Shown here piece by piece: positions 1 through 64,000 of a DNA stretch of 64,000 bases (within the stretch, counting starts at the first letter, position 1; the number at the start of each line of letters is the position of its first letter). Origin of the DNA: Alkaliphilus metalliredigens QYMF. GTDB lineage: Bacteria; Bacillota; Clostridia; Peptostreptococcales; Natronincolaceae. The stretch is from the NCBI RefSeq assembly GCF_000016985.1, contig NC_009633.1:1054001-1118000 (forward strand). The letters are read 5' to 3'. The position numbers and the translations under genes were made by a program. The notes below the pieces were generated by a model that was not told the DNA's origin, made no database searches, and saw nothing but the letters and a program-made list of their open reading frames with translations.

Positions 1-340
1 TTTTATTTTTTCCTCTCTTGCAATCATATGGTTAAATTATAATAGTTTATAATTTAACCATATGATTGGAAACTATGTCAAGTTGAACGATAACTAAACT
101 TGTTAAAATACAAGTAATTATATATACTAATAATAGAATGAAATCTTAATCGAGAGTATAAGTAATCTATCCTTCTAAATAAAGAGGGCTACAATTCAGT
201 GAGAGCAAAGCTCCGTGAATTCAGTCGGATTTTATAAAAAGTAGAAAAGATGATGAAAGAAATGATGTATGATACTAAACATTTCCTATAAAAGTTAAAG
301 GACATCGCAAATAATTTGATTTGAAGAAAGGAAGGATAGA
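1..340. other. Intergenic region with a perfect 22-bp palindrome
   Basis: No gene is visible. Positions 21-42 and 47-68 form a perfect 22-bp inverted repeat around a 4-base loop. No T-run follows on either strand, so it is not a standard terminator; it may be the end of a small repeat element or a site for a dimeric protein. An imperfect dyad lies at about 191-222. Confidence 0.5.
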
Positions 341-541
341 ATGGATCAGGAGTATCAAAAGGAAGATGAGATTATGACCGTAAGTGAGGTTGCTAAGTAT
401 TTGAAAATTAGTGAAGTAACAACCTATAAATTTGTTCAAGAAGGAAAAATTCAGGGATTTAAAGTAGGCAGACATTGGCGAGTGAAAAGAAGTGATTTAG
501 TAGAATTTATTGAAAGGCAAAAAAGAGACGAAAGAATTTAA
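341..541 (+). CDS. Excisionase-type helix-turn-helix protein
   Basis: A 66-residue protein made almost wholly of one MerR/excisionase-type (HTH_17) DNA-binding domain. Residues 12-60 carry T-V-S-E-V-A-K-Y-L then G-F-K-V-G-R-H-W-R-V-K-R-S-D-L, the usual helix-turn-helix plus wing. The start is supported by GGAAGGAT just upstream. Such mini-proteins serve as recombination directionality factors or as small regulators; no integrase lies next to it, so I favour a regulator. A decayed relative sits at 4076-4188. The gene stands alone and is followed by an inverted repeat at 574-617. Confidence 0.8.
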   Translation: MDQEYQKEDEIMTVSEVAKYLKISEVTTYKFVQEGKIQGFKVGRHWRVKRSDLVEFIERQKRDERI

Positions 542-573
542 TTTTCTAAATCACATAAAGTTTAAAATAATAG

Positions 574-617
574 GGATAGGTTTCTCTCCACTGTTTTGCA
601 GTGAGAAAAATCTATCC
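574..617. promoter_or_regulatory. Inverted repeat between the HTH gene and the MFS gene
   Basis: The arms are GGATAGGTTTCTC...CACTG and CAGTG...GAAAAATCTATCC around a short loop, ending 28 bases before the MFS start codon. No T-run follows, so this is either a weak terminator of the HTH gene or an operator or leader hairpin for the transporter. Confidence 0.45.
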
Positions 618-645
618 TAATGCATGTGTAATTGGGGGAAATAAG

Positions 646-1953
646 ATGAGTAAAAAAGCATTAACACAATCTAAGCCAGTATCCTCTTCTGGATTTTATG
701 GATGGGTAATTGTAGGGATTGCTGCCCTAGGGCTTTTCTTTTCCGGTCCAGGTCAAACCTATTCCGTGTCTATTTTTATTAACTCATATGTAGAAGACTT
801 TGGCTGGAGTCGATCTCAAGTTTCAAGTTATTACTCCATGGCTACATTATTGGCAGGATTGTTACTGCCCTTGATTGGAAGAGCCATTGACGCTGCTGGA
901 CATAGAAGGCTAATCACCATTATTTCTACGCTATTGGGAATGACCTGTCTGTGGATGAGCTTTATTAATCAACCCATGATGCTTTTCATCGGATTCATTA
1001 TGCTTAGATTATTTGGCCAAGGCTCCATGACGTTGATCCCTTCCACTCTTGTGCCTCAATGGTTTGTAAGGCATAGGGGAAAAGCCTTAAGTTTAATGGC
1101 TATCGGGGGAGTGGTGGGTTCTGGCCTTTTACCTCCTCTAAATAATTGGTTGATCACCTATATGGGTGCAGGCTTTGCATGGCGCGTTTGGGCTGTTTTA
1201 TTAATAGGCGTGATGGCCCCTCTAGGGTGGCACTTCGTAAGAAATCAACCAGAGGATATGGGGGAGGTTCCCGATGGTAATAAACAACTTGAAGATGAAA
1301 ATAGTGACCTAAGGTATGTGACTAGGATTTCAACCAGTGAAATATCTTGGACTTTAAAAGAGGCCATGAAAACCAGGGCCTTTTGGTTCATGCTTTTTTG
1401 CATGGTGGTACCCTCTATGATTAATACGGGAATCACCTTCCATATGGTCTCCATTATGGAGACAAAGGGATTTTCTTCTTCATTTGCTGCCTGGATTTTG
1501 AGTATCGTTGCCATGACACAGTTTCCATTAACATTTGTGGCTGGATATGTGGTGGATAAAGTGAAAATTCGATATGTAAAAGGAGTTAATTTTGTTGTTT
1601 TTTTAGGGGCTATGGCGATGCTTTTATATAGTCAATCTAATTATTCCTTAGTTATTTACGCTGTGGTTCACGGAATATTTGTGGCCTTCGACTCTGTCAG
1701 TACAGGGGTTCTATGGCCTAATTATTTTGGGAAAAAAAACTTAGGAAGCATTCGTGGATTTGCCATGACGGCCATGGTTATTGGTTCAGCATTAGGGCCA
1801 TTACCCTTTGGTTATGCCTATGATCTCTTTAATGGTTATTGGGAAATCCTATTGCTTATGATGACTTTTCCTATATTAGCCAGTGTAGCAGCACTACTTT
1901 CTCCAGCGCCTAAGTACAAAGAAGAAAATGCTAAGATAGACTCAAATATATAA
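646..1953 (+). CDS. MFS transporter, OFA (oxalate/formate antiporter)-like
   Basis: This is a twelve-helix major facilitator. The N-terminal segment G-F-Y-G-W-V-I-V-G and the first helix with G-P-G-Q-T-Y-S-V-S-I-F resemble the oxalate:formate/monocarboxylate (OFA) branch. A long charged loop at about residues 195-230 separates the two six-helix halves. I start at ATG 646 because GGGGGAA precedes it; an upstream in-frame GTG at 601 lies inside a hairpin and has no ribosome site. It probably moves a small organic anion across the cytoplasmic membrane; the substrate cannot be read from sequence. The gene is monocistronic. Confidence 0.8.
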   Translation: MSKKALTQSKPVSSSGFYGWVIVGIAALGLFFSGPGQTYSVSIFINSYVEDFGWSRSQVSSYYSMATLLAGLLLPLIGRAIDAAGHRRLITIISTLLGMTCLWMSFINQPMMLFIGFIMLRLFGQGSMTLIPSTLVPQWFVRHRGKALSLMAIGGVVGSGLLPPLNNWLITYMGAGFAWRVWAVLLIGVMAPLGWHFVRNQPEDMGEVPDGNKQLEDENSDLRYVTRISTSEISWTLKEAMKTRAFWFMLFCMVVPSMINTGITFHMVSIMETKGFSSSFAAWILSIVAMTQFPLTFVAGYVVDKVKIRYVKGVNFVVFLGAMAMLLYSQSNYSLVIYAVVHGIFVAFDSVSTGVLWPNYFGKKNLGSIRGFAMTAMVIGSALGPLPFGYAYDLFNGYWEILLLMMTFPILASVAALLSPAPKYKEENAKIDSNI

Positions 1954-2191
1954 ATTAATTTGTATATTTAAAAATATATAGCTTGCTGATTTTACTGATA
2001 CTTGATATAATACAATCTTGTGGCCAGTAATTAATAATAATTATTAAGTAAATATAAAATTGACTTTAGAAAAAGAACGCACAGTAATGAAAAACTTTGG
2101 TATTCATACTCATAGTTAACCTTCTCTGTTCAATGTCCAGGGATTTTTTTATGGGTAATATAATATAAGTGAAAAATAAGGAGATGGTTTC

Positions 2192-3808
2192 ATGGTTCAT
2201 ATGTTTCAAAGAAATAAAAAAAGTATGTTGGTTCATTGGGTTAAGCTGTCCGGTCTGTTTGGAAAAAACAAAACAATAATTAAGGATGAGGTGCTATCTG
2301 GATTAACAGTAGCACTTGCACTGATTCCAGAGTCAGTGGCATTTGCTTTTGTGGCGGGAGTGAGTCCTATTTTAAGTTTGCAAACTGCTGTCATGATGGG
2401 ACTTGTAGCGGCTATTTTCACAGGAAGACCTGGTATGATCAGCTCATCAACCGCTGCAATTTCGGTTGTATTTGCTTCGTTAATCGCATTACATGGTTTG
2501 GAGTATCTTTTTGCTACTGTCATTCTAATGGGGATCATTCAAATCGCAATTGGGGTCTTGAGATTAGGAAAGTACGCAAGGATCATACCCTATCCAGTGA
2601 TGCTTGGTTTTCTTAATGGATTATCTATTGTGATGTTTTTAGCCCAATGGGCACAGTTTAAAGTAGACGAAGTCGTCATGGTTAATGGTGTTGAAATGGT
2701 AAAGAAGGTTTGGATGCCTTCTACGGATCTGATAATTATGCTTTTGTTTGTGGTATTTACCATGGCAATTATTTACTTTGTTCCTAAGTTTACTAAAGCG
2801 GTTCCATCAAGTTTAGTGGCGATTATTGTCATGACAATCATTGCAGTTGTTTTAGATAAAAGTGGTTATCATTTAAGAACTGTACAAGATTTTGCTGGGA
2901 TGGAGCTAAAGGGCGGATTGCCTAAATTTTATATCCCTCAAGTTCAGATCAGCATAGATATGCTTAGGGTTATTTTTCCCTATGCATTAGTTGGAGCACT
3001 TGTAGGATTAACAGAGGCAGTGCTGACCCTCAGAGTTATTGATGAAATGACAGATACCAGAGGGAAGACCAATAAAGAATGTGTGGCACAGGGTATCGCC
3101 AACACAGTAAATGGATTTTTTGGCGGAATGGGTGGAGATGCCATGATCGGACAGTCCATTATCAATATCAAATCAGGTGGTAGGACGAGATTATCTGCAA
3201 TCGTAGCTCCAATGGCACTATTGGCATTTATCATGTTTGGTTCAGCCCTAATTAACGCAATTCCCCTTGCTGGTCTTGTGGGCGTTATGTTTATGGTTGT
3301 AGTGGGAACATTTGAGTGGCAAAGCTTAAAGTATGGAAAAAAGATACCTAAGCAAGATGTTGCAATTATCCTAGTCGTTACTATAGTGACAATATTTGTA
3401 GATCTAGCAACAGCTGTCATTATAGGAGTCGTATTATCTGCATTGATGTTTGCCTGGGAAAAAGGAAAAGTGATCTATGTAAATGTTGAGAATGATGAGA
3501 ATGGTTCTAAAACATATAAGATAAATGGATCCATATTCTTTGGCTCTGTATTAAATTTTAAAGATTTATTTGACATTAAAAATGACCCAGATGATATTAT
3601 CATTGATTTTAAATATGCCAAAGTAATGGATCACTCTGCTATTGAAGCAATCAACTCTATTGCAGAAAAATATAATAGTTTAGGAAAAAAATTAACTTTA
3701 GTACGTTTGAGTGAAGATTGTCAGGTGCTTTTCAAAAATGCGGAAACAATCACATGTGTTAATATAGAGACTTCCATAAATCTACAATCTCAGCATCATT
3801 ATGTTTAA
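2192..3808 (+). CDS. SulP-family anion permease with STAS domain
   Basis: A 538-residue protein with a SulP transporter core (about 30-420, many hydrophobic helices, early conserved stretch G-L-T-V-A-L-A-L-I-P-E-S) and a cytoplasmic STAS domain at about 440-525. The STAS domain keeps the D-H-S-A-I motif in which Ser can be phosphorylated in related anti-sigma antagonists. Family members carry sulfate, bicarbonate or dicarboxylates; the substrate here is unknown. The start follows AAGGAGATGG. It is preceded by about 240 bases with no gene and appears to be transcribed alone. Confidence 0.88.
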   Translation: MVHMFQRNKKSMLVHWVKLSGLFGKNKTIIKDEVLSGLTVALALIPESVAFAFVAGVSPILSLQTAVMMGLVAAIFTGRPGMISSSTAAISVVFASLIALHGLEYLFATVILMGIIQIAIGVLRLGKYARIIPYPVMLGFLNGLSIVMFLAQWAQFKVDEVVMVNGVEMVKKVWMPSTDLIIMLLFVVFTMAIIYFVPKFTKAVPSSLVAIIVMTIIAVVLDKSGYHLRTVQDFAGMELKGGLPKFYIPQVQISIDMLRVIFPYALVGALVGLTEAVLTLRVIDEMTDTRGKTNKECVAQGIANTVNGFFGGMGGDAMIGQSIINIKSGGRTRLSAIVAPMALLAFIMFGSALINAIPLAGLVGVMFMVVVGTFEWQSLKYGKKIPKQDVAIILVVTIVTIFVDLATAVIIGVVLSALMFAWEKGKVIYVNVENDENGSKTYKINGSIFFGSVLNFKDLFDIKNDPDDIIIDFKYAKVMDHSAIEAINSIAEKYNSLGKKLTLVRLSEDCQVLFKNAETITCVNIETSINLQSQHHYV

Positions 3809-3925
3809 AAAAGTAGATGTATAAGAAATAATCATAATTTGAAAAATTGTATGTGGGTTTAAACTTGTTTAAACATAGAATGTTGTATATACTAAAAAGA
3901 GAGAAAGCTCTTGAGGAGGATGTTA

Positions 3926-4072
3926 ATGAAAGGGCTGTCAAATCAGAATACACACATAAAATCAATGTCTACTAAAACAGAGAACGCATTTGATGATAGG
4001 AAGTGTAATCTGAAGTGGAATATTAATAGAGATGGTGAGAAGGGTATCATTATCGAGGTCACAGTATACTAA
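3926..4072 (+). CDS. Small hypothetical protein (48 aa)
   Basis: A short open frame beginning M-K-G-L-S-N-Q and ending G-I-I-I-E-V-T-V-Y, with an excellent ribosome site (GAGGAGG) five bases before the ATG. It is polar with no membrane segment. I do not recognise it. It lies directly in front of the decayed HTH copy and may be a relic of the same lost locus. Support is the ribosome site and the intact frame only. Confidence 0.4.
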   Translation: MKGLSNQNTHIKSMSTKTENAFDDRKCNLKWNINRDGEKGIIIEVTVY

Positions 4073-4075
4073 AAG

Positions 4076-4188
4076 ATGAGTGAAGTTAACACATATAGTT
4101 TTGTACACAGGGGAAAATACCAGGGTTTAAAATTGGACGTCACCGGCGTGTGAAGAGAAGCGATCTGGTAGAATTAGTACAAAAGTAA
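4076..4188 (+). pseudogene. Decayed copy of the excisionase-type HTH gene
   Basis: Two adjacent frames resemble the C-terminal two-thirds of the protein at 341-541: first S-E-V-N-T-Y-S-F-V-H (compare S-E-V-T-T-Y-K-F-V-Q), then, after a one-base shift near a GGGGAAAA run, G-K-I-P-G-F-K-I-G-R-H-R-R-V-K-R-S-D-L-V-E. The N-terminal third is missing. It is a broken paralogue, not a gene. Confidence 0.75.
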
Positions 4189-4268
4189 ATAAGCTCGAGA
4201 GAATCTAACAGATATCTTCCTTCATAATGATAGGGTATGATCTAATATTATAGAGGAGGAAACAAAAG

Positions 4269-4514
4269 ATGGAGATTAATGATCAGCGTTCAGTAGAGGA
4301 AGTATTGCAAGCATGGGTTAATCTTTCTTATAAACACTTTAATGGGAAAGAAAAAATCAAGGACAATGGTGAAGAACGTAGACAAATAGTAGATAGACTG
4401 AAAATAAAAGGAATTGATAGTATTGTCATAGAGGGTATGGATAATGAATCCTATCGTTTAACATATAATGAGCATCACAAAAAAAGAACGAAAAAAGTTA
4501 TGATACAAAAATAA
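4269..4514 (+). CDS. Hypothetical small protein (81 aa)
   Basis: An 81-residue, charged, soluble protein with a lysine-rich C-terminus. The start is backed by AGAGGAGGAAAC. I do not recognise a family. The central part G-I-D-S-I-V-I-E-G-M could form a small alpha-beta fold. It is followed ten bases later by a strong terminator, so it forms a single-gene unit. A real but uncharacterised gene is likely because start, ribosome site and terminator agree. Confidence 0.6.
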   Translation: MEINDQRSVEEVLQAWVNLSYKHFNGKEKIKDNGEERRQIVDRLKIKGIDSIVIEGMDNESYRLTYNEHHKKRTKKVMIQK

Positions 4515-4523
4515 GGTACTACA

Positions 4524-4564
4524 ACGAGGATAGATCATTTTAAAATGATCTATCCTCGTTTTTT
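4524..4564 (+). terminator. Rho-independent terminator
   Basis: Perfect stem ACGAGGATAGATCATTTT / AAAATGATCTATCCTCGT followed by TTTTTT. It ends the unit containing the 81-residue gene. Confidence 0.9.
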
Positions 4565-4699
4565 ATGGAGAGAACATGATTTTTCCGGTAAACTTTTTAA
4601 AGGAATTTTAAGGGAAATAGAGAAGGGATACATGTAAGAAATGATTAATTTACAATAAATTACAATGAATTACAATAAATTTACAATTGGGAGGTGGAA

Positions 4700-6594
4700 A
4701 TGGTAATGGAGCAGCTGTCTAATGAATTTCAGGGACTAAGCTTTGGAGATCATATTTGCTTACTATACAATGATATGGATGGGTACAGAAAGATTGCTAT
4801 TGATTACATCACCAAAGGTTTATCAAATAATGAAAAGGTAATATGTCTAACCACGATTATTCTAAGGATCTGTTGATTGAAGATTTTCAAAATATAAATA
4901 TTGATGTAAATCAGTATATAGTCTCAGGTCAGCTTGTCATTTCAAATGGTAAGAACATATACTGGGAGACTACTGATTTCGATGCCAAGAAAACAGTAGC
5001 CTACTGGAAACAGAAAATAGCGGATATTAAAAAAGAAGGGTTTAGGGGTGTCAGAATACTGGCGGAGATGATGTTTGCACTATATGAAGAAGACGGTATG
5101 AATAAGTTGATGGAATATGAGCTCAAATACAATGAATTAGGCGTAGGAGATAATGAATTATATTTATGTGCTTTTGATAAAAGTCAATTCCCTGCCTATG
5201 TCTTAGAGGATATGGTAAAAAAACATAATGTACTAATCAATGTTAAGGAATTAATTAAGCCAAACCCCTATTATATAAATTACAAAAAACAACTAGAAGA
5301 ATATACGGATAAAATAACAATGAGAAAATACTTATCCTTAGGCCTAAAGAATAAACACAAACCCATAAGTACCAGTCATTCTAATGAGAATAGGGGAGAG
5401 GCAATTTTAAAGCATGTGCTAAAGTCTACGGGAGATGGTATTTGGGAATGGAATGTTGAATCTAATCAAATATATTTAAACAAAAGCTTTTTACATACAC
5501 TGGGGTATCAAAATGATCAAAGAACAACAAAGGCTGAGGATTTAATCAAGTTGATACATCCTGAAGATCGTTATGGTTTCAAAGAACAAGTAAAAAAATG
5601 TTGTGATAATAAAATAGAATATATTGATTATGAAATCCGGGTTAAAAGTAAAAAGGGAGAATGGATATGGTTTCGCATAAGAGGTACAGTCATAAAGAAG
5701 GATGCAGCTCATGGCAGTTCACTTAAGATGGTAGGAATGTTTATTAACATTACAGAAAGAAAAATAATAAGAAATGAGTTAAATGAAAAGATGCACTTTG
5801 AAAAGCTGAGGACCGATTTTTTCTCAAACATCTCACATGAGCTCAGGACACCCCTAAATGTCATTTTAGGAAGCTTACAGCTACAGGGCTTATATATAGC
5901 CAGTGAGAATACTAGCAAATATAAAAAAGAGTACAGTAAAGCTAACAAAAGGATGAAGCAGAATTCTTATAGGTTACTGAGATTAGTCAATAATATAATC
6001 GACATAACAAAAATTGATTCTGGGTTTTATGATATTAACCTGGAAAACTACGATATCAATATGCTCATAAGAGAGATTGTATTGTCAGTTGAAGACTATA
6101 TTGAGAATGCAGGTTTACAGATAGAATTTAAGGCTAATACAAATCAAGCAATCATTGCATGTGATCCTGAGAAAATTGAAAGAATCATGCTAAATCTTTT
6201 GTCTAATGCCATAAAATTTACTGAGGCTGGCGGAAAAATAGTCGTCACTGTGAAGATGGTGCAGAACAGGATATTTATGTCTGTTAGGGATACAGGAATA
6301 GGAATTCCCCAAGAAAAGATAAATAGCGTATTTGAACGATTTAAACAAGTCGGCTCTTATAGCCATAGGAAAAATGAAGGGAGTGGCATAGGTCTTTCTC
6401 TTGTGAGGTTATTAATAGAAGCCCATAAAGGGAAGGTTACTGTAAGGAGTAAGTTAAATGAAGGTACAGAGTTTATAATTGAACTACCCAATGAAATTAT
6501 AACGGAGGAAATATATGTTAAAGAAGAAGTGGTGACTAGGAGAAAGATGAATATTGAAAGATTAAATATTGAGTTTTCCGATATATATGGCTAG
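4700..6594 (+). pseudogene. MEDS-PAS sensor histidine kinase, split by a frameshift
   Basis: Two overlapping frames make one kinase. The first (from ATG 4700 after GGGAGGTG) gives the start of a MEDS/DcmR-type sensory domain (F-G-D-H-I-C-L-L-Y ... V-I-C-L-T-T) and stops at 4876. The second resumes at once with D-Y-S-K-D-L-L-I and holds the rest of MEDS, a PAS domain (G-D-G-I-W-E-W ... I-T-E-R-K), HisKA with phospho-acceptor S-H-E-L-R-T-P-L-N, and an HATPase domain with N-L-L-S-N-A, D-T-G-I-G-I-P and G-S-G-I-G-L-S. A single-base indel around 4845-4856 would join them. It could be a sequencing error, true inactivation, or expression of only the downstream part. MEDS domains sense small organic ligands in related proteins. 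Confidence 0.8.
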
Positions 6595-6637
6595 CTCAAT
6601 TATCGTGAAGTATACATAATGAAATGATATCCAGTAT

Positions 6638-6681
6638 AAGTGATCAACACAATTTAGTTTGTTAAATTGTGTTGATCACTT
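6638..6681. terminator. Long hairpin downstream of the MEDS kinase
   Basis: The stem AAGTGATCAACACAATTTA pairs perfectly with its complement at 6663-6681. The tail is only moderately T-rich, so termination is probable but not certain. Confidence 0.65.
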
Positions 6682-6697
6682 AGTTGTTTCATCCAGC

Positions 6698-6721
6698 GAA
6701 GCGTCTTAGACGCTCTTTTTA
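6698..6721 (+). terminator. Short terminator-like hairpin
   Basis: AGCGTC-TTA-GACGCT followed by CTTTTT. With the hairpin at 6638-6681 it insulates the hybrid kinase gene. The rest of 6595-6945 holds no gene. Confidence 0.6.
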
Positions 6722-6945
6722 GATCCTAAAAAGGATATAACTGAAGCTTATTAAATAAGTAAGGGTGAAGTTGTACATTTTACAAACAGTGGTGTATGGT
6801 GGTTAAAGTAAAAAGAGTAGGGTAAAATGGAAAATGAAAAATGAAAGTAAAAAATAGGAAATGTGCAGAGAATAAGTAGAACCCTCAACAAAGGGATAAT
6901 CATAATTGCGTTTTAAAGGGGTAAAGAAAGGGGCTTTGAGAGTAT

Positions 6946-8574
6946 ATGAATAAAACAAGAAAAGAAAAATGTAGTGAAAAAGATGAAGTATATTTAGAGC
7001 GGGCGCGTTCAAATGAAAGTGAATTCGTAAGAAGCATAATTCATGAAATTAGAACGCCCCTCAATAGTATTATCGGAATGGCAGAGCTAATGAGCATAAC
7101 AGATTTAACATTAGAGCAACAAAACTATATAGAAACAATCCAGCTCTCGGGTCAAATTTTAATAAATACAGTTAATGATTTTCTAGAGTTATCTAAAATG
7201 GAGTTTAAAGGATTGACAATAGATGATGAAGTCTTTGAGCTGAATGAATTAATAGAAGATGTATTGAAGATTATGGATGAGAAGATTAAAAAGAAAAAGC
7301 TTCGGCTTAATAAAAAGGTAGATTTACTTTCTGAATTTCATGTAAAAGGAGATAAGCTTAGGGTACAACAGATTTTGTTGAACCTCATTAGCAATGCAGT
7401 AAAATTTACTGAGGAAGGAAAGATCGAAGTTATTTGTGAGATAGCCCATGAAAGAGAAGAGATCGTCGAGATTCAATTCGAAGTAATTGATACAGGTGGC
7501 GGGATTGCTCCCGAGAGCATCGATATAATTTTTGATCCATTTACTCAAATCAACAGAACTGAATCCCATGAGGGTACAGGATTAGGATTGTCCATCTGCA
7601 AAAAACTAGTAGAGCTAATGGGTGGAGAAATTGGTGTAGAGAGTCAGTTAAGGAATGGCACACGATTCTGGGTTAGGATTCCCTTAAAAAAGGCTGTAAA
7701 TGTTCTAAAAGAAAAAGAGAAACTTGATTACAATTTTTTAAATAAAAACAGTCAAATTCTTAAACAAGAGCAGGTCGATAGTAAGAAAAGAATTCCCACA
7801 ATACTGGTAGCTGAGGATGATTTATTAAACCAAAAAATAATTTCGGCTCAATTAAAGGTCTTAGGATATGACTTTGAGATTGTGAGCGATGGTGGAGAAG
7901 TCTTAAGGGCTCTTGGGAAAAATCATTATGATTTAATTTTAATGGATTATCATATGGTAGGGATAAATGGACTCAAGACAACTGAAATGATTCGAAAAAT
8001 GGAAGAGAAAACCCAAAGACATACGATGATTATTGCGTTAACTGCCAGTGCAATAGCAGAGGCGAAACAAGAAGGAACCAAACGAGGAATGGATGACTAC
8101 TTAAGTAAACCGATAAATTTAAACGAGCTCAGTGAAAAACTTAACAAACACTTGCGGAGGGCTCAAGACATACACATAAAAACGGCCAAGGATTCGGCAG
8201 CCTTTTCTCCTGAAGAACCCCAATATGACGCTATTGATGTTCGTTTGCTAAAGGAAATTTTAGAAGACAACAATGATTTATTATATGAAATAATAAAGGA
8301 GTATTTAGCTGAAGCAAAAGAGAAAATCAAGCTTTTAACAACCTACATTGCTTCAGAGAATAAGCAAAATATCAGGTATATTGCACATAATCTCAAATCC
8401 TCCAGTGGATATATGGGAGCTGAAAAATTATGTGGGTTAGCAAAAGAAATGGAGTTCATTGCCAATAAGGAAACAAATTCCATAATGGAGATGAATGTGA
8501 AGCTTGAGGAAATTAAAAGTGAATTTTTAGTTGTAAGTGGCCAGCTGGAGGGCTTGTTACATGGAAAAACCTAG
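6946..8574 (+). CDS. Hybrid sensor kinase with REC and HPt domains
   Basis: A soluble 542-residue phosphorelay protein with no membrane or obvious sensor domain. Order: HisKA (about 25-95, I-I-H-E-I-R-T-P-L-N-S-I), HATPase (about 130-250, N-L-I-S-N-A-V-K-F-T, G-T-G-L-G-L-S-I-C), receiver (about 285-405, acidic pair E-D-D, acceptor Asp in L-I-L-M-D-Y-H-M, T-A-S and K-P) and HPt (about 430-535, I-A-H-N-L-K-S-S-S with the acceptor His). The receiver and HPt suggest a multistep relay to a separate regulator, perhaps the OmpR-type one encoded convergently. The short N-terminus suggests a partner supplies the signal. Confidence 0.88.
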   Translation: MNKTRKEKCSEKDEVYLERARSNESEFVRSIIHEIRTPLNSIIGMAELMSITDLTLEQQNYIETIQLSGQILINTVNDFLELSKMEFKGLTIDDEVFELNELIEDVLKIMDEKIKKKKLRLNKKVDLLSEFHVKGDKLRVQQILLNLISNAVKFTEEGKIEVICEIAHEREEIVEIQFEVIDTGGGIAPESIDIIFDPFTQINRTESHEGTGLGLSICKKLVELMGGEIGVESQLRNGTRFWVRIPLKKAVNVLKEKEKLDYNFLNKNSQILKQEQVDSKKRIPTILVAEDDLLNQKIISAQLKVLGYDFEIVSDGGEVLRALGKNHYDLILMDYHMVGINGLKTTEMIRKMEEKTQRHTMIIALTASAIAEAKQEGTKRGMDDYLSKPINLNELSEKLNKHLRRAQDIHIKTAKDSAAFSPEEPQYDAIDVRLLKEILEDNNDLLYEIIKEYLAEAKEKIKLLTTYIASENKQNIRYIAHNLKSSSGYMGAEKLCGLAKEMEFIANKETNSIMEMNVKLEEIKSEFLVVSGQLEGLLHGKT

Positions 8575-8600
8575 TGTCTATACATAGACACTAGGTTTTT
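8565..8600. terminator. Bidirectional terminator shared by two convergent genes
   Basis: AAAAACCTAGTGTCTA pairs with TAGACACTAGGTTTTT, giving A-runs and T-runs on both sides. The stop codons of the hybrid kinase (+) and the response regulator (-) both lie inside the stem. Confidence 0.92.
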
Positions 8601-9286
8601 CTTAAGCGATACCCCACACCCCTGATGGTTTCAATTAGCTGGTTATCTGAGTCGTCTAACTTTTTTCTAAGAGATGAAATATGCATATCAATGACCCGTG
8701 TTTCCGAAACAAAGGATTCGCCCCAAAGTTTTGTCAAGAGGTCATCTCTTGAGAAAACTTTTCCTGGATGAGTTACGAATAAAAGTAACAATTCAAATTC
8801 TGCAAATGTCAAACTGATAAGCCCATCGTCTTTCTTCACTTCTCTAGTGGTAATGTCTAATGTAATACCCGAAATAGATCTACTGGTGTTATGGGAACGA
8901 ATTGTATTTTGAGCTCTACGCAAACAGACATTTATTCTTGCGATGAGTTCTCTTTTATGAAAAGGCTTTGTAATGTAGTCATCAGCCCCCATTTCAAGAG
9001 CAATGACTAAATCTAACTTATCATCATTACTAGTCAAAATGACAACGGGAATATCACTATGAATCGAATGGGAGCGAACGGTTTTTAAAAGTTCTAATCC
9101 ATTGCAGTCAGGCAGAAATAAGTCTAAGATGATTGCATCAATATCTTTATGATTAGATAAGAGATCTAGGGTCATAGCACCATCTTCTGCAGAGAGTACC
9201 TGAAATTGATGTTGCTCCAACGTATGTCTAATGAGTCTTTGTGTTGTGGGATCGTCCTCCACCACGAGAATGCTTTTGTTTTGCAT
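8591..9286 (-). CDS. OmpR/PhoB-family response regulator
   Basis: 231 residues: a receiver (about 5-120, acidic E-D-D, acceptor Asp in I-I-L-D-L-F-L-P-D, then L-T-S and T-K-P-F) followed by a winged-helix DNA-binding domain (about 135-230, with S-R-D-D-L-L ... R-V-I-D-M-H-I-S-S-L-R-K-K-L). It binds DNA as a phosphorylated dimer in related systems. It has no adjacent sensor on its own strand; its neighbour is the convergent hybrid kinase, which makes a functional pair plausible but unproven. Confidence 0.9.
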   Translation of the reverse strand: MQNKSILVVEDDPTTQRLIRHTLEQHQFQVLSAEDGAMTLDLLSNHKDIDAIILDLFLPDCNGLELLKTVRSHSIHSDIPVVILTSNDDKLDLVIALEMGADDYITKPFHKRELIARINVCLRRAQNTIRSHNTSRSISGITLDITTREVKKDDGLISLTFAEFELLLLFVTHPGKVFSRDDLLTKLWGESFVSETRVIDMHISSLRKKLDDSDNQLIETIRGVGYRLRKT

Positions 9287-9608
9287 AGCCTTCCAACTTT
9301 CCTGATGAAATTTTCGCTATAAGGATACCATTAAGTTTAGTTCAGCGTAAAGGTGGTGTTTAAACAACTTGATTTACGTAAGCTGATTGGAATGATATTG
9401 CAACATACTACATTATATATTATTCGCATTATATTCCTAGGGTATCCACACTATTTTTACCATATGTTTACGCTAAATTTACAAAATAGTACAACAAATT
9501 TACATAGATGGGATAAGATGAAATTATAATGACAATAGTCATTGCAAATTATTAATCGGCCAATACTTAGTAAAAATAGTTGGATTAAAACTAAGGGGGA
9601 GATTACTG
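9287..9608. other. Intergenic region between divergent genes
   Basis: It separates the response regulator (-) from the Spo0E-like gene (+) and should hold both promoters. It is AT-rich. I see no tRNA, repeat or confident promoter pair. Confidence 0.4.
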
Positions 9609-9785
9609 ATGAAGAGAGAAATAGAACTAGAACAAAAGATAAAGCTACTGAAGAAGGAATTGTCGAAATATACAGAGAATAAAGACGTTTTTTTAACTCC
9701 AAAAATGTTGAATATCAGTAAAAAAATTGACGAATTCATTATTAAATACGGTAAATTTGAAGATGAAGAAGAAGAAGAGGATTAA
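9609..9785 (+). CDS. Spo0E-like aspartyl-phosphate phosphatase
   Basis: A 58-residue protein with the size and layout of Spo0E-family phosphatases: an N-terminal helix rich in Leu, Glu and Lys, then L-N-I-S-K-K-I-D-E-F-I-I-K-Y, which aligns with the family signature S-Q-E-L-D-x-x-I. The tail is strongly acidic (E-D-E-E-E-E-E-D). Family members remove phosphate from Spo0A and so delay sporulation. The start follows AAGGGGGAG. The two substitutions in the signature (Q to K, L to I) lower certainty about activity. It is followed by a terminator at 9814-9858. Confidence 0.68.
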   Translation: MKREIELEQKIKLLKKELSKYTENKDVFLTPKMLNISKKIDEFIIKYGKFEDEEEEED

Positions 9786-9813
9786 CAATACATGAAAAAT
9801 AGGATTATCTTAG

Positions 9814-9858
9814 AAAAAAAAGACCTTTGAGCACGGTATTGTGTTTGGAAGTCTTTTT
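9814..9858 (+). terminator. Terminator after the Spo0E-like gene
   Basis: AAAAAAAGAC pairs with GTCTTTTTT, with an imperfect inner stem. Confidence 0.7.
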
Positions 9859-10039
9859 TATTTTGTAAAACTTGTATTATTGATGCGGCTATTTTAAGTG
9901 CCACATCCGAGAAAAATTTAAAAAGCTAGAAGGAAATAAGCAATTGATATAGAATAATACAATGTTATGCAAAAATGCCGACCAATGGCATATAATGAAA
10001 CTAGAGAAATGTCAACATGGAAGAAGGAGTAGATGTTTT

Positions 10040-10465
10040 GTGCTAATGGATTCAGTGAAGGTCGGATTTAAAAAAGGAATTGAAACCACATGGATGCTAG
10101 CTAAGGTCATCGTTCCTGTTTACTTTATCATTACTTTTTTGCAGTATACTCCAGTCATCGATTGGATAGCAGAAACATTCAGACCCATAATGGCGCTTTT
10201 TAATTTACCAGGAGAAGCTGCAATTATTTTAGTCTTAGGGAATGTTTTGAATCTTTATGCTGCAGTGGGAGCCATGAGTGTGATTCAGCTCTCTACCCTA
10301 GAGATTACTACTATTGCAATTATGCTTTCCTTTTCGCATTCACTTTTAATTGAGACAGCGGTGACTAAAAAGCTAGGAATTGGTGTCACAAAGGTTGTTT
10401 TAATCAGGGTGGGGTTAGCAGTGGCAACAGGAATCGTGTTCGGAAGGGTGGGGATGTTACTATGA
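10040..10465 (+). CDS. Nucleoside-recognition (Gate) domain membrane protein, first of a pair
   Basis: About 141 residues with four hydrophobic segments, including G-N-V-L-N-L-Y-A-A-V-G-A-M and S-H-S-L-L-I-E-T-A-V-T-K, typical of Gate/nucleoside-recognition proteins related to spore maturation proteins SpmA/SpmB. I choose GTG 10040 (AAGGAG ten bases upstream); ATG 10046 is also possible. The longer in-frame extension to 9962 has no ribosome site. It overlaps the next gene by four bases (ATGA), so the pair is translationally coupled and probably makes a heterodimeric membrane protein. The transported substrate is unknown. Confidence 0.72.
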   Translation: MLMDSVKVGFKKGIETTWMLAKVIVPVYFIITFLQYTPVIDWIAETFRPIMALFNLPGEAAIILVLGNVLNLYAAVGAMSVIQLSTLEITTIAIMLSFSHSLLIETAVTKKLGIGVTKVVLIRVGLAVATGIVFGRVGMLL

Positions 10466-10941
10466 TGGAGATATTGAAAGAAGCTGCCTCGGGAAGTTTT
10501 AACTCGGTTTATAAGATTGCCATTATTATTATGCCCATTATGATTACATTACAGATTTTAAAGGATTATAAAGTACTGGATAGGATCACAAAACCCTTCG
10601 GATTTTTATCTAAAATATTTAAAACCTCCGATGAGTCAGTTTTACCCCTGCTGGTAGGATTGATATTTGGCCTTTCCTATGGTGCAGGTGTCATTATTCA
10701 GACTGCTAAGGAAGGAAATTTATCTAGACGTGACTTGATATTAATTACAGTGTTTTTAGCCACATGTCATGCTGTTTTTGAAGATACGCTGATTTTTGTG
10801 GCAGTAGGAGCAAATGGGTTTATTTTGTTGGGGGTTAGAATTGTGGCAGCCTTTATACTAACCTATATTTTATCTAGAAGGTCTGGGCTAGGAGAAATAA
10901 AGACATCTGAATCATTAGAAGAAGTAAAGTTGTCAGCCTAG
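10462..10941 (+). CDS. Nucleoside-recognition (Gate) domain membrane protein, second of a pair
   Basis: 159 residues with four or five hydrophobic helices and the segment G-L-I-F-G-L-S-Y-G-A-G-V-I followed by T-C-H-A-V-F-E-D-T-L-I-F, characteristic of Gate-domain proteins. It starts within the stop of the previous gene, so the two form one operon. It probably partners its neighbour in the cytoplasmic membrane. It ends just before the rib promoter and FMN riboswitch, so it is probably not part of the riboflavin operon; a role in nucleoside or flavin-precursor transport is only a positional guess. Confidence 0.72.
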   Translation: MMEILKEAASGSFNSVYKIAIIIMPIMITLQILKDYKVLDRITKPFGFLSKIFKTSDESVLPLLVGLIFGLSYGAGVIIQTAKEGNLSRRDLILITVFLATCHAVFEDTLIFVAVGANGFILLGVRIVAAFILTYILSRRSGLGEIKTSESLEEVKLSA

Positions 10942-10959
10942 TTTTACTGAAAGTAATTG

Positions 10960-10988
10960 TTGACAACATAAAAGAATCATGATATTTT
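10960..10988 (+). promoter_or_regulatory. Sigma-A-type promoter of the rib operon
   Basis: TTGACA at 10960-10965, 17-base spacer, TATTTT at 10983-10988, about 20 bases ahead of the FMN riboswitch. Confidence 0.75.
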
Positions 10989-11007
10989 AAACTTAAATTG
11001 AATATAA

Positions 11008-11115
11008 TCTTCAGGGCAGGGTGTAATTCCCGACCGGCGGTAAAGTCCGCGAGCCACAATGTGGTTGACTTGGTGAAACTCCAAGACCGACAGTAAAGTC
11101 TGGATGGAAGAAGAA
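11008..11115 (+). ncRNA. FMN riboswitch (RFN element)
   Basis: It carries the hallmark RFN segments in order: TCAGGGCAGGGTG, ATTCCCGACCGGCGG, AGTCCGCGAGC, then GACCGACAGTAAAGTCTGGATGGAAGA. The closing stem TCTTC/GAAGA is present. It lies ahead of ribD and is followed by a terminator at 11185-11216, so FMN binding is expected to cause premature termination of the rib transcript. Confidence 0.97.
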
Positions 11116-11184
11116 CAGTATATGTAGTGTATCACTTTACCCTTAGGGGAAAAGTGTATATATTATGCTATTGATTGCTATTTC

Positions 11185-11216
11185 AAGCTCTGAAGGAAAC
11201 CCTTCAGAGCTTTTTA
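11185..11216 (+). terminator. Attenuator terminator of the FMN riboswitch
   Basis: AAGCTCTGAAGG / CCTTCAGAGCTT around AAAC, followed by TTT. It is the expression platform of the riboswitch. Confidence 0.88.
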
Positions 11217-11407
11217 AGTGCTTGAAATTTAAGTGCGCTATGAGTCGATGCGATAGCATCAGACGAATTTTTTAATGAAATATTGTTAATAGCTAATAAT
11301 AGTTAAAGGAATACATATTGCTCCTAAGGACGAAGTCAGATTTGAAGCATATGTGAAAACAAGGATAGGATGATCCATAGTCAGTAATCGGAAAATGAGG
11401 TGTTCAA

Positions 11408-12508
11408 GTGCACAACCAATATATGAGAAAAGCCATTGAATTAGCAAAAAAGGGGACTGGACACACAAATCCCAACCCATTGGTAGGGGCAGTCATCGTA
11501 AAAAACAATAAAGTGATTGGTGAAGGCTACCATCATTATTATGGAGGCCCACATGCAGAGGTTGATGCTTTTAACAATGCAACTGAAGATGTGAAGGGGG
11601 CAACGATGTATGTCACCCTAGAACCATGCTCCCATTATGGGAAAACACCACCCTGTGCAAAAGCCATTGTAGAGAAGGGGATTGCCCAAGTGGTAATTGC
11701 CATGAGAGATCCTAATCCACTGGTGGCGGGAAATGGGATTGGGATTTTGAGAGAAAGTGGAATTGAAGTCATATCAGAAGTTTTGGAGTCTGAAGCAAAA
11801 AATCTAAACGAAATTTTTGTGAAATATATCACCACTGAAATGCCCTTTTGTATTTTAAAAACCGCCATGACATTAGATGGCAAGATTGCCACTGCCACAG
11901 GAGATTCTAAATGGATCACCAATGAGGAGTCAAGACAATATGTTCATGAGATCAGACACCAGGTATCTAGTATCATGGTAGGCATCGGTACAGTTTTAGT
12001 AGATGATCCACAATTAACAACCCGATTGCACAATCAAGAAGGCTCAGACCCCATTCGAGTGATTGTAGATACTGAGGCTAAAACGCCACTATGGGCTCAG
12101 GTGTTACAGCTTTCTTCGAAGGTGAGAACAATTATTGCAACAACTGAAAAGGCTGACCCTAATAAAATAAAAGCCCTGGAAGAAAAGGGTGCTGAAGTCA
12201 TCATAATCCCTCTTAAAAATAATCAAGTGGATTTGAAGTGTTTGATTCAACAGCTAGGGGCTAAAGGAATAGATAGTGTCTTGATTGAAGGGGGAGCCAC
12301 TTTAAATGACAGTGCATTGCAGGAAGGAATCGTAGACAAGGTTGTTTCCTTTATTGCACCTAAGATAGTAGGTGGCGCCAAGGCCAAAACCCCAGTAGGG
12401 GGAGACGGAATTAAATATATGAAGGATGCAATTCAGTTAACAGATATTCAAGTAAGAAAATTTGGCCAGGATATTATGATTGAAGGATACTTAGGAAAGG
12501 GAGAATAG
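11408..12508 (+). CDS. ribD: Bifunctional riboflavin deaminase/reductase RibD
   Basis: 366 residues. The N-terminal deaminase domain (1-145) has the zinc motif H-A-E and P-C-S-H-Y-G-K-T-P-P-C. The C-terminal reductase domain (about 146-366) begins F-C-I-L-K-T-A-M-T-L-D-G-K-I-A and has I-E-G-G-A-T-L-N. It performs the second and third committed steps of riboflavin synthesis. The start is a GTG preceded by AATGAGGTG. It is the first gene of ribD-ribE-ribBA-ribH and lies under FMN riboswitch control; the next gene starts four bases after its stop. Confidence 0.97.
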   Translation: MHNQYMRKAIELAKKGTGHTNPNPLVGAVIVKNNKVIGEGYHHYYGGPHAEVDAFNNATEDVKGATMYVTLEPCSHYGKTPPCAKAIVEKGIAQVVIAMRDPNPLVAGNGIGILRESGIEVISEVLESEAKNLNEIFVKYITTEMPFCILKTAMTLDGKIATATGDSKWITNEESRQYVHEIRHQVSSIMVGIGTVLVDDPQLTTRLHNQEGSDPIRVIVDTEAKTPLWAQVLQLSSKVRTIIATTEKADPNKIKALEEKGAEVIIIPLKNNQVDLKCLIQQLGAKGIDSVLIEGGATLNDSALQEGIVDKVVSFIAPKIVGGAKAKTPVGGDGIKYMKDAIQLTDIQVRKFGQDIMIEGYLGKGE

Positions 12509-12512
12509 ACCT

Positions 12513-13169
12513 ATGTTTACAGGATTAATAGAAGAAATAGGAACTGTTGAAGCTGTGAGAAAGGGCTCTAAATCAGCCCAGTTGACCATTAAAGCCAAGC
12601 AAGTGGTAGAAAGAGTCAAACTAGGGGATAGTATCAGCACAAATGGTGTTTGTTTAACGGTGGTGGAATTTGGGCAAAATGGATTCACAGTGGATGTTAT
12701 GCCGGAGACCATGAGAAGAAGTAATCTTAAAAATGTAAAGCATGGTAGTTCTGTGAATTTAGAAAGGGCACTTAAGCTTGGTGACCGATTAGGTGGGCAT
12801 ATGGTTTCAGGACATATTGATGGTGTGGGAATCATTCAAGGAATAGAAGAAGAAGATAATGCCACATGGGTGACCATTAAAGCGCCTATTGGGACTCTAA
12901 AGTATGTTATTGAAAAGGGCTCCATTGCCATTGATGGAACAAGCTTAACCGTGGCTTATGTGGATCAAGAAACACTTAAAGTGTCCATTATTCCACTGAC
13001 TCGAGACGAGACGACATTGTTAAGCAAAAAAGTGGGAGAAGAAGTCAATTTAGAATGTGATATGGTTGGAAAATATATTGAACGGTTGACGATGTTTAAA
13101 GAAGCAGGAATGAAGGAGCAAACAAGCGCCATAGACATGAATTTTTTACAGGAAAATGGATTTGCTTAA
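12513..13169 (+). CDS. ribE: Riboflavin synthase alpha chain
   Basis: 218 residues beginning M-F-T-G-L-I-E-E-I-G, the invariant N-terminus of riboflavin synthase. Two tandem lumazine-binding repeats are visible (each with G-x-S-I-x-x-x-G-x-x-L-T-V; the second starts near residue 98). It dismutates two molecules of dimethyl-ribityllumazine to riboflavin. It lies between ribD and ribBA in the FMN-regulated operon. Confidence 0.97.
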   Translation: MFTGLIEEIGTVEAVRKGSKSAQLTIKAKQVVERVKLGDSISTNGVCLTVVEFGQNGFTVDVMPETMRRSNLKNVKHGSSVNLERALKLGDRLGGHMVSGHIDGVGIIQGIEEEDNATWVTIKAPIGTLKYVIEKGSIAIDGTSLTVAYVDQETLKVSIIPLTRDETTLLSKKVGEEVNLECDMVGKYIERLTMFKEAGMKEQTSAIDMNFLQENGFA

Positions 13170-13254
13170 GGAATCAGAAGAAAATAATGAGTGAAATAGA
13201 CCATTATATTGACCGGTTATTTTCTGGGAGAGGACTAAGAGAGGAGTGTATAAA

Positions 13255-14466
13255 TTGAATAAATTTAATACTATAGAAGAGGCTATCGAAGAGATCAAAG
13301 CAGGTAAGATGATTGTTGTGGTGGATGATGAGGATCGAGAAAATGAAGGGGATCTTTTGATGGCGGCGGAAAAAGCCACCCCGGAGACCATTAACTTTAT
13401 GGCTAGGTATGGGAGAGGACTCATATGCACACCCATGACTAAGAGTGCATTACAGAAATTGAATATTTTTCCCATGGTAACGGATAACACGGATCCAAAG
13501 GAAACAGCCTTTACTGTTTCTGTTGATTCAGTTGAATGCACAACGGGTATTTCTGCCGGTGAACGGGCTTGTACGATACTGAAGCTAGTTGACCCAGGGG
13601 CAACGGCTAGGCACTTCACAAAGCCAGGGCATATTTTTCCTTTAGTAGCCAAAGAAGGTGGGGTACTAAAAAGGGCAGGACACACAGAAGCTGCTGTGGA
13701 TTTGGCTAGAATGGCGGGGCTTGACCCTTCAGGAGTGATTTGTGAAATCATGAATGAAGATGGAACCATGGCCAGGGTGCCAGAACTGATGGAATATGTT
13801 AAGGAACATAATTTAAAGATTATCACCATTGCTGATTTAATTTCCTATAGAAGTAAGCATGAAAAATTGGTAGAAAAAGTTACTGAGGCAGTCCTGCCAA
13901 CTAAATATGGAGATTTTAAAATGGTGGGTTATGAAAATAAGCTCAATGGAGAGCACCATTTAGCCCTGGTTAAGGGTGATGTATCGGGTGGGGAACCTGT
14001 GTTGGTAAGGGTGCACTCTGAGTGTTTAACAGGAGATGCCTTTGGTTCATTAAGATGTGATTGTGGTGAACAGTATGCTGAGGCTGCTAAGAAAATTCAA
14101 GATGAAGGCAGAGGAGTACTGTTGTATATGAGGCAAGAAGGCCGTGGGATTGGATTAATCAATAAGATTAAAGCCTATGCACTTCAGGATGAGGGGATGG
14201 ATACAGTGGAAGCCAACCTGGCTCTGGGGTTCCCGGAAGATATGAGAGACTACGGTATCGGTGCTCAAATATTAGCGGATCTAGGGATTGAAAAAATTAG
14301 AGTGATGACAAACAACCCTAAAAAACTATCTGGTATTACGGGTTACGGCATCGAAATTGTTGAAAGAGTGTCGATTGAAATGAATCATAATGAAAGAAAT
14401 GAATTCTATTTAAAAACCAAGAAAGATAAAATGGGACATTTATTAAATATGGAGGAGGAAAAGTAA
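13255..14466 (+). CDS. ribBA: Bifunctional DHBP synthase / GTP cyclohydrolase II RibBA
   Basis: About 403 residues. The N-terminal half is 3,4-dihydroxy-2-butanone-4-phosphate synthase ([13 protein letters not shown] near residue 25). The C-terminal half is GTP cyclohydrolase II with zinc cysteines in [14 protein letters not shown]. It supplies both precursors of riboflavin. GTG 13246 touches the ribosome site GAGAGGAG, so I prefer TTG 13255 nine bases downstream; both give the same frame. It sits 85 bases after ribE and one base before ribH. Confidence 0.95.
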
Positions 14467-14467
14467 A

Positions 14468-14929
14468 ATGAGAGTATACGAAGGAAAGTTAATTTCAAAG
14501 GGACAAAAATTTGGCATTATTGTGGGAAGGTTTAATGAGTTTATAGGAGGCAAACTGTTATCAGGAGCTATAGATGCCTTAAAAAGACATGGCGTGGATG
14601 AAGAGAATATCGAGATCGCATGGGTGCCTGGAGCATTTGAGATGCCTTTGATAGCAAAAAAAATGGCGAAGTCTCAAAAGTATGATGGTGTCATTTGTTT
14701 AGGAGCAGTGATTAGAGGTGCCACACCGCATTTTGACTATGTATCTAGTGAAGTCACTAAGGGTGTTGCCAGTGTATCACTGGAAACAGAGGTACCAGTG
14801 ATTTTTGGTGTACTGACAACAGATACGATCGAGCAGGCTATTGAAAGAGCCGGTACTAAGGCAGGAAACAAAGGCTTTGAAGCCGCTGTAACTGCTATTG
14901 AAATGGCTAATTTATTAAAAGAATTTTAA
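14468..14929 (+). CDS. ribH: 6,7-dimethyl-8-ribityllumazine synthase
   Basis: 153 residues, the standard length. Motifs are G-I-I-V-G-R-F-N near the N-terminus, W-V-P-G-A-F-E-M-P and [14 protein letters not shown]. It condenses the pyrimidine and butanone precursors and normally assembles into a 60-subunit shell that can hold riboflavin synthase. Last gene of the operon; a long hairpin terminator follows. Confidence 0.97.
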
Positions 14930-14962
14930 TTATCGAATACAGTCTGATTGTTATAGCATCAA

Positions 14963-15019
14963 GATGAAAAAGGTGTTTCTTTTGCTCAAAATTGAGAAAA
15001 AGAAACACTTTTTTTCATC
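14963..15019. terminator. Terminator of the rib operon
   Basis: GATGAAAAAGGTGTTTCTTTT pairs with AAAAGAAACACTTTTTTTCATC around a 13-base loop. T-runs on both strands make it potentially bidirectional. Confidence 0.88.
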
Positions 15020-15124
15020 TTTGTAAATCGCTACCAACAAATAATAATTTGTTACTTCTTTAGGAATTCTAATTACAATGGACGCAAAACAAAGTGAGAG
15101 TTGTTTTTTTGACTGGTGAAAATA

Positions 15125-15154
15125 TTGACACTCCATTAAGGGGTAGGGTATGAT
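15125..15154 (+). promoter_or_regulatory. Promoter of the tup operon
   Basis: TTGACA at 15125-15130 and TATGAT at 15149-15154, 18-base spacer, about 37 bases ahead of the riboswitch. Confidence 0.7.
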
Positions 15155-15189
15155 TAGAATAGATAGAAAGACTAATGAAATGATATTAA

Positions 15190-15290
15190 TTCTCCGAGCT
15201 TATGACTCCTAATAGATCAATGGTCTGATGGAGTGCAAGCCTGTAGGGTATTGTTGGAAACAATAATGCCTCCCATAGCGGAAAGGAGTG
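15190..15290 (+). ncRNA. Moco/Tuco-type (molybdenum/tungsten cofactor) riboswitch
   Basis: The leader contains CTCCGAGC (15192-15199), GCAAGCC, TGCCTCCC (15267-15274) and GGAAAGGAG (15280-15288), which I recognise as the conserved blocks of the Moco RNA motif. Between them is a hairpin with TATTGTTGGAAACAATA. A terminator follows at 15304-15328 and the next gene is a tungstate-binding protein, the context in which the tungsten-cofactor (Tuco) variant is expected. Identification is by memory of the consensus, not a covariance search. Confidence 0.75.
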
Positions 15291-15303
15291 CGCAAATCTA
15301 ATG

Positions 15304-15328
15304 CGACGCCTTTTTAGGCGCTTTTTTA
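15304..15328 (+). terminator. Expression-platform terminator of the Moco/Tuco riboswitch
   Basis: CGCC-TTTTTA-GGCG followed by CTTTTTT, directly after the aptamer. Confidence 0.82.
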
Positions 15329-15429
15329 TAGACTAATAAGGTGTATTTTGTTATTTTTCTGAAATGCTCTTGAAAAAAGTTTTGTTACCAGGAGCAATAT
15401 AATTGGGAACTTTTAGGGGGATTAAAGCG

Positions 15430-16293
15430 ATGGAAATAAGAAAATGGCATGTTTTACTAATGACAGTACTCTTGGTGGCAATGACTGTGATTGGCTGTAG
15501 TCAGGGAGCCATAGATGATCATAAAGAAAGTGGTCAATCTACAGGAAATAGTATTCTTTTAGCGACAACAACCAGTACAGAAAATAGTGGTCTGCTAGAT
15601 GATATTTTACCTATCTTGACTGAGGATACAGGTGTTGAAGTCAAAGTAGTGGCGGTTGGAACGGGACAGGCACTTCAAATGGGGAAAGATGGAGAAGTTG
15701 ACGTAATATTGGCTCATTCTAAAAAGGCTGAGGATGAGTTTGTCCAAGAAGATCATGGAATCCAACGGTTTGACGTGATGTACAATGATTTTGTATTAAT
15801 TGGACCTAAGGATGATCCAGCGGATATTGGAGTATTGGCAAAAAATGATATCCTAAAAGCCCTCTCCATTTTTCAGAATACAGAGGAAACATTTCTTTCA
15901 AGGGGAGATGACTCAGGGACCCACAAGATGGAGCTGCAGTTATGGGAAACCTTAGGGATTGACCCTAAGGGACGATGGTATGTATCGGCGGGACAAGGTA
16001 TGGGTGCTGTCATTCAGATGACCAATGAAATGCTGGGTTATACCTTGTCTGATCGAGCGACTTATCTGTCTATGAAGCATAACTTAGACTTAGATATTAT
16101 ACTAGAAGGCGATGGAATGCTTTTTAATCAATATGGTGTGATTGCAGTGAATCCCAATAAGAATGTTCAAATTAATTATGAGGGTGCAATGATTTTGATA
16201 GAGTGGCTTTTGTCTGAAAAGGGCCAGGGATTAATCGGTGAGTTTGGTCAATCAGAGTTTGGTCAGTCTTTATTTATACCTAACGCCAAGTAG
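15430..16293 (+). CDS. tupA: Tungstate ABC transporter, substrate-binding lipoprotein
   Basis: 287 residues. A lipoprotein signal (I-R-K-W-H-V-L-L-M-T-V-L-L ... V-I-G-C) anchors it outside the membrane. The mature protein starts L-L-A-T-T-T-S-T-E-N-S-G-L, the TupA/PstS-like ligand motif, with R-G-D-D-S-G-T-H-K later. TupA proteins bind tungstate very tightly. I start at ATG 15430, with AGGGGG ten or so bases upstream, rather than TTG 15403. It is the first gene of tupABC, controlled by the riboswitch upstream. Confidence 0.92.
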   Translation: MEIRKWHVLLMTVLLVAMTVIGCSQGAIDDHKESGQSTGNSILLATTTSTENSGLLDDILPILTEDTGVEVKVVAVGTGQALQMGKDGEVDVILAHSKKAEDEFVQEDHGIQRFDVMYNDFVLIGPKDDPADIGVLAKNDILKALSIFQNTEETFLSRGDDSGTHKMELQLWETLGIDPKGRWYVSAGQGMGAVIQMTNEMLGYTLSDRATYLSMKHNLDLDIILEGDGMLFNQYGVIAVNPNKNVQINYEGAMILIEWLLSEKGQGLIGEFGQSEFGQSLFIPNAK

Positions 16294-16307
16294 TAGGGGG
16301 GAGCTAG

Positions 16308-17000
16308 ATGGGACAAATACTAGAAGGGACAAAAAGTGCATTGATGCTCTTATTATCCTTTGATCGAGAGATTTATGGAATTGTTGGACTATCCTTATAT
16401 GTTACATTGACAGCCAGTATAATCTCTAGCTTTGTGGCAGTACCCCTGGGTATTTTGCTGGCTGTTAAGGATTTTCCCATGAAGCAGTTTGTTGTTAGAT
16501 TTGTCTATACTATGATGAGTCTACCTCCAGTGATTGTGGGATTAGTTATCTTTTTATTGTTTTCTAGAAGTGGTCCTCTCGGTGTGCTTAGAATTATCTA
16601 TACCCCCACAGCCATGATTGTGGCACAAATTTGTCTTGTGATGCCGATCATTATAGGGATTGTCTATAATGGTACCAAGGAAAAAGGGAGAGAGATTCAG
16701 GAGGTAGCTGAAACATTGGGAGCCAACAAAATGCAAACCTTAGTCCTACTGATTAAGGAATTGCGTATCAATATCTTCGCTGCTATTGTGACTGGTTATG
16801 GTAGAGCCATATCAGAGGTAGGGGCTGTCATGATTGTAGGGGGAAATATTAGAGGAGATACACGGGTGATGACAACAGCCATTGCCATGCTCAAAAGCCA
16901 AGGAGACTATGAAACAGCCATTGCCATTGGTATTGTGTTGTTATTACTATCATTTTTAATTAACTCAATTCTATATAAACTTCAGCAGGAGGAATCATAA
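16308..17000 (+). CDS. tupB: Tungstate ABC transporter permease
   Basis: 230 residues with about six membrane helices and the permease loop motif E-T-L-G-A-N-K-M-Q-T-L, where the ATPase docks, then G-Y-G-R-A-I-S-E-V-G-A-V. It follows tupA by 14 bases and overlaps the tupC start by one base, so the three are one operon. It forms the membrane channel of the tungstate importer. Confidence 0.92.
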   Translation: MGQILEGTKSALMLLLSFDREIYGIVGLSLYVTLTASIISSFVAVPLGILLAVKDFPMKQFVVRFVYTMMSLPPVIVGLVIFLLFSRSGPLGVLRIIYTPTAMIVAQICLVMPIIIGIVYNGTKEKGREIQEVAETLGANKMQTLVLLIKELRINIFAAIVTGYGRAISEVGAVMIVGGNIRGDTRVMTTAIAMLKSQGDYETAIAIGIVLLLLSFLINSILYKLQQEES

Positions 17001-17707
17001 TGCAACTACAGATCAAAGGCCTACAAAAATCATATAAGGGGCAAACTGTTCTTTGTATTGAGGAGTTAACAATCCCCCAGGGTAGTTTTTTCGGGATTAT
17101 TGGACCCAATGGGGCGGGTAAAAGTACTTTGATTAAAATGATTGCAGGACTTATTGAGCCTACCAATGGCTTAATTGAATATAGTGGCGCTAGCATCACC
17201 GATGAGATTAAACAAAAAATGACATTGGTTTTTCAAAAACCTTATTTATTGCGGACTACGGTCTTTAACAATATTGCTTATCCATTAAAAATAAGAAAGA
17301 TAGAAAAAGAAGAAATCCAAAGACGAGTGGACCGCTTGCTAAGAGATATGGAGATAGAGCATTTAAAAGATCAAAAAGCATGGACGCTCTCAGGAGGAGA
17401 AGCCCAAAAAGTTGCCTTAGCCAGAGGGATCATTTTTAGTCCAGAGCTTTTACTATTAGATGAGGCAACGGCTAACCTGGACCCAACATCCGTTCTCATG
17501 CTGGAAAAACAGCTAAAGGCGTTTTTCCATGAAAACAAAACCACAATTATTATGATTACTCACAACCTTTATCAGGCAAAGCGCCTTTGTCATGATGTTG
17601 CCTTTATGAAGGATGGAAAAGTGATCGAGGTAGGGAATCAAGAAAAAGTAATGAACTATCCAGAAAGTCATCATACCAAAGAGTTTATTTGTAATGAAAA
17701 AATATAA
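17000..17707 (+). CDS. tupC: Tungstate ABC transporter ATP-binding protein
   Basis: 235 residues: Walker A G-P-N-G-A-G-K-S-T, signature L-S-G-G-E, Walker B L-L-L-L-D-E-A-T and the switch histidine in M-I-T-H-N. It powers the TupB channel. It starts at the tupB stop (TAATG), showing translational coupling. A role in tungsten supply would serve tungsten enzymes such as aldehyde or formate oxidoreductases, none of which is in this window. Confidence 0.92.
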   Translation: MQLQIKGLQKSYKGQTVLCIEELTIPQGSFFGIIGPNGAGKSTLIKMIAGLIEPTNGLIEYSGASITDEIKQKMTLVFQKPYLLRTTVFNNIAYPLKIRKIEKEEIQRRVDRLLRDMEIEHLKDQKAWTLSGGEAQKVALARGIIFSPELLLLDEATANLDPTSVLMLEKQLKAFFHENKTTIIMITHNLYQAKRLCHDVAFMKDGKVIEVGNQEKVMNYPESHHTKEFICNEKI

Positions 17708-17798
17708 TCATATAATGATCTTTTAACCTTTACACAGAACTTACGTTCGGATAGAATGGACATAGGGTTGATAGGGTTGAACATTGGGGGGGATGGAT

Positions 17799-18005
17799 AT
17801 GGAAGGACCAACAATAAAGGAATTAGATGAATTATCTGAAATGATAGAAGCAATGCGAATTAAGCTTAATTATATTATCCGATGTGATGATGAACTAGAG
17901 ATCACACATGAAGCAATGGAGATGAGTCAACAGCTGGATAAAATGCTTAACAGCTATGAATGCTTAAAACGATCCATTAATGAAAAACATAGAAAAAATC
18001 AATGA
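17799..18005 (+). CDS. Spo0E-like aspartyl-phosphate phosphatase
   Basis: About 68 residues predicted as two helices. The second carries M-S-Q-Q-L-D-K-M-L-N-S-Y, a good match to the Spo0E signature S-Q-x-L-D. Such proteins dephosphorylate Spo0A to restrain sporulation. A run of seven G precedes two in-frame ATGs (17793, 17799); I choose the second on spacing. It is a single-gene unit ending in a terminator at 18021-18055. Confidence 0.75.
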   Translation: MEGPTIKELDELSEMIEAMRIKLNYIIRCDDELEITHEAMEMSQQLDKMLNSYECLKRSINEKHRKNQ

Positions 18006-18020
18006 AATATGATATAATAT

Positions 18021-18055
18021 AAGCGGTGTAAGTACTAACATGACTTACACCGCTT
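18021..18055 (+). terminator. Terminator after the second Spo0E-like gene
   Basis: AAGCGGTGTAAGT pairs with ACTTACACCGCTT; the tail is ATATTTGT. Confidence 0.75.
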
Positions 18056-18127
18056 ATATTTGTAAGGCTAATTTCAAGTATTAGACTAAGAATAAGAAGT
18101 ACTAAAGAAGAGCAAGGGGGAGAATAA

Positions 18128-18547
18128 ATGAAAGTAGCATTTTTTCTAACGCCCAAGAATGAAATTGTTTGTGAAAATATCGATGCCACCATGCGCCAAG
18201 TATTAGAAAAAATGGAATATCATCGATATTCAGCGATTCCATTAATAGATAAAGAGGGAAGATACGTAGCTACAATTACAGAGGGTGACATACTTTGGGA
18301 ATTAAAAAATAAAGCAGACCTAACATTTAAAGAGACAAATAAGATATTCATTAAAGATATTCCAAAGTATGTAAAGAATAGAGCCGTTTCAATTAATGCA
18401 GACATTGAAGATCTATTAGACCTTGTATCAAATCAGAACTTTGTTCCTGTGGTGGATGACAATGATGTATTTATTGGGATTGTTAAGAGAAGTGATGTAA
18501 TCAATTACTGTTATAAAAACTTAGTGAAGATTGAAAGTACAGAATAA
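18128..18547 (+). CDS. CBS-domain pair protein
   Basis: 139 residues consisting of two CBS motifs: about 1-60 (H-R-Y-S-A-I-P-L-I-D-K-E-G-R-Y and I-T-E-G-D-I-L-W) and about 75-135 (N-F-V-P-V-V-D-D-N-D-V-F-I-G-I-V-K-R-S-D-V). CBS pairs bind adenosyl nucleotides and act as energy or ligand sensors, often in trans. There is no attached catalytic domain. The start follows AGGGGGAG; a terminator lies at 18563-18611. Its partner is unknown. Confidence 0.88.
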   Translation: MKVAFFLTPKNEIVCENIDATMRQVLEKMEYHRYSAIPLIDKEGRYVATITEGDILWELKNKADLTFKETNKIFIKDIPKYVKNRAVSINADIEDLLDLVSNQNFVPVVDDNDVFIGIVKRSDVINYCYKNLVKIESTE

Positions 18548-18562
18548 AATATAGATAAATTC

Positions 18563-18611
18563 GGCTAGTATTTAGGAGGATTAGAAATTCTTCTGGATAC
18601 TAGTCCTCTTT
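18563..18611 (+). terminator. Terminator after the CBS gene
   Basis: CTAGTATTTAGGAG pairs imperfectly with TTCTGGATACTAG, followed by TCCTCTTTTA. Confidence 0.65.
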
Positions 18612-18679
18612 TATTTGAGGAACAATTCATATAGAGATGAATACAATAATTAATATACTCTCTAAAAGAGGTGACGGGT

Positions 18680-18811
18680 ATGTGCAAATTAGAAGAAGTG
18701 CGCAGAACTATATTACTCATTATATTCATCGCAATAGCGATTATTTTTATTGCTGACTTAGAAGACATTCCAGGACCTGCTGTACCTAGTCTACCAATCA
18801 TCATTCCATAA
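18680..18811 (+). CDS. Small single-pass membrane protein (43 aa)
   Basis: A 43-residue frame, M-C-K-L-E-E-V-R-R-T then a hydrophobic helix (about 11-26, mostly Ile, Leu and Ala) and a proline-rich tail ending P-S-L-P-I-I-I-P. The ribosome site AGAGGTGA is well placed. The orientation is probably N-terminus inside because of the two arginines. I recognise no family. It lies just before the 115-residue gene at 18859. Confidence 0.55.
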   Translation: MCKLEEVRRTILLIIFIAIAIIFIADLEDIPGPAVPSLPIIIP

Positions 18812-18858
18812 TATAAGGTGGAATAAGGGACAAATACATAAGGGGGAGGAGGAAATGA

Positions 18859-19206
18859 ATGTTTTCACCAGACCAATTGAATGAATTAATAAAGGAAGTT
18901 ATGATAAATCAACAAATGGGGAGCAATGATAATCCTAATCAAAATAAACATAAGTATAAACATGAAGAGCAACAGAATAAAAGTCAGTTCAATATCACCC
19001 CATCTCAAGCACTGGTGGTTTTAGGCCTTTTAACCGGTGCACTGCAGGTGGTATCCGTTTTAGTGGATCGGGAGCAATCTGTTCAACTGGTTTTATCTGG
19101 ATCCCTAAAAAAGAAGGAACAGTCAGAATTAGAAAAAGTAATGGGGCAAATTGGACATCTTCCCTTTGATGAAGTCGTGAAAGCAATGATGGGGAGGTTG
19201 AAATAA
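18859..19206 (+). CDS. Hypothetical protein with a central hydrophobic segment (115 aa)
   Basis: It has a polar N-terminus rich in Asn, Gln and Lys (about 20-45), then a moderately hydrophobic stretch S-Q-A-L-V-V-L-G-L-L-T-G-A-L-Q at about 48-66, then a soluble helical C-terminus. The ribosome site GGGGGAGGAGG is very strong and near-adjacent; an out-of-frame ATG at 18855 lies between it and this ATG. I do not recognise the family. It ends in a terminator at 19205-19260. Confidence 0.65.
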   Translation: MFSPDQLNELIKEVMINQQMGSNDNPNQNKHKYKHEEQQNKSQFNITPSQALVVLGLLTGALQVVSVLVDREQSVQLVLSGSLKKKEQSELEKVMGQIGHLPFDEVVKAMMGRLK

Positions 19207-19260
19207 AATGAGACTTAATTCATAGGACTTTTCATTCTTATGTATGAAGTCTCATTTTAT
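19205..19260 (+). terminator. Terminator after the 115-residue gene
   Basis: AAAATGAGACTT pairs with AAGTCTCATTTT, overlapping the stop codon. Confidence 0.75.
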
Positions 19261-19393
19261 GATTAAGCAGTATAATCTGTGCAATGATGAGAGCGTATCT
19301 CGTCAATGTTTGACAAAAAAACAAGGATTGCTTATACTTAGTTTTGAGAATGAAATATCATCATAACTTCAGTACGTGAAGGGAGAAAGTGCC

Positions 19394-20332
19394 GTGAAAA
19401 AATGGCAATGGGCTGTGGTAGTTAGTTTGTGCTCTATCATTGTGGTAACAATGATTTATGGTTACAGCATATATAGAGGATATAAAAATACACTCAATCA
19501 TATATCGGTTATCAGTGAAAACGTTGATATTGAGCAAGGGGAAGAATTCTATAATCAAGATGAACTAGAGTCCTTTGTGATGTTAATCTATGGAATTAGT
19601 GCCCGTAAACAACTAGGGGATATGGGGAGATCAGACACAATGATGCTGGCTTTAGTAGACCCTAATGAAATGGAGATCAGCCTTATCTCTATCCCTAGGG
19701 ATGCATATGTTCAAATCCCAGGGTATCGAATGGATAAAATCAATGGGGCCTATCCTAGGGGAGGCTCAGAGTTGATGATGAAAACCATCGAAGAATGGCT
19801 AGATATCCAAGTAAACAGCTTTGCTTCTATTAATTTCCAAGGTTTTGTTGATTTGGTAGATTTGGTTAATGGGATCAAAGTGGAAGTGTCAAGAAAAATG
19901 GAATATGATGACCCTGCAGATGGGACAAGGATTCGATTATATCCAGGAGAGCAAGTGTTAGACGGAAAAAATGCCCTGGACTTTGTGCGCTTCAGACAAA
20001 GTAATGATGGAAGACATGCCAGTGATTACGATAGAATGTTAAGACAGCAGGAGGCACTACAAGCCTTAGCAGGGAAAAAGACTTCAGTTCGAACACTGAC
20101 TAGGGCCTTTGACATGATGAACATCTTAAGTGAAAATGTACAAACCTCTTTAACGCCTGGTGAATTAGAGAAATTAATTCGCATCTTTTTATCCTTTAAA
20201 CCAGAGGACTTACAAACTACCTCTATTCAAGGAGAGGGATACTATCACAATGGCGGATGGTATGAACGAGTACCACAGACGGAAGTGGAGCGAATTCAAG
20301 AGATTATTCGAGGATTTTTAAGTATAAATTAA
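19394..20332 (+). CDS. LytR-CpsA-Psr (LCP) family cell-wall protein
   Basis: 312 residues: a short cytoplasmic N-terminus, one membrane anchor (about 5-25) and an extracytoplasmic LCP domain with R-S-D-T-M-M-L-A-L-V-D, S-I-P-R-D-A-Y-V and, later, D-F-V-R-F-R-Q-S-N-D-G-R ... D-Y-D-R-M-L-R-Q-Q. Conserved arginines bind the polyprenyl-pyrophosphate substrate in this family. LCP proteins attach anionic glycopolymers to peptidoglycan. GTG 19394 is chosen because AAGGGAG lies eight bases upstream; GTG 19376 would precede that site. Confidence 0.9.
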   Translation: MKKWQWAVVVSLCSIIVVTMIYGYSIYRGYKNTLNHISVISENVDIEQGEEFYNQDELESFVMLIYGISARKQLGDMGRSDTMMLALVDPNEMEISLISIPRDAYVQIPGYRMDKINGAYPRGGSELMMKTIEEWLDIQVNSFASINFQGFVDLVDLVNGIKVEVSRKMEYDDPADGTRIRLYPGEQVLDGKNALDFVRFRQSNDGRHASDYDRMLRQQEALQALAGKKTSVRTLTRAFDMMNILSENVQTSLTPGELEKLIRIFLSFKPEDLQTTSIQGEGYYHNGGWYERVPQTEVERIQEIIRGFLSIN

Positions 20333-20339
20333 GTAGAGA

Positions 20340-20379
20340 AGAGCATCTTCCAAGCCGGGTAAGGAGGATGTCTTTTTTT
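20340..20379 (+). terminator. Terminator after the LCP gene
   Basis: AGAGCATCTTCC pairs imperfectly with AGGAGGATGTCT, followed by seven T. Confidence 0.78.
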
Positions 20380-20534
20380 AATTGATATTCATTTTTGATA
20401 ATCCCTACAATGGGCTTATTGCCTGAAATAAAGACGCCTTCAACGATCAATATATTTTTTGTTTAATAATGATATTTTACTTGCCAAATCAATATTAAAG
20501 AGGATTTTCAGAGAAAATGTAGAAATGTGGAGAA

Positions 20535-22268
20535 GTGAGGCTTTTGTATAGAATAGACAATGAATTTAATGGGGTGATGCTTTTGTTTAGTGTAAAGGAA
20601 AAAAAAATAGAGCTGGATCAGCAATATATGAAGCTTATATGGCTCTGGGTGGGTTTATTAGCTACATTTCATTTTGTAGGTGTATTGGGGGAAAAGTACT
20701 ACACTGTTTTAGAAATCAATTCCTTTATATACCATCATACATATTTGGAGTTTATTAGTATTATCATTTCATTTATGATCTTTATTGTAACCTACTACAC
20801 CTATGATAAAAACAAACGTGCAAGGTTACTGATTTTTTTTCCTATGTTTTTCATTGTTGGAATGATAGACTTTTTTCATACAATGGTTTATGAGGGGATG
20901 ACAGGTTTTTTTGTAGAGAGTAATGCTCCTATGGCAACCACATTTTGGATAATAGGTAGGTTGATCTTTGCCATGGGGATGCTGGGTGCTGCTTTAGTGC
21001 CCTATCAATTGAAAACCAACTATAAAAGAGTGTATTTTGTTTTAGTAAGTATAGGCGTTTCTGGACTTGTATTTTATTTAGTCGCTTATCAGATTCATTT
21101 ATTCCCAGCTTTGTTTATAGAGGGGCAAGGGCTAACGCCATTGAAAGTTGTCTTGGAATACTTTATAATGGCCCTCATGATAGGAGCAATATTTTTATAT
21201 ATGAGGGACTATCAGAAAACAAAAAACCTAGTTTTTATATATGTGATCGCAGGATTGTCCTTTGGAATTTTTGCTGAAGCATCCTTTACCCTCTATAAGA
21301 GTGTTCATGATACATACAACTTCATGGGACATATTTACAAGGCAATTAGTTCATATTTGATTTTTAAGGGTATTTTTATTTATAATTTAGATGCACCTTA
21401 TTTAAAGCTAGCTGAAGCTCGAACAAAGCTAATAGAATATACTGAAAACCTTGAGGAAATAGTTGAAGAAAGCACCCAAGAGGTAAAGAAAGTCAATGAA
21501 AAAGTCCTAGAGGACTTGGAGTATGCCAGAAGAATTCAACAGTCATTACTGCCGGAGAAAGAGCTACTCATTGATGGTATCGCCTTTTCTTCAGAATATA
21601 TCCCTTGTAGTAACTTGAGTGGTGACTTATATGATGTTTATAAAATTAATGACGACTGTATCGGTATTTTCATCGCAGATGTAGCGGGGCACGGTGTGTC
21701 TGCGGCCTTGATGACCATGTTTATAGAAAGAGTGCTGGTTTCTGATACCATCAATACAATTCAGGGGATTGAGGACTCTTGCGAAAAGCCCTTGATGAAT
21801 CTATATAATGTGTTTAATGAATCTGATTTTCCCGATGAAATGCACATTGCGGTTTTTAATGCAATCTATCATATTCCAACCAAAACATTATCCTATTGTA
21901 CAGCAGGGATGAATTCTGTGCCAATGGTGGTGAGGAATAGTGGAGAAGTAGAAATGCTAGATCAAAGTCAGGGATTCCCTATCTGTAAGCTTGGAGATTT
22001 CTTTCATCCCCAATATGTAAAAGCTGAAGCCCGACTGGAAGAAGGAGATCGAATCTTTTTCTACACCGATGGATTGGTGGAAAATTTTAAAAGCCATACA
22101 TTAATCCAAGAAAATACATTGAAGAAAATGTTGTATGAGAATAAGCATTTATTAGGACCAGAGTTGAAGATGAAAATAAGTCGAGAGATCTGTAAGAGAA
22201 CCCAGATAGAAGAAATTGAGGACGATATCACTTTTTTAATTATGGATATTTTACAGTCTAAAAGATAA
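20535..22268 (+). CDS. MASE3-PP2C (SpoIIE-like) serine phosphatase
   Basis: Up to 577 residues. The N-terminal half has eight or so membrane helices of the MASE3 type (I-D-F-F-H-T-M-V-Y-E-G-M near residue 115 is diagnostic). A coiled coil (about 290-330) leads to a PP2C/SpoIIE phosphatase domain with R-R-I-Q-Q-S-L-L-P, S-G-D-L-Y-D-V and metal Asp in D-V-A-G-H-G-V. It probably dephosphorylates an anti-anti-sigma (STAS) protein on a membrane signal. Start choice is uncertain: GTG 20535, ATG 20577 and TTG 20583 are in frame, the last being best placed after GGGGTG. A single-gene unit. Confidence 0.85.
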   Translation: MRLLYRIDNEFNGVMLLFSVKEKKIELDQQYMKLIWLWVGLLATFHFVGVLGEKYYTVLEINSFIYHHTYLEFISIIISFMIFIVTYYTYDKNKRARLLIFFPMFFIVGMIDFFHTMVYEGMTGFFVESNAPMATTFWIIGRLIFAMGMLGAALVPYQLKTNYKRVYFVLVSIGVSGLVFYLVAYQIHLFPALFIEGQGLTPLKVVLEYFIMALMIGAIFLYMRDYQKTKNLVFIYVIAGLSFGIFAEASFTLYKSVHDTYNFMGHIYKAISSYLIFKGIFIYNLDAPYLKLAEARTKLIEYTENLEEIVEESTQEVKKVNEKVLEDLEYARRIQQSLLPEKELLIDGIAFSSEYIPCSNLSGDLYDVYKINDDCIGIFIADVAGHGVSAALMTMFIERVLVSDTINTIQGIEDSCEKPLMNLYNVFNESDFPDEMHIAVFNAIYHIPTKTLSYCTAGMNSVPMVVRNSGEVEMLDQSQGFPICKLGDFFHPQYVKAEARLEEGDRIFFYTDGLVENFKSHTLIQENTLKKMLYENKHLLGPELKMKISREICKRTQIEEIEDDITFLIMDILQSKR

Positions 22269-22401
22269 AGATTGATTAAAGGATAAAGGATTTAAGAAAG
22301 GCTGGTATCCTCCTTGAAGAAAAAAGACACCACATATCCTGAATAGAAAGACCACCTTAGATGAAAAATAAAAGCAAGGTTCATCATAAGGAGGAATCAA
22401 G

Positions 22402-22779
22402 ATGATAATAGAAGGTTTTTTTGAAAACATTAAAAATGCAAATCAAGTTGTGAGTGTGCTTAATGAGTTACAAGTAAGAGCTTATGTAGATATAAAGGAT
22501 GATGATAAGGAAGATCAAAACGTGATGAGAAATGTGGCAGGAACAGAGACTGGAACCAGCTTGTCGGAGCTGACTCTGAATTCAGGTAATGGAGATTTGG
22601 ATGCCAGTAAAGCCCCAATAGCTGCTGCGGACCCAATGGCAAGCGGTATGGCAGGCTTTGAAGAGATCACTAATCAAAACTATAAAGTAACAGTAGAAGT
22701 TGGGGAAGAAAAAATCAACCTAGCTATGGAAACCATTGAAAAAATGGGAGGGACATTAGACGATCGTAATGTGTATTAA
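22402..22779 (+). CDS. Hypothetical protein, stress-protein-like layout (125 aa)
   Basis: It begins M-I-I-E-G-F-F-E-N-I-K-N-A-N-Q-V-V, an alpha-beta start, followed by a flexible Gly/Ala/Ser-rich middle (about 50-85) and a second alpha-beta unit Y-K-V-T-V-E-V ... I-E-K-M-G-G-T-L-D-D. The two flanking units look like halves of a ferredoxin-like fold split by a loop, as in heat-induced stress proteins of Firmicutes, but the match is loose. The start follows AAGGAGG. A terminator follows at 22813-22838. Function unknown. Confidence 0.6.
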   Translation: MIIEGFFENIKNANQVVSVLNELQVRAYVDIKDDDKEDQNVMRNVAGTETGTSLSELTLNSGNGDLDASKAPIAAADPMASGMAGFEEITNQNYKVTVEVGEEKINLAMETIEKMGGTLDDRNVY

Positions 22780-22812
22780 ATTGTGTAAATATTATAGATA
22801 TGTAATAAAACC

Positions 22813-22838
22813 AAACGGCTGTGTTCACAGTCGTTTTT
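22813..22838 (+). terminator. Terminator of the AAACGGCTGT family
   Basis: AAACGGCTGTG-TT-CACAGTCGTTTTT. Similar hairpins recur at 54974-55011 and, inverted, at about 57424-57450, marking both edges of the island. Confidence 0.85.
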
Positions 22839-22879
22839 GCTTTATATTAATTTAATGTAATGAGTTTTTAAATGTAGTC

Positions 22880-22989
22880 TTGTATCAAGTTATGTTTTAG
22901 AAGAACTGAAGCTACTGTATTGCTTTGCAACTCCTCTGAAAGTGGATGATGAAATCATAGGATATGTAAAATTAGTTTCTTTAGAATAA
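22880..22989 (+). pseudogene. Deleted remnant of the GAF-LuxR regulator gene
   Basis: Bases 22880-22917 resemble the leader of the intact gene (near 55150-55178), then jump to its GAF C-terminus (Y-C-F-A-T-P-L-K-V-D-D-E-I-I-G-Y, compare about 55735-55785), then jump again to its last codons (V-S-L-E stop). At least two internal deletions have removed the start, most of GAF and the HTH. Flanked by the dyad at 22993-23010. The rest of 22780-23253 has no gene. Confidence 0.8.
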
Positions 22990-22992
22990 AAA

Positions 22993-23010
22993 ACTACCTG
23001 AACGGGTAGT
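22993..23010. promoter_or_regulatory. Dyad ACTACC-N6-GGTAGT, copy 1
   Basis: Six-base arms around TGAACG, followed by TGGTATT. It lies about 245 bases ahead of the exporter gene. Copies occur at 51417-51434 (before the M16 gene) and 56118-56135. There is no T-run, so an operator is more likely than a terminator. Confidence 0.5.
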
Positions 23011-23253
23011 GGTATTCTCGGAACGTTGATGGTAAAATAAGTACAAATATACATATTTAGTAAAAATATACCTTGTTATACATACTGTAAATCATTATAT
23101 TTATGGAAGGAATAAACATGTAAATAATATTTCTAAATACCATATTACAAAATAATCTGCAAGTAGTAAAAACAACCGAGTAGTAATGATAACCCATAAG
23201 ATTGAAGCGGCAAATAAAGAACAAATAATAAATATGGAAATAAAGGTGATCAG

Positions 23254-25461
23254 ATGTTCAAAAAATACCATTGCATAAAACAACACGATATAGCCGATTG
23301 TGGTGCAGCTTGTTTAGCCACCATTTCAAAAAACTACGGTCTGAAAATACCTATCACAAAAATTCGTGAAGTTGCTGGCACTGATAAGCAGGGAACCAAT
23401 GCCTATGGAGTCATCAAGGCAGCAGAACAACTAGGTTTTAGTGCCAAAGGCGTAAAAGGTGACCAAGAAGCGTTTTTTAGCGAGTTTCCACTGCCTGCTA
23501 TTGCCCATGTTGTAATGGAGGGTTCACTATTACACTATGTAGTGATACATAAAATCACAAAAAAGGAAGTGATCATTGCCGACCCCGGAAAGGGCATAGT
23601 CAAATACACTCCAGAAGAATTCTTTAAGCTATGGACAGGAGTGTTAATCATATTAATCCCCAGTCCTCAATTTCAAAAAGGTAATGAAACAAAGGGCCTA
23701 TTCAAAAGATTCTTTGGCATATTAAAGCCACAGAAAAAATTAGTCATCAATATTTTTTTTGCATCCATTGTATACACTATACTAGGTATAATCGGTGCTT
23801 TTTACTTTAAAATTTTGATGGATGACATACTAAGATACAACCTAACCAAGACCCTACATATCATAACGGCAGGAATCATTATATTGAACATTTTCAAAAT
23901 ACTCTTGAATGCCTTTAGAAGTCACCTACTTTTATACCTAAGTCAGAGGATGGATATCCCCTTAATACTGGGCTACTATCAACACGTGATAGATTTACCC
24001 ATGAGCTTCTTTGGAACAAGAAAAGTAGGAGAAATCATCTCAAGATTCATGGATGCCTCAAAAATAAGAGAAGCCATATCAGGGGCCACACTAACCATCA
24101 TGATAGACACCCTAATGGCAATAGCTGGTGGCATCATACTCTATACCCAGAATGCTTCTCTATTTGGCATAGCAGTGATCATGCTTTTTTTATACGGGAT
24201 ACTAGTAGCTGTATTTAATAAACCTATAAAAGAAATCAGCCAAAAAGAAATGGAAAACAACGCACAGCTTACATCATATCTAGTAGAAAGCCTCAATGGC
24301 ATAGAAACCGTAAAAGCATTCAATGCCGAGAGACAAGCTAAAACAGAGACAGAGACAAAGTTTGTAAAGCTCTTGAGAAACATACTAAAAGCAGGTACCA
24401 TCTACAATTTACAAGGCTCACTAAGCAATGCAGTGGGCACCATTGGTGGCATAATCATACTATGGGCAGGCGCATACAAAGTGATACAGGGTGAAATAAC
24501 TGTAGGACAACTACTGGTATTTAACTCACTCTTAGCTTACTTTATAGATCCAGTAAAAAATCTCATTAACCTCCAGCCCATGATGCAGACAGCCATAGTA
24601 GCCTCGGACCGACTGGGAGAAATACTAGATTTAAAACTAGAAAAAAGTCCAGAAGAAAACAAGAAAGTGAGCCCCAAGACACTAAAAGGTGAAATCCAAT
24701 TCAAAAACGTAGACTTTAGATATGGCACAAGAGAGCTTGTACTAAAAAACATCGGCCTAACCATAAAACCAGGAGAAAAAATAGCACTAGTAGGTGAAAG
24801 CGGCTCAGGAAAAACAACCCTAGCAAAACTACTAATGCATTACTATACAAACGAAAAAGGCGACATCCTAATAAATCAATATAATATAAAAGACATAAAC
24901 ATAGAAAAACTAAGAGAAAGAATAGCATACATATCCCAGGACATATTCATGTTCAGCGGAACAATTAAAGAAAACCTATCATTAGGAAACAAAGACATCA
25001 CCCTAGAAGAAATGATAGAAGCAGCAAAACAATCAAGCGCCCATGATTTCATCAATCAGCTTCCCTTAAGATACGACACCCTGCTAGAAGAAAATGCAAC
25101 CAACCTATCAGGAGGACAAAAACAAAGACTAGCCATAGCAAGGGCACTGCTAAAAAATCCAGACATACTGATCATGGATGAAGCAACCAGTAACCTAGAC
25201 TCCATAACAGAAAAAGCCATAGAAAAAACCATAGCAGGATTCAACCAAGAAATAACAACCATCATCATTGCCCATAGACTCAGTACCATCATGCAGTGCG
25301 ATACCATCTACGTCCTAGACAAAGGCGAAATAATAGAAACAGGAAGCCATGAAGTCCTCATGGACAAAAGAGGCAAATACTTCAACCTATGGAAAGAACA
25401 ACTACCAGAATACCAAGAAACCAACCAAACCAACCAACAGTTAGGAGAAAGTACAGTATGA
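23254..25461 (+). CDS. C39-peptidase ABC transporter (double-glycine leader processing and export)
   Basis: 735 residues. Residues 1-135 are a C39 peptidase: Q10, catalytic C16 in A-D-C-G-A-A-C, H94 in L-L-H-Y-V-V-I-H and D110 in I-A-D-P-G. Then six membrane helices (about 150-440) and an ATPase with Walker A G-E-S-G-S-G-K-T-T, signature L-S-G-G-Q and Walker B I-L-I-M-D-E-A-T. It cuts leaders after Gly-Gly and exports the core peptide. It overlaps the HlyD gene by ATGA. Codons ATA, CTA and AGA are much commoner than in flanking core genes, suggesting transfer. It is the only intact exporter here and probably serves all the peptides. Confidence 0.95.
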   Translation: MFKKYHCIKQHDIADCGAACLATISKNYGLKIPITKIREVAGTDKQGTNAYGVIKAAEQLGFSAKGVKGDQEAFFSEFPLPAIAHVVMEGSLLHYVVIHKITKKEVIIADPGKGIVKYTPEEFFKLWTGVLIILIPSPQFQKGNETKGLFKRFFGILKPQKKLVINIFFASIVYTILGIIGAFYFKILMDDILRYNLTKTLHIITAGIIILNIFKILLNAFRSHLLLYLSQRMDIPLILGYYQHVIDLPMSFFGTRKVGEIISRFMDASKIREAISGATLTIMIDTLMAIAGGIILYTQNASLFGIAVIMLFLYGILVAVFNKPIKEISQKEMENNAQLTSYLVESLNGIETVKAFNAERQAKTETETKFVKLLRNILKAGTIYNLQGSLSNAVGTIGGIIILWAGAYKVIQGEITVGQLLVFNSLLAYFIDPVKNLINLQPMMQTAIVASDRLGEILDLKLEKSPEENKKVSPKTLKGEIQFKNVDFRYGTRELVLKNIGLTIKPGEKIALVGESGSGKTTLAKLLMHYYTNEKGDILINQYNIKDINIEKLRERIAYISQDIFMFSGTIKENLSLGNKDITLEEMIEAAKQSSAHDFINQLPLRYDTLLEENATNLSGGQKQRLAIARALLKNPDILIMDEATSNLDSITEKAIEKTIAGFNQEITTIIIAHRLSTIMQCDTIYVLDKGEIIETGSHEVLMDKRGKYFNLWKEQLPEYQETNQTNQQLGESTV

Positions 25462-26933
25462 AAGGAATCGTACAAAACCTAAACGACATAACAGATAGCA
25501 GAGAGCTACTAGAAAGCCGCCCCCATCCCTTTACAGTCATATTCATATACCTACTAATCGGGCTGTTGGCAATCGCATTTATCTGGACCTACATAGGGGA
25601 AATAGACATCGTTGTAAAAGCCAATGGCGTAGTAAGACCAAATCAAAGAATAAGCACCATTAACAATATCGTCCCAGGTAAAGTCAAAGAATTATACATA
25701 GAAAATGGGAAGACAGTAAAAAAAGACGACATACTCTACACAATAGATCATACCGAACTAAAAAATAAACAAGCTTTTATAGAAGAAGAATTATCCAGGA
25801 AAAAAACAGAGCTAAAAAATCAAAACATCTTTAAACAAAGCATCATAGAAAACAAAAACAGCTTTAATCAGCAAGAAAAAGATCAAGAAGTTCATTACTA
25901 CAAATATATAAAATATCAAGCAGAGCAAGGGCAGACAAAAGAAAATGTAAACCTAATCATCAGTAAAATAAATACTACACAAACTATACTACAAAACACA
26001 CAAACACTTTTGACTGCCATAGAGAATAATGAAAATAAATTTGAAGATACAGAAAACGAATACTACATCAAATTTCTTGATTACAGCCTTAATCTAAAAG
26101 ACCTGCAAAAAGAGGTAGACAAGAAAAAGATAGACCTTGAAATACAAGAAAAACTACACCAATCAGGTGCTGTATCCCAAATGGACTATAAGAATGTGAA
26201 AGACATGCTAGAAAAAATGCAATTAGAAAAAAAACGATTTGAAAACAGCACCCGATTAAGCCTTAAAACAAGCATGGAAGAAAACCAAAGACTGTTAAAT
26301 CAGCTAGAAATACAATTACAACAAATTGCACCAGGAATAGTTGAACAAATAGAAAACCATCCAGACATAGCAGCAGCAAACCATAGAACAGAAAATATAA
26401 TAGCAATAAATGAGACTATAAAATATCTAGAGGCAGAAATCAACCAACTACAAAATAATCTTAAGGGCATAAAGCTAGACATTGAAAACTCTATTAGTAA
26501 AGCCCCAATAGATGGACATATAAACATCATCACAGACATCAACCAAGGGGATAATATACAAGCAGGAACACCAATAGCAACCATTATTCCATATGATGAC
26601 AGCAATTATACAGTACGAATATATGCATCCAACGAAGACATCGCAAATATAAACATAGGAGATAAAGTGAAATATAACTTCATGGCATTACCCTATAAAG
26701 AATACGGCGAATTGACAGGCAAAATTACAAGAATAGCAACAGATACAAAAACAACTCAAGAAGGTAACACAAGCTACTACCTAGTAGAGTCAGATATAGA
26801 AACAAGAGCCTTAATTAGCTACAAAGGTGAAGAAGCTGATATAAAAGTAGGGATGGTATGTGAAGCCAGGGTAGTAACCAAAACAAAGAAAATACTTCAT
26901 TACTTGCTTGAGAAGATAGATTTAAGATTGTAA
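25458..26933 (+). CDS. HlyD-family export adaptor
   Basis: 491 residues: a short cytoplasmic N-terminus, one membrane helix (about 35-55, F-I-Y-L-L-I-G-L-L-A-I-A), a barrel part V-K-A-N-G-V-V-R-P, a long coiled coil (about 110-330) and a second barrel with K-A-P-I-D-G-H-I-N. Such adaptors pair with C39 transporters to carry peptides across the Gram-positive envelope. ATG 25458 overlaps the transporter stop and follows AGGAGAAAG. Its last ~90 codons are duplicated at 31100-31471. Confidence 0.92.
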   Translation: MKGIVQNLNDITDSRELLESRPHPFTVIFIYLLIGLLAIAFIWTYIGEIDIVVKANGVVRPNQRISTINNIVPGKVKELYIENGKTVKKDDILYTIDHTELKNKQAFIEEELSRKKTELKNQNIFKQSIIENKNSFNQQEKDQEVHYYKYIKYQAEQGQTKENVNLIISKINTTQTILQNTQTLLTAIENNENKFEDTENEYYIKFLDYSLNLKDLQKEVDKKKIDLEIQEKLHQSGAVSQMDYKNVKDMLEKMQLEKKRFENSTRLSLKTSMEENQRLLNQLEIQLQQIAPGIVEQIENHPDIAAANHRTENIIAINETIKYLEAEINQLQNNLKGIKLDIENSISKAPIDGHINIITDINQGDNIQAGTPIATIIPYDDSNYTVRIYASNEDIANINIGDKVKYNFMALPYKEYGELTGKITRIATDTKTTQEGNTSYYLVESDIETRALISYKGEEADIKVGMVCEARVVTKTKKILHYLLEKIDLRL

Positions 26934-26999
26934 AGATGAGTAAAGTAGGATGATAAGCATTGCTAATTAGAATTTTAAGAATGACTAATTTGTATTGTA

Positions 27000-27228
27000 T
27001 TTCCTGCAACACATAAAGCTTGCAGCTATCTCAAAGCAAAGCAGGCGATAAAACCTTTTGATGAGAGAAAAGGTTGTGTAGGAGTAGGGATTATAATAAA
27101 TAAACTAAAAGAGCAGATTTACATAGTTCAATATTTTGTTCAGAAGTTTTCCGCGGAATGGATGGATGAGGTATTGGTATTTACTAAAGAAAAGTGAATC
27201 TGTAAAAAATTTAAAGGAGGAATAAAAA
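27000..27228 (+). promoter_or_regulatory. Conserved peptide-gene upstream module, copy A
   Basis: First of five related segments of about 215-230 bp ending at the ribosome site of a double-glycine peptide gene. Landmarks: inverted repeat AACCTTTT-N8-AAAAGGTT (27052-27075), TATAAT (27092-27097), long-range pairing CAGATTTAC/GTGAATCTG, and AAAGGAGG. There is no good -35 box; the right arm of the repeat occupies that place, as in activator-dependent promoters. This copy, unlike the others, is also an open frame with no start codon (ending E-V-L-V-F-T-K-E-K), so it may contain the relic of a gene's 3' end. Confidence 0.7.
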
Positions 27229-27507
27229 ATGTTTAAAGAAATGACTCAAAAAGAAATGATGATGCTTGATGGGGGAAAAAGAAGAAGTTCTACAAGACAT
27301 GAAAGAAGTGGTGGGTATAGTAGAGTTACTGATGAAGCTAGACAATCTCATATCAACGTTGTCGTAGGTGCTGCAGTTTCTGCAGTTTTAGGTGGTGCTG
27401 GTGGTGCTGCATTTGGTGGATCTGTTGGGAGCGGAGTATTAGGGGGTGGAGTAAGTGGAAGTATAGGGTCTGGTATAGCAGATACAATAGTTAATAAGCT
27501 AAATTAA
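27229..27507 (+). CDS. Double-glycine leader peptide, glycine-zipper bacteriocin-like
   Basis: 92 residues. The leader M-F-K-E-M-T-Q-K-E-M-M-M-L-D-G-G ends at residue 16 and fits C39 processing. The core starts K-R-R-S-S-T-R, basic, then a hydrophobic Gly/Ala/Val stretch (about 45-85) full of G-x-x-x-G spacings, typical of membrane-active class II bacteriocins. No Cys, so no disulfide or lanthionine. It lies directly after the exporter pair behind module A and before a small two-TM gene that could be immunity. Antimicrobial activity is inferred. Confidence 0.78.
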   Translation: MFKEMTQKEMMMLDGGKRRSSTRHERSGGYSRVTDEARQSHINVVVGAAVSAVLGGAGGAAFGGSVGSGVLGGGVSGSIGSGIADTIVNKLN

Positions 27508-27585
27508 TAATATCAAGATTGTATCTATCGCCTATTTTTAAAATGAGTTATAACTTGAATTAATGTATGTATTAATCATTAAGGG

Positions 27586-27626
27586 AGAGAAATTTTTACT
27601 GAAATGTATAAAGTAAAAATTTCTCT
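27586..27626. terminator. Hairpin after the first peptide gene
   Basis: AGAGAAATTTTTACT pairs with AGTAAAAATTTCTCT; the tail is not T-rich. The remainder of 27508-27861 has no gene, but 27780-27830 is repeated near 56345-56395. Confidence 0.6.
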
Positions 27627-27861
27627 TCAACACTTATTCTATATTTAATATGAGCGAATAAAAAATAATGTTTTTTATTTAAACCAAAAGACACTATAAA
27701 ATCTTTGATTAGGAATAATTTGAAAGCTTGAGGCGTCTTTAAAATTATCTCTAGTATACTAAGTAAGATAGGTCTTGCTAGATATCAGTATCATCGGATA
27801 TGTCAAAAGACTATGTATTAAATAGAAGTGGTTTTAAAATAATATATTGAAGGAGATAACA

Positions 27862-28089
27862 ATGAAAACAAGAAAATTATTATTAATTTATACTATTTTT
27901 TTTGTGATTTATGGTTTTGGATTTAGCTTTGTTATTAATTACCCGGATCTATATTCATTACATTACATGTGGTTTGCTGTTGTTACAACAATAATACTGC
28001 TTATTAGTATAAGACTATTCAAACTTATTGATGATAGAATAACATGTTTGGAAGAAAAAATAAAGATTAATAAAAATACTCAGAACTAA
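27862..28089 (+). CDS. Small two-TM membrane protein, candidate immunity protein
   Basis: 75 residues with two hydrophobic helices (about 5-25 and 35-55) and a charged, helical C-terminal tail (I-D-D-R-I-T-C-L-E-E-K-I-K). ATG 27862 follows GAAGGAGA. Small proteins of this shape following class II bacteriocin genes often confer self-immunity; here position and topology are the only evidence. Comparable small proteins occur at 41531, 50728 and 57151. Confidence 0.6.
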   Translation: MKTRKLLLIYTIFFVIYGFGFSFVINYPDLYSLHYMWFAVVTTIILLISIRLFKLIDDRITCLEEKIKINKNTQN

Positions 28090-28767
28090 AAAGAGTAAGA
28101 ATTTTATCCTAATGAGGATTAGAGAGACTGCCAAGGGGACGGGGTTTCTAATGAACGGAAGAGACGTTTGAAGTGCCCCTCCCCTTAACCAAAACCAATA
28201 TGAAACACAGTACAATAGTGGTTATTAGAGGAGATATTAAGTTTAGCTAGGCACTTCGTGCAGGTAAATAAGTAACAAGCAAACAGTGACAAATTTGACT
28301 TGATGTTTTATAACTATAAGAATTGTCTTCGCAATCAAGGGTCGCAATCAAGGGGACGGTTCTGTTGATTAATGATTGAAATTTAAGATTGTAGATGTTG
28401 TACAGACTCTTATCTCAATCACTTAATCGAAAGAACCGTGCCTGTAATTCTTTAACTATGAGTATTGATTAGGGGCTTTGTTTAATTTAATCAAAGTATT
28501 TTATGATTTAATAAGATTGTGGCATTGTCCCCAAAAGTTATTTACAAAAAACAATAGCTTCTTTATTACTGTATGAAAATGAAATTTATAAAAGGAAAAA
28601 GCTCAACTCCAATAGTAAATTTGCTTGAGCTTGCTGAAACATTGGGGAATGAGGTGGAGACTCTACTCCACCTGATTAAAATCTCACTACGTAAATACTG
28701 TATTTACGTGGAATATAATATTTCGTAATTAGTCCAAACAAAGGTAACTAAGGAGGGATACTTAATA
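28090..28767. other. Non-coding region with REP-like repeats
   Basis: It holds a GGGGACGG / CCCCTCCCC pair at about 28135-28195, a full REP-like repeat at 28347-28445, a hairpin GGTGGAG/CTCCACC near 28652-28674 and a palindrome CGTAAATACTGTATTTACG near 28690-28708. No gene is visible. Confidence 0.5.
28347..28445. repeat. REP/MITE-like repeat with AGGGGACGGTTCT ends
   Basis: Imperfect inverted repeat: AGGGGACGGTTCTGTTGATTAA at the left and TTAATCGAAAGAACCGT at the right, about 95 bases. A near-identical copy is split by the IS1182-like element (39043-39053 and 40793-40882); left-end fragments occur at 29757-29768 and 46174-46185. Confidence 0.8.
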
Positions 28768-29592
28768 ATGAATAAGTTTAGCAGTTCGGTAAAAAATGGT
28801 TTTTTCCTATACTTTCTGATTGTTTTAAGTTCAAATTTATTCTACTTTTCAACTCGAAATATAGGGCTTAGTAGATTAATACGTGTTCTTATAATTCAAT
28901 ACTTTTTCTACCTACTAATACCAATTACCTGTTTAATGTTAAATAAAAAAATTATTAAAAAAGATTTGAGGCTCAATAAAATAAACTGGAAGCAATTTAG
29001 ATTAATTTTTTTGATTTCGATATTAGCAGTACCTATATCGACTTATTTAAACAATGTGGTGTTGGTTGTACTAAGTCTATTTGGGGACTATACAAGAATT
29101 CAACGGTTAATAACTGACGTCACATCTTTTTATACTCTAATAGCATCAATATTTATCTTTGTCATAACACCAGCAATCTGTGAAGAAACAATGTTTCGCG
29201 GATTTCTTATGAATGAGTTTAAATCAATAGGTGTTAGAAAATCAATTATTTTAACCGCAGTTCTATTCAGTATATTTCATCTTGATATAGAGTTTTTACT
29301 GGGGGCTACTTTTATAGGGATTATATTTGGTTATCTAGTACATATAACAAATTCCCTATATGCTGGAATAATTGCACATGGCATCTTTAACTTGACAGGA
29401 TCATTATTAAAATTTCTTCTACTTAATGGAAGTTCTGACATAGCTGGTGATATTGTTATTTGGAAGGAGATCATTCCTGTTATTTTATTAGGTATAATGC
29501 CATCCTGTGTATTTGTTGCGCTTAGTTGGCTACTTATAAAAAAATTGATAGAAACAGTCAACAATACTCCACAAAATTTTGAGGTTGAGTGA
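28768..29592 (+). CDS. CPBP-family (CAAX-type) intramembrane protease
   Basis: 274 residues with about eight membrane helices. CPBP motifs are intact: C-E-E-T-M-F-R-G-F (EExxxR) near residue 147, S-I-F-H-L-D (catalytic His) near 170 and H-G-I-F-N near 206. CPBP proteins in bacteriocin loci act in self-immunity or peptide maturation. The start follows AAGGAGGG. It is one of four in the island, each near a secreted-peptide gene or a mobile-element scar. The substrate is unknown. Confidence 0.88.
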   Translation: MNKFSSSVKNGFFLYFLIVLSSNLFYFSTRNIGLSRLIRVLIIQYFFYLLIPITCLMLNKKIIKKDLRLNKINWKQFRLIFLISILAVPISTYLNNVVLVVLSLFGDYTRIQRLITDVTSFYTLIASIFIFVITPAICEETMFRGFLMNEFKSIGVRKSIILTAVLFSIFHLDIEFLLGATFIGIIFGYLVHITNSLYAGIIAHGIFNLTGSLLKFLLLNGSSDIAGDIVIWKEIIPVILLGIMPSCVFVALSWLLIKKLIETVNNTPQNFEVE

Positions 29593-29680
29593 GACGTAAT
29601 GAATACGTAGCAACTGTAATCCATGAGGTTGAAGCAGTAAATGAAAAACAATTACTAAATAAGAAAACACAGGTGATAAA

Positions 29681-29824
29681 ATGCTAAAAAAATACACTTG
29701 CATAAAACAACATGATACAACCGATTGTGGTGCAGCATGTTTAGCCACCATGAAACCAAAGGGGACGGCAGACTGCGTAAAAACTCAAATCTCACTTAAA
29801 CATACCACTATATATTGCGTCTAA
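29681..29824 (+). pseudogene. Truncated start of a C39-ABC exporter gene
   Basis: Starts M-L-K-K-Y-T-C-I-K-Q-H-D-T-T-D-C-G-A-A-C-L-A-T, matching the first 23 residues of the exporter at 23254, then runs into unrelated sequence and stops. The preceding 60 bases also match the exporter leader. The break point is an AAAGGGGACGG block, the left end of the REP-like repeat. Confidence 0.88.
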
Positions 29825-30047
29825 TTCCAAACCAGCCAATAGATAAAGTGGTTAATTTAACTGTGTAAGTAATTTTTAAGCAGTCTGATGGTTCTTGCAG
29901 TATACAGAAAAATAAACAACTCAAAAAATTTACAGTATAACAACGTAATGACAGATAGTTTACCCAAGAAATATGCAAAATAAATCAGCGAAATCATTAA
30001 TTGAAGCATATTAGAAACCAATAAACAAAAAAACAAGGAGAATCCCA

Positions 30048-30917
30048 ATGAAAACATATATCAAAACCACCTGGCAGATTACCAAATACATCTTAATCCA
30101 CTTTGTAATAATAATGCTTTATAACTTTGGCGCCGGCGCCTTTTATGGAGTGAAAATGGCAATGAATGACCAGCTTGATGAGATTGAATCAGGCATTGAA
30201 GCCTTTTTAGCACCTCACACATCCATATCCATAATCATTGCTGCCATAGGCGCATTTCTGATTTACCGTTATATAATGAAAAGAAAAAACCTCAACCTAT
30301 ATGAAGAATGTCGGTTCAAAAAGCTTAGCAGAGGACAAACCCTAGCATCCCTTTCAACAGGCGTATCCATATTATCTTTAAGCCTGCTGATTCTTGGAAT
30401 GACTAGCTTTATGTTTCAAGAATCACTAGATACCCATATTAATAATACACATTCACTGATCAGCGTGCATCCATTATTGCTTATCATAAGTGTAGGCATT
30501 GCCGCACCTTTTATCGAAGAAATACTATTTCGAGGTTTGGTATTTAGAGAATTGGAGCAAAAAAGCACAATCGCTATAACCATTATCATTCAAGCCATCA
30601 TTTTTGGTGCATATCACTTAAATCTAGCACACGGCATCATGACAACAATAATGGGTATATTTTTAGGACTATCTCTGTATTGGACAGGCTCCATCTGGGC
30701 TCCGATTTTGATACATTTAACTAACAACTTACTGAGCGTAGTCTTAGACCTGCTGGGATATGGTATCTTTATTGAAACATACCCTCTGGCAGATAAAGCT
30801 ATTTGCGGAACAGCAGTTCTTATAGTTCTCCCCCTAAGCATCCTGTACTTATATCGTAGCCGTATCACATGGGAACCGAAGAAAGTAGATGAGAAAACAG
30901 AGATCGAAAAAATATAA
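30048..30917 (+). CDS. CPBP-family (CAAX-type) intramembrane protease
   Basis: 289 residues, about eight helices, with F-I-E-E-I-L-F-R-G-L (EExxxR), A-Y-H-L-N-L (His) and I-H-L-T-N-N. Active-site residues are intact. The C-terminus is charged (E-P-K-K-V-D-E-K-T-E). Start after AAGGAGAAT. Its codon style (ATA, CTA, AAAC-rich) resembles the exporter pair more than core genes. It stands between two gene remnants, so its ancestral neighbours have been lost. Likely immunity or peptide maturation. Confidence 0.88.
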   Translation: MKTYIKTTWQITKYILIHFVIIMLYNFGAGAFYGVKMAMNDQLDEIESGIEAFLAPHTSISIIIAAIGAFLIYRYIMKRKNLNLYEECRFKKLSRGQTLASLSTGVSILSLSLLILGMTSFMFQESLDTHINNTHSLISVHPLLLIISVGIAAPFIEEILFRGLVFRELEQKSTIAITIIIQAIIFGAYHLNLAHGIMTTIMGIFLGLSLYWTGSIWAPILIHLTNNLLSVVLDLLGYGIFIETYPLADKAICGTAVLIVLPLSILYLYRSRITWEPKKVDEKTEIEKI

Positions 30918-31063
30918 GCATTCCTAAAGGAAGCTGCTCAACTTCAGAATAACAATAAATATAAAATTAATATACTAAGAAGACTAAATAATGATAGATA
31001 TAGAAGCGGGAAAAGAAATAAAACTTGAAAACATATTATCATTGAGAAAAAAATAACCCAGAT

Positions 31064-31471
31064 GGAAATACAATTACAACAAATTGCACCAGGAATAGTT
31101 GAATAAATCTAATAGCAACCATCATTCCATATGATGACAGCAATTATACAGTACGAATATATCCATCCAACGAAGACATCGCAAATATAAACATAGGAGA
31201 TAAAGTGAAATATAACTTCCTAGCATTACCCTATAAAGAATACGGCGAATTGACAGGCAAAATCGCAAGAATAGCAACGGATACAAAAACAACTCAAGAA
31301 GGTAACTCAAGCTATTACCTAGTAGAGTCAGATATAGAAACAAGAGCCTTAGTTAGTTATAAAGGCGAAGAGGCTGATATAAAAGTAGGGATGATATGTG
31401 AAGCCAGGATAGTAACCAAAACAAAGAAAATACTGCATTACTTGCTTGAGAAGATAGATTTAAGATTGTAA
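31064..31471 (+). pseudogene. Truncated HlyD copy (C-terminal part)
   Basis: 31064-31105 matches the HlyD gene near 26300-26345 and ends in a stop; after a deletion, 31108-31471 matches its last ~120 codons almost base for base (Y-K-E-Y-G-E-L-T-G-K-I ... L-L-E-K-I-D-L-R-L). An ATG at 31205 could give an 88-residue fragment, but it lacks a good ribosome site, the membrane anchor and the coiled coil. Confidence 0.9.
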
Positions 31472-31493
31472 AGATGAGTAAAGTAGGATTATA

Positions 31494-31724
31494 CTTCCTG
31501 CAATACATAAAGCTTGTAGCTATCTCAAAGCAAAGCAGGCGATAAAACCTTTTGATGAGAGAAAAGGTTGTGTAGGAGTAGGGATTATAATATATAGTAA
31601 CAACAAGACAGAGTTACATAATAAATATTTCATTCAGAAATTACCGCGGAATGGATGGATGAAGTGTTGATTTTACTACAAAAAAGTAAATCTGAAAATT
31701 AAATTTAAAGGAGGAGTTTAGACT
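31494..31724 (+). promoter_or_regulatory. Conserved peptide-gene upstream module, copy B
   Basis: Same landmarks as copy A: intact AACCTTTT-N8-AAAAGGTT, TATAAT, ACCGCGGAATGGATGGATGA and a final AAAGGAGGAG. It controls the XYG-repeat precursor, although that peptide has a different leader. One base is missing relative to copy A in the segment before ACCGCGG, breaking the open frame. Confidence 0.7.
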
Positions 31725-31967
31725 ATGAAAAACAAAAAAGGACTTGAAGTAGGAGTAGAAATGACGGATGAGGAGCTTATGAATTTAGTAGGAGGCTTTG
31801 AAAGCGCAACTAGTATAGACGTCCCATATTTATTTCTACCCATTACTCGACCATTTCCAACAAAAGGTGGTATTATTGTAACTCCATTATATGGGATACA
31901 ACCAACGCCAAAGTACGGAATACAGCCATTATATGGAATACAACCCATTGACGTTAAATCAATTTAG
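31725..31967 (+). CDS. RiPP precursor with three X-Tyr-Gly repeats (candidate spliceotide)
   Basis: 80 residues. A leader with acidic M-T-D-E-E-L-M-N-L-V-G-G ends at Gly24, fitting C39 cleavage. The core ends in three copies of Y-G-I-Q-P: P-L-Y-G-I-Q-P, P-K-Y-G-I-Q-P and P-L-Y-G-I-Q-P, the Tyr at 56, 64 and 70. X-Y-G is the motif used by radical SAM spliceases, which excise tyramine to leave a beta-amino-acid. A radical SAM/SPASM gene follows 351 bases later after a terminator. No Cys in the core rules out thioether (sactipeptide-type) products. Modification is inferred. Confidence 0.75.
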   Translation: MKNKKGLEVGVEMTDEELMNLVGGFESATSIDVPYLFLPITRPFPTKGGIIVTPLYGIQPTPKYGIQPLYGIQPIDVKSI

Positions 31968-32045
31968 CCAACAAATGCTAGAATAGTAGGATAGTTGAAT
32001 AAATTTTTTTCAGGCGGTGTAAAAAATTTGTAGATAAGCAAAAAT

Positions 32046-32104
32046 AAATACTCCTTTTGGCAAAGAACAAACAAATAAATCTATGTCAGAAAGGAGTATT
32101 TTTT
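32046..32104 (+). terminator. Terminator between precursor and radical SAM gene
   Basis: AAATACTCCTTT pairs with AAAGGAGTATTT, followed by TTTT, with a 32-base loop. It would let precursor be made in excess over enzyme. The rest of 31968-32318 has no gene. Confidence 0.72.
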
Positions 32105-32318
32105 AGAAAAAATTACTTCAGGCAACTAAAGGTTAAGTGTGTAAGCTTGTTGATGTATATGTATATAGGAATTAATCTATCGCTATTATAGTTAAAGATT
32201 TACGTAAGAAGAAATTCGTACAAAAGAAAACTTAAGATAGAAAACCTAAGCTATAAAAAAGTGTATTAAAATATCAAATAAAAAATTAAAATAACAAGGA
32301 TATAAGGAGAAATTAGCT

Positions 32319-33860
32319 ATGGAGTTGAAACCAATAACAGCAGTATGGGAAATAACGATGGGGTGTAATATGAGATGCAAGCATTGTGGTTCTAGCTGTG
32401 AACATCCATTAGAAGGAGAATTAAATACAGATGAAGCTTTAAAGCTGTGTGATGAAATGGGAGAACTAGGATTTCAATGGATAACCCTATCTGGCGGTGA
32501 GCCTACCACAAGAAAAGACTGGCATTTAATAGCAAAACGACTCAATGATAATGGAATTATACCTAACATGATAACAAATGGTTGGACCATGGATGAGGAT
32601 ATTGCAGAGAAGGCTGCAAAAGCAGGTGTAAATACTATTGCATTTAGTGTGGATGGATTAAAAGAAACCCATGACGATATAAGAAGACCTGAGTCCTTTG
32701 ATCGGATTGTGAATGCAATAGATATTGTTCGTAACAAAGGGTTAAATTGCTCAATAATTACAACCATAAACAAAACAAATATCAATGAATTATGGGGAAT
32801 GAAAAAAATATTTGATAGCAAAATAATAAATGGATGGCAGCTGCAAATAGCACTTCCTATGGGTAATATGGCAACAAACAATGACCTGATAGCCCAACCT
32901 TATCATGTTGATGCAATAATAGATTTTGCATATGAAGCTTCTTGTGATAGTGATATAGAGATCCAATTGGCAGATTGTATAGGGTACTTTAATAAAAAAG
33001 AAATTGAGGTAAGAACAAAATATCGCAATTTAGATTCTTATCAATGGAAAGGGTGCGGAGCAGGAAAATATAGTATGGGTATTCTTCATAATGGAGACAT
33101 ATTGGGGTGCACCTCCATAAGAGACAGAAGTTTTATTGAAGGAAATATAAGAAAAACACCTTTAAAACAGATTTGGAATGACCCTGATAAATTCAGCTGG
33201 AATCGAAAAATGAAAAAAGAGCAATTAACAGGACTTTGCAAAAAATGTGAGTTTGGAGATCTGTGTTTTGGAGGCTGTGCTAATACACGACTAATCTTTG
33301 GTGAAAGTATTTATTCCGAAAATACCTACTGTTCATATAATAACGCTATAAAAAAGGCTGATGCACAGTTATCAAAAATAGAGGATATAGAAGAATTAAT
33401 TAACAAGGCAAAAAAGTTTAGTGATAATAAAAGCTTTCAATTAGCACAATTAATGCTAGAAAAAATCATTCATACAGACCAAGAAAATGAGGAGATTTTA
33501 AATTTGTATGGATACGTTTCCTTTATGCTACATAATTACTCTGAGGCAAAAATTATTAATGAAAAATTACTTAAGCAAAGACCGAATGATCCCTATGTCA
33601 ATAAAGGATATGGACTATCTATTGCAAAACTTGGGGAAGTTGAAGAAGGTATAGTGTACTTGAAGAAAGCCATAAAGCTGTCAGATGAAAATTTTATGGA
33701 CCCCTACTACGATCTTGCCGTGATATATATGGAGAACAACAAAAGAGAAGAAGCTATCTCAACTTTAGAAGAAGGCATGAGTAGATCCAATAAATTTACT
33801 AAAGATTGTAAGGTTTTATATGAAGAACTTGTACATTGTACCTTAATTCCAGGGGAGTAA
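32319..33860 (+). CDS. Radical SAM/SPASM peptide-modifying enzyme with TPR tail
   Basis: 513 residues. Radical SAM core (about 8-230) with C16-x3-C20-x2-C23 (G-C-N-M-R-C-K-H-C) and S-G-G-E-P. SPASM region (about 240-345) with G-C-G-A-G, C-T-S, C-K-K-C and C-F-G-G-C ligands for extra iron-sulfur clusters. The C-terminal ~150 residues are TPR-like repeats, perhaps binding the leader in place of a separate recognition protein. The upstream precursor with XYG repeats suggests splicease activity; epimerisation or cross-linking of Tyr are alternatives. Start after AAGGAGAAA. No separate PlpY-like partner gene is seen. Confidence 0.85.
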   Translation: MELKPITAVWEITMGCNMRCKHCGSSCEHPLEGELNTDEALKLCDEMGELGFQWITLSGGEPTTRKDWHLIAKRLNDNGIIPNMITNGWTMDEDIAEKAAKAGVNTIAFSVDGLKETHDDIRRPESFDRIVNAIDIVRNKGLNCSIITTINKTNINELWGMKKIFDSKIINGWQLQIALPMGNMATNNDLIAQPYHVDAIIDFAYEASCDSDIEIQLADCIGYFNKKEIEVRTKYRNLDSYQWKGCGAGKYSMGILHNGDILGCTSIRDRSFIEGNIRKTPLKQIWNDPDKFSWNRKMKKEQLTGLCKKCEFGDLCFGGCANTRLIFGESIYSENTYCSYNNAIKKADAQLSKIEDIEELINKAKKFSDNKSFQLAQLMLEKIIHTDQENEEILNLYGYVSFMLHNYSEAKIINEKLLKQRPNDPYVNKGYGLSIAKLGEVEEGIVYLKKAIKLSDENFMDPYYDLAVIYMENNKREEAISTLEEGMSRSNKFTKDCKVLYEELVHCTLIPGE

Positions 33861-33958
33861 AAATCTCTTCTGAATTAAAGCTCGTTTTATAGAGAAAAAT
33901 TATAGTCTTGAATAGCATAAGATTATGAGTAGGCAACTCTACTAGGGGTGAGATATCA

Positions 33959-34324
33959 GTGATTATACAGGATAAGAAAGAAGAAACGTCAAATAAAATC
34001 CCAAGTGACTATGAAATCAAAAAGACTATATTTTTTGGGCTGCTTTTAACCAACGAAAAATATAACCTGACCATAAGGGAAACTCAAGTAATATTTGAAA
34101 AATATTATAGCAGTATTAATAACAACAAAATAGCCAGAAAATTAAATGTTTCACCACAAACGGTTAAAACCCATATCAAAAACATCTATAATAAACTAGG
34201 TGTTAATAGTTTAGAAGAATGCAAGGACTTGTTGAATGAAATATTAGGGAAAAGCCCAAAAAACTATGATAAGTATTTAAAGAGCTTTTTAGAGAAAGAG
34301 AAAAAAATTTCAAAGGAGGGGTAG
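33959..34324 (+). CDS. LuxR/GerE-type HTH mini-regulator
   Basis: 121 residues. A LuxR-type helix-turn-helix at about 40-95: T-I-R-E-T-Q-V-I-F, N-N-K-I-A-R-K-L-N-V-S-P-Q-T-V-K-T-H-I-K-N-I-Y-N. There is no receiver or ligand domain, so it may act constitutively or with a partner. The GTG start follows AGGGGTGAG. It is directly upstream of module C and may activate peptide promoters. Its last ~65 codons, together with module C, are duplicated at 43653-44204. Confidence 0.82.
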   Translation: MIIQDKKEETSNKIPSDYEIKKTIFFGLLLTNEKYNLTIRETQVIFEKYYSSINNNKIARKLNVSPQTVKTHIKNIYNKLGVNSLEECKDLLNEILGKSPKNYDKYLKSFLEKEKKISKEG

Positions 34325-34430
34325 AAAAATCACCCCTGTTTTTAGCCGGAGGGGGATGAATCTACCCCTTGATTTATGGTAAAATTTAGACAATAAGAAG
34401 AACTGCTTTAGATTCTATCTTAGATTGTAA

Positions 34431-34661
34431 CTTCCTGTTATACATATTATTTCAAGCTGTTCCCATAGCTAAGTAAATAAGAAAACCTTTTGATGGGAGA
34501 AAAGGTTGTGTAGGACGGGGATTATAATATATAGAAACAAAAATACGGATTTACATAGTAAATATTTTGTTCAGAAGTTTACCGGGGAATCGATGGATGA
34601 AGTGTTGGTCTTTACTAAAGAAAGTGAATCTGAAAATTAAATTTAAAGGAGGAATTTGAAG
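34431..34661 (+). promoter_or_regulatory. Conserved peptide-gene upstream module, copy C
   Basis: Intact AACCTTTT-N8-AAAAGGTT and TATAAT. The repeat loop is GATGGGAG where copies A, B and D have GATGAGAG, and the upstream TCTCA is TCCCA, so the potential pairing between them is kept. It ends AAAGGAGG before the peptide gene. Confidence 0.7.
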
Positions 34662-34859
34662 ATGCTAAAAGAGATGACACAGGAAGAATTGATGATCGTT
34701 GATGGTGGATGGAAAGATGCCATTTTTGAACGTGTGACTGGGGTAACCACAGATGAAGCAAAACGAGTCGTTGTAGATACCGTAATAGAAAACTTAAAAA
34801 ATCCAAATGCAGTTAAACCTGTTAGGAGTGAACATAACTTTAGATATGGCGGCTGGTAA
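34662..34859 (+). CDS. Double-glycine leader peptide
   Basis: 65 residues. Leader M-L-K-E-M-T-Q-E-E-L-M-I-V-D-G-G, cleavage expected after residue 16. The 49-residue core W-K-D-A-I-F-E-R-V-T-G is amphipathic and charged, ending F-R-Y-G-G-W; it lacks the glycine zipper of the first peptide and has no Cys. ATG 34662 is chosen over TTG 34656 on ribosome-site spacing. Flanked by module C and a terminator-like hairpin, then a CPBP gene. Bacteriocin or signal peptide; undecided. Confidence 0.75.
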   Translation: MLKEMTQEELMIVDGGWKDAIFERVTGVTTDEAKRVVVDTVIENLKNPNAVKPVRSEHNFRYGGW

Positions 34860-34878
34860 AATCTATAGTTTGATTAAC

Positions 34879-34915
34879 AGAGAGGACATCGCTACTAGTA
34901 GGCGATGTCCTCTCT
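34879..34915. terminator. Hairpin between peptide and CPBP genes
   Basis: AGAGAGGACATCGC pairs perfectly with GCGATGTCCTCTCT. No T-run follows, so it may be a processing or stability element separating the two coding regions. Confidence 0.6.
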
Positions 34916-34938
34916 AAATCAAGGAAAGGAGAAAAGTT

Positions 34939-35766
34939 TTGAGGAATTTCATGAAATCTCTAGGATTGATTACACTTTTTATAGCAGTACCAAGGGTTTT
35001 ACTTCATATTCTAATTAACGAGGCTGTTAAAACATTGGTACATAAAAATGAGTATATGGATATTAATGTTGCAAAAGATACAATTATTCAAGTAATGGAT
35101 ATGCTGACACCTATACTTATTATAATTAGTACAATACTATCATTTTTCGTGTACTATTTAGTGTGCAAAGTACAAAAAGAAGATATGTTTGACATATGCA
35201 ATTTTTCCAAAATATCGGTTACAAAGACTATTGCTTTAGTTATTGTAGGAATTACTATGAACTTAGTACTTGGACTCGTTGCCTCATTCGTTTTTCGCAT
35301 AGGCATTTTTGGAAAAGCACAAATGGAATACAGTATCATTTTAAAAGAACGAATGAACGGAGATTTTTTAGTAGACTTAATTACTGCAGGAATTAATGCT
35401 CCATTTATTGAAGAAATGCTATTTAGAGGATTAATTTTTAAAGAACTTAAAAAAAACATGTCCGTTGTATGTGCGGTAATAATACAAGCGATTTTATTCA
35501 GTATATACCATAGAGAGTTGATTCAAAGTATGGGTGCTTTTTTTGCTGGGGTTTTATTATGCTTAGTATATATATGGTTTAAGTCAATTTGGGCTCCCGT
35601 TATTATTCATATGACACATAATTTATTTGTTATAATAGTGTCAAATATAGCTGGTGATAGAGTGATGAGTAGTTATATTCCTTATATTTCATCAATAATA
35701 TTAATTTTAACAATTGTATATATCTATAAAAATAGAATAGTTGAAGATAACATCCCTATGTGTTAG
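34939..35766 (+). CDS. CPBP-family (CAAX-type) intramembrane protease
   Basis: 275 residues, about eight helices, motifs F-I-E-E-M-L-F-R-G-L, S-I-Y-H-R-E-L and I-H-M-T-H-N, all intact. TTG start after AAAGGAGAAA; ATG 34951 is an alternative. It follows the peptide gene by 80 bases with only the hairpin between, so the two are probably co-transcribed, a typical bacteriocin-immunity arrangement. Confidence 0.88.
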   Translation: MRNFMKSLGLITLFIAVPRVLLHILINEAVKTLVHKNEYMDINVAKDTIIQVMDMLTPILIIISTILSFFVYYLVCKVQKEDMFDICNFSKISVTKTIALVIVGITMNLVLGLVASFVFRIGIFGKAQMEYSIILKERMNGDFLVDLITAGINAPFIEEMLFRGLIFKELKKNMSVVCAVIIQAILFSIYHRELIQSMGAFFAGVLLCLVYIWFKSIWAPVIIHMTHNLFVIIVSNIAGDRVMSSYIPYISSIILILTIVYIYKNRIVEDNIPMC

Positions 35767-35782
35767 GATAATTGCTACTTTA

Positions 35783-35981
35783 TTATTCTGTTTTAGAATT
35801 CAGATTTCCATGACATTCCTCAGCCAACTGATCTGACCACAGCAATAAATGTTCCAATGAAGATTCGTTTTTCAAGCGTGTGTTTGGTAATTCTTCAAAT
35901 AGATACGTCAGATAATTGAATGGATTTAATCCGTTCAATTTAGGCGTTTCAATTATGCTATAGATTATGGCACTTCCCACT
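35783..35981 (-). pseudogene. IS66 transposase C-terminal fragment
   Basis: Reading I-I-Y-S-I-I-E-T-P-K-L-N-G-L-N-P-F-N-Y-L-T-Y-L-F-E-E-L-P-N, the conserved C-terminal region of IS66 TnpC transposases. It is cut at 35981 by the IS21 element; its continuation (N-P-Q-I-R-R-S-A-V-G) lies at about 38749-38790 beyond the insertion. The rest of IS66 is absent. Confidence 0.85.
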
Positions 35982-36103
35982 TGTAACTGGCAAGTGTTTT
36001 TGGAGAAATTTTGGCAAATAGTTTTCCATAGTAATTTCCAAATCTCTCCATACACTACTGCTTGTAATTTATCTTATAATCACTGAACTTTATTAAACGA
36101 ATA

Positions 36104-36292
36104 TTAGTTTTTATCTCTTATGACTTTTCTGATTTGCTCATAAATATCTTGCTCCGTATACTCGAAAATATGACCTTCATCATCTTCTACAGGAGATCCA
36201 TACTCATTTAATAATTCCTGCTTTAAGCCATCAGAGATAGTTATCCTTCTGCTAAACAAATACTTTTTTAAATCTTTCTCTCTTAACAACAT
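36104..36292 (-). CDS. Small accessory protein of the IS21 element
   Basis: 62 residues starting M-L-L-R-E-K-D-L-K-K-Y-L-F, soluble and charged, with a C-terminus Q-I-R-K-V-I-R-D-K-N. I place the start at ATG 36292, eleven bases after GAAGGAGG; a longer frame to 36313 overlaps that site. It follows istB closely and lies inside the element's ends, so it travels with it. Function unknown. Confidence 0.6.
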   Translation of the reverse strand: MLLREKDLKKYLFSRRITISDGLKQELLNEYGSPVEDDEGHIFEYTEQDIYEQIRKVIRDKN

Positions 36293-36316
36293 AATCACAA
36301 TCGCCTCCTTCATCTA

Positions 36317-37060
36317 TTAAAACAATGATTCTCGATGTTCTAATCTATAGCTCTTACCTGTCATATTAAATAGCTCACATCTGTAAGTGATTCTATCTAA
36401 CACTGCCGTGGTTAAAGCGGGGTCCCCTAATAACTCGGTCCAATCTTCAAGCCCTTTGTTGGAGGTAATAATTAACGATGTTTGTTCATGAAGGGCTGAT
36501 ATTAATTGGAAAAACAAGTTCGCTTCTTCTCTTGATATGGGGAGGTAACCTAGCTCATCGATGATCAGAAGACTAGAAGATAAAACATTGTTGATTTTCC
36601 CTTTGCTTTTTCTTGATATCTCCTGTGTTTTTAAACAGTGCATCAGATTGTCCATGGTGGTGAAGCTAACCTTGTAGCCCATCTCTACAGCCTTGTACCC
36701 TAATGCAATACACAAGTGGCTTTTACCTACCCCTGGAGGGCCTAAAAGTATTAGATTATACATTCTATCTATCCAGTCCATCTCAATAAGACTATTGATT
36801 TGTCTTTGGGTAATCGATCTTTGAAAGGTTAGATCGAACTCTTCTATTGTCTTAAGTACCGGAAAGCCTGCAGCCTTAACTCTGCGTTCCTGGGCCTTTT
36901 TCTCTCTGAGATCGACTTCGTTTTCTAATATTGACAGTAAAAGATTCTGATATGAAATGTTGTTTATGTCAGCATTTTCAACGATGGAATCTGCATTGGT
37001 ATTTAAGTAGTTCAATTTGAGTTTTTTAGCGTGATCCTTTATTGATTCTAATTTTTCCAT
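36317..37060 (-). CDS. istB: IS21 helper ATPase IstB
   Basis: 247 residues of the DnaA/DnaC-like AAA family: Walker [10 protein letters not shown], Walker [10 protein letters not shown], then T-S-N-K-G-L-E-D-W. IstB remodels target DNA and stimulates IstA. It overlaps istA by 13 bases; the start follows GAAGGAGGAT. Full length. Confidence 0.95.
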
Positions 37061-38622
37061 TTTCTTTTATCCTCCTTCAGGGCACTCATGTATTCTCTAA
37101 TATCTCGTACTTGAGGCTTTAAATCCTGATATTTTGAAGGAGTAGTTATGTCAGCTTTAAAGTACTTCTTATTTAGTTGTCTGTTTTCTTCAAGTTTTAA
37201 GTACTGTATGGCATCCTTCAAGAGCCCTGCGCTAAACAATTTCCTTTCAATACAGTAGCTTAATGCCCTTTGAACAATTGATTTGTCTTGGTTTTTTACT
37301 GTATTCATTATTAGGGCAAATTGATCTTTAAAGTGTCTTGGCTTCTCTATTTTTAATACATCAACAAATTCATTAGCCTTTTCAGTATGGTCTAAGCTTT
37401 TTAACACTTTGTTGTAGATTTCATGACTTGTACAGTGTTTACTCTCATTCCTATCATAGTGCTCTATTTTCACTAATTTTCCTTTATCCTGACTGATTTT
37501 ATGTTCAATAATTAACTGTTCTGTATCTTGGTTCTTAATTTCCATGGTATCTTTCTTAATAATTAATTTAACCTCTTTCCCTGGAGAATAGGTTCCCGTA
37601 GGGACTTGGTATCTATTTTGCTTGTAAAAAACTGTATTGTTTTTTCTAACGAGATAGGTTAAACTATTTGTATTAGTTGTGTTTACAAATAGAGTGGGTA
37701 TTGGCTTTAAGTGTTCCTTTTCCAGGGCAAACACTTCTGCCGGTACCTTCTTTGTTGTTTCATGGACTTTTTTATTACCTCTTCTTTCTAACCATTTCAG
37801 CGAATCATCATTAAATGAGTCAATATCTACAAATGTTCTATTCTTTGCAAAATTATACTTGGCATATTTCACTACGGCTTCAATTTTCCCTTTACTCTGT
37901 GGGTCATAACCCCTGCAAAGGTACACTTTAAACTTAAGGGAATTAATATAGTTTTGAAATCCTTCTGTGTATATGATATCTCCATGATTTTCTGATACCA
38001 CTAGGACTCTGTCCTGGTCATAAACAACCTCCTTAGGCATTCCTCCAAAATATTCAAAGGCTTTATTATGGGCCTCAATGAATGTCTGGGTAGTAAAGGG
38101 CTTGTCTATCCAATAGATGTATTTATGTCTGGAATGGGATAAAACCATACCAAAGCAATATACTTTGATTCTTGTTTTGTCAGGTTTATCTAGCCATATT
38201 TGGCCCAGGTCAACCTGTGCTTGATATCCCATAGGAAGCTCATCCACCTCCTCAAATTGCCTTGCTGAAACTACTTTAGGGAGCTTATGTTCTTCCCTTA
38301 AGTGATTGACATATAGTCGTAAAGTTCTATCCTTAAAGTCCAGCACATGATATTTTTCCTCTAGCCAATCATATATTTGAGCACTTGATAAATCCCTATG
38401 TTCTCTAATCCATGCTAAGACTTCGTCCTTATATTTGTCCACCTTCCTTTCTCTAGATTCAGTTCTTTGTCTTAAGCTTGCAAATTCATCTGGTGTCATA
38501 TCCCAATATTTATGTACTGTTTTATAGTCGATCTCCAGCCTCCTTGCTACCTGTGATTTATTCAGTCCTTTGGACTTGTATCCTTGGATTTCAGCAAACA
38601 TATTCCACTCCTTCAATTTCAT
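37048..38622 (-). CDS. istA: IS21 transposase IstA
   Basis: Up to 524 residues: N-terminal HTH ([11 protein letters not shown]), then an rve/DDE integrase core with [16 protein letters not shown] and D-P-Q-S-K-G-K-I-E, giving the three acidic residues, and a C-terminal beta-barrel part. ATG 38601 has a better-placed ribosome site (AAGGAG) than 38622. It appears intact, so the element may be active. Confidence 0.94.
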
Positions 38623-39053
38623 TCCTCCTCTGGTGTCACTAGCTAACTAATTCTACCAGAAGGGATATTATTATTGTAGTAAATTGGAAATTATTCTCCG
38701 TTTTTGTTTGCCAAAATCTCTCCCTTTTATTTTACCAGTTACACCACTGCACTCCTGCGAATTTGAGGATTGCCAATAGGAGTATTAGGTTTAATATTTA
38801 GCATCAATAAGTAGAAAGTCATCTAATAAGAAAAAAGCAAAAATAGGCATCATTTTATCCTCATAGGGTTATTGCTAACCGTAATTAATGCAGGTGTTGG
38901 AGTATATTTATATACGCAGGAGCTGATTTAAGCTTATATAGAATAATGAGATAAACATTTTTCAGGGGTAAAAGATAATGAAATATAGGAAAGACAAGAA
39001 AGAGGAGGTACTGGTGGCGCTGTCGCAACGAAATCCAATCAAGGGGACGGTTC

Positions 39054-40792
39054 GGGATCAGTGAAAAAGTCTCTTATAAAGAGTTAATAATATGATACTA
39101 GCTTTTGCTTGAAAACGTATAAAAACTAGTGAAAGTATTGAATTCACTAGTTTTGATCAGATGAAAACCCCCATATATGGTATAATATAAGTACGACCAA
39201 ATACAACCAATAGGGGGTAATATGCTTCGACTAAAGCCAAAGCAAATATCTTTTCACTCATCATTATATAATAAAATACCAGAAAATCATATACTAAAAA
39301 GAATAGATTCAGTAGTAGATTTTAGCTTTATCAATGGTTTACTAGAGAATAGCTATTGCAAAAAATTTGGACGACCTGCGAAAGAACCGGAATTGATGTG
39401 CAAGTTACTTTTTTTGCAGCATTTATATAATCTATCAGATGAAAAGGTCAAAGAAGAAGCGAGTTTAAACCTAGCATATATGTACTTTATTGGTATTAAT
39501 CCAGAAGATTCTCTTCCGGATAAAAGTCTTTTATCTAAATTCAGAACACAACGACTTGGACAGTCAACGCTAGATGAAATCACCACAGAAATCGTAAGAC
39601 AATGTGTAGTAAAAGGAATCGTTGAGGGAAAGAGTGTAAGTATTGATGCTACCCATATAGAGGCGAATACAATAAAGAAAACTCCAGAACGATTAATGAA
39701 GCATTTAGGAAGAAAAATCATCAAGACATATGGAGAAGAAACATCCCAAGATCTAGAAGGTATACCTGAGGTGCCAGACTATAAAGAAATTACAGATCAT
39801 AAAGAGGCAAAAGCTGCAATGAAAGAATACCTAGAAATTGTAATTGATCAAGCAGAGAGAAATATATCTACTAACGAGCAAAAAACAGCAGAAGTAATTA
39901 AACAGGCTAAAGATATATTAAATGATCCCAAGTTTATCAATCAAAAAGGGATACGCTCATTAATAGATGTAGATGCAAGAGTTGGACGTAAAAGTAAAAC
40001 GCAAGATTTTTTTGTTTAAAACGGAATTTATTATGACAACAGATGAACGAATTATCACCTCGATAAATACAGCCGATGGAGCGTATCCAGATGGTAACCA
40101 TGTAAAAGAAATGCTGGACCAAACAAAGAAAACCGGCATAGCTGTTGAAGAAGTTTATGGAGATAAAGCATATTTTAGAAAATCAATATTAGATGATATA
40201 AAAGAAATGAAAGCAAAAGCTTTCATACCAGTTAGTACATCCGCTTACAGAATTGATGAAAGTGAGTATACATATAACAAAGACTCAGATGAATGGCAGT
40301 GTAGTCAAGGAAATACAACCATAAATAAAAAGCATTATAAATATAAAAGTAAAGCAAGAGAAAGAGCAGGTTATAAATACTATTTTGAAATGAGTCAATG
40401 CAAAGCATGTCCTAAACATGATGAATGTGCTAAAAAAAGCGCCAGAAAAATACTTATAGTAGGTTTAAATGCTTCAGAATTTTATGAAATATCGCAGTAT
40501 CAGAAAACAGATGAGTTCAAGGAACAATATAAAAAGAGAGCTTCTATTGAAGGTAAAAATGCCGAACTCAAAAGATTTCATGGGCTACATCGAGCAAGAG
40601 GATATGGTTTAATAAGTGTGTCAAAACAATCAAAGCTAGCTGCAATAGCGGTAAATATTAAGAGGATAGCAGCAATAATCTCCTCTTTTTTATCTAATTT
40701 TAAGGGTATTTTTGAAATGACAGACTATTTTTCGGATTTGTCGAAATTTCTTGCGATTTAACGAAAAAAAGGACCAGTTTTTCACTGGTCCC
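39054..40792 (+). mobile_element. IS1182-like insertion sequence
   Basis: The ends GGGATCAGTGAAAAA (39054) and the inverse of GGGACCAGTGAAAAA (ending 40792) are inverted repeats. The flanks are GGACGGTTC and GGATGGTTC, one mismatch, consistent with a target duplication inside the REP-like repeat. One transposase gene, split by a frameshift. Confidence 0.85.
39222..40761 (+). pseudogene. IS1182-family transposase with a frameshift
   Basis: Frame 1 (39222-40019): DUF772-type N-terminus with F-G-R-P-A-K-E-P-E-L-M and the first catalytic Asp in V-S-I-D-A-T-H-I-E. Frame 2 (usable from about 40010 to 40761): second Asp in E-V-Y-G-D-K-A-Y, zinc-like C-x2-C-x4-C and catalytic Glu in R-A-S-I-E-G-K-N-A-E. 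The frames join at a run of seven T (40007-40013). Most relatives have one frame, so this copy is probably dead unless slippage on the T-run restores it. Confidence 0.85.
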
Positions 40793-40900
40793 GGATGGTT
40801 CTGTTGATTAATCGTTAAAATTTAAGATTGTAGGTATTGTACAGACTCTTATCTCCATCACTTAATCGAAAGAACCGTCCCTGTGATTTCTGTGATTTTC

Positions 40901-41114
40901 AAAGCTTGTAGCTATCTCAAAGCAAAGTAAGCGATAAAACCTTTTGATGAGAGAAAAGGTTGTGTAGGGTAGGGATTATAATAGATAAACTAAAAGAGCA
41001 GATTTACATAGTTCAATATTTTGTTCAGAAGTTTTCCGCGGAATGGATGAATGAGGTGTTGGGATTATTAAAGAGAAGTGAATCTGTAAACAAAATTAAA
41101 GGAGGAAATTGAAT
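40901..41114 (+). promoter_or_regulatory. Conserved peptide-gene upstream module, copy D
   Basis: Very close to copy A: AAGCTTGTAGCTATCTC, intact AACCTTTT-N8-AAAAGGTT, TATAAT, TTTTCCGCGGAATGGATGAA and AAAGGAGG. The open frame of copy A is interrupted here by stops. It starts directly after the REP-like repeat. Confidence 0.7.
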
Positions 41115-41351
41115 ATGTTTAAAGAAATGACTCAAGAAGATCTTTCTGTTATTAATGGTGGAGGGAAATTAGAAGTAACCACTACTATGGGTGTTTTTGC
41201 TGCAGTGCTAAGTGGAGGAAATGGGTATGTGGTAGCTGGAACAGTATATGCGGCTGATAAATATTATGATCATGTAACGAGTCCAGACTATGCAGATAGC
41301 TGGAAAAAGTCGTCAAATGCTGATTTAATAAATGCTCACCCAAATAATTAA
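41115..41351 (+). CDS. Double-glycine leader peptide
   Basis: 78 residues. Leader M-F-K-E-M-T-Q-E-D-L-S-V-I-N-G-G, cleaved after residue 16. The core G-K-L-E-V-T-T-T-M has a hydrophobic Gly/Ala/Val middle (about 25-48, S-G-G-N-G-Y-V-V-A-G-T-V) and a polar tail ending N-A-H-P-N-N. ATG 41115 rather than TTG 41109. Followed by a hairpin and a 63-residue membrane protein, the same order as at 27229. Bacteriocin-like; activity inferred. Confidence 0.77.
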   Translation: MFKEMTQEDLSVINGGGKLEVTTTMGVFAAVLSGGNGYVVAGTVYAADKYYDHVTSPDYADSWKKSSNADLINAHPNN

Positions 41352-41437
41352 GGGTTATTAAATTGGGAGAATTCATTCAATAGATATATTCTGTGTAAAT
41401 ATTGTATGGTCTCTTAGTTGATGTTTACAGTATAGGA

Positions 41438-41470
41438 TCAAGTGAAGTTGATTTTTGACTTCACTTGATT
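41438..41470. terminator. Hairpin after the peptide gene
   Basis: ATCAAGTGAAGT pairs with ACTTCACTTGAT around TGATTTTTG; weak T tail. Confidence 0.6.
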
Positions 41471-41530
41471 ATTAAATCTCTACAATGTTTATATTATTTA
41501 AAATAATTAATAATTGCAAGGAGTGCAAAG

Positions 41531-41722
41531 ATGAAAGAAATAAAAAAAGTACACATAGGTATGATTATATGTTTCATCAGCTATGGTATTGTTCAATTAA
41601 TAGCTTCCTATTTTGTTCTTAGTACTGAATTGTTTCATATATTATGGATAATTATAATTTTTTGTTTAAGCAAGTTAAAGAAAATAATTTTTAATTATAA
41701 AAATATTAAAGAAAAATATTAG
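41531..41722 (+). CDS. Small two-TM membrane protein, candidate immunity protein
   Basis: 63 residues with two hydrophobic helices (about 8-28 and 33-50) and a lysine-rich C-terminus (K-K-I-I-F-N-Y-K-N-I-K). Ribosome site AAGGAG. It follows the peptide gene by 180 bases, matching the peptide to small-membrane-protein order at 27229-28089. It begins M-K-E-I-K-K and shares topology but little sequence with that protein. Confidence 0.6.
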   Translation: MKEIKKVHIGMIICFISYGIVQLIASYFVLSTELFHILWIIIIFCLSKLKKIIFNYKNIKEKY

Positions 41723-41784
41723 AAATCTTGGGAGAATAGAATTAATTAAATCAACTATATATCTGGTTTCAATATCTATCATAA

Positions 41785-42003
41785 ATGTTCCACAAGACAA
41801 GGGTAAGCTTTGTTTGTCTTACTAATTCGGAAGTTAATGGGGGATACACAAGAAGGAGAGACAGAAGAGAAGAAAATATGTCAGCAGAACAAGCGCACCG
41901 GGAAGGGCAAATAATTGTTGCAGGAGTAGCTGCTATCATAACGGGGGGGAAAGTTTGGCATGGTCTTGTTGCTGGTGGTGCAGCAGATTTAATGACTAGA
42001 TAA
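41785..42003 (+). CDS. Possible double-glycine peptide with an atypical leader
   Basis: 72 residues. The leader part ends L-T-N-S-E-V-N-G-G (residue 20), then a basic stretch Y-T-R-R-R-D-R-R-E-E and a Gly/Ala-rich hydrophobic end (I-I-V-A-G-V-A-A-I-I-T-G-G). The core layout resembles the peptide at 27229, but there is no upstream module, no clear ribosome site and no K-E-M-T-Q leader. It may be a recombined or dying copy. A terminator follows at 42021-42056. Confidence 0.5.
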   Translation: MFHKTRVSFVCLTNSEVNGGYTRRRDRREENMSAEQAHREGQIIVAGVAAIITGGKVWHGLVAGGAADLMTR

Positions 42004-42020
42004 GATAAAGGTGAAATACT

Positions 42021-42056
42021 AAAGCCTGCTCTTCTTCAAAAAAGGGCAGGCTTTAT
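42021..42056 (+). terminator. Terminator
   Basis: AAAGCCTGCTCTT pairs with AAGGGCAGGCTTT. Confidence 0.75.
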
Positions 42057-42092
42057 AGAACAAAATGAAAAGCATTTCTAAGGAGGATAGAT

Positions 42093-42596
42093 ATGAAAAA
42101 GTTATATTTCAGGCAGTATCTTGTTAACTACATAAAATTCAATATAGTATTCTTTATTGCAACTACCTTGGGACTTGACTTAAAAATTTGGGCTGTTTTA
42201 GCAATAGCTGGTGTAATCACCTCTAAAACTAATACGGATAGAGATTTGGACACAATCAGAAAAACTATTGAAGTGTCAGAACTAACCGAACAAATGATGA
42301 AGGTAGTTCAACAGGAAAGAGTTTTACAGCAACTTCCAGTAGAAAAAGTTCAGGAAATATGCGAACTTTACCTGACACAATATACCATTGAAAAGAATAA
42401 ATTAAAGAGGCATGGTAATGGAACGCTAATCCAGGCAAAAACATGGGATAACAAAATAATCATTAAAATAACAGCCTTTAACGAAACAACAGAGATTGTG
42501 ATTCAGGCAAGACCACGAAGCTGGTTTGCAGCTATTGGCAATGGATACAACTACAGAACCGTGAAAGAACTGAAAAAACTTATAGAGAACGAGTAG
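42093..42596 (+). CDS. Hypothetical protein with two N-terminal hydrophobic segments
   Basis: 167 residues: hydrophobic at about 13-28 and 30-42, then a helical segment (V-S-E-L-T-E-Q-M-M-K-V-V-Q-Q-E) and a C-terminal alpha-beta domain with G-N-G-T-L-I-Q-A-K-T-W and R-P-R-S-W-F-A-A-I-G-N-G. Ribosome site AAGGAGG. I do not recognise the family. Its place after peptide genes makes an immunity or accessory role possible. Confidence 0.6.
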   Translation: MKKLYFRQYLVNYIKFNIVFFIATTLGLDLKIWAVLAIAGVITSKTNTDRDLDTIRKTIEVSELTEQMMKVVQQERVLQQLPVEKVQEICELYLTQYTIEKNKLKRHGNGTLIQAKTWDNKIIIKITAFNETTEIVIQARPRSWFAAIGNGYNYRTVKELKKLIENE

Positions 42597-42867
42597 CTTA
42601 AAATGAGGTAAATCATCTGTGCTAGTGAAGGGGTTGGAAAATAACTGAATGAAAAGCCCAAGGACGGAATTGTTAATAACATTTTAATTTACAAGGGTGG
42701 AGTGATATGTTTTAGATAAAAGTATGTCGAATTTCTTGTCAACTCAACAACTGAATACATTCACAGCCAAGTCATATCAGAGCTTTACTTGGGGAATTCC
42801 GCTGCGAAAGTTCAGTTATTGATTATAGTATTCAATATATTAAGATTACACCAGTTTATAAGTTTGA

Positions 42868-43536
42868 TTAAGCTACCCAATCCTTATTGAGGAAGCCCTG
42901 AGCAGATTCTTTAATTGTAGAATAAATTTTAGCACTTTCGAAGCTCAATACAAAACTGTCAAATATTAATTCTTTTGTAATTTGAACGCCTACAGCTTTT
43001 TTGATCAATTCAAGTTTGTTCTGCTCCTTTGAATACAGGCGATAGCCTATTGGTATACTTAAGTACTTCGCTTTATCTTGGTAATATAAAGGAATATTCA
43101 ACACCACAGATACAAAGCAATGACCATTAAGATATTTGGTTCCATTCTTTTTTGTATGGTCAAAATGTTTAACATAACAATCAAATTTAGCACCGTATTT
43201 TGCTTGAAGAGTATCATCAATTGTTATAAATAAGGTGTTCTGTCTTAATTTTTCTGGTATCAAGGATAAAGCGATAGAAACTGTGATAGTGGTTAGGGCT
43301 TCTATTGGAAATTTTGAATAGGATAAAAAGTAATATATTGAATTCAGCACCTTATCGGTGTGTTTCTTGATGAAACTATCATAAACAAATTGTATAGATC
43401 TTACTTCTTCTGTGCAGAGGATTCCCATAATGAGCCAGTAGAAAATATCAAAGCTCCGCTTCTTGAAAACTGATCTATACTGCATTAAATATTGGTGTAA
43501 TGTTTGTTTCATCGAATTACTGGAAATACTAATCAT
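42868..43536 (-). pseudogene. IS701/IS4-like DDE transposase, internally deleted
   Basis: 222 residues. The N-terminus F-K-K-R-S-F-D-I-F-Y-W-L and the segment F-I-T-I-D-D-T-L-Q-A-K-Y-G then N-G-H-C-F-V-S-V are those of a DDE endonuclease transposase. It reaches only the first catalytic Asp; the second Asp and Glu regions are missing, and the last ~35 residues do not continue the family. The remnant is inactive. Confidence 0.78.
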
Positions 43537-43652
43537 ATCAGGCGCCTCCTAGGGGTTTTGATTTATGCTAAGATTAGTACTCCTAGGATTAAGGTGTCTG
43601 ATTTTGTTATTTTATGGAATTATTTTTGAATCACTACATTACTTGTAAAGTG

Positions 43653-43864
43653 GTGTTAATAACAATAAAATAGCCAGAAAATTAAATATTTCACCACAAA
43701 CGGTTAAAACCCATATCAAAAATATCTATAATAAACTAGGTGTTAATAGTTTAGAAGAATGCAAGGACTTGTTGAATGAAATATTAGGGAAAAGCCTAAA
43801 AAACTATGATAAGTATTTAAAGAGCTTTTTAGAGAAAGAGAAAAAAAATTTTAAGGAGGGGTAG
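43653..43864 (+). pseudogene. Duplicated 3' part of the LuxR mini-regulator gene
   Basis: Nearly identical to 34118-34324 (N-N-K-I-A-R-K-L-N-I-S-P-Q-T-V-K to the stop). No start codon or N-terminus. The identity continues through module E, so this is one segmental duplication of about 540 bp. Confidence 0.92.
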
Positions 43865-43970
43865 AAAAATCACCCCTGTTTTTAGCCAGAGGGGGATGAA
43901 TCTACCCCTTAATTTATGGTAAAATTTACATAATAAGAAGAACTACTTTAGATTCTATCTTGGATTGTAA

Positions 43971-44204
43971 CTTCCTGCTATACATATTATTTCACGCTGT
44001 TCCCATAGCTAAGTAAATAAGAAAACCTTTTTATGGGAGAAAAGGTTGTGTAGGGCGGGAATTATAATATATAGAAACAAAAATACGGATTTACATAGTA
44101 AATATTTTGTTCAGAAGTTTACCGGGGAATGGATGGATGAAGTGTTAGTCTCTACTAAAGAAAAGTGAATCTGCGAAAAACAAATCAAAAGGAGGAAATT
44201 GAAT
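43971..44204 (+). promoter_or_regulatory. Conserved peptide-gene upstream module, copy E
   Basis: Closest to copy C and part of the same duplicated block. AACCTTTT-N8-AAAAGGTT and TATAAT intact; loop TATGGGAG. It ends AAAGGAGGAAATTGAAT, identical to copy D just before the ATG, suggesting a recombination junction there. Confidence 0.7.
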
Positions 44205-44423
44205 ATGTTTAAAGAAATGACGCAAGATGAAATGATGAAGGTTGATGGAGGAGTAAAACAATGGGCTATAGACTTTATTAAGAGTTATGTGCTTGCAGAA
44301 GGGATTAACTGGGTTCGTGATAACAGAGCCGAAATATGGGAAAACTTCAAGAAAGGGCCTTCTGCTGATGATCCTATGAAACAAACTGATTTTTACAAAA
44401 TATTTAGCACTACTATTCAATAA
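44205..44423 (+). CDS. Double-glycine leader peptide
   Basis: 72 residues. Leader M-F-K-E-M-T-Q-D-E-M-M-K-V-D-G-G, cleaved after residue 16. The core V-K-Q-W-A-I-D-F-I-K-S-Y-V-L is amphipathic, with W at core positions 4 and about 19 and a polar tail ending F-S-T-T-I-Q; no Cys. Although the promoter is a copy of module C, the core differs entirely from the peptide at 34662, so leader-promoter cassettes have been joined to different cores. Confidence 0.75.
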   Translation: MFKEMTQDEMMKVDGGVKQWAIDFIKSYVLAEGINWVRDNRAEIWENFKKGPSADDPMKQTDFYKIFSTTIQ

Positions 44424-45622
44424 AGTAGGAAAGCAAAAGATTGATTTAAATGTGTGTGACTGCTATCGTAGGCTGACCGGAATCAGACGGCCAATACTGA
44501 CCGAAAGCTGCCGGATTTTGCAATCGGAGAACCCCATCCTCCCGGAAAGGAGAAAAACGGTCAAGATCAAAAGAAAGTTCAACACTTTGAGGGCATCCAC
44601 GTTATGCGATTTCTCCACCGCTAACTAGGTTGACCATGTGATTGACAATGATGGGCTTTTGACTTTGCACTCCATAGATCAGGCAGCGAGTGGCTACTTT
44701 GTTAATGAGACGAACTACGCCACCGGAATAGGCATAGATGGGTATCCAGTGCTCCTTCTGAAAAAATATCCCGGTCTGTCCTGTCCCGGCTTGTCGGAAA
44801 CTATCAATGACAATGGCGTTACCTACATCCTTGTATAATGTATTTAGATTGATAAAGGTAACTGATAAACCTTTAAAGCCTGCAAGATCATACGCTTAGG
44901 TGTATAATCTACTGATTAGATAGAGGATATCGTTCGCTCCTTGAAGCCCAGACTTCGCACTTGAAAGACTGACATTTCTGTCTGATAAGCTGATTACGGA
45001 TCCGTTGTTTATGATAATCTAAAAATACCCCACCATATTAGTTGAAAAATGCCCCAGAGGAAGTACAATTAACCCTATGAAACTTCATAGGAGGGGCTAA
45101 GGGGATGATCCCTTTAGTGCAAAAACAAGAAATTATATTAAAACATTTTAGAGAAGGGAAATCACAGAGGAATATTCACAGGGAAATAGACATTTCTCGA
45201 AAGACGATCCGGAAGTTCGTGATGGGTCTTCAGGCAATTTTGACACTGAAGCCGTCGGATGCGTAACACCTTCTCTTGAAGGCCTCCGTTGGTCTTCTCG
45301 GTCTCACGAACCTTGCGATTTCGGCTTCCAAGGACTTTTCTTGGGTCGATTGGCAGCAGTGACAGATAAATAGCTCCAAACTCCTAAAAGAATACTGGTT
45401 TCCAGGGTGTTTATTCAACTCGTATTCTGTTAGAATTATCATAGGAGTTGTGTGAGACGTCCCTGAGACTTGCTAACGGAAGCAGTCTATCGAACAGGGG
45501 CGTCTTTCTTTTTTCAAAAATTGTTATGGTCATTATATCCGTCAATTCTTGGTCAGGCAAGTTCGTCAGCAAACGGTCATTTGGGGCCGTCTTAAACACT
45601 TAAAGAAGAAGGGGAGTCATTA
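44424..45622. other. Patchwork of foreign fragments
   Basis: A stretch visibly richer in GC than its surroundings. 44638-44838 is open (Y-F-V-N-E-T-N-Y-A-T-G-I-G) but unrecognised and begins GTG without a clear ribosome site. 45105-45266 is an IS21 istA start. 45230-45600 has two short minus-strand frames without family match and a GACGTCCCTG / CAGGGGCGTC pair near 45457-45504. Probably debris of several insertions. Confidence 0.5.
45105..45266 (+). pseudogene. Fragment of a second IS21-type istA gene
   Basis: M-I-P-L-V-Q-K-Q-E-I-I-L then R-E-I-D-I-S-R-K-T-I-R-K-F-V is an IstA HTH N-terminus; homology then ends and the frame stops. Upstream, AAAATGCCCCAGAGG resembles IS21 terminal repeats. 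Different from the intact element at 35982. Confidence 0.7.
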
Positions 45623-46165
45623 ATGTTTCGTGAGAATATGATAAAAAAAATAAGGAAAAAATTTTTAGGTATTCATAACTGGCTGATTAATTTAAGTCCA
45701 ATGATATTTGTACCTCTTATGACAGTATTTTCATATCTAATACTCTTTTCGTTTATTCCCGTTCTGCTGTTAATAGAAAAAAAATTTGGCTATCGCGGTA
45801 CTTTTAATAATGACAGTATTGATGTATTCCATAATGAGGGGCTCCTTTTAGTTATCCTTCTTACAGTAGTTCTTGCTCCTATAGTTGAAACAGCAGTATT
45901 TCAAATGGTTCCAATTAGGTATCTAAGAAAAACTAACTTTTTAAAGGAAAAGCCTATGATAACAATATTGATATCAGCAGTTTTTTTTGGATTAGGACAT
46001 ACCTACAATATCATTCGTGTGATTGAAACATCATTAATTGGGATAATACTAGCGTATTCATATTATATATACCTAGAAAAAAACTACTATCCATTTTGGA
46101 TTGTTACATCTATACATGGATTAAGGAATCTAATGACAACTATTCTTCTACTCATTAGTACATAA
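45623..46165 (+). CDS. CPBP-like membrane protein with degenerate active site
   Basis: 180 residues, four or five helices, shorter than the other three. The position of the EExxxR motif reads I-V-E-T-A-V-F-Q, so the second Glu and the Arg are lost, while G-L-G-H-T-Y (His) and H-G-L-R-N remain. The start has GGGGAG. It is probably a non-catalytic relative or a decaying gene; the N-terminal helices of full-length proteins appear reduced. It sits beside the group II intron. Confidence 0.72.
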   Translation: MFRENMIKKIRKKFLGIHNWLINLSPMIFVPLMTVFSYLILFSFIPVLLLIEKKFGYRGTFNNDSIDVFHNEGLLLVILLTVVLAPIVETAVFQMVPIRYLRKTNFLKEKPMITILISAVFFGLGHTYNIIRVIETSLIGIILAYSYYIYLEKNYYPFWIVTSIHGLRNLMTTILLLIST

Positions 46166-47170
46166 GAAAATCAAAGGGACGGTTCGTGCGCCACGAAGGG
46201 TGCACCATATAGCGGGTGGGAACCCCGCTGAGAAAGATTTAGCAAATCACTCATAGCGAGTCTTGGACATCATCGGGTAACCTATGATGTTAAGCGTAGA
46301 CAGCAAGTTAGTAGGCCGAAAGCGAAAGTTGAAGGGATTGAGCCTCGAAATCCCCATTGGGAAGGTTAATACTGTGAACCGAGTAGAAAACAACATCAAT
46401 ATATTCGCTAAGCGAGAATATATTGGCTTCCCCGGGGTCAGTGACCTTGGCATGATAAACATAGTTATGGTGCGTCAACGTGGGAGACCCTGTTAGCTCT
46501 TTACACAGAGAAAGTAGGACTAACCAAGCGATAACAAAGCAAGGAAGTCCAATGCAGCAGGGAGTCGGATTACTGCATAGTGTGCGACTTGAAAGTTGCA
46601 ATTAGAATTGTACATGAGTACTACCACATCCATCCCGTGGTATTCCTACCGATAAATGCCTAGTAAGTAATGAATGGTGTAAAGCAATCGGGACAATGCG
46701 AAAACAATAGTAGTCACAACTATTCTATTGCTAGGAAAAGATGTGCATGGTTAACAAATGTGAATTGCCGTAAGAATCGTCAGCGATAAAAGGTGAAATG
46801 TGAATGATACACCTTAACCAAAATGGTACGAGGGCAGGGACACAGTAATTACTATGGTACTGTGTTGGGAAGGACAGAGAACCTCCGGTTTATAGGCAGA
46901 ATCTAAACACATCATAATTATTCTAATTGCGGAACAAGGTAAACCTTATGTGCTCCTGAAAAGGTAGGCAAATCGTAAGAGATGTACAATGCCCAGAAGG
47001 TAGAGGATACTGGAAAAAGCGAAAGTCTTAGTGTAATGCTGAGGATAGGGATTCAAAATTTGTCCCACTTGAAAAAGGGCAGACTTCCAGTGCGTATCGA
47101 TTACATGAAAGATAAGGAATCTATGAATGCATCAGGTTCAACGACACGAAAGTGAGGACAATGTAGACGT

Positions 47171-47524
47171 ATGAAAATGAAATGGAGTCAAATAGACTGG
47201 AATCAAGCAGAAGAATACGTTAATAGACTACAAATCAGGATTGTAAAGGCAACATTGGAGAACAAATGGAGATTGATTAAAAGACTACAGTATTTATTGA
47301 CTCACTCATTCTACGCAAAAGCAATAGCTATAAAAAGAGTGGTGACAAACAAAGGTAAGAATACACCAGGAATTGATGGTGTGTTATGGAAAAACGATGG
47401 AGATAAGACAACAGCAATACAAAAACTTGAGGTAAGTTCGTACCATGCAAACCCTCTTAAAAGAATATATATTGAGAAGTTTGGTAAGAAAGAAAAACGA
47501 CCTCTCGGTATACCCACGGTGAAT
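47171..47524 (+). pseudogene. ltrA: Group II intron reverse transcriptase, 5' part
   Basis: It starts M-K-M-K-W-S-Q-I-D-W and carries R-I-V-K-A-T, K-N-T-P-G-I-D-G-V and K-R-P-L-G-I-P-T-V, i.e. the N-terminal RT segments 0-2 of a group II maturase. At codon V in G-I-P-T-V it runs into the recombinase element. Its continuation is at about 50206. Confidence 0.9.
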
Positions 47525-47571
47525 TCATACTGCACACCTCCCAAGACTGTTTTTGGTTTTGAAAAGGTTCT

Positions 47572-49629
47572 TCAGAGACCCTGTGTCATTTTTGACAAGT
47601 GTCCCGACTTTTGAACCCATTCTCTCAATTCTTTTTCTTTTTGTTTATCTAATTGAATATTCCAAGGCCAACCTGGAGCGAATTTTTTTGCCTCTAAAAT
47701 ACCATGTTTAATCCAGTAATAGACGACACCAGGTGCGACATTGAATTGTTCGGCTACATCTTTTACAGATAACCCTTGCTGTTGCATAGAAAGCCTTTTT
47801 ATCTTGTGTGAATATCGAATCCACTTGATGGAATCGACTGTAAACAATTTTCCTTCTGGTGTATGGTGGCCGGATTCGTTGAAGTAATCTGCAATTCGAC
47901 TGTCAGTCATTGTATCAGATAATTTTCGGACCAGTTCTACCGTTTCTGGCGTGTGTTTGCGAGCCATTGATTTCGGCAGAGGTTTTGTAGCATTAATTTC
48001 TTCATGAGATTGATTTCTCCATCGTAGACCCAGCCGAATATCAGATTGTCTTGCTTCTGCAAATATAGTGATATCTTCAAGGAGCATCCGCAATATACGT
48101 TTTCGATCTTTAGCTGTAGTAGTAGCTGCATACCAAATACGAGGCAATTCTTTTGCCAAAGAAAGAATTTGAGCTTTATCTTCTTCAGTAGGTTGCCAAC
48201 TTTGACGAGATTTGTATTGTGCATATTGCTCTTGAATTTGCGCTAACTCTGTAAGTTTTTCGTTCCATCGAGCTTCGAGGCTGCGTGCAACTAAACGATT
48301 TTCAGGCTCTACTTGCTGGTACTGGCGTTCTGCACGGTTAGCTTCATACTTTGCACGTTCCAAAGACAAAGACCATCCTTTATCGGCATCATCTTCTCCT
48401 TTTAACAGTTTATCCGTGACTTTAAGGGCAAGGTCCAATTCTGCTGGTTGAATGATTTGCATAAGCCTGGTTGTGACAACTTGATCGATTATTGTAGCTG
48501 GAACTGTGGTGCATGTAGCTCGAAGACCATGCTCCCACCTTCCTTTACATTCATATACAGGATAAATACCACCATTGCCCGTATAGCGAACAGTCATGCG
48601 CCGGCCACATTTCCCACACAGCACCACACCCTGAAGTAGAGCAGTACCTTCTCGAGCTGGACCACTTCGCTCAAGATTGGTACGATTATTCTGCAGCTGT
48701 TTGAGATTTTTTTCGTAGTTTTCCCATGTAATATAGGCCGGATGATGATCAGGGATAAGGACTTCCCATTGTTCCATAGGTAGACGAATGGTATGGTGGA
48801 TAAATAACCCCTGAGGATCTACACTCTTCTGATCATGATAGCGCCCATATACATAAGCTCCAGCATAGCTTGGATTATACAAAATTCCGAGAACTCGGCT
48901 GTGGGTAAGAGTTCCCCAAACAAGTTTCCCAGCCCATGCGCCTCCATAAGCTCGTTTAGGAAAACGAAGCGTGTTTTTAGCAAAAAACTTGACGACACCA
49001 TAAGCACTGCCACTGGCTTGAAAAGCGTGGAAGACATTGCGCACAGCAATTTGGACCTCTTCGTCAGGATCTAGAGCTGTTTGACCATCAATATCGTAGA
49101 CATAACCTACAGGTAGCGGAAAACGCAGTGTACCCTTTTTAGCTTTATTCTTCTTCCCACCGAGCATGCGGGAACGAAGAAAATGCAGTTCAGCTTCACT
49201 CATTGTCCCTTTGAATCCAAGAATGAGACGGTCGTTAAAATCGCTAAGATCATAGATGCCGTCTTCATCCACTACAATTGTGTTGAATAGCGCACAGAGT
49301 TCCAAAAGCCTCAGGAGATCTGCACAAGAGCGTGCTAGTCGGGAAATCTCGAGACCAAAAATGGCTCCAACTTGACCCAAAGAGACTTGTGCGACGAGTT
49401 GCTGAAATCCCTGTCGAAGGGATCGCCCCGAACCTGAAATTCCAAGGTCTTCGTCGATGATCTGAATTTGTTCCTGGGTCCACCCAAGGTTTAAAGCTTT
49501 CTCCTGAAGTGCATATTGGCGTTGGGTGCTCTCTTGATTGTAACGAACTTGGGTCAAAGTTGATTGTCGGATATAAACAATCGCCATTCGATTCAAGTGT
49601 TCTGCTCTCACTTTCGATGTTGATATCAT
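47572..49629 (-). CDS. Large serine recombinase
   Basis: 685 residues. Resolvase domain (about 12-160) with catalytic Ser23 in V-Y-I-R-Q-S and S-R-L-A-R-S; Recombinase domain (about 180-290); zinc ribbon C-G-K-C-G ... Y-E-C-K-G; coiled coil (about 410-470); and an unusual C-terminal part with two HTH-like segments, the second D-V-A-E-Q-F-N-V-A-P-G-V-V. The start follows AAGGAGG. It probably moved the element into the intron. It looks intact. Confidence 0.93.
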   Translation of the reverse strand: MISTSKVRAEHLNRMAIVYIRQSTLTQVRYNQESTQRQYALQEKALNLGWTQEQIQIIDEDLGISGSGRSLRQGFQQLVAQVSLGQVGAIFGLEISRLARSCADLLRLLELCALFNTIVVDEDGIYDLSDFNDRLILGFKGTMSEAELHFLRSRMLGGKKNKAKKGTLRFPLPVGYVYDIDGQTALDPDEEVQIAVRNVFHAFQASGSAYGVVKFFAKNTLRFPKRAYGGAWAGKLVWGTLTHSRVLGILYNPSYAGAYVYGRYHDQKSVDPQGLFIHHTIRLPMEQWEVLIPDHHPAYITWENYEKNLKQLQNNRTNLERSGPAREGTALLQGVVLCGKCGRRMTVRYTGNGGIYPVYECKGRWEHGLRATCTTVPATIIDQVVTTRLMQIIQPAELDLALKVTDKLLKGEDDADKGWSLSLERAKYEANRAERQYQQVEPENRLVARSLEARWNEKLTELAQIQEQYAQYKSRQSWQPTEEDKAQILSLAKELPRIWYAATTTAKDRKRILRMLLEDITIFAEARQSDIRLGLRWRNQSHEEINATKPLPKSMARKHTPETVELVRKLSDTMTDSRIADYFNESGHHTPEGKLFTVDSIKWIRYSHKIKRLSMQQQGLSVKDVAEQFNVAPGVVYYWIKHGILEAKKFAPGWPWNIQLDKQKEKELREWVQKSGHLSKMTQGL

Positions 49630-49759
49630 TATGTTCTTGTTCCTCCTTATGCATTGCAGCCAGACAAGAACGAACTAAATTTGCAACAATAGTAACAAGT
49701 TCGTCTGCCCTACAAACATCATTCCCTACTAAAGCTATTAATGTTGAACTAGACATCAT
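49620..49759 (-). CDS. Small protein upstream of the recombinase (3' end unclear)
   Basis: It starts M-M-S-S-S-T-L-I-A-L-V-G-N-D-V-C-R-A-D-E-L with AGAAAGG well placed. The frame stays open far into the recombinase gene (to 49265), which is unlikely to be real; a frameshift near the recombinase start probably removed the true stop. Reported only up to that overlap. Unknown function. Confidence 0.4.
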
Positions 49760-49887
49760 AAGCATCCTTTCTACAAATCACAGTATTTATTGAGGACAAC
49801 GAGTGTAGTATTTGTGACGTACCCTCTTTGAACTCTAAGGTGGAAGTATTTTCAATTCATTAATAGCATTAGTAGCCATAGTAAGAT

Positions 49888-50204
49888 TTATTCCTCTTGC
49901 TTAGATTTGTCAAAAAGATTTACGGATACTTCTAAGCTTTGAAGAAGTTGAGCTAATTCTTTTAGGGTGAATGCATCAAAATGAGTCATGTGAGAATCCA
50001 GCTTGTGTATTTGCCGATCCGTCCAAGACTCAGGGACACATATGACACCAGAATCCGTACGCAAAGAATATCTTTGCAAACCGTTGAATTTTTTTACTTC
50101 AAGGATGTCATAATTTTGTCCACATAAAGGATGAAATGGATGAGTAATTGTAAGACTTCCTAAAAGGGGATTGAGTTTTTGTGTAATTCGTGCTGACCCT
50201 GCCT
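49888..50204 (-). CDS. DUF5372-like small protein, start unclear
   Basis: About 105 residues with I-T-H-P-F-H-P-L-C-G-Q, E-V-K-K-F-N-G-L, and V-I-C-V-P-E-S-W-T-D-R, which I recall as a small protein family that accompanies mobile-element recombinases. There is no standard start codon inside the element; the frame continues into the interrupted RT gene (ATG at 50241). It may use a non-standard start or have lost its own at the insertion edge. Confidence 0.55.
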
Positions 50205-50205
50205 G

Positions 50206-50564
50206 CCTATGAAGATAAGTTAATACAATCTGCCCTGACAAAGATACTAAATGCCATATATGAGCGAGATTTCTTAGAGTGCTCTTTTGGATTTAGACCC
50301 AATCGAGGATGTCACGATGCATTGAAACTACTAGATAAAATAATAAACAAAGAACATATTAAATACGTAGTGGATGCGGACATCAAAGGATTCTTTGACA
50401 ATGTAGAACATGGATGGATGATGAAATTCATAGAGCATATGATAGAGGACAAAAATCTAAAAAGACTCATAGCAAGCATGCTTAGAGCAGGAATAATGGA
50501 AGCAGGAATTAAGTACGACACACCTCAAGGTATAATGTGCACGCTTGTCAAGACACGAAATTGA
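50206..50564 (+). pseudogene. ltrA: Group II intron reverse transcriptase, 3' part
   Basis: It resumes Y-E-D-K-L-I-Q-S-A-L and includes F-G-F-R-P-N-R-G-C-H, Y-V-V-D-A-D-I-K-G-F-F-D-N-V (RT segments 3-4) and Y-D-T-P-Q-G, then diverges at about 50530. The Y-A-D-D, maturase X and endonuclease regions are absent. Confidence 0.9.
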
Positions 50565-50727
50565 ATTTCCTAAGATAAACCTTCCTCCCTTCGTGTGTTA
50601 ACGCTATGCAGCGATTTTCTGTGTAGAATAATACATTTCACTTGGTGTTTGATGGGTTTGTTTCTTGATTTAAGGTGGGAAAGTTGAGTTAAATATATTG
50701 CTTATGAAGACTTGAGGGAGGGATAAA

Positions 50728-50967
50728 ATGATCAAAGACATTTTTCTATACATTATAAAAAATAGAATTATAGAAATGCGACGTGGAAATATGAAAAAAA
50801 TTGATATTGTTAAAAAAGTATTTCAGTTTATTTTAATAATATGTATAGTTATTGTATGGTTATATATGACAGCAGATTTAATGATTGGTAGATTAGGAGT
50901 AAGTGGATTTATTGGTTTTTCTGCTATAGCATTGTTTGGTCTTATAAATTATTTTTATAAATCATAG
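50728..50967 (+). CDS. Small two-TM membrane protein
   Basis: 79 residues from ATG 50728 (GAGGGAGG upstream), or 59 from the internal ATG at 50788. Two helices: V-F-Q-F-I-L-I-I-C-I-V-I-V-W and G-F-I-G-F-S-A-I-A-L-F-G-L. The first codons (M-I-K-D-I-F-L-Y-I) and about 40 bases of leader match the gene at 56496 (M-T-K-D-V-F-L-Y-I), so the two share a duplicated start. Possible immunity protein. Confidence 0.6.
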   Translation: MIKDIFLYIIKNRIIEMRRGNMKKIDIVKKVFQFILIICIVIVWLYMTADLMIGRLGVSGFIGFSAIALFGLINYFYKS

Positions 50968-51252
50968 GCGTTAACCTAAGCAATATTTTGGAAATTACTT
51001 TCGAGAAAAAAGTATTCCTGTAGTATTTTTAACGTTGTTTTTCGCTGATGCTTATTATCCTAAACACCCGATAGAATTGTAACCTAGTTACAGCTCTATC
51101 GGGAATTTAAGTTACGCCACAAATACAACGATAAAATAGATGATAAGGCATAAAAATACGCCTGAATTTTAACGTTTAGACGTGTTTTCATAGTTTTAAT
51201 TGTCAAACTCAGGATATATCTTCCAGGCTGTTAAGCAGTTTAAAAAGTAATT

Positions 51253-51283
51253 AGAAAAAAACTCTCGCGGAGAGTTTTTTTCT
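51253..51283. terminator. Symmetrical terminator
   Basis: AGAAAAAAACTCTC-GCG-GAGAGTTTTTTTCT, usable on both strands. Confidence 0.88.
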
Positions 51284-51416
51284 ATGCGCGCACAGTATGG
51301 ATTATTACTCATGAATAAAAGCCTGATACAGGGACTGGTAGTGTCAACTGTTATCTTAAGATAAAAGGGGGGGGGTAACATGAGTTCAGGATATAAAGTA
51401 GATGAATAGAATAAAA

Positions 51417-51434
51417 ACTACCCGATTAGGTAGT
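51417..51434. promoter_or_regulatory. Dyad ACTACC-N6-GGTAGT, copy 2
   Basis: The arms are identical to copies 1 and 3 while the centre (CGATTA) differs from TGAACG, followed again by TGGTATT. It lies 138 bases before the M16 gene. Arm conservation with a variable centre fits a dimeric protein site. Confidence 0.55.
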
Positions 51435-51571
51435 GGTATTTTGAGGGAAAATATAGTAAAATAAGTATTAAAATATATAAAATGGTAAAAAAATACGTTG
51501 TTTGTATACTCAACAGCACTAAAGCTAACTTATCCAATAAAAATAGCTAATGTTAACGAGGAGGAAATGAA

Positions 51572-54500
51572 ATGGAAAAAATGTTAAAAGCAATTGGTCT
51601 TCAAAGAAATATTGCATGGATTTTATTACTTGCTATGGTACTTTCATTTGTACCGATACAGGTTCACGCAGAACAAGGTTATGAAGTTAACAAAGTGTAT
51701 AATGGATTTCAGCTTATGGAGGAAAAATATGTAGAAGAGATTGATAGCCAAGCAAGGCTTTTTCAACATATGCAAAGTGGTGCGCAACTAATTCATTTAG
51801 ATAATGATGACAGTAATAAAGTTTTGAGTATCAGCTTTAGTACACCGCCATCAGATGATACTGGGATCCCTCATATTTTAGAGCACTCTGTACTAAACGG
51901 TTCTGAAAAGTTTCCTGTGAAATCACCGTTCATAGAAATGAATAAACGTTCTTTAAATACTTTTTTAAATGCCTTTACTTATCCAGAGCATACTTCCTAT
52001 GTGGCAGCCAGTAGAAATGATAGGGATTTCAGAAATTTATTGGATATGTATTTAGATGCAGTATTTGCTCCGAAAGTTTTGAAGGAAGAAAAGATCTTTA
52101 TGCAGGAAGGTTGGCATTTTGCGCTGAAAAATTTCCAAGACGAGCTTATCTATAATGGAGTTGTTTACAATGAAATGAAGGGAGTTTATTCTAATCCCTT
52201 TAGTGTTTTGTCTAGGGAAAATCAGAAGTCGTTGTTTCCCGATACTCCCCGTGCCTATAATTCGGGAGGTGTGCCAGAAATGATTCCACAGTTATCCTAT
52301 GAAGCATTAATCGATTTTTATGACACTTATTATCATCCATCTAATAGCTATATTTATTTGTATGGAGATTTAGATTTGCAGGATACCTTGAAATTTATCA
52401 ATGATGAATATTTAAGTACATTTCAAAATAAGGAAATACAATCTTCTGTTTTGAAACAAAAGTCCTTTACTGAAAGAGCTTATCATACGATTGAATATAC
52501 ATTACCCCAAAATACAGATGTTCAAAATAAAACCTATTTAAGCTTAAATTATGCTGTAGATGAAACTAATAATAAAGAGACCACGATAGGATTTTCTATT
52601 TTAAATGCGTTATTAATGCAAACAGAGTCTTCACCATTACGAAGTGCACTGCTACGAGAAGAAATGGGAATTAATGTATTTGGTAGCTACAATTCTACGG
52701 GGTTACAGACTAGCTTCAGTATTATTATTGAAAATGCAAATGATCAAAAAAGCCAGGATTTCGAGGAAATTGTTCAACAAACATTAGAAGAAATAGTTAG
52801 AAATGGAATCGATCGTGAACTCATTGATGCTATATTCAATACGCTTGAAATTTCCATGCGCACAGAAGCGTCTAATGCCAACAGAGGGCTTGGATATCAC
52901 GATGCGGTTTTAAACACATGGCTATATGACCATGATCCAACATTATATCTTTCCTTTGAGGATACATTAAATAGTATTAAAAATAAAATAGATGAAAACT
53001 ATTTTGAAAATCTAATACAAGAATATTTACTGGATAATACCCACAGCTCTTTAGTGATGATGAAGCCTGTAGCTGGTCTAGAAGCAGAAAAAGGAAGGGC
53101 GTTGAAGGCAGAATTACAGCAAATAAAAGACAACTTTTCAGAAGAAGAAATACATGCGTTAGTACAACAAACAAAAGCATTGGAGAAATGGAAGGAGACA
53201 CCCAATTCTGAAGAAGCAATACAAACCTTACCTAAATTATCGTTAGATGATTTACAGCAACAGCAGGAAATCGTTAAATTAAATGTTGAGAAACTAGAGG
53301 AAGTTACAATTTTATCACATCCATTATTTACAAATGGAATTGCATATGTGAACATGTATTTTGATACCACGAAAGTACCACAGGAGCAAATACCGTATAT
53401 TTCTTTGCTAACTAGACTACTTGGGAGTATAGATACAGAGAACTACAGCTATCAGCAGTTATCTAATGAAATGCATAATCGGTTAGGAGGATTAAATTTT
53501 AGAACGAATGTTGTTTCGAATTTCAAAAATAATCATGAATATTCTCCGAAATTAATCATGTCCATGTACACTGTTGTAGATGAGCTAGAAAATGGGTTTG
53601 CAGTTTTAGAGGAAATGATGCATAATGGAAAGTTTGAAAATGTAGATAGGATCAAGCAGTTAGTAGGTCAGTTAAAGACGGATATGGAATCTAGCTTAAA
53701 TAGTAATGGAATTGCTGTGGCACAAACACAATTGGTAAGGAAACAGTCTCAGGCAAATCAATATGAAGCCAGCATAAGTGGGATGGATTTTTATTTCTTT
53801 CTGTGCGAAATTGAAGAGATGTTAGAAAGTAACCCCAAAGCAGTTCTAGAAAACCTAAAGGAAATAAATCAGTTAGTGTTTCAAAAGGAAAACTTACTTG
53901 TTGGAATTACTGTAGATGAAGATGAATATGAAATCTTTAAAAAAGCATTTTTGCCATTCCAAGCAACATTAAAGACGGTAGATGAACCATGGCAGACCTA
54001 TAGCTTTACTACGCCTAGTGGAAATGAGGGTATTATTAATGCAGAGCAGCTTCAAAGTGTGGTAAAGGGAGCGAATTTCAAGGACTTAGGATATGAGTAT
54101 AGTGGTAAAATGGATGTCCTTACACAAATTCTTTCTACTGAATATTTATGGAATCAAGTGAGGGTTTCTGGTGGGGCTTATGGTAGTAGTATATATATCG
54201 GCGATACAGGAGAAGTGCTCCTTTATTCCTATAGAGATCCTAACTTAAAAGAAACATTAGATGTTTTTGATGCCATACCAAGTTTCTTGCGGCAATTTGA
54301 CGCAGATGAGGAGGAAATGCTGAATTATATTATTGGAACCTTAGGAGAATACGATCCTCTATTAAGTCCACAGAATAAAGGGGCAATGCAGGATATGCTC
54401 TATATGACACAAAGGACCCATGGGGATGTAGAAAAGATCAAAGAGCAGATTCTACAAACTACAGCAGAAGATATAAGGAATTTTGCACAGATGATGGAGG

Positions 54501-54877
54501 ATGTCCTAAATCAAAACCAATATGTTGTGGTAGGCGACGAGACGAAAATCCAAGAAAATGTACACTTATTTGATAGTGTGGTTAATGTTTTCGGTGAAAA
54601 ATCGGGAGCGGAACAGCAGATTGAATACTTCCCAGCTATAGAAACTTTTAAAGAATTCGGGGTAACTTTAACAATAGATAATGAAAATTCTGAAAATCCC
54701 ATAGCTATTGTAGAAGTAGAAAATATTAAGTTATTGTTTTATGTGAATACAACATTGATTGTGATCAACGACTATGAACATCATTTACAAGGAGAAATCC
54801 GATCCAAGGATAATGAAATCTATGTACCGGGAGAAGTATTTGAGATATTTTTTTATATGCTTCAGCAGGAGCAATAG
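51572..54877 (+). CDS. Exported M16-family zinc metallopeptidase (PreP-like)
   Basis: 1101 residues. Signal peptide (about 1-33, I-A-W-I-L-L-L-A-M-V-L-S-F ending V-H-A). Zinc motif H-x-x-E-H in G-I-P-H-I-L-E-H-S-V-L near residue 103, followed by the M16C domains of presequence-protease/insulinase type. The last ~55 residues resemble a copper-amine-oxidase-N-like stalk domain (E-I-Y-V-P-G-E-V-F). M16C enzymes degrade small unfolded peptides inside a closed chamber. Export and position beside secreted peptides suggest it destroys or matures peptides outside the cell. Start after GAGGAGG. Confidence 0.9.
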   Translation: MEKMLKAIGLQRNIAWILLLAMVLSFVPIQVHAEQGYEVNKVYNGFQLMEEKYVEEIDSQARLFQHMQSGAQLIHLDNDDSNKVLSISFSTPPSDDTGIPHILEHSVLNGSEKFPVKSPFIEMNKRSLNTFLNAFTYPEHTSYVAASRNDRDFRNLLDMYLDAVFAPKVLKEEKIFMQEGWHFALKNFQDELIYNGVVYNEMKGVYSNPFSVLSRENQKSLFPDTPRAYNSGGVPEMIPQLSYEALIDFYDTYYHPSNSYIYLYGDLDLQDTLKFINDEYLSTFQNKEIQSSVLKQKSFTERAYHTIEYTLPQNTDVQNKTYLSLNYAVDETNNKETTIGFSILNALLMQTESSPLRSALLREEMGINVFGSYNSTGLQTSFSIIIENANDQKSQDFEEIVQQTLEEIVRNGIDRELIDAIFNTLEISMRTEASNANRGLGYHDAVLNTWLYDHDPTLYLSFEDTLNSIKNKIDENYFENLIQEYLLDNTHSSLVMMKPVAGLEAEKGRALKAELQQIKDNFSEEEIHALVQQTKALEKWKETPNSEEAIQTLPKLSLDDLQQQQEIVKLNVEKLEEVTILSHPLFTNGIAYVNMYFDTTKVPQEQIPYISLLTRLLGSIDTENYSYQQLSNEMHNRLGGLNFRTNVVSNFKNNHEYSPKLIMSMYTVVDELENGFAVLEEMMHNGKFENVDRIKQLVGQLKTDMESSLNSNGIAVAQTQLVRKQSQANQYEASISGMDFYFFLCEIEEMLESNPKAVLENLKEINQLVFQKENLLVGITVDEDEYEIFKKAFLPFQATLKTVDEPWQTYSFTTPSGNEGIINAEQLQSVVKGANFKDLGYEYSGKMDVLTQILSTEYLWNQVRVSGGAYGSSIYIGDTGEVLLYSYRDPNLKETLDVFDAIPSFLRQFDADEEEMLNYIIGTLGEYDPLLSPQNKGAMQDMLYMTQRTHGDVEKIKEQILQTTAEDIRNFAQMMEDVLNQNQYVVVGDETKIQENVHLFDSVVNVFGEKSGAEQQIEYFPAIETFKEFGVTLTIDNENSENPIAIVEVENIKLLFYVNTTLIVINDYEHHLQGEIRSKDNEIYVPGEVFEIFFYMLQQEQ

Positions 54878-55337
54878 AATATAAATATTAATACATCCAC
54901 CGTAAATTTCATGAAAAGTTCTTAATCTATACAGACAGTTTCATCATTCGTCAAATCCTATAAGCAAGTAATGGAGATCAAAACGGCTGTGATTACAGTC
55001 GTTTTGATCTCGTTAATTGGTAATATTTTTTTCGTCTATAATCTATATCGAAAAAATGATGTATATGAAATAAAAGTATAACTTTAAAGAAAATGATCTT
55101 TATAAGTAGAAAAATTACCAAATGGCCATGATTTTGCAAACAAGGACAGATTATTTATGTCTTAAAAAAACTGAAGCTACCATGCAAGTTATGGCGAATT
55201 ATGTAAAACGATTTTAGAAGGAATAAATTAAAGTTTGTCTAATGTAGCTCTGATGTAGAGTGAAAAGCAGCCACATGTATAATACCAGATATTGCTCTGT
55301 AGTATATGACAAAATAGAATAAAGGCGGAAAATTAAT
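54878..55337. other. Intergenic region before the GAF-LuxR gene
   Basis: It holds the terminator 54974-55011 (GAGATCAAAACGGCTGT / ACAGTCGTTTTGATCTC). The part 55120-55180 is similar to 22860-22917. No gene. Confidence 0.6.
54974..55011. terminator. Terminator of the AAACGGCTGT family
   Basis: A near-perfect 17-bp stem with a 4-base loop; same core as 22813-22838. Confidence 0.85.
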
Positions 55338-56114
55338 ATGAAAAAGGAAGTGCAGGAGTCATGGAAGAGGTGTGAGGAGATCGGATTATCACCCCAAATT
55401 TCAATTCCACGTATAATATTACGTAATGAAAAAATAAAATTATTATTAAATGAAAATAAACTACTTGTTTCAAGCTTTAGAGATGCTGTTGTATGTATTA
55501 AAAATATTTTTAAAGAAGAGTATGCTTTTTTTCTTGTCGATCAACAAGGAATCTTATTAGCAACTGAAAGAAGTGGCCAAATAGGAAGAGAAAAAGAAAT
55601 GTTGCAAATTAAGCCAGGGATATCCTTTGTAGAAGAAAGCTACGGGACCAATGCTATTTCTATGGCAATACAATTGGAAAAACCTGTACATATGCGCCCA
55701 GAAGAGCACTATAGTGAACATTTAAAAGGTTTGTATTGCTTTGCAATTCCTCTGAATGTGGATGATGAAATCATAGGATATCTAGATGTGTCCACAATAA
55801 ACCAAAAAATTACAGAAGAAATGATTACGATTACGGAACTACTACCCTATAAAATAATAGAAGAATATAAAAAGCAAATAAAAAATATAGAGAAAGCGTT
55901 TAAAAGAGAATCATCAAAATTAACAACGAAACAATTACAAATCTTACAACTGATGATAAAAAGTTATACCGAAGACGAAATTGGAAAAGAGCTGCATGTG
56001 AGTATCAATACAGTAAAGTATCATAAGAAAAGCATTTTTAGCAAATTGAATGTACGTTCTAGTAGAGAAGCTATTATTAAAGCATTACATGTAAAAGTAG
56101 TTTCTTTAGAATAA
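55338..56114 (+). CDS. GAF-LuxR transcriptional regulator
   Basis: 258 residues. It begins S-W-K-R-C-E-E-I-G-L-S-P-Q as in AcoR-type activators; the GAF domain (about 45-170) has G-I-S-F-V-E-E-S-Y-G-T-N-A-I-S and P-V-H-M-R-P-E-E-H-Y. The C-terminal LuxR HTH (about 195-250) has L-T-T-K-Q-L-Q-I-L, I-S-x-N-T-V-K-Y-H-K-K-S-I-F. It lacks the AAA and sigma-54 parts of AcoR, so it is a GAF sensor fused to a LuxR HTH. It may read a small molecule and drive exporter, M16 or peptide promoters. A deleted copy lies at 22880-22989. Confidence 0.85.
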   Translation: MKKEVQESWKRCEEIGLSPQISIPRIILRNEKIKLLLNENKLLVSSFRDAVVCIKNIFKEEYAFFLVDQQGILLATERSGQIGREKEMLQIKPGISFVEESYGTNAISMAIQLEKPVHMRPEEHYSEHLKGLYCFAIPLNVDDEIIGYLDVSTINQKITEEMITITELLPYKIIEEYKKQIKNIEKAFKRESSKLTTKQLQILQLMIKSYTEDEIGKELHVSINTVKYHKKSIFSKLNVRSSREAIIKALHVKVVSLE

Positions 56115-56117
56115 AAA

Positions 56118-56135
56118 ACTACCTGAACGGGTAGT
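56118..56135. promoter_or_regulatory. Dyad ACTACC-N6-GGTAGT, copy 3
   Basis: Three bases after the regulator stop codon. It precedes a truncated exporter gene (56273), as copy 1 precedes the intact exporter. Confidence 0.5.
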
Positions 56136-56272
56136 GGTATTCTCAGGACATTGATGGTAAAATATACATATTTAGTAAAAATAGACAAAAAGAAACTAGT
56201 CGTAACGATAATCCATAAGATTGAAGCAACAAATGAAGAACAAATAATAAATATGGAAATAAAGGTGATTAG

Positions 56273-56347
56273 ATGTTCAAGAAATATCATTGCATCAAGC
56301 AACGCGACATAGCCGATTGTGGTGCAGCTTGTATAGCCGCCATCTAG
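56273..56347 (+). pseudogene. Truncated start of a C39-ABC exporter gene
   Basis: M-F-K-K-Y-H-C-I-K-Q-R-D-I-A-D-C-G-A-A-C then stop, matching the first 20 residues of the exporter at 23254, with the same leader. After the break the sequence matches 27785-27830, so the deletion joined the exporter start to the region behind the first peptide gene. Confidence 0.9.
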
Positions 56348-56495
56348 GTATCATTATCATAGGATATGTCAAAAGACTATGCATTAATTGAAGTGCCTCC
56401 CTTTTAGTACGCACTTGGGGTAGGGTTAATTAACAATGTTTTTTTATAATATTAGATGCATTGTTTTTAAAGACTTGGGGACTTGAGGTGATAAA

Positions 56496-56903
56496 ATGAC
56501 CAAAGACGTTTTTCTATACATTTTTTTAGCAGTCTTATTCTTACCGCCACTTCTTTTGTTTATTCCTATAGGATTTTCTATTATGTTACTGCTTGTTCCA
56601 CTGATTCCATACTTAATTTCGATGGAAGTGATTGAAAAACTGAGAGAGCGTTTATTTTCATTTTTTTTCGTCGAAAAGGAGAACAAAGAAGATGATGTTA
56701 AAGAAGCAAGTGGAAAATCAGAAGAAAATACAAAAATGTTGAAATGCTCGTCATGGATAGATCGCTATGGACTAATAGTAGTACTTATCGTGTCGATAAC
56801 AATCATAATCCGATGGGATGGATGGGTGATGGCGTTTGGTCAAATGGCGTTTATATTTTTGAGTGGATTTGGAGTACTTACTCTAAAAAAACCAAAGAAA
56901 TAA
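56496..56903 (+). CDS. Membrane protein, unknown (135 aa)
   Basis: Two strongly hydrophobic helices at about 5-45, a charged cytoplasmic-type linker rich in Glu and Lys (about 60-85), then two more helices (about 92-105 and 112-127) and a Lys-rich end. Start after TTGAGGTGA. Its first codons and leader are shared with the gene at 50728. No family recognised; a possible immunity or accessory protein. Confidence 0.6.
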   Translation: MTKDVFLYIFLAVLFLPPLLLFIPIGFSIMLLLVPLIPYLISMEVIEKLRERLFSFFFVEKENKEDDVKEASGKSEENTKMLKCSSWIDRYGLIVVLIVSITIIIRWDGWVMAFGQMAFIFLSGFGVLTLKKPKK

Positions 56904-57150
56904 CCATTATAAGAGAGTGTTTTAAAAGCAGCAATTAGGCCTGAGCACATAAAAAATAATAGACAGCGATAACTGCTCTACCTGAATTTGTTGTACTTTT
57001 TTATAAAATGGTTCGGGATACTGTGGACCGGTACTTTTTCAACATTGGAAGCCCCAATAGAGTTGCGCTACGCTTGATTTTTAGGTTCTTTTAAAAATTT
57101 GTATCTACTTCAGCGGAATGTGAGTTCAATATCAGGAGGTGGACTATACA

Positions 57151-57360
57151 ATGAAAAATAAAACAATATTAATTCTAACGATTATTATTACTTATGTTAT
57201 AACTAGAATTATATATTTTAAACTTGGTTTTGATTATAATGTTTATACAGAGAGCTTTGCGATAGGCAAGTTTCTAGTAGATGTAGGAATATACACTGTA
57301 GTATTCATGGGTGCTTACCAATGTATTACTTTTTATAATAAAAGATACCTTAGCAAATAA
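57151..57360 (+). CDS. Small two-TM membrane protein
   Basis: 69 residues with helices at about 4-22 and 42-58, and a basic end (Y-N-K-R-Y-L-S-K). ATG 57151 follows AGGAGGTGG. A palindrome of GATACCC/GGGTATC follows the stop. It is the last gene of the island; similar in size and topology to the candidate immunity proteins at 27862 and 41531. Confidence 0.6.
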   Translation: MKNKTILILTIIITYVITRIIYFKLGFDYNVYTESFAIGKFLVDVGIYTVVFMGAYQCITFYNKRYLSK

Positions 57361-57457
57361 CAGATACCCTTATATAAGGGTATCTGTATGGGATGTTAAA
57401 ACTTGTGGGTTTGTCGATGATCTGACGACTGTTATTTACAGCCGTTTTGATTTATTA

Positions 57458-59227
57458 TTAACTTAATGCAATAAATTGTTCAATATCTCGTTCTACAAGC
57501 TTTAGTGAATTTCTCCAAAATTCTATAGAAGTCACATCAATTCCTACCATTTTCCCTACATCTATAATAGGAAGTTTGCCTGTGGCTGTTAAAAGCTCAT
57601 TATACTTAGGGATAAAAGCATCACCTTGTATTAAGTATTCTGCATATAAACCCTTTGCAAATAATAATCCAAAGGCGTAGGGAAAATTATAAAAACTTCG
57701 ACTGCCACTATAGTAATGGGGCTTATTAACCCACATATAGGGATGAAGTACACGATGGTCTAACCCATCTCCATAGGCTTCCTTCTGTGCCGAGACCATG
57801 AGTTCCTTAAATTCTTTTACTGATAAGGAATAATCCCTTCGTTTTTCAAAAACAGCTGTTTCAAATAGATAACGGCTATAGATGTCCACAATCACCTGAC
57901 CAGCGGAGGAAATGGATTCCTCTAGTAGGTTTAATTTTTCCTCATCATTTGCTTCCTTTAGGGCGGCGTTGACCACAACGGATTCAGCGAAAATAGAAGC
58001 AGTTTCCGCAATCGGCATGGGGTAGTTACTATTTAAAATACTTTCATCCTTTAGGCAATAACCATGGTAGGCATGACCCAATTCATGGGCAAGGGTGGTA
58101 ACATCACTAAATGTTCCTGTAAAGTTAGCTAAAATACGGCTTTCCTTAATGGGATGGAGGTTGAAGCAAAAGGCCCCACCACGCTTTCCTTGTCTTGGTT
58201 CTGCATCGATCCATTGGCTTTCAAAGGCATGATGGGCAAAGTCTGCTAATTCATCACTAAAGGATCTAAAGTTTGTAACAATATAGTCTCGAGCCTCTTC
58301 GTAGGAGAATTTTTTATTCACACTGCCCATGGGTGCCAGAAGGTCATAAAAGGGAAGACCACCTTGGTGACCTAATAGAGCCGCCTTTCTCCGATAATAA
58401 CGTTGAAAGCTAGGAAGACTTTCCCTCATGGCCTCAAGCATTGTATCTAATACATTTGACTCCATGCGATTTTGTATCAGGGTTTCAGCTAGAGGAGAAT
58501 CATAGCCTCTGAGTTCAGATAAGGTAAAGACTTCGCCCTTGATACCATTTAGTGCAGCTGCCGAAGACTCTTCTATGTCACCATAGGCTTTTAATTCTGC
58601 CTCAAAGGCACTTTTTCGAACTGATACATCTGAATCATGGGACATATTTCGAACCACGGGTAAGGGCAATTTTTTAGTTTCACCATCTACGTTGATCTCA
58701 ATTAGTAAAGTGGAGGTTAACAGTTCCTGTAATTTAGACCAGGCCTTAGAGCCTGTATTTTTCATTTTAGAGATGAGTATTTCTTCTTCATCACTTAATA
58801 AATACTGATTTTTGTCATGAATTTCACTGAGGAAGAAGTGGTGTTCTTTCAATGTATCAGAAGAAACAATGAGCTCTGATAGGTTGTCTAAACCACCTAT
58901 CCACCTCTCAAAGGTTACAATTGATTTTGTGAGTTTGGTTTCTTTTTGCTGCAAGCTATCGAGCACTTGTTGTGCCTGATTGTTTTTAGCATCTACGCTT
59001 AATGTAAGCACTGTAAACGCATATAACTTAGAAAAAACGTGATCCAATGCTTGGGATTGATTAATGCCTTCTTCTAGTTTCGAGATGGCATGTTCATGGG
59101 TTGTCAGCTCTGTTTGAGACCATTGGTCCATGGTTTCAATAAAATTGTCAACCTGCTTTAAATCCCTTTTAAATTGCTCGTCTTCAAACGATTGATAAAG
59201 CTCCTTTAAACTCCAATACAAATTCAT
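57458..59227 (-). CDS. M3-family oligoendopeptidase
   Basis: 589 residues with the zinc motif in L-A-H-E-L-G-H-A-Y-H-G (HExxH) near residue 378 and the PepF-like N-terminal helical region. It degrades peptides of roughly 7-20 residues in the cytoplasm in related species. No signal peptide. Start after AAGGAGG. It lies at the island edge and is oriented against it; its length and codon style suggest a core gene. Confidence 0.93.
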   Translation of the reverse strand: MNLYWSLKELYQSFEDEQFKRDLKQVDNFIETMDQWSQTELTTHEHAISKLEEGINQSQALDHVFSKLYAFTVLTLSVDAKNNQAQQVLDSLQQKETKLTKSIVTFERWIGGLDNLSELIVSSDTLKEHHFFLSEIHDKNQYLLSDEEEILISKMKNTGSKAWSKLQELLTSTLLIEINVDGETKKLPLPVVRNMSHDSDVSVRKSAFEAELKAYGDIEESSAAALNGIKGEVFTLSELRGYDSPLAETLIQNRMESNVLDTMLEAMRESLPSFQRYYRRKAALLGHQGGLPFYDLLAPMGSVNKKFSYEEARDYIVTNFRSFSDELADFAHHAFESQWIDAEPRQGKRGGAFCFNLHPIKESRILANFTGTFSDVTTLAHELGHAYHGYCLKDESILNSNYPMPIAETASIFAESVVVNAALKEANDEEKLNLLEESISSAGQVIVDIYSRYLFETAVFEKRRDYSLSVKEFKELMVSAQKEAYGDGLDHRVLHPYMWVNKPHYYSGSRSFYNFPYAFGLLFAKGLYAEYLIQGDAFIPKYNELLTATGKLPIIDVGKMVGIDVTSIEFWRNSLKLVERDIEQFIALS

Positions 59228-59298
59228 TGATAAAGAACCTCCTTAAAATAAGATGAGACTTAATACATGGGGAGTTTGAGTAATGCATCCAAGATAAA

Positions 59299-60840
59299 TT
59301 ACTCCCTTTTTTTAATGATCACATCATATAAATCCTTTCGTCTGCTTTTAATGTGGTTAACCGTACCAGAACGTCGATGCCTTCTTAGTATCTCAAGATC
59401 CACATCACCCACAACCACGGTTTCAATATTAGGGCTACACTCCCCTACAATGCCATCCCGTGGGAACGCAAAGTCTGAAGGGGTGAAGATACCTGATTGG
59501 GCATATTGAATGTCCATGTTAGGGACATGAGTTAGATTCCCAACAGTTCCAGCTGTGACAATGTATACTTGGTTTTCAACAGCTCGGGCTTGAGAACAAT
59601 ATCGTACTCGTAGATAACCCTGGCGTTCATCGGTACAGAAGGGAACAAATATGATGTTAGCACCTTCATCTGTGACGAAACGACTTAATTCTGGAAACTG
59701 AATATCATAACAAATCAAAATAGATATTTTCCCACAATCAGTATCAAATACTTTGACTTCATTACCAGCCTTGATACCCCACCATCGTTGCTCATTTGGC
59801 GTAATGTGAAGCTTATACTGTTTATCGATGGTACCGTTTCTTCTAAATAAGTATGCGACATTATAGATGTTTTCATCCTCTTCAACAAAATGAGATCCAC
59901 CGATAATATTGACATTGTATTTTACTGCCAAGTGAGTGAAAAGACGAATATAATCCTCTGTATAGGTGCTCAATCTACGAATGGCTTCACTAGGGCTTTT
60001 TTCATCTAAAAATGACAAGAGTTGTGTTGTAATAATCTCAGGAAATACAGCGAAATCAGATCCATATCCTGCACTGACATCTACATAGTATTCACATTGG
60101 TTGGCAAATTCCTCAAAAGAATCAATTTTTTTCATTTGATATTGAATGGAGCAGATACGGACAGGGAAAGAAGTTTTGAATTGTCTTCTACTTTTGGGTT
60201 GATAATCAACATTATGCCATTCCATTAAAGTCGCATATTTTAAAGAATCCGCATCATCTGGGAGATATTTTGTATTGATACGCTTTAGAGAGAAACCATT
60301 CATGATTTGAAAGGTCAATACGGGATCATAAAGATTACGATCTTCGACTTTTTCAACATATTCCCTAGGTGTCATTTCCTTTGCATGGAGATGATAGTGA
60401 GGAATACGCCCCCCTATGATGATACTCTTCAAATTAAATCTTCTAGCTAATTTTTTTCTAGCCTCGTAGAGTCTTCTTCCAATTTTCATGCGGCGGTAAT
60501 CAGGATCCACCATGATTTCAATACCATAAAGGTTGTAGCCTTCATAATCGTGGTTTGTAATGTATCCTTTATCAGTAATTTCATCCCAGGTATGCTGGTC
60601 ATCATATTCATCGAAGTTGATGATCAAACTAGAGCAAGAGCCGATGATTTTGCCATCGTACTCAACACAAAATTGTCCCTCCGGAAAAATACTGAAATGG
60701 CTTTCTAAATGTTCTTTTTTCCAAGGACTCATATTGGGGAAACATTTTTTTTGAAGGGCAATGATTTTGTCAAAGTCACCAGGTTTGATGTTTCGTAGAA
60801 TGATTTTATTTTCGAATTTTGATAAATCTAAGTCAGACAT
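59299..60840 (-). CDS. GNAT acetyltransferase fused to a carbon-nitrogen hydrolase
   Basis: 513 residues. N-terminal GNAT domain (about 10-180; I-M-V-D-P-D-Y-R-R-M-K-I-G-R-R-L-Y binds acetyl-CoA). C-terminal nitrilase-fold domain (about 220-500) with catalytic Glu (F-P-E-I-I), Lys (Y-K-L-H-I-T-P) and Cys (I-L-I-C-Y-D-I-Q-F). ATG 60840 follows GAGAGGAA; a longer frame to 60873 is less likely. It probably couples acyl transfer and amide hydrolysis on one small amine; the substrate is unknown. A single gene. Confidence 0.9.
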   Translation of the reverse strand: MSDLDLSKFENKIILRNIKPGDFDKIIALQKKCFPNMSPWKKEHLESHFSIFPEGQFCVEYDGKIIGSCSSLIINFDEYDDQHTWDEITDKGYITNHDYEGYNLYGIEIMVDPDYRRMKIGRRLYEARKKLARRFNLKSIIIGGRIPHYHLHAKEMTPREYVEKVEDRNLYDPVLTFQIMNGFSLKRINTKYLPDDADSLKYATLMEWHNVDYQPKSRRQFKTSFPVRICSIQYQMKKIDSFEEFANQCEYYVDVSAGYGSDFAVFPEIITTQLLSFLDEKSPSEAIRRLSTYTEDYIRLFTHLAVKYNVNIIGGSHFVEEDENIYNVAYLFRRNGTIDKQYKLHITPNEQRWWGIKAGNEVKVFDTDCGKISILICYDIQFPELSRFVTDEGANIIFVPFCTDERQGYLRVRYCSQARAVENQVYIVTAGTVGNLTHVPNMDIQYAQSGIFTPSDFAFPRDGIVGECSPNIETVVVGDVDLEILRRHRRSGTVNHIKSRRKDLYDVIIKKRE

Positions 60841-61205
60841 GATTTCATTCCTCTCATTTGTAATTAAAGTCATTTAAGTAATCATAAAAGTTCGATCACT
60901 TTTCTTTATACCCCTATCATAGCGCATCTATTCATATTAACATAATAAAAAAAGAAAAAGGGGGCGGGTATTTAGACCCCGTGGGAAATTAATGATTAGC
61001 AGGACCAATGCGATCATAGAGATGTTTTGAATAAATATTTCCAAAGAGGGGATGATTTTAGTGAGTCAATTATGGATACAAATAGAAATGAGTAAAACGA
61101 TAGTGTCAAGACAAAATCTTCATTGAATTAGTTCGATGAAGATATTGACATTTTAAAAAAATTGAAGTAAACTTAATAGTTAAAATAGTCATGGAGGGGA
61201 ACTTG
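60841..61205. other. Divergent intergenic region
   Basis: It lies between the GNAT-nitrilase gene (-) and the LacI-type gene (+). It contains the LacI-gene promoter at 61145-61173. No gene otherwise. Confidence 0.5.
61145..61173 (+). promoter_or_regulatory. Promoter of the LacI-type regulator
   Basis: TTGACA (61145-61150), 17-base spacer, TAAACT (61168-61173). Confidence 0.75.
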
Positions 61206-62195
61206 ATGATATTCAATATAAAGGATGTGGCAAAAAAGGCTGGGGTCTCTATTTCTACAGTATCTAGAGTGGTTAATGATAGTAAAGTAGTCAAGGAAGA
61301 AACAAAACAAAAAGTATTAAAGGCGATTGAGGAATTAGGGTACAAACCAAATGCAATTGCAAGGAGTTTAAAAGTAAAGAATACAAAAACCATTGGTATA
61401 TTGATTCCAGACATTTCAAACCAGTTTTATCCCGAAGTTGTTAGGGGAGTTGAAGATATTGCTAACATTTATCACTATACAATCTTTTTATGTAATACGG
61501 ACTTAAATGCAGAAAAGGAAATGCAATATTTTAATGTGTTAACAGAAAAGCAGGTGGATGGTTTGATTTTAATGGGTAATGCGTTGTCTGAAGAGCTTTT
61601 TCAGACAATAAAAAAACTCAAAATTCCCACAGTGTTAATTGGGACAGATTATGAGGACCTGCCCTCTGTCACCATTGATAATGTGAAAGCAAGTCAAGAG
61701 ATGGTCAACTATCTAATTAAGAAGGGTCATGAAAGGATTGCCATGATTACAGGAAAGCAAAGAGATCCTGTCATAGGGGTAGATCGATTTGAAGGATATA
61801 AAAGGGCATTGAAAGAAGCGAAACTTACATATAATGAAAAACTCGTGGTTGAGGGTGGGTATCGGTTTAAAAGTGGTTATGACGGAGCTAAAAAGCTTCT
61901 TGCATTAGACGAGCCTCCTAGTGCTATCTTTGTAGCCAGTGATGAAATGGCTATTGGTGTCATTCGTGCGGCCCATGAATTGAATATTTCCATGCCTGAA
62001 ACCTTGGCAGTCGTTGGTTTTGACAATGTTGATATGTCAGGAAAGGTTTATCCAGCCTTGACAACCATTGCTCAACCTATGTACGAGATGGGTGCCATCG
62101 GAATGAGGGTATTAACTAAAATTATCAATGATACTCCTTTGGAGGAAACAAAAATATGTTTAGACTATAGCTTGATTGAAAGGGAAAGTAGTTAA
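61206..62195 (+). CDS. LacI/GalR-family transcriptional regulator
   Basis: 329 residues. The N-terminal LacI HTH (I-K-D-V-A-K-K-A-G-V-S-I-S-T-V-S-R-V-V-N) and hinge P-N-A-I-A-R-S-L-K are followed by a periplasmic-binding-protein-like sensor domain (G-I-L-I-P-D-I-S-N-Q-F-Y, V-V-G-F-D-N-V-D). I start at ATG 61206, six bases after GGAGGGGAAC; ATG 61191 overlaps that site. A global or sugar-specific role cannot be decided; no transport genes adjoin. Terminator at 62241-62277. Confidence 0.92.
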   Translation: MIFNIKDVAKKAGVSISTVSRVVNDSKVVKEETKQKVLKAIEELGYKPNAIARSLKVKNTKTIGILIPDISNQFYPEVVRGVEDIANIYHYTIFLCNTDLNAEKEMQYFNVLTEKQVDGLILMGNALSEELFQTIKKLKIPTVLIGTDYEDLPSVTIDNVKASQEMVNYLIKKGHERIAMITGKQRDPVIGVDRFEGYKRALKEAKLTYNEKLVVEGGYRFKSGYDGAKKLLALDEPPSAIFVASDEMAIGVIRAAHELNISMPETLAVVGFDNVDMSGKVYPALTTIAQPMYEMGAIGMRVLTKIINDTPLEETKICLDYSLIERESS

Positions 62196-62240
62196 ATCAT
62201 GGAACAAAATGTCGCTTTCCTCGTCTAACTACTATAAAGA

Positions 62241-62277
62241 AGGGATTATGATTACGTATTTCATAATCCTTATTTTT
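62241..62277 (+). terminator. Terminator after the LacI-type gene
   Basis: GGATTATGA pairs with TCATAATCC, followed by TTATTTTTT. Confidence 0.88.
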
Positions 62278-62390
62278 TGGGCAATCTGTTAATTTTGTGA
62301 AAGTGATTACAATTAAAAAGGTAGCAGTATTATTGATAAAACCGGAACTGAAAATACAGGGGAAATAAAATAATAAATCCATCTATTTTA

Positions 62391-62419
62391 TTGACAACAT
62401 AGGTTAAATTATGTAGTAT
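62391..62419 (+). promoter_or_regulatory. Strong promoter upstream of tig
   Basis: TTGACA (62391-62396), 17 bases, TAGTAT (62414-62419). A terminator follows within 60 bases. Confidence 0.75.
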
Positions 62420-62445
62420 TAGAATGATAGACATATACTTTTAAC

Positions 62446-62479
62446 CATCCTATAGATGATCTTATGGATGTTTTTTTAT
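62446..62479 (+). terminator. Terminator-like hairpin in the tig leader
   Basis: CATCCTAT ... ATGGATG followed by TTTTTTT. It could attenuate tig or end a short RNA. Confidence 0.65.
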
Positions 62480-62650
62480 GGTGTAATCGTGATTGATAGT
62501 AATAGCGTCAAATGTTTGGTATAATAACAAAGGGAAATTCTGTGTAGGTTGTTAATGTTTCTATAAAGATGGTAAGAATATAGAAAGATATGGATGAATT
62601 CATGTAATATTTTAAAGAATAAAATTAACTATACAAGAGGAGGGTCACTA

Positions 62651-63937
62651 ATGAGTGCCGAAATAATGAAAAAAGAAGATAATAAAATTACATTAAAGAT
62701 CGTGGTAGGAGCAGACCAATTTGAAGTAGCAATTAACAAAGCTTACAATAAAATGAAGTCTAGCTTTAATATACCTGGATTTAGAAAGGGAAAAGTACCT
62801 AGGAAGTTAGTTGAACAAAGATATGGTGTTGAGGTTTTCTTTGAAGATGCAATGAACATCGTTTTACCAGATGCCTATGAGGGAGCTTTACAAGAGCTGA
62901 ATATCGACCCAATAGATCGACCAGAATTTGATTTTGGAGAGATAAAAAAGGGTGAAGATGTTGAATTTACAGCAGAAGTACAAGTTATGCCTGAATTTAC
63001 CGTAGAGGGATATAAAGGTATAGAAGTAGAGAAAAACGAGTATAATGTACAAGAAGAAGATGTTCAAAATGAGTTAAATAAACTCACCGAACAAAATGCA
63101 AGGATGATTGCTGTAGAGGATCGTCCAGTTCAAGATGGAGATATGGTAGTGATTGACTATAAAGGATTTGTAGGTGAGGATCAATTTGAAGGTGGAACTG
63201 CTGAAAAACAAAGTTTAACCATTGGATCAAATCAATTTATACCTGGTTTTGAAGAACAATTAATTGGAGCAAGTATTGGGGATGAAATCAAAGTGAAGGT
63301 GACTTTCCCAGAAGAATATCATTCAGAAGAATTAGCAGGAAAAGAAGCAACATTCGAAGTAATGGTACATGAGATCAAAGAGAAGGAATTACCTGCATTA
63401 GACGATGAATTTGCCAAGGATGTATCTGAGTTTGATACACTAGCAGAATTGAAGGCAGATTTGAGTACCAAACTAGAAGAAAGCGCAAAAAAACGCACAG
63501 AACAAGAATACAGAAATAATGTAATAGAAGCGGTAGCAAATCAAGTAGAGCTTGAAATTCCAAATGCAGTTATTGAAAGACAGATTAATAATATGCTATT
63601 GGACTTTGACTATCAACTAAAATATCAAGGGATGACTCTTGAAAGCTATTATCAAATGACTGGAACAAAAGAAGAAGACTTAAGAGGTCAGATGAGAGAA
63701 GATGCTGAAAAACGAGCAAAGCAACAATTGGTACTTGATAGGATCAGTGAAATGGAAAAAATTGAAGCCACAGAGACAGATGTAAGCGAAGAGCTTGAAA
63801 GGATGGCGACTCAATACAAGCAAGAGCTTGATAAGTTAAAATCCAACTTAAGAGATCAAGATTACACTTCGATTAAAGAGGGTATTATAGTAAGGAAAAC
63901 AATTGACTTACTAGCTGAAAATGCAAAAGTTTCTTAA
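62651..63937 (+). CDS. tig: Trigger factor
   Basis: 428 residues. Ribosome-binding N-terminal domain with the signature G-F-R-K-G-K-V-P-R near residue 45, FKBP-type prolyl isomerase domain (about 155-245) and a helical C-terminal chaperone domain. It folds nascent chains at the ribosome exit. ATG 62651 follows AGAGGAGGG; a longer in-frame start at 62594 has no ribosome site. It precedes clpP by 47 bases, the usual order tig-clpP-clpX. Confidence 0.97.
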   Translation: MSAEIMKKEDNKITLKIVVGADQFEVAINKAYNKMKSSFNIPGFRKGKVPRKLVEQRYGVEVFFEDAMNIVLPDAYEGALQELNIDPIDRPEFDFGEIKKGEDVEFTAEVQVMPEFTVEGYKGIEVEKNEYNVQEEDVQNELNKLTEQNARMIAVEDRPVQDGDMVVIDYKGFVGEDQFEGGTAEKQSLTIGSNQFIPGFEEQLIGASIGDEIKVKVTFPEEYHSEELAGKEATFEVMVHEIKEKELPALDDEFAKDVSEFDTLAELKADLSTKLEESAKKRTEQEYRNNVIEAVANQVELEIPNAVIERQINNMLLDFDYQLKYQGMTLESYYQMTGTKEEDLRGQMREDAEKRAKQQLVLDRISEMEKIEATETDVSEELERMATQYKQELDKLKSNLRDQDYTSIKEGIIVRKTIDLLAENAKVS

Positions 63938-63984
63938 GTTTGATAATAGAAGTTGTTTAAATTTAATATTGGGAGGGGATCATT

Positions 63985-64000
63985 ATGGCTTTAGTGCCTG
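63985..64000 (+). CDS. clpP: Start of ClpP protease gene (cut by window end)
   Basis: Only five codons are visible, M-A-L-V-P, after GGGAGGGG. The residues and position right behind tig fit clpP, but this is mainly a synteny inference. Confidence 0.6.

Follow-up and report, generated by a model that had tools for sequence, protein, structure and literature searches.

The locus described here raises the question of whether a short peptide with three X-Tyr-Gly sites and the radical SAM/SPASM enzyme encoded next to it form a spliceotide system, i.e., one in which the tyramine part of a tyrosine is cut out of the peptide chain. Both genes lie in the window, by which we mean the whole stretch of 64,000 nucleotides of Alkaliphilus metalliredigens QYMF that was analyzed (contig NC_009633.1, positions 1,054,001 to 1,118,000). 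An earlier note had proposed a PlpX-type splicease acting on a three-site precursor, followed by cleavage by a C39 exporter. As judged from sequence comparisons, the two genes form a real RiPP locus that is conserved and resembles those of spliceotides, its enzyme coming from a family that is sister to that of the known enzymes; its novelty is provisional. A probability of about 0.7 is given to the reading that the locus makes a spliceotide-like peptide, with tyramine excision, C39 export and protease-blocking sites. Because an exported peptide with three sites is encoded beside an enzyme from a sister family of tyramine cutters, the product would probably be a peptide containing beta-amino acids and able to block proteases.

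Both claimed open reading frames, of 80 and 513 residues, were recovered at 31725-31967 and 32319-33860 with a gap of 351 bases between them, and an AGGAG-like ribosome-binding site stands upstream of each. The double-glycine leader, the three Y-G-I-Q-P repeats (Tyr 56, 64 and 70) and the Cys-free core described previously were all confirmed. Indeed, the leader ends in MTDEELMNLVGG, with the double glycine at Gly23-Gly24, and leaves a core of 56 residues in which each YGIQP repeat is preceded by Leu, Lys and Leu, respectively; the presence of X-Tyr-Gly sites beside the enzyme, by which a spliceotide locus may be recognized, is thereby seen three times in the window precursor. When the 56 core residues were shuffled 200,000 times, at least three YG were obtained in 0.14% of the shuffles and at least three YGI in none, and one further frame with three YG was present among the 478 stop-to-stop frames (40-150 aa) of the window. 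Since Cys is absent from the entire 80-residue precursor, core included, thioether chemistry of the sactipeptide or ranthipeptide type was put aside. Searches of Pfam and NCBIfam gave no family match to a Nif11 or nitrile-hydratase-like leader for the window precursor, whose leader is short and of the double-glycine kind, while bacteriocin profiles gave weak matches only, under their cut-offs. No second precursor match was detected in the window's own genome at E up to 1. The spacer between the two genes contains a hairpin (Table 1); a terminator scan of this spacer found none, and the spacer as a whole folded no better than shuffled versions (z -1.0).

Table 1. Coordinates of the features discussed in the text; positions refer to the window, or to the named locus where a locus handle precedes them.
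Feature	Position	Strand	Remarks
Intact C39 peptidase-containing ABC exporter, likely the leader-cutting exporter	23254..25461	+	TIGR01193 689 bits, cut-off 524
HlyD-like accessory protein	25389..26933	+	TIGR01843 162.6 bits, under cut-off 208.65
Decayed second C39 exporter gene, 5' end	29681..29824	+	Aligns well with the sibling's exporter over about 150 bases and diverges beyond
C-terminal remnant of a second HlyD-like gene, just before the precursor	31205..31471	+	Nearly identical to the end of the 25389-26933 protein
Precursor peptide gene, 80 aa	31725..31967	+	ORF; sibling in G010
Leader, residues 1-24, Gly-Gly end as predicted C39 cleavage site	31725..31796	+	Aligned leaders of 24 short precursors
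Site 1, Leu55-Tyr56-Gly57	31887..31895	+	
Site 2, Lys63-Tyr64-Gly65	31911..31919	+	
Site 3, Leu69-Tyr70-Gly71	31929..31937	+	
Hairpin in precursor-enzyme spacer, possible terminator or attenuator	32046..32101	+	Similar in sibling
Predicted splicease of 513 aa (radical SAM/SPASM, TPR tail at the C-terminus)	32319..33860	+	
CxxxCxxC motif, C16, C20, C23	32364..32387	+	
SPASM cysteines C246 to C338	33054..33332	+	Seven: 246, 264, 307, 310, 316, 320, 338
Helical tail with TPR repeats, residues ~342-505	33342..33833	+	Pfam TPR matches; helices in model
LuxR-type HTH protein, possible regulator	33959..34324	+	Pfam GerE 50.5 bits, cut-off 23.5; also downstream in sibling
Chagasin-family protein with site tail	L010:3025-3972		
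Chagasin-family protein with site tail	L029:4862-5806		
Chagasin-family protein with site tail	L031:4809-5873		
Chagasin-family protein with site tail	L033:5241-5822		
Chagasin-family protein with site tail	L035:5083-5910		
Chagasin-family protein with site tail	L039:3923-4774		

The enzyme has the Pfam domains Radical_SAM, SPASM and TPR, the TPR matches covering approximately residues 370-490. The radical SAM motif and SPASM cysteines that characterize TIGR04103 are present in it, and the CxxxCxxC motif together with the seven SPASM cysteines is invariant across 41 aligned sequences (alignment A3). Motif, cysteines and TPR tail were thus as previously described, except for the length of the tail, put at ~150 residues and in fact of about 175 beyond the last SPASM cysteine. 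The AlphaFold model reached a mean pLDDT of 93, and the solved structures nearest to it according to Foldseek were PqqE, SuiB and SkfB; as these are general SPASM enzymes, no single chemistry is picked out by the fold. In the window's own genome, the next enzyme match scored 97 bits, vs 1192 for the enzyme itself.

Among the NCBIfam profiles, TIGR04103 ranked highest with 224.5 bits, followed by TIGR03913 (201.8), heme b synthase (169.3) and TIGR04133 (161.7), giving TIGR04103 a lead of 55 bits over the best family other than TIGR04103/TIGR03913. We take TIGR04103 to be the PlpX-type splicease family, and IPR026482 to be its equivalent. The curated cut-offs are 725 bits for TIGR04103 and 591.75 for TIGR03913. 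Since the score of 224.5 bits is far under 725, a value exceeded by the Nostoc reference enzyme (853), the window enzyme is assigned to a sister family of TIGR04103 and not to TIGR04103 itself; hence, the proposal of a PlpX-type enzyme does not hold in the strict sense. PlpX is assigned to IPR026482 in an excerpt of PMC11002830.

In the final tree of 61 proteins, which leaves aside 17 rows of an earlier set and two rows from the window's own genome, the window clade (29 rows) formed a single clade at 99/84, whereas TIGR04103/TIGR03913 (16 rows) formed one clade at 100/100. These two clades and two Myxococcota rows united (47 rows) at 99/97 against TIGR04133 and the heme enzymes, with long branches meeting at the outgroup, as warned by the tool. 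Earlier trees gave a weak support of 75 with very distant outgroups and then 89/80. Heme-type radical SAM enzymes, considered as close relatives, fell outside (100/99). An alternative holding the window clade with TIGR04133 gave p 0.158 in an AU test on the final tree, and two alternatives gave p 0.398 and 0.264 on the earlier set with fewer outgroups; as none was rejected, the placement beside TIGR04103/TIGR03913 is favored but not firm. Besides, 12 alignment columns, G24, Q174, Q176, Y223 and N335 included, are common to the clade and at least six of the seven reference enzymes and are found in at most two of the 11 outgroup rows. On the favored reading, the enzyme would represent a clade that adjoins the curated PlpX-type family without being part of it. 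A firm grouping with a non-splicease SPASM family, which the earlier note had named as evidence against its proposal, was not seen in the tree, although the AU tests leave the exact placement open.

At E up to 1e-60, the enzyme was found in two of the 20 genomes of the window's family, i.e., its own and G010, which is of another genus; at E up to 1e-45, it was found in five of 398 genomes of a phylum sample, own genome included, when a small number of candidates was scored for each genome. A scan of species genomes, from which the best 80 of 201 relatives were kept (the closer ones being L013-L058), placed members of the enzyme family in Clostridia and other Bacillota, in Bacteroidota and in several proteobacterial groups. 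G010 carries both the enzyme and the precursor and is referred to as the sibling locus. Its gene order is C39, HlyD, precursor and enzyme, with intact exporter copies, and the dN/dS between window and sibling is 0.13 for the enzyme and 0.35 for the precursor. LYG occurs twice in the window, LYG and MYG are found in the sibling, and the sibling also has a fourth site, LKYGIRIP, which the window precursor lacks.

The linkage between clade enzymes and such precursors was then counted in ORFs of 35-400 aa located from 1.5 kb upstream to 3 kb downstream of the enzyme, a site being a Tyr followed by G/A/M/S/N and then by Pro after one or two more residues. The 45 clade loci consisted of 41 from the species-genome scan together with the window, L007, L010 and the plasmid locus L099; they include near copies, e.g., L015/L016 and L047/L099, and the closer group excludes L049 and L051, whose enzymes are truncated, as well as L054, L055 and L057 from Myxococcota. 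In these counts, which describe the family and are no blind or independent test because the motif was defined after several loci had been viewed and the loci are related, ORFs with at least three sites were found on the same strand at 21 of 45 loci and on the opposite strand at none, vs 1 and 0 of 33 controls. With at least two sites, the numbers were 27/45 on the same strand, at least two of which (L043, L053) are large unrelated-looking ORFs, and 2/45 on the opposite one, vs 2/33 for either strand of the controls. With at least one site, they were 40/45 and 21/45, vs 20/33 and 22/33, so that a single site is not informative (40/45 vs 20/33 on the same strand); at five of the 45 loci no site was seen. 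This linkage to multi-site precursors provides the strongest evidence for the predicted spliceotide-like locus. The original proposal is in line with these results in that TIGR04103 is the best curated family and relatives of the enzyme adjoin multi-site XYG precursors. A fused TPR tail is present in most clade members, and several others (L040, L047, L048, L050, L053, L099) are too short for a full one.

The sites are carried by proteins of four kinds. The first kind, to which the window precursor belongs, comprises short double-glycine peptides with tandem sites. In 24 short precursors, one of which (L030) is without the double glycine, 68 motif matches were counted, a few of which look like chance; X was Leu in 36, Lys in 16, Met in 4 and another residue in 12, and the residue after Tyr was Gly in 61, Ala in 4 and Ser in 3. 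Long-leader precursors resembling the NHLP type make up the second kind and had a single AYG or VYG in 7/7 examined, the one at L025 showing a nitrile hydratase match under the cut-off. A UPF0489 gene was recognized by motif at six loci (L032, L034, L036, L037, L043, L052), one of them Pfam-confirmed, and four of these six belong to the seven long-leader single-site loci. UPF0489 is presumably linked to peptide arginases; such enzymes would bring in one more modification. The third kind consists of chagasin-type (Inhibitor I42) proteins that stand beside clade enzymes and have tails of sites. Of eight such carriers analyzed with Pfam, six were over the cut-off, one was below it and one had no match. 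Their sites are mostly KYG, with KYA in L010, KYM in L033 and partly YN in L038, L039 and L041, and reach up to 15 on the protein of L031, the most on one chagasin-family protein. From their sequences, the site-tailed chagasin proteins resemble protease inhibitors that are armed at numerous positions. The fourth kind was seen in Myxococcota (L054, L055) and consists of lipoprotein-like proteins with YM sites. They are encoded upstream of the enzyme (L054:5182-5937, L055:5189-5899) and have many YM sites (LYMGMAG, LYMAPMP, PYMPP). At L057:6001-7326, a radical SAM ORF continues into a lipoprotein-like tail with VYGFP, LYSDP, EYGGP and VYMSP, and this ORF is possibly an enzyme fused to its own substrate.

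A double-glycine leader and a C39 exporter nearby, by which the export class is recognized, are both present in the window. In a scan of 46 clade entries and 34 controls, a C39 exporter began 0-152 bases past the enzyme at L013, L014, L015, L016, L018, L019, L028 and L056, and in none of the 34 controls. The predicted C39 processing is therefore supported by the intact C39 exporter of the window and by synteny in relatives. Passages of PMC10885120 mention C39 exporters for several classes, spliceotides being one of them. Further double-glycine, bacteriocin-like peptides are encoded near the C39 exporter (27229-27507, 34656-34859, 41109-41351), the one at 34656 being the sole one of the three over a curated cut-off (class IIb, 21.8 vs 21.5 bits). 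Genes for proteins like CPBP-type intramembrane proteases were observed at 28768-29592 and 30048-30917, with weak NCBIfam matches, and by eye at 34939-35766; located among peptide genes, they could encode immunity or processing proteins. Transposase-like ORFs were seen by eye only at 36317-38622 and, split over two overlapping frames, at 39222-40761. This region of the window looks rearranged.

For the spliceotide-like reading, we infer the reaction, the leader cleavage, the role of the TPR tail and the inhibitor function as follows. By means of SAM-radical chemistry, the enzyme would act at each X-Tyr-Gly site of the precursor, excising the tyramine part of the Tyr and rejoining the chain at up to three sites. 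As a consequence of this removal and rejoining, Leu55, Lys63 and Leu69 would become alpha-keto-beta-amino residues. The C39 exporter would cut after Gly24 and export the 56-residue core with one to three ketoamide sites, which would serve as reactive protease-inhibitor sites, making the exported peptide probably a protease inhibitor. By calculation, every excision would take away C8H9NO, or 135.068 Da (printed as 135.0757 in PMC10533398), so that the core of 6158.379 Da would weigh 6023.311, 5888.242 or 5753.174 Da after one, two or three of them. Of the sites, the Lys one would be expected to suit trypsin-like proteases and the Leu ones chymotrypsin- or subtilisin-like proteases. According to an excerpt of PMC12710340, the PlpY of the known systems does not have the size needed for a proper RRE fold. 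In tblastn, no PlpY-like match below E 1 was obtained in 54 loci and the window, a weak test with one 71-aa query, namely the ORF after the Nostoc enzyme, which is PlpY-like by place and size only and had no second positive. That the TPR tail replaces PlpY is a guess consistent with the missing PlpY-like ORF in this weak search; the short-tailed members named above likewise gave no PlpY-like match, so that a missing partner alone does not point to the tail. At L036 and L037, a 91-aa ORF begins 5 bases past the enzyme.

The main competing explanation, which we regard as unlikely while giving it real weight, is that a different radical reaction occurs at the same Tyr-Gly sites, such as a Tyr cross-link, oxidation or cleavage at Tyr, or epimerization. 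The position of the enzyme outside the curated PlpX-type family and the lack of firmness in its tree placement would agree with this, as would the relatives with Ala, Met, Asn or Ser after Tyr, unlike the known XYG substrates quoted in the source passages available. However, TIGR04103/TIGR03913 is both the best profile and the tree neighbor, the repeated X-Tyr-Gly-(Ile/Val)-x-Pro pattern fits PlpX-type sites, and thioethers would need the Cys that the window core does not have.

Much less probable is that the precursor is an ordinary double-glycine bacteriocin and that the enzyme acts on something else. The weak class II bacteriocin matches of other double-glycine peptides in the window, the precursor's own matches below cut-off and the 351 bases between the two genes could be explained in this way, but the precursor-enzyme pair is conserved in another genus (G010), the same kind of precursor recurs beside relatives of the enzyme, and no other precursor match was found in the window's own genome at E up to 1. 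Decay of the locus into an inactive one, its own exporter copy being broken, is very improbable: a second C39 gene and a second HlyD gene persist just upstream as remnants, where the sibling's copies are intact, and the sibling's fourth site LKYGIRIP is missing, yet enzyme and precursor are intact, the enzyme dN/dS is 0.13, and 5-8 kb upstream there is a C39 exporter gene that is intact, together with an HlyD-like gene. Tyramine excision followed by C39 export is the preferred reading.

A broader and clearly tentative proposal goes further than this preferred reading. The window clade may form a splicease lineage separate from the PlpX family that is PlpY-free, uses its TPR tail to hold the substrate, accepts XYA, XYM and XYN as well as XYG, and arms varied carriers with ketoamide sites, from short exported multi-site peptides like that of the window to chagasin-fold protease inhibitors carrying as many as 15; together with TIGR04103 and TIGR03913, and perhaps also with TIGR04133, this lineage would make up one large X-Tyr group. 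If the preferred reading is true, the window would provide a backbone-splicing enzyme, perhaps partner-free, that handles closely spaced sites, and the chagasin relatives would connect the splicing chemistry with protease inhibition through a fold already known from inhibitors. One could then test directly what the TPR tail does and how far other residues after Tyr are tolerated. Among the literature matches listed, no account of the clade or of chagasin carriers was recognized, Scott et al. (2022, Chem) and Richter et al. (2024, Chem Sci) being outside this scope.

Compared with known systems, TIGR04133 (radical SAM with lipoprotein) is the next lineage out in the tree, with 161.7 bits for the window enzyme, and differs from the window in its lipoprotein-like partners. 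A tie between TIGR04133 loci and YG sites was rejected, as 5/6 of these loci vs 9/9 heme-enzyme control loci had one, i.e., no enrichment; when YG and Pro were required, the numbers were 3/6 and 3/9. With this control, the link is weakened. At L129:1177-1449, a lipoprotein-like ORF with three KYG sites stands beside a TIGR04133 enzyme, which alone stays suggestive. TIGR03913 (GDL motif peptide maturases with DUF1843 peptides) is closer, being the second-best profile at 201.8 bits, forming one clade with TIGR04103 and adjoining short peptides with YA, YG or YM near the N-terminus; unlike it, the window enzyme misses the cut-off of 591.75, and TIGR03913 has different peptides and no TPR tail that could be seen. 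DUF1843 peptides with YAA, YGA, YGP or YMA near the N-terminus were observed beside TIGR03913-like enzymes (L100:3168-3881, L101:3302-3757), and the YA, YG and YM of such peptides are perhaps sites of the same kind.

Closest to the window are the PlpX/PlpY spliceotides of Pleurocapsa, in which a SPASM radical SAM enzyme likewise adjoins an X-Tyr-Gly precursor with LYG and MYG among its sites. Unlike that system, the window has 224.5 bits vs 725, a fused TPR tail, a short double-glycine leader instead of a Nif11 or NHLP one, and no PlpY-like gene found in a weak test. The Nostoc plasmid enzyme (853 bits, over the TIGR04103 cut-off) adjoins a Nif11-type precursor ending ALYGLPPELF. In the G426 phylum, 25 further TIGR04103-like loci, all under the cut-off, had an upstream ORF with a loose site in 12/25, and the top three enzymes (687, 553 and 539 bits) had PLYGVVS, PLYGVPM and PMYGIPL just upstream. 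Known spliceotide precursors have several sites each, according to an excerpt of PMC10373908, and protease inhibition by spliced products is stated, on the work of others, in passages of PMC10373908 and PMC11117315. The splice tags in Table 1 of PMC10533398, as excerpted, include PIRPLYGLPI and PIRPGYGLPI; in FtsZ, modification was seen with the GYG form in two settings and not with the LYG tag forms shown there at the positions attempted. The same passages describe PlpXY labeling in which the tag was elaborately optimized for one protein, and call for spliceases of higher processivity, among them natural homologues. The L044 precursor of the window clade has DPIRPLYGIEPPVRPLYGIEP, which is strikingly like the PIRPLYGLPI and PIRPGYGLPI splice tags.
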